Assembly (NCBI GenBank): GCA_021795255.1
Contig: JAJYPQ010000248.1
Span: 1 to 6,324 of the forward strand
Length of the DNA stretch: 6,324 bases
Source: Pseudomonadota bacterium
GTDB taxonomy: Bacteria; Pseudomonadota; Gammaproteobacteria; Acidiferrobacterales; Acidiferrobacteraceae
Direction: 5' to 3'
Made by a program: the position numbers and the translations under genes. The notes under the pieces are model-generated. The model was not told where the DNA came from. It did not search any database and saw only the letters and a list, made by a program, of their open reading frames with translations. Each line of letters begins with the position of its first letter. The stretch's first letter is position 1. This document shows, piece after piece, positions 1 to 6,324 of this stretch.

Positions 1-417
1 CGTCATTCATCGCCCCTTCGGCCGTCTCCCACCAGCGTTTCACCTCCTCGGGATATAACCCGTGGGCGCGACAGTACTCGGCAAGCTCCGCCTCGTTGAG
101 TGCGCGGGTTTCGGCCACTACCGCAATCTTCTGGGCGGCCGAGCGCTTCGTGCCCGATGACTGCTTTGCGGATGGTTTCGGTTTTCCTGCCACGGATCTC
201 TCCCCTTCAATGGCCTTCCTGCGCCAATCGTACAGCGACCAGGCGGAGATGCCAGTCTCCTGCGCCAGTTCCCGGATCGACAGCTCCGGGGATTTGAGCA
301 TCCGGCGCACCACTGATTCCTTACGCTCCACTGCATACTGCGTCATGGTTGACTCCCTTTCGCCCCCTCAAGGTTAAACGAAGAGACGACAGGTATCCTG
401 ACAGAGGGGGTCCACCA
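1..417 (-). mobile_element. IS3-family insertion sequence, left end, partial
   Basis: Read on the minus strand, a likely terminal inverted repeat begins TGGTGGACCCCC at 417, about 70 nt before the OrfA start, a normal distance for this family. CTGTC occurs twice inside it, 12 bp apart (about 388-405), which could be transposase contacts. The tip is inferred from the 5'-TG rule and the distance to OrfA. The other end and the 3-4 bp target duplication are not available to confirm it. Confidence 0.6.
2..346 (-). CDS. IS3-family transposase OrfA, N-terminal part (runs off window)
   Basis: The minus-strand frame from ATG at 346 is open to the left edge and gives 115 residues starting MTQYAVERKESVV. 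Residues about 8-45 form a helix-turn-helix with the motif RELAQETGISAWSLYDWRR, the DNA-binding domain of IS3-family OrfA. Near residues 85-105 the segment LNEAELAEYCRAHGLYPEEV matches the conserved second region of these OrfA proteins. OrfA of this group is usually about 170-180 residues and fuses to the DDE integrase OrfB by programmed -1 frameshifting, so the rest and OrfB should lie left of the window. AAAGGGAG lies 7 nt upstream of the ATG and supports the start. Other frames here have no recognisable product. The family is assigned by recall of motifs, not by a search. Confidence 0.85.
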   Translation of the reverse strand, partial: MTQYAVERKESVVRRMLKSPELSIRELAQETGISAWSLYDWRRKAIEGERSVAGKPKPSAKQSSGTKRSAAQKIAVVAETRALNEAELAEYCRAHGLYPEEVKRWWETAEGAMND

Positions 418-419
418 TC

Positions 420-497
420 TGGTGCGATTGTGTGTCTCTTAGCCCACCGTCTTTGGGTGGGCGTCGAGATCGAATTGCATCTAAAAACATCGCACCA
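420..497. repeat. Nested inverted repeats in the Tra/Stb control region
   Basis: The outer arms TGGTGCGAT (420-428) and ATCGCACCA (489-497) are perfect 9-bp complements. Inside them lies a hairpin with perfect 7-bp arms, GCCCACC (442-448) and GGTGGGC (456-462), and a 7-nt loop. It starts immediately beside the IS end and upstream of a TraK/StbA-like gene. On RP4 and R388 the transfer origin lies next to the homologous operon, so this may be what is left of an oriT. No match to the IncP nick core ATCCTG occurs in 418-634, so the oriT reading is inference only. Confidence 0.45.
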
Positions 498-585
498 CAT
501 CAAAAAGCCGCAGCGCGCATCAAAACGCGATGCCAGCCGATTTAACGCGATGAGAGCTGAGCGTTTTTGAATTTCCGCATCGCCC
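476..585. promoter_or_regulatory. 10-bp-phased CATC/GATG array, candidate StbA/TraK binding sites
   Basis: CATC occurs at 478, 488, 498, 518 and 578, all in exact 10-bp register. Two copies, at 496-505 and 516-525, extend to CATCAAAA. The motif also occurs inverted as CGCGATG at 526-532 and 546-552, exactly 20 bp apart. Sites one helical turn apart suggest cooperative binding of a small protein along one DNA face. R388 StbA is known to bind arrays of short direct repeats containing a GCATCA-like core upstream of stbABC. The same gene context here makes the first product of the downstream operon the obvious ligand. The binding is inferred. Confidence 0.55.
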
Positions 586-593
586 CCTATACG
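567..593 (+). promoter_or_regulatory. Weak candidate promoter of the Tra/Stb operon
   Basis: TTGAAT (567-572) and TATACG (588-593) are separated by 15 bp, shorter than ideal. The -10 lies in the loop of a small inverted repeat, CGCCCC (581-586) and GGGGCG (596-601), and the last CATC of the phased array (578-581) falls in the spacer. A repressor bound to that array would therefore occlude this promoter, consistent with autoregulation. The hexamers are poor, so other promoters are possible. Confidence 0.25.
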
Positions 594-637
594 GAGGGGC
601 GCGATCGGCGCGCCCCGGAACAATCGGAGACACAGTG

Positions 638-1006
638 ATGGCAATCAGTGGTATTGCGAAAACGTTGCCCGCCCGGGTGCTGCAGCACATCGATGAGATT
701 GTCGAGGCCCGCGCCCGGGGCCTGGGCTGGAAGCAAATACTGGATCAGGTGGGCCCCGCGATTGGGCTCGATCCCGCGGCAAGCAGGGCGGAGTCGCTCC
801 TGCGTCAGGCCTGCGAGCGGGCGCGGCGGCAGATCGAGAAGGGGCGGCTGCGGCCCCCGGCGAGTGCGGACGCAGGCCGCCCCAACACACTGGCTCCCGC
901 CGCGCGGACCCGCGGTGGCCCGGGGCCAGCCCCCGCCCCCGCGGGACAGACCGACCTGAGCAACCGGTTTGCAATCCAACGACTGATCAAACAGGAGAAA
1001 GACTAA
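638..1006 (+). CDS. TraK/StbA-like DNA-binding protein (mobilisation/partition)
   Basis: This encodes a 122-residue basic protein. Residues 1-75 look helical and carry Arg-rich segments (EARARGLGWKQIL, RQACERARRQIEKGRLR). A Pro/Ala/Gly linker follows (about 73-103), then a short C-terminal tail, DLSNRFAIQRLIKQEKD. A helical N-terminal DNA-binding part followed by a Pro/Ala-rich region is the layout of RP4 TraK. Being first in a three-gene operon before a ParA-like ATPase and a TraM-like protein matches traKLM (RP4), mobCDE (pTF-FC2) and stbABC (R388). I choose ATG 638 over GTG 635 because CGGAGA at 625-630 is better spaced from it. The stop overlaps the next start (TAATG). Expected role: binding oriT-proximal repeats and autoregulation. 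Similarity is by layout rather than strong motif identity. Confidence 0.6.
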   Translation: MAISGIAKTLPARVLQHIDEIVEARARGLGWKQILDQVGPAIGLDPAASRAESLLRQACERARRQIEKGRLRPPASADAGRPNTLAPAARTRGGPGPAPAPAGQTDLSNRFAIQRLIKQEKD

Positions 1007-1725
1007 TGCTTAAGCGCATCTACATCAGCCACGGCGACAAAGGCGGCGTCGGCAAATCCGTCGTGTCCGCCCTCATCACCGAACGGCTGCTCAGCGGCGG
1101 CGTGACCGTCATCGAAGGCGATCCGACCATGCAGGACGTGCTTGCCCGCTATGCGGACGTTCCGGAGGTCACGCCGGCATTCCTGTCGCTCAATGCGGCA
1201 GGCAACGCAGACAATGCCATCGGCGACCTCGCGGCGTTTCTGGAACAGAACCTGCCGGACTCGGTGGTCGTCAATCTGCCCGCGGGCGCCTCCGAGACGG
1301 TGGACGGGCTCGGCGATCTGATCCGCAGCGTCACCGATGCGCTTGGGTACGCGCTGTTCGTCGTCTATTCGCTCGATATCGGCAAGGCCCCGGCGCTCGG
1401 GTTGAAAAAGTCTTTCGAGTCCGGGCTGATGTCGCACATCGATGCGGACAAGCGCGCCGTGAACTACCCGGCCTACAAGGGCGACCCCGGGAAGTTCGAG
1501 TGGATCACGTTTCCGGAGCGTCAAACCTATCCGGCGCACGAGATCGTCGTCCCCGCCCTCGCCAACCAGGCCGCATTCAAGGCGCTCGACCGGACCCCGG
1601 GCTGCATCGCCACCTTGGCTGACACCGGCGCGGACGGCTGGCTGGTGGTCGACCGCCTGAACGTCAGACGCTGGCTGCCGGTGGCGCTCGCGGCCCTCGA
1701 TCCGCTCTTTAACATGACGGAGTAA
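1006..1725 (+). CDS. ParA-family ATPase, TraL/StbB/MobD-like
   Basis: This encodes a 239-residue cytoplasmic ATPase. Residues 12-18 are the deviant Walker A motif KGGVGKS, with signature lysine K12 and catalytic lysine K17. Residues 33-40 (VTVIEGDP) correspond to the A' strand and residues 87-94 (VVVNLPAG) to the Walker B strand, with Asn where ParA proteins carry Asp. That substitution is in keeping with the divergent TraL/StbB branch rather than true ParA. The length fits RP4 TraL (about 240) and R388 StbB (about 230). StbB affects plasmid positioning and conjugation, while TraL is accessory in IncP transfer. Translation is coupled to the preceding gene by a 1-nt overlap, with AGGAG at 993-997. 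The ATPase family is certain; the TraL/StbB sub-assignment rests on operon context and length. Confidence 0.82.
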   Translation: MLKRIYISHGDKGGVGKSVVSALITERLLSGGVTVIEGDPTMQDVLARYADVPEVTPAFLSLNAAGNADNAIGDLAAFLEQNLPDSVVVNLPAGASETVDGLGDLIRSVTDALGYALFVVYSLDIGKAPALGLKKSFESGLMSHIDADKRAVNYPAYKGDPGKFEWITFPERQTYPAHEIVVPALANQAAFKALDRTPGCIATLADTGADGWLVVDRLNVRRWLPVALAALDPLFNMTE

Positions 1726-1731
1726 ACCCCC

Positions 1732-2469
1732 ATGACCGACGATCCCACACGCAACCACCACGGGGGCCAAGGGGCCCCCACGCTCCGCGACCAGGCCTTG
1801 GCTGCGGTCCGCCCGGATCTGCACGCGACGATGCTGACCGCCGCCGCGGATCTCGGGGTCACCCACAACCAGGACGCGACCTGGCTCATCCTCAGTCACG
1901 GGATGGCCGCCGTCTCCGCCGCCACGGCGGCCGGCGAGGCGGCGGAGAAAGCCACCGCCGAAATCGTTAAGATTCCCGAGCTCGTCTATCGCGGCGCCAC
2001 GCAGGCCGCGAAGGACGTGGCCGGGCAGGTCGCCAAGGCGGGGGAGAAGATCCGGCAGGATTGGGAGACCCGGGGGATCGATCTCGCCAAGGCGGTCGTG
2101 ATCGCGATCGATGAGGCGTCCAAGATCGGAGCGCAGGCCATCACGAACGCGGCGGCGGGGCTGGATGGCGTGGCCAAAGAGCGGTGCGATGCGATGATCC
2201 GGGAATGGCAGACCGCCCTGGCGAACGCCGTGGCGGTGCAGGCCCGGGCGAGTCTCATCGGAAAGCTCGCCCGCAGTTGGGGACTCATCGCCGGCATGAT
2301 CTTCGCCGCCGGCATCGCCGGCGCGGCCGCGACGCTTATGGCGGCGCGCCTCACGGGGCATCTCACCCCCTGGGCGATCCGACTCGCGACCACCGTGTCT
2401 GGGCGACCGAACTGTGGGATGTTGGCGGCGCGCAACGGTCGGGACTATCGGGTCTGTCTCGCGCGGTGA
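1732..2469 (+). CDS. TraM/StbC/MobE-like protein with one membrane helix, enlarged
   Basis: This encodes 245 residues, mostly alanine-rich helix. Residues about 60-180 are charged and helical, probably coiled coil (AAGEAAEKATAEIVKIPELV and following). Residues about 184-206 (LIAGMIFAAGIAGAAATLMA) form a single transmembrane helix near the C-terminus, followed by a short basic tail. Third place after TraK- and TraL-like genes, plus a C-terminal membrane helix, points to the TraM (IncP), MobE (pTF-FC2) and StbC (IncW) group. RP4 TraM is only about 145 residues, so this protein is clearly longer, mainly in the central helical part. It starts 6 nt after the ATPase stop, with ACGGAG just upstream. 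A role anchoring the ATPase or DNA complex to the membrane is inference. Confidence 0.6.
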   Translation: MTDDPTRNHHGGQGAPTLRDQALAAVRPDLHATMLTAAADLGVTHNQDATWLILSHGMAAVSAATAAGEAAEKATAEIVKIPELVYRGATQAAKDVAGQVAKAGEKIRQDWETRGIDLAKAVVIAIDEASKIGAQAITNAAAGLDGVAKERCDAMIREWQTALANAVAVQARASLIGKLARSWGLIAGMIFAAGIAGAAATLMAARLTGHLTPWAIRLATTVSGRPNCGMLAARNGRDYRVCLAR

Positions 2470-2525
2470 CCTCACCGGTTCTCGCTTTACGCCGAGGTTC
2501 AGCCACGCAGGAGCGCCATCACACG

Positions 2526-2550
2526 AGCCCCGCTTCGGCGGGGCTTTTTT
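2526..2550 (+). terminator. Intrinsic terminator of the Tra/Stb operon
   Basis: Perfect 8-bp stem AGCCCCGC (2526-2533) and GCGGGGCT (2538-2545) closed by a TTCG tetraloop, followed by a T run to 2550. It lies 57 nt after the last stop of the plus-strand operon and 38 nt before the end of the convergent O/P genes. The minus strand has A's on the entry side but no T run after the stem, so it acts mainly in the plus direction. Confidence 0.92.
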
Positions 2551-2587
2551 GGGGCATCCTGTCCATCCCAGACCCCCGACGTAAACT

Positions 2588-3088
2588 TCACCCGCCCTTG
2601 CCGGTGGCGACTGTTTGTGTGAGCGCCGCCCGAATCTTGCGCAGGTATTCCTCGCGCTGCTCCAGTGTCAACGCCGGCCGGGGCAGGGCGATGTAGGCAA
2701 GCTCCGGGCGTATGCGGGCTTCTTGGTGACAGCGCGGCAGGCGTTCCGGCATGCACATCGCCCGAAACGCCGGTAGCGACCGGGGCCACTCCGTGCCGGA
2801 TGCGATGCAGGTTCGAAGACCCGCAGCCAGTTGCGCTCCCGTGATCCCCCGCAACCCGCCTGCCCAGGTTTGCGCGACGTCCGTCAACGACTCGTCCCGG
2901 CGGGCCGCACGCTCACCAAACACCGCGGAAAACTTATGTCCGTACAGGTGGGTCAATCTTTCCCAGAGATTCACGATCATTCGCGCATTGAGACTGCTTG
3001 CGCTCACGTTGCTCGAACTCGCGTCGCGATGCGCTGGCGCGTTCCGCGAGGCTGGGCCTTTGTGGATGTGCTGACCGATGTGCCGCAT
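2588..3088 (-). CDS. Phage replication protein P-like helicase loader
   Basis: This encodes 166 residues from ATG 3088, with GGAGGG 7 nt upstream on the minus strand. The core at residues about 37-90 (MIVNLWERLTHLYGHKF, then TWAGGLRGITGAQLAAGLRTC and WPRSLPAFRAMCMPE) matches the lambda P-type family found in phages, plasmids and integrative elements. Lambda P brings the DnaB helicase to the origin through the O protein, and this protein should do the same. The C-terminal tail ends in a short helix (LEQREEYLRKIRAAL). An upstream in-frame ATG at 3214 exists but lacks an equally good binding site, and residues before about 36 are low-complexity. ATG 2980 (M37), at the domain start, is an alternative without a visible binding site. 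It follows the O-like gene in the same direction and overlaps its end by 155 nt. Confidence 0.7.
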   Translation of the reverse strand: MRHIGQHIHKGPASRNAPAHRDASSSNVSASSLNARMIVNLWERLTHLYGHKFSAVFGERAARRDESLTDVAQTWAGGLRGITGAQLAAGLRTCIASGTEWPRSLPAFRAMCMPERLPRCHQEARIRPELAYIALPRPALTLEQREEYLRKIRAALTQTVATGKGG

Positions 3089-3710
3089 GGTTCGTCCCTC
3101 CGTGTCGGGATGGTTGATGAGGCGCCCGCTCGCGCGCGATCCACCACCGCCACTCCGCCTCCCACGATCGGCAAGCCCTGCGGGCCGTCCCGTAGGTTTT
3201 GAACGTGGCCGCAATGCGCTTGAGATCGCCCGCGAGTTCCGGGCGCGCTTTGTTTGCCCATGCTTCCCAATCTCGGGGCAGGGCCCAGTGTTCAGGCAGG
3301 GGCCCTGAGGCCACCGCCTCCTCCCCGGCTGGGTTTAATATTTTCTTTTCAACACTGGAGGCCTGGGCAGAGAACGCTGCCCCGCTCTCTTTTTTCTGTT
3401 GAGTGTTCTTCTGTTGTGTGTTCTTTTGTTTATTCTCTATAGCGTCGAGGAAACCGACATCCGGTGAACCGACGTCCGGAAAACCGGAGTCCGGTTTTTG
3501 GACTCCGGTCGGCTGGGGGGTGTCATAGACGAACGTCTGGGTCGACCAGCGACCGTCTTTATCCTGTTTTTTGATGGTCCGGATATAGCCCGCTTCCCGC
3601 AGCTCCCGCAGGGCCGTCAATATGGCGCCCCGTCCCTCCCGAGCCTCCCGGGCGAGGTCGGCGGCGGTCATCTGAAATCCGTCGGCATTGGACAGCAGCT
3701 GCACCAGCAC
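2934..3710 (-). CDS. Phage replication protein O-like initiator, N-terminus truncated
   Basis: The frame has 258 residues from GTG 3710. Residues about 14-46 are a winged helix-turn-helix (MTAADLAREAREGRGAILTA, then LREAGYIRTIKK). A flexible linker (66-112) is encoded by the candidate origin and contains PDSGFPDVGSPDVGFLD and KNTQQKNTQQKK. Residues about 147-193 form a Trp-rich domain (LPRDWEAWANKARPEL, then SWEAEWRWWIARE) typical of O/DnaT-like replication proteins, and a basic tail follows with PSLAERASASRREFEQRE. Lambda O binds origin iterons and recruits P-DnaB. Homologues usually have some 30 residues before the segment VLVQLLSNADGF. Here the frame hits stops TAG and TAA just upstream of GTG 3710, inside the palindrome 3704-3766, so the true N-terminus looks lost. 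No ribosome binding site precedes GTG 3710, and whether the remnant is expressed is open. Confidence 0.7.
   Translation of the reverse strand: MLVQLLSNADGFQMTAADLAREAREGRGAILTALRELREAGYIRTIKKQDKDGRWSTQTFVYDTPQPTGVQKPDSGFPDVGSPDVGFLDAIENKQKNTQQKNTQQKKESGAAFSAQASSVEKKILNPAGEEAVASGPLPEHWALPRDWEAWANKARPELAGDLKRIAATFKTYGTARRACRSWEAEWRWWIARERAPHQPSRHGGTNHAAHRSAHPQRPSLAERASASRREFEQRERKQSQCANDRESLGKIDPPVRT
3341..3440. other. Candidate DNA-unwinding element of the O-type origin
   Basis: Two parts (3341-3358 and 3388-3440) are rich in T on the plus strand and purines on the minus strand, inside GC-rich surroundings. The segment includes a 15-bp tandem repeat, CTGTTGAGTGTTCTT (3396-3410) and CTGTTGTGTGTTCTT (3411-3425), followed by TTGTTTATTCTCTAT. 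It lies directly beside the iterons on the downstream side of the gene, the same order as in lambda (iterons, then A+T-rich purine-skewed DNA). I infer strand opening here; no DnaA box was found. Confidence 0.5.
3451..3510. repeat. Origin iterons within the O-like gene
   Basis: Three consecutive 15-bp units at 3451-3465, 3466-3480 and 3481-3495 share the consensus RAACCGRMRTCCGGW. A fourth copy is inverted: GGACTCCGGT (3500-3509) is the perfect complement of ACCGGAGTCC (3483-3492). Repeated sites inside an O-type initiator gene are the hallmark of lambda-type origins, where O binds its own coding sequence. The encoded protein segment is a repetitive Pro/Asp/Gly linker, which suggests that the DNA sequence rather than the peptide is selected. 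Confidence 0.65.
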
Positions 3711-3766
3711 CCGTTACTATGTTCATGCCCCTACAATAGGGGCATGAACATAGTAACGGGTGCTGG
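3704..3766. repeat. Perfect palindrome, 30-bp arms with 3-nt centre
   Basis: The left arm 3704-3733 and right arm 3737-3766 are exact reverse complements around the centre CAA. The arms begin CCAGCACCCGTTAC and end ATGCCCCTA. It can form a long hairpin or cruciform. The outer bases of the left arm still read as O-gene codons (GTGCTGG on the minus strand) and the rest carries stops in that frame, so the palindrome marks the point where the gene was cut. Possible origins are two abutted ends of a mobile element (IS circle junctions have such short spacers), a fold-back duplication at a broken end, or a resolution or telomere-like site. I do not recognise the arm as an end of a known IS. Confidence 0.95.
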
Positions 3767-4065
3767 GAGGTCCCGTCGCGCTTCACGAGGGCCGGCGCAC
3801 AATCGATGTCCTTGTTGGATCTAGCGTTCACACATTTGGCGAAGACTACAAGTCGGCCGTTAACCACGTGGATGCCACATTGACAGACGCGCGAGAGATG
3901 GATCTTGATAGGGATGCGGATGCCGGCTTTATCTGGGCAGTGACGCCAGCCCATCAGACGGAGGATTTTGTTACCGCAAGGATTTTTTTGAAGCAGATCA
4001 CCCGGGCGGTACATCTGGTCGTCATGGTGCAGCAGTGCTGGATTTTATTACGATCAAGTAAATAG
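3760..4065 (+). CDS. Unrecognised 101-aa protein
   Basis: The frame is open from GTG 3760, in the right arm of the palindrome, to TAG 4063-4065. The sequence, for example RRTIDVLVGSSVHTFGEDYK and DADAGFIWAVTPAHQTEDF, looks like a folded soluble protein, but I recognise no family, signal peptide or membrane helix. Start codons are poor: GTG 3760 has no ribosome binding site, and ATG 3898 would leave only 56 residues. It may be the 3' remnant of a gene whose beginning was lost at the palindrome, mirroring the loss of the O-gene start on the other side. The opposite strand is also open (about 3770-4014) but looks less protein-like. Confidence 0.3.
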   Translation: MLGGPVALHEGRRTIDVLVGSSVHTFGEDYKSAVNHVDATLTDAREMDLDRDADAGFIWAVTPAHQTEDFVTARIFLKQITRAVHLVVMVQQCWILLRSSK

Positions 4066-4076
4066 GAGGCAAAATT

Positions 4077-4169
4077 ATGTCTGGGCAACACCCGGCCTTC
4101 CCGCCGCCCTCAAGGCGGGGCGGGTCGTCCGATAAAATGTGTATTGACAATTATCACTTGTCAGTTTAG
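4077..4169 (+). CDS. Small 30-aa ORF with strong ribosome binding site
   Basis: ATG 4077 is preceded by AGGAGG at 4064-4069 with 7-nt spacing, the best ribosome binding site in the window. The frame (MSGQHPAFPPPSRRGG...) ends at TAG 4167-4169, inside the higBA promoter. The peptide is Pro/Gly/Arg-rich and unrecognised. An imperfect GC hairpin (CCCGCC 4100-4105 with GGCGGG 4119-4124) lies inside it. It may be the start of a gene whose body was replaced by the higBA segment, a leader ORF, or not expressed. Confidence 0.25.
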   Translation: MSGQHPAFPPPSRRGGSSDKMCIDNYHLSV

Positions 4170-4172
4170 GGT
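4144..4172 (+). promoter_or_regulatory. higBA promoter with embedded operator
   Basis: -35 TTGACA (4144-4149), a 17-bp spacer, then -10 TAGGGT (4167-4172), about 28 nt before the higB start. The inverted repeat TGACAA (4145-4150) and TTGTCA (4158-4163) covers the -35 and most of the spacer, where HigA-type antitoxins bind to repress their own operon. Confidence 0.65.
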
Positions 4173-4199
4173 AGAAGAAGGTAGGGAGGAACAGGCGCT

Positions 4200-4478
4200 T
4201 TGATCCAGAGCTTCCGGCACAAGGGACTGAAACGGCTCTATGAGAAGGACATAGCCAAGGGCCTGTCGGCGGATATGGTTCCGAAGATCGAACGGATTCT
4301 AGCGCGCCTCGATGTAGCGGCAGGGCCGGAGATGATGAACCTGCCCGGCTATGGCTTGCATCCCCTGAAAGGGGGGCTGAAGGGCTTCTGGTCCGTGTGG
4401 GTCACGGGCAACTGGAGGATCATCTTCCGCTTCGACGGAGGCAATGCGTGTGATGTTGATCTGGTCGATTACCACTGA
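4200..4478 (+). CDS. higB: HigB toxin, ribosome-dependent mRNA endonuclease
   Basis: This is a 92-residue RelE-superfamily toxin of the HigB (host inhibition of growth) type, which cuts mRNA in the ribosomal A site. The start is TTG 4200, with GGGAGGA at 4184-4190. It gives the usual N-terminus [15 protein letters not shown], and no in-frame ATG fits the family. Residues implicated in Proteus HigB catalysis are present at the same positions: H54 and K57 in YGLHPLKG, R73 in GNWRIIFRF, and D90-Y91-H92 at the C-terminus, so the toxin looks intact. The toxin gene precedes the antitoxin, the normal order for higBA, with a 19-nt gap to higA. The start is the only uncertain point. Confidence 0.95.
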
Positions 4479-4497
4479 CCAGAATGGAGGTAGTGAA

Positions 4498-4809
4498 ATG
4501 ACGATGAAAAATCCGCCGCACCCCGGACTATCGGTGCGCTCTGATTGCCTAGAGCCGCTTGGCCTCTCCGTCACTAAAGGGGCGGAGGTCCTCGGCGTAA
4601 CCCGTCAGGCCCTGAACAACCTTGTGAACGGCAAGGCGGGAATCTCGCCGGAAATGGCGATCCGCCTCGACAAAGCCTTCGGCGGCACGGCCGAGGGTTG
4701 GCTCTCTCTTCAGACGGCCTTCGATCTCGCGCAGGCGCGCAAGAAAGAAAGGTCTATTGCAGTAAAGCGTTATTCGAAAGACGCGGCTAATGCCACTGAA
4801 GCGCGGTGA
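4498..4809 (+). CDS. higA: HigA antitoxin, XRE-type HTH repressor
   Basis: This is a 103-residue antitoxin. The Xre/Cro-type helix-turn-helix spans residues about 22-62 ([18 protein letters not shown], then [20 protein letters not shown]), followed by the dimerisation motif [20 protein letters not shown]. The short N-terminal arm, [10 protein letters not shown], is typical of HigA. The start ATG 4498 has GGAGG at 4486-4490; an upstream ATG at 4444 lies within higB and is not needed. It should neutralise HigB and repress the operon through the inverted repeat at 4145-4163. The basic tail ([16 protein letters not shown]) is slightly longer than in short HigA proteins. After the stop, sequence passes directly into the decayed IS end. 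Confidence 0.95.
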
Positions 4810-4822
4810 TCTATGGTGTTGA

Positions 4823-4957
4823 TGTGTAGTCAGGACCGCCCCGGAGTATGGTGGAGGTTCCAACCATTGAGAGAATGGAGCCATGAACAAGTCGAAGAAA
4901 TATTCACCTGAGGTCCGGGAGCGCTTGTCCGCATTGTGCTGGAACACCTGACAGGTT
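4823..4957 (+). mobile_element. IS3-family element remnant (left end only)
   Basis: A probable terminal repeat begins TGTGTAGTCAGGACCG at about 4823, followed by an AATGGAG ribosome binding site and the start of an IS3-type OrfA at 4883. Recognisable transposase coding ends about 25 codons later, and the sequence then enters unrelated DNA. It belongs to a different IS3 subgroup from the element at 1-417: the two OrfA N-termini do not resemble each other. Confidence 0.65.
4883..4951 (+). pseudogene. Truncated, frameshifted IS3-family orfA
   Basis: ATG 4883 opens with MNKSKKYSPEVRER, the stereotyped N-terminus of an IS3-family OrfA group that continues as AVRMVLEH. After codon 14 the frame changes: the reading frame as written gives LSALCWNT and stops at 4949-4951, while the neighbouring frame restores VRIVLEHL. 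A single-base deletion near 4923-4925 explains this. Homology then ends, so the gene is both frameshifted and truncated and cannot make a transposase. Confidence 0.75.
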
Positions 4958-4967
4958 GTACAAGCAG

Positions 4968-5009
4968 TCTGTGTTGTAATCCTGCTGTAATGGTGTTGCG
5001 CTCCGGTGC
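4968..5009 (+). repeat. 42-bp direct repeat, copy A
   Basis: Pairs without gaps with 6073-6114. The first 22 bases (TCTGTGTTGTAATCCTGCTG and 2 more) match 21 of 22; by eye the whole 42 bp matches about 34 positions. Copy A lies at the broken edge of the IS3 remnant. Confidence 0.7.
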
Positions 5010-5305
5010 GCCATGATACATTTCGATACATGGCAATGTTATTGCAGATCATGCACTTATGTGTATGGAAGCGGACGATAATGCATCGTTTGGCGATTTG
5101 TAATCAGGTTGTCGCTGGTTTAATCCCAACACCGCACACCAATTAATCAATGATCTATCTCACGATCGCTTATAGTTGAAATTGCGAATTATCCGCTCAA
5201 TCGGGCAGGTTGAGTGACTATTGAGGGGACGCGCCACCCATGCCGATTAGATGAAGCGGGGCGGCATCCTCCGTTTGCACCGGTTAGTAGCCAAATTGCA
5301 CCCAC
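4990..5305. other. Gene-free spacer upstream of brnT
   Basis: No convincing coding frame. Base composition is clearly less GC-rich than in the Tra/Stb and O/P regions, suggesting a different source. The only structure seen is a weak inverted repeat, ATGCCG (5240-5245) with CGGCAT (5262-5267). Confidence 0.6.
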
Positions 5306-5334
5306 TTGATATGTATGTATACTGTACATATACT
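5306..5334 (+). promoter_or_regulatory. brnTA promoter with overlapping BrnA operator
   Basis: -35 TTGATA (5306-5311), a spacer of exactly 17 bp, then -10 TATACT (5329-5334). The inverted repeat ATATGTA (5309-5315) and TACATAT (5325-5331), with a palindromic GTATAC at 5317-5322 between the arms, fills the promoter core. This is a good site for the ribbon-helix-helix antitoxin BrnA, which is known to autorepress its operon. The predicted transcript start is about 5341, the first base of the brnT GTG codon. Confidence 0.75.
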
Positions 5335-5340
5335 TTGTAA

Positions 5341-5607
5341 GTGCGCTTCCAATTCGACCCTAGAAAAGCCGCCAGCAACTTGAAGAAACACGAGGTGTCC
5401 TTCGCGGATGCAGAAGGCGTGTTTTACGACACCTTCGCGATTCACCAACTGGATCTCGACTCAGCAGATGAGGAACGGTTTATCGCCGTCGGTATGGGTA
5501 GCGCGGGGATAGTCCTGGTTGTTATCTATACGCTTCGTGGCGAGGAAATCCGGCTTATATCGGTTCGCCGCGCTACGCGAAACGAGGTTAAAAAGTATGA
5601 GAGCTGA
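5341..5607 (+). CDS. brnT: BrnT toxin, RelE-fold ribonuclease
   Basis: This is an 88-residue type II toxin of the BrnT family, a RelE-like RNase that inhibits translation. The family N-terminus is clear (MRFQFDPRKAASNLKKH, then SFADAEGVFYD), as are the central DEERFIAVG (43-51) and the C-terminal motif IRLISVRRATRNEVKKYE (70-87). The start is GTG 5341: an in-frame TAA sits immediately upstream (5338-5340), so nothing earlier is possible and the family N-terminus begins exactly here. No Shine-Dalgarno precedes it and the -10 box ends 6 nt before it, so the mRNA is probably leaderless. The stop overlaps the brnA start by 11 nt, giving coupled translation. Confidence 0.93.
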   Translation: MRFQFDPRKAASNLKKHEVSFADAEGVFYDTFAIHQLDLDSADEERFIAVGMGSAGIVLVVIYTLRGEEIRLISVRRATRNEVKKYES

Positions 5608-5893
5608 ATACAATTTTTCAAAAGGAAAACGAGGTGCGCTAGTATCCCCGAAAGGAAAGACGCGCATCACAATTTACATTGATGACTCAGTACTTAATGA
5701 GTTTCGTGCCAGAGCGGAGCGGGTGGGCGCTGGATATCAGACAATGATGAATGAGGTACTGAAGGCATTCTTGGAAAAAAACGAGAAGCCAGTCACCGCT
5801 GCCGTATTGCGCCAAATTATCCGTGAAGAGCTTCCACAGGCATCGCGGCCAACACGTCGTCTCACCGGACGGGCAAAGACAGCGCGTCGGTGA
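5597..5893 (+). CDS. brnA: BrnA antitoxin, ribbon-helix-helix repressor
   Basis: This is a 98-residue antitoxin. The N-terminal segment MRAEYNFSKGKRGAL is the stereotyped toxin-contact region of BrnA. A ribbon-helix-helix fold follows (TRITIYID at 22-29, helices about 30-42 and 45-60 with RVGAGYQTMMNEVLKAFL), then a basic tail (RPTRRLTGRAKTARR). I chose ATG 5597 because it gives this family N-terminus and has CGAGGT about 8 nt upstream; the open frame extends back to 5519 inside brnT but those residues are not family sequence. BrnA neutralises BrnT and represses the promoter at 5306-5334. The tail beyond residue 65 is longer than I would expect for a minimal BrnA. Confidence 0.93.
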   Translation: MRAEYNFSKGKRGALVSPKGKTRITIYIDDSVLNEFRARAERVGAGYQTMMNEVLKAFLEKNEKPVTAAVLRQIIREELPQASRPTRRLTGRAKTARR

Positions 5894-6196
5894 TCGCTAG
5901 AGAATTCTGAGCCCCGCAGCGCAAAAATGCGCGAACAAGAACCGGTGAACATCTGTCATAAATACTCTACGGGCCCGGGGGTGTTAATGGGAGGGGCGCC
6001 GCCCCGCGGACTGCTTCCGAAGGCGTCGGTAAGTCGCCCGCGACGCTGAGCTGGCGGTTGCGTGACCTCTAATCTGTGCTGTAATCCTGCTGTACTCATG
6101 CTGCCCTTCGGTACATCTAGCCGCGCCATGGTGCACAGTGAAGCCATGTCCGATCATGTAGTTAGACACACAGGAGCGCACGCCAATGTATAAAAC
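5894..6196. other. Gene-free stretch between brnA and the tRNA fragment
   Basis: No recognisable gene. It holds two small hairpins without T runs: GCGCA (5919-5923) with TGCGC (5928-5932), and GGGGC (5993-5997) with GCCCC (6001-6005). A short ORF from 5988 (MGGAPPRGLLPKASVSR...) ends after 20 codons and is probably chance. Copy B of the 42-bp repeat lies at 6073-6114. Confidence 0.5.
6073..6114 (+). repeat. 42-bp direct repeat, copy B
   Basis: Aligns without gaps to 4968-5009, in the same orientation and 1105 bp away. After the shared first 22 bases, TGCTGCCCTTCGGTAC (6099-6114) pairs with TGTTGCGCTCCGGTGC (4994-5009). The two copies bracket the brnTA segment. Confidence 0.7.
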
Positions 6197-6246
6197 CAGC
6201 CCTCATAATGCTGAGGTCGGTGGTTCGAGTCCACCCATAGCCACCA
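6197..6246 (+). tRNA. tRNA-Met(CAT) 3' half, probable attachment site
   Basis: From the anticodon arm onward the sequence is a normal elongator-type tRNA-Met: stem CAGCC (6197-6201), loop CTCATAA with anticodon CAT (6204-6206), stem TGCTG, variable loop AGGTC, T arm GGTGG-TTCGAGT-CCACC, acceptor strand CATAGCC, then ACCA to 6246. The expected 5' half (GGCTATG acceptor strand and D arm) is absent: 6171-6196 does not fold with it. The last stem pair (C6201 with T6209) is also mismatched, suggesting that true tRNA identity starts around the anticodon loop. This is the footprint left at the distal end by tyrosine-recombinase integration into a tRNA gene. Host DNA would then lie to the right, where a 12-bp palindrome GCTGTCGACAGC (6268-6279) is the only structure seen. 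Confidence 0.85.
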
Positions 6247-6324
6247 TAAATCAATTATTTGCGGTAAGCTGTCGACAGCCAGCAGGGATTCTGGCCCGGT
6301 TTGGATCCGGACAAGAGTCGAGTT

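What the first reader, a model, noticed from the sequence alone, without database searches (positions are those of the whole stretch)
3341..3510. Lambda-type replication origin embedded in the O-like gene
Three 15-bp iterons plus one inverted copy (3451-3510) sit next to a purine/pyrimidine-skewed A+T-rich segment with its own 15-bp tandem repeat (3396-3425), all inside the linker-coding part of an O-like initiator gene. Lambda and relatives have this order, but the iteron sequence and 15-bp period here are not ones I recognise. It would give an element with mobilisation genes an autonomous O/P replicon.
Basis: partly seen in the sequence, partly recalled or inferred. Interest (0 to 1): 0.75.

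Follow-up and report, generated by a model that had tools for sequence, protein, structure and literature searches.

The report
Replication origin inside phage-type initiator gene
A short array of 15-base repeats followed by an easily melted stretch, hidden inside a phage-type replication-initiator gene, is very probably the site where that initiator starts DNA copying; the layout is known from phages lambda and TP901-1, a similar repeat core turns up in relatives from very different bacteria, and the initiator gene in this copy is damaged.

Summary
In detail: three 15-bp units plus one inverted copy fill 3451-3510, beside an A-rich segment (3385-3446), inside the linker of an O-like gene (3710-2934, minus strand) followed by a P-like gene. 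In this window alone the DNA repeat is no better than its repeated protein forces (P=0.25). Relatives decide it. In 86 non-redundant initiator genes the core CGG-W3/4-CCG occurs 53 times in the linker against 15.8 in synonymous recodings (0 of 500 reach it). In two phage families synonymous sites over iterons and A-rich box reach 0.90-1.00 identity against medians of 0.62-0.63; a Rhodococcus group does not. The 80alpha record marks a putative origin at this place in a related gene, and TP901-1 Rep, a relative with 15-bp repeats, is reported to use in-gene repeats as origin. So: an initiator-gene origin of the lambda/TP901-1 kind, a new member. This copy probably cannot drive itself: its initiator lacks about 33 N-terminal residues and breaks off at a 30-bp palindrome, so 'autonomous replicon' is not supported.

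The parts
3481..3495 (-). iteron unit 1 (codes PDSGF)
3466..3480 (-). iteron unit 2 (codes PDVGS)
3451..3465 (-). iteron unit 3 (codes PDVGF)
3496..3510 (+). inverted iteron copy (codes TGVQK on the minus strand); forms a 10-bp perfect dyad with unit 1
   Evidence: I5, I7
3385..3446 (-). A-rich segment, candidate DNA-unwinding element (36 A, 4 T on the coding strand)
3394..3430 (-). 15-bp tandem repeat inside the A-rich segment (QQKNT); found in some close relatives only
2934..3710 (-). O-like initiator ORF (258 aa from GTG), N-terminally truncated by about 33 residues relative to relatives P0002-P0022
2588..3088 (-). P-like helicase-loader gene (166 aa from ATG); overlaps the O-like ORF by 155 nt in another frame
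   Evidence: phrog_109 P-like E 1.7e-8, phrog_1524 E 6.7e-14 (on the longer ORF from TTG); start chosen and a GGAGGG read upstream
3704..3766 (.). perfect palindrome, 30-nt arms, 3-nt loop, at the point where the O-like gene breaks off
635..2469 (+). three-gene block (ORFs 635-1006, 1006-1725 with a P-loop, 1732-2469); relatives of the last two lie about 4 kb from the O-like gene in L001 (30% and 35% identity)

Best explanation
The feature is the replication origin of a phage-type initiator module, carried inside the initiator gene. The winged-helix domain of the O-like protein binds the 15-bp iterons (core CGG-W4-CCG, a dyad with an A/T-rich centre) that lie in its own linker-coding DNA. Several bound copies wrap or bend the DNA, the flanking A-rich segment melts, and the P-like loader brings in the host replicative helicase. 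The linker protein encoded there is predicted disordered and is mostly a by-product of the DNA code. Shown here: the anatomy, DNA-level conservation in relatives, the low-GC segment, the P-like neighbour. Inferred: binding, melting and loading (by analogy with TP901-1, Tuc2009 and lambda). In this window the initiator is truncated, so the origin is probably a relic or would need an initiator supplied by a related element (inference).
For: Synonymous constraint: phage family A (9 genes) has 8-codon windows of 0.90-1.00 synonymous identity from column 109 to 131, over the later iteron words and the A-rich box, against a median of 0.63; family B (9 genes) 0.92-1.00 at 120-125 and 134-151 (median 0.62); a Streptomyces group (6 genes) 0.90-1.00 at 154-158 and 163-170, over the end of the array and a CTAGTTAGTAAC box (median 0.68). 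Window against L001: 20 of 20 comparable codons identical in the iteron segment against 125 of 150 elsewhere (Fisher P=0.047). Motif: 53 observed against 15.8+-3.9, 0 of 500 recodings; spacers N3, N6, N7, N8 not enriched. CGG-N4/5-CCG cores 15 bp apart: 37 against 6.7; 30 apart: 21 against 4.9 (40 recodings). De novo 8-mers beyond the synonymous null: GGAAAACC (22 genes against 6.5), GAAAACCG (19 against 4.2) (60 recodings). The gene-wide GC minimum lies in the linker in 72 of 82 genes (expected share 0.32), and is lower than synonymous recoding at P<0.05 in 34 of 82. Copy number varies by whole 5-aa units among close relatives. Linker pLDDT is about 30 in a model of P0002 whose winged helix is confident. 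The 80alpha record places a putative rep_origin at 1059-1284 inside the CDS 824-1594, where GGAAAAACC repeats lie at 15-bp steps; that gene was reached through the Gordonia phage Morgana RepA, itself a relative of the window protein. TP901-1 rep is a tblastn relative (E 1e-6, residues 1-86) with KKPDSDFPDVAFPDVGN in the linker; passages of PMC8965321 state that TP901-1 ORF13 and Tuc2009 ORF16 bind direct repeats within their genes that serve as ori.
Against: I know of no binding or replication test in the window's own family. In the window alone neither the repeat (P=0.25) nor the A-rich dip (P=0.24) exceeds what the protein implies. Only one close relative with DNA (L001) was available, and P=0.047 is weak. 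The Rhodococcus group (8 genes) shows no window of 0.9 or more in the linker; families A and Streptomyces also have a high window near the gene's 3' end that this reading does not explain (columns 228-232 and 223-226). 53 of 86 genes do not individually pass the lag-15 test at P<0.05, and 47 of 86 have no pair of cores 15 or 30 nt apart by a loose pattern. Codons after 170 also show an excess of the motif (9 against 3.6; 2 of 500 recodings reach it). N4/N5 spacing variants of the reverse order, CCG-N-CGG, are enriched too, so the exact half-site pairing is not settled. The 86 genes are not phylogenetically independent.
Confidence: 0.83

Rival explanations
1. The repeats are protein repeats only: a Pro-Gly-Asp linker that expanded by slippage, so the DNA similarity is a by-product.
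For: In the window the DNA repeat equals the synonymous expectation (P=0.25); most arrays keep one reading frame (31 of the 39 genes with cores 15 or 30 nt apart).
Against: Synonymous sites are nearly frozen there in two phage families and at the end of the array in a Streptomyces group; the motif exceeds 500 of 500 synonymous recodings; 8 of 39 genes carry the core in another frame, though loose matching makes some of these ambiguous; the linker is predicted disordered.
Confidence: 0.07
2. The sites are an operator: the initiator binds its own gene only to regulate transcription, and replication starts elsewhere.
For: Winged-helix proteins often autoregulate (established knowledge); DNA-level constraint alone does not tell an operator from an origin.
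Against: In intact relatives the array sits about 100 codons into the gene; no sigma-70-like site was found in 2450-3900, a weak point since 0.3 are expected by chance and other promoter types are not covered; the AT-rich segment and a P-like gene go with it; related phages have origins annotated as putative or reported in this place.
Confidence: 0.06
3. The inverted copy and unit 1 form an RNA hairpin that controls translation or transcription.
For: The predicted RNA fold is somewhat more stable than shuffles (z -2.28, 4 of 200 shuffles as stable).
Against: Phage family B shows direct units only, and in family A the arms do not all stay complementary (alignment, read by eye); no Rfam match in the window.
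Confidence: 0.03

Closest known systems
Lactococcus phages TP901-1 (ORF13/Rep) and Tuc2009 (Rep2009) replisome organizers with in-gene origins
   Same: Detectable homology of the winged-helix domain with TP901-1 Rep (E 1e-6); in TP901-1 repeats in the linker with 15-bp period and nearly the same encoded words, then AT-rich DNA; in-gene repeats reported as ori (passages of PMC8965321).
   Different: Low-GC lactococcal phage; the core is looser (GG/CC ends, not CGG/CCG); the next gene there is a small ORF14, not an annotated P-like loader. Tuc2009 was not examined as sequence.
Phage lambda O/P origin
   Same: Iterons in the middle of the initiator gene, each a dyad with an A-tract, AT-rich flank on the same side, P gene next (L122; passages of PMC7466680).
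   Different: Lambda iterons are annotated as 18 bp, at steps of 20-24 bp, with other half-sites; O and P overlap by 4 nt against 155 nt here.
RepA_N plasmids such as pSK41
   Same: Winged-helix N-terminal domain, Rep boxes centrally inside rep, linker dispensable for replication, separate C-terminal domain (passages of PMC5703833).
Staphylococcus phage 80alpha possible replisome organizer
   Same: Putative origin annotated inside the initiator gene at the linker, GGAAAAACC repeats at 15-bp steps.
   Different: AT-rich gene, DnaC gene next; related to the window protein only through an intermediate.

Membership tests
Lambda-type O/P origin | Origin layout inside the initiator gene: iterons followed by an AT-rich tract | tested here: met
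   comparison with L122
Lambda-type O/P origin | P helicase-loader gene directly downstream | tested here: met
   phrog_109 P-like, E 1.7e-8
Lambda-type O/P origin | 18-19-bp inverted-repeat iterons of the lambda sequence | tested here: not met
   15-bp units, CGG-W4-CCG core against ATCCCTCAAAACGAGGGA
Lambda-type O/P origin | Initiator of the O protein family | tested here: inconclusive
   phrog_345 'replication initiation O-like' E 7e-6 (window) and 6.5e-8 (P0002), but better matches to other initiator families; not aligned with lambda O itself
TP901-1/Tuc2009 in-gene origin | Homologous winged-helix initiator | tested here: met
   TP901-1: tblastn E 1e-6, residues 1-86, 31% identity
TP901-1/Tuc2009 in-gene origin | Direct repeats within the initiator gene | tested here: met
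TP901-1/Tuc2009 in-gene origin | Initiator binds the repeats and they are needed for replication | not testable with these tools
   reported for TP901-1 and Tuc2009 (passages); needs the bench here
RepA_N plasmid replicon | RepA_N domain by sequence | tested here: not met
   no Pfam RepA_N match listed at E<=1 (window, truncated) or E<=0.1 (P0002 and four relatives)
RepA_N plasmid replicon | RepA_N winged-helix fold | tested here: inconclusive

The most novel reading that the evidence does not exclude
One initiator-iteron pairing, a winged-helix initiator with a CGG-W4-CCG site in 15-bp register inside its own linker plus a TAGTAA/GTACTGAT/CTATCTAA-type melting box, has been kept across Pseudomonadota, Actinomycetota and many phages (with a looser core in Bacillota phages), under different C-terminal domains and loaders. 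It would be a widespread origin cassette that can be read straight from the gene, and would predict origins for actinobacterial phages and islands in which none has been found.
Probability: 0.45. Interest if true: 0.7.

Novelty: new member of a known kind. Interest (0 to 1): 0.5.

Why it matters
It turns an unannotated linker in a widespread family of phage and island initiators into a predicted, testable origin. Wetzel and colleagues (PMC7157519, passages) found no repeated motifs between the tail genes and parS-L of RepA mycobacteriophages and judged the origin to lie just upstream of repA or within it; the pattern here gives a concrete place to look, though I did not examine those repA genes. 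It also shows DNA constraint shaping a protein linker, so linker residues of such proteins should not be read as protein function.

Tried and rejected
A DNA search of the O-like region in plasmids, a close-relative scan of viral contigs and an exact 24-mer scan of viral contigs found nothing. No solved structure matches the family profile by sequence at E<=1. ARAGORN found no tRNA and Rfam nothing. Foldseek against the PDB gave no match at E<=0.001. I looked for a link between a recognition-helix motif and presence of an array; a crude regular expression gave arrays in 21 of 47 genes with the motif and 20 of 44 without it, no association, and it missed many helices, so I draw nothing from it. 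Of the 188 gene pairs only the first 60 were printed; the fixed 30-codon frame used there misses the array in Streptomyces, where pairs do not lean towards conservation. In one search my P-like query was translated in the wrong frame, so its row is ignored. Ten literature searches listed no report of a shared iteron core across phyla that I recognised from titles and abstracts; the library lacks most subscription journals, so this is no proof of absence. Ostergaard 2001 and Weigel and Seitz 2006 were seen only as citations.

Full report
What is there. The minus strand of 3710-2934 encodes a 258-residue O-like protein. Its PHROG matches at E<=1 are mostly DNA-binding and replication-initiation proteins, including 'replication initiation O-like'; Pfam gives only sub-threshold winged-helix matches. 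The next gene, 3088-2588, matches a P-like helicase loader (start). The best 15-base self-similarity of the whole window is there and 0 of 200 shuffles reach it. The A-rich neighbour is real (36 A, 4 T in 62 bases), as is its own 15-bp repeat.

Does the DNA matter, or only the protein? A repeated protein forces repeated DNA. In the window alone the two cannot be told apart: lag-15 identity 0.62 against 0.59 for synonymous recodings, P=0.25. I therefore gathered relatives by their winged-helix domain (alignment A2, which stops before the linker): 40 loci in genomes, 50 in viral contigs, and matches in 13 of 369 and 6 of 149 whole genomes searched, G001 and G002 themselves counted. One plasmid and five phage records found with whole proteins were added (L116-L121). 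111 genes of at least 400 nt, in frame and free of N, were kept and reduced to 86 by shared 12-mers; 79 of the 86 came by the winged helix alone, the other seven being the window and L116-L121. Dropped beforehand: genes under 400 nt (among them L002, which has a clear array) and duplicate loci L091-L093 and L095.

Results on these 86. Lag-15 DNA identity exceeds the synonymous null at P<0.05 in 33 of 86, and 15 is the best (or tied best) of the lags 12, 15, 18 and 21 in 65 of 86. The core CGG-W3/4-CCG is found 53 times in codons 75-170, in 30 genes, against 15.8+-3.9 in recodings; none of 500 reaches it. Codons 0-75 show 4 against 2.5 (134 of 500 reach it); codons after 170 show 9 against 3.6 (2 of 500 reach it). 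Leaving out the window and L001 gives 53 again, because their cores fall outside the codon range or the strict pattern. Other spacers (N3, N6, N7, N8) are not enriched, while the reverse order CCG-N4/N5-CGG is, as expected of a regular array, so the half-site pairing is open. Pairs of CGG-N4/5-CCG cores are 15 bp apart 37 times (null 6.7) and 30 apart 21 times (null 4.9). An unguided 8-mer count against synonymous recoding recovers GGAAAACC and GAAAACCG, and also TAGTAACC (10 genes against 0.2), CTATCTAA (13 against 0.6) and GTACTGAT (7 against 0.0), a second element in or near the AT-rich part; related genes are counted apart in these numbers, so they are not probabilities.

Direct synonymous conservation. 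In phage family A (9 genes) 8-codon windows starting at columns 109-131 have 0.90-1.00 synonymous identity (also columns 101 and 105); the median of all windows is 0.63. A short high stretch at columns 228-232, near the end of the gene, is unexplained. Family B (9 genes) has 0.92-1.00 at columns 120-125 and 134-151, median 0.62. The Streptomyces group (6 genes) has 0.90-1.00 at 154-158 and 163-170 and again at 223-226, median 0.68. The Rhodococcus group (8 genes) has none in the linker. Between the window and L001, the only close relative with DNA, all 20 comparable codons in the iteron segment are identical against 125 of 150 elsewhere (P=0.047). By blastn the iteron segment matches some distant genes: 90% over 41 nt in phage contig L060 and 87.5% over 40 nt in Streptomyces L031 and L032; closer relatives and a few short matches fall in the winged-helix part.

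Known relatives. The 80alpha record annotates a putative origin at 1059-1284 of L123 within the CDS 824-1594; that stretch has GGAAAAACC repeats at 15-bp steps and then ACT/AAT-rich DNA. It was found with the Gordonia phage Morgana RepA as query, which is itself a match of the window protein. TP901-1 Rep, a relative by tblastn, has KKPDSDFPDVAFPDVGN in 15-bp units followed by AT-rich DNA; a later paper says that TP901-1 ORF13 and Tuc2009 ORF16 bind direct repeats within their genes that act as origin (passages of PMC8965321). Lambda has the same order with other iterons (passages of PMC7466680). RepA_N plasmid pSK41 has Rep boxes inside rep (passages of PMC5703833). So the kind is known and this is a new member. 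In the window's close family the repeat block varies by whole 5-residue units (P0009, P0014, P0018, P0019 longer; P0021 shorter).

State of this copy. Relatives P0002-P0022 are 276-295 residues and begin about 33 residues earlier; here the frame is closed by stops directly upstream at a perfect 30-bp palindrome, 3704-3766. Part of the winged helix is missing, so I infer that this initiator is not functional. P0001 (95% identical) starts at the same residue, so the break may be shared, or may only reflect a short contig. Genome G001, which holds L001, has a second O-like copy broken at the first iteron word (PTGV; L094; protein P0048). The 'autonomous' claim thus fails for this copy, though not for its family. 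No mending was attempted.

Noticed in passing
window 3704-3766: Perfect palindrome with 30-nt arms and a 3-nt loop at the O-like gene's broken end; the gene-side arm includes a few gene-derived bases. Real insertion scar or assembly fold-back is undecided.
   Followed up: partly
window 2934-3088: P-like and O-like reading frames overlap by 155 nt in different frames (4 nt in lambda).
   Followed up: partly
L128 7465-8094 (G001:C9): Second O-like copy in the genome of L001 that ends at the first iteron word and runs into unrelated sequence, with a HigBA-like pair (about 32% identity) and a 75% identical transposase nearby.
   Followed up: partly
window 4200-4809: HigB-like toxin (E 1.1e-15) and HTH antitoxin (E 3.8e-10) pair.
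   Followed up: no
window 5341-5893: BrnT/BrnA toxin-antitoxin pair (E 1.5e-25 and 4.8e-11).
   Followed up: no
window 6200-6247: Looks by eye like the 3' half of a tRNA gene ending CCACCA, a possible attachment site; ARAGORN reports no tRNA.
   Followed up: partly
window 2-346: Start of a transposase with HTH_Tnp_1 (E 2.6e-12); a 75% identical copy lies in L128.
   Followed up: no
Streptomyces, Rhodococcus, phage and plasmid loci (for example L022, L007, L043, L116), just after the iterons: AT-rich boxes (CTAGTTAGTAAC, AAGTACTGAT or CAGTACTGAT, CTATCTAAGAAG) beyond synonymous expectation as 8-mers; may be the strand-opening signal.
   Followed up: partly
phage family A columns 228-240 and Streptomyces columns 223-234 of the alignments: Short stretches near the 3' end of the initiator genes with high synonymous identity, unexplained.
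   Followed up: no
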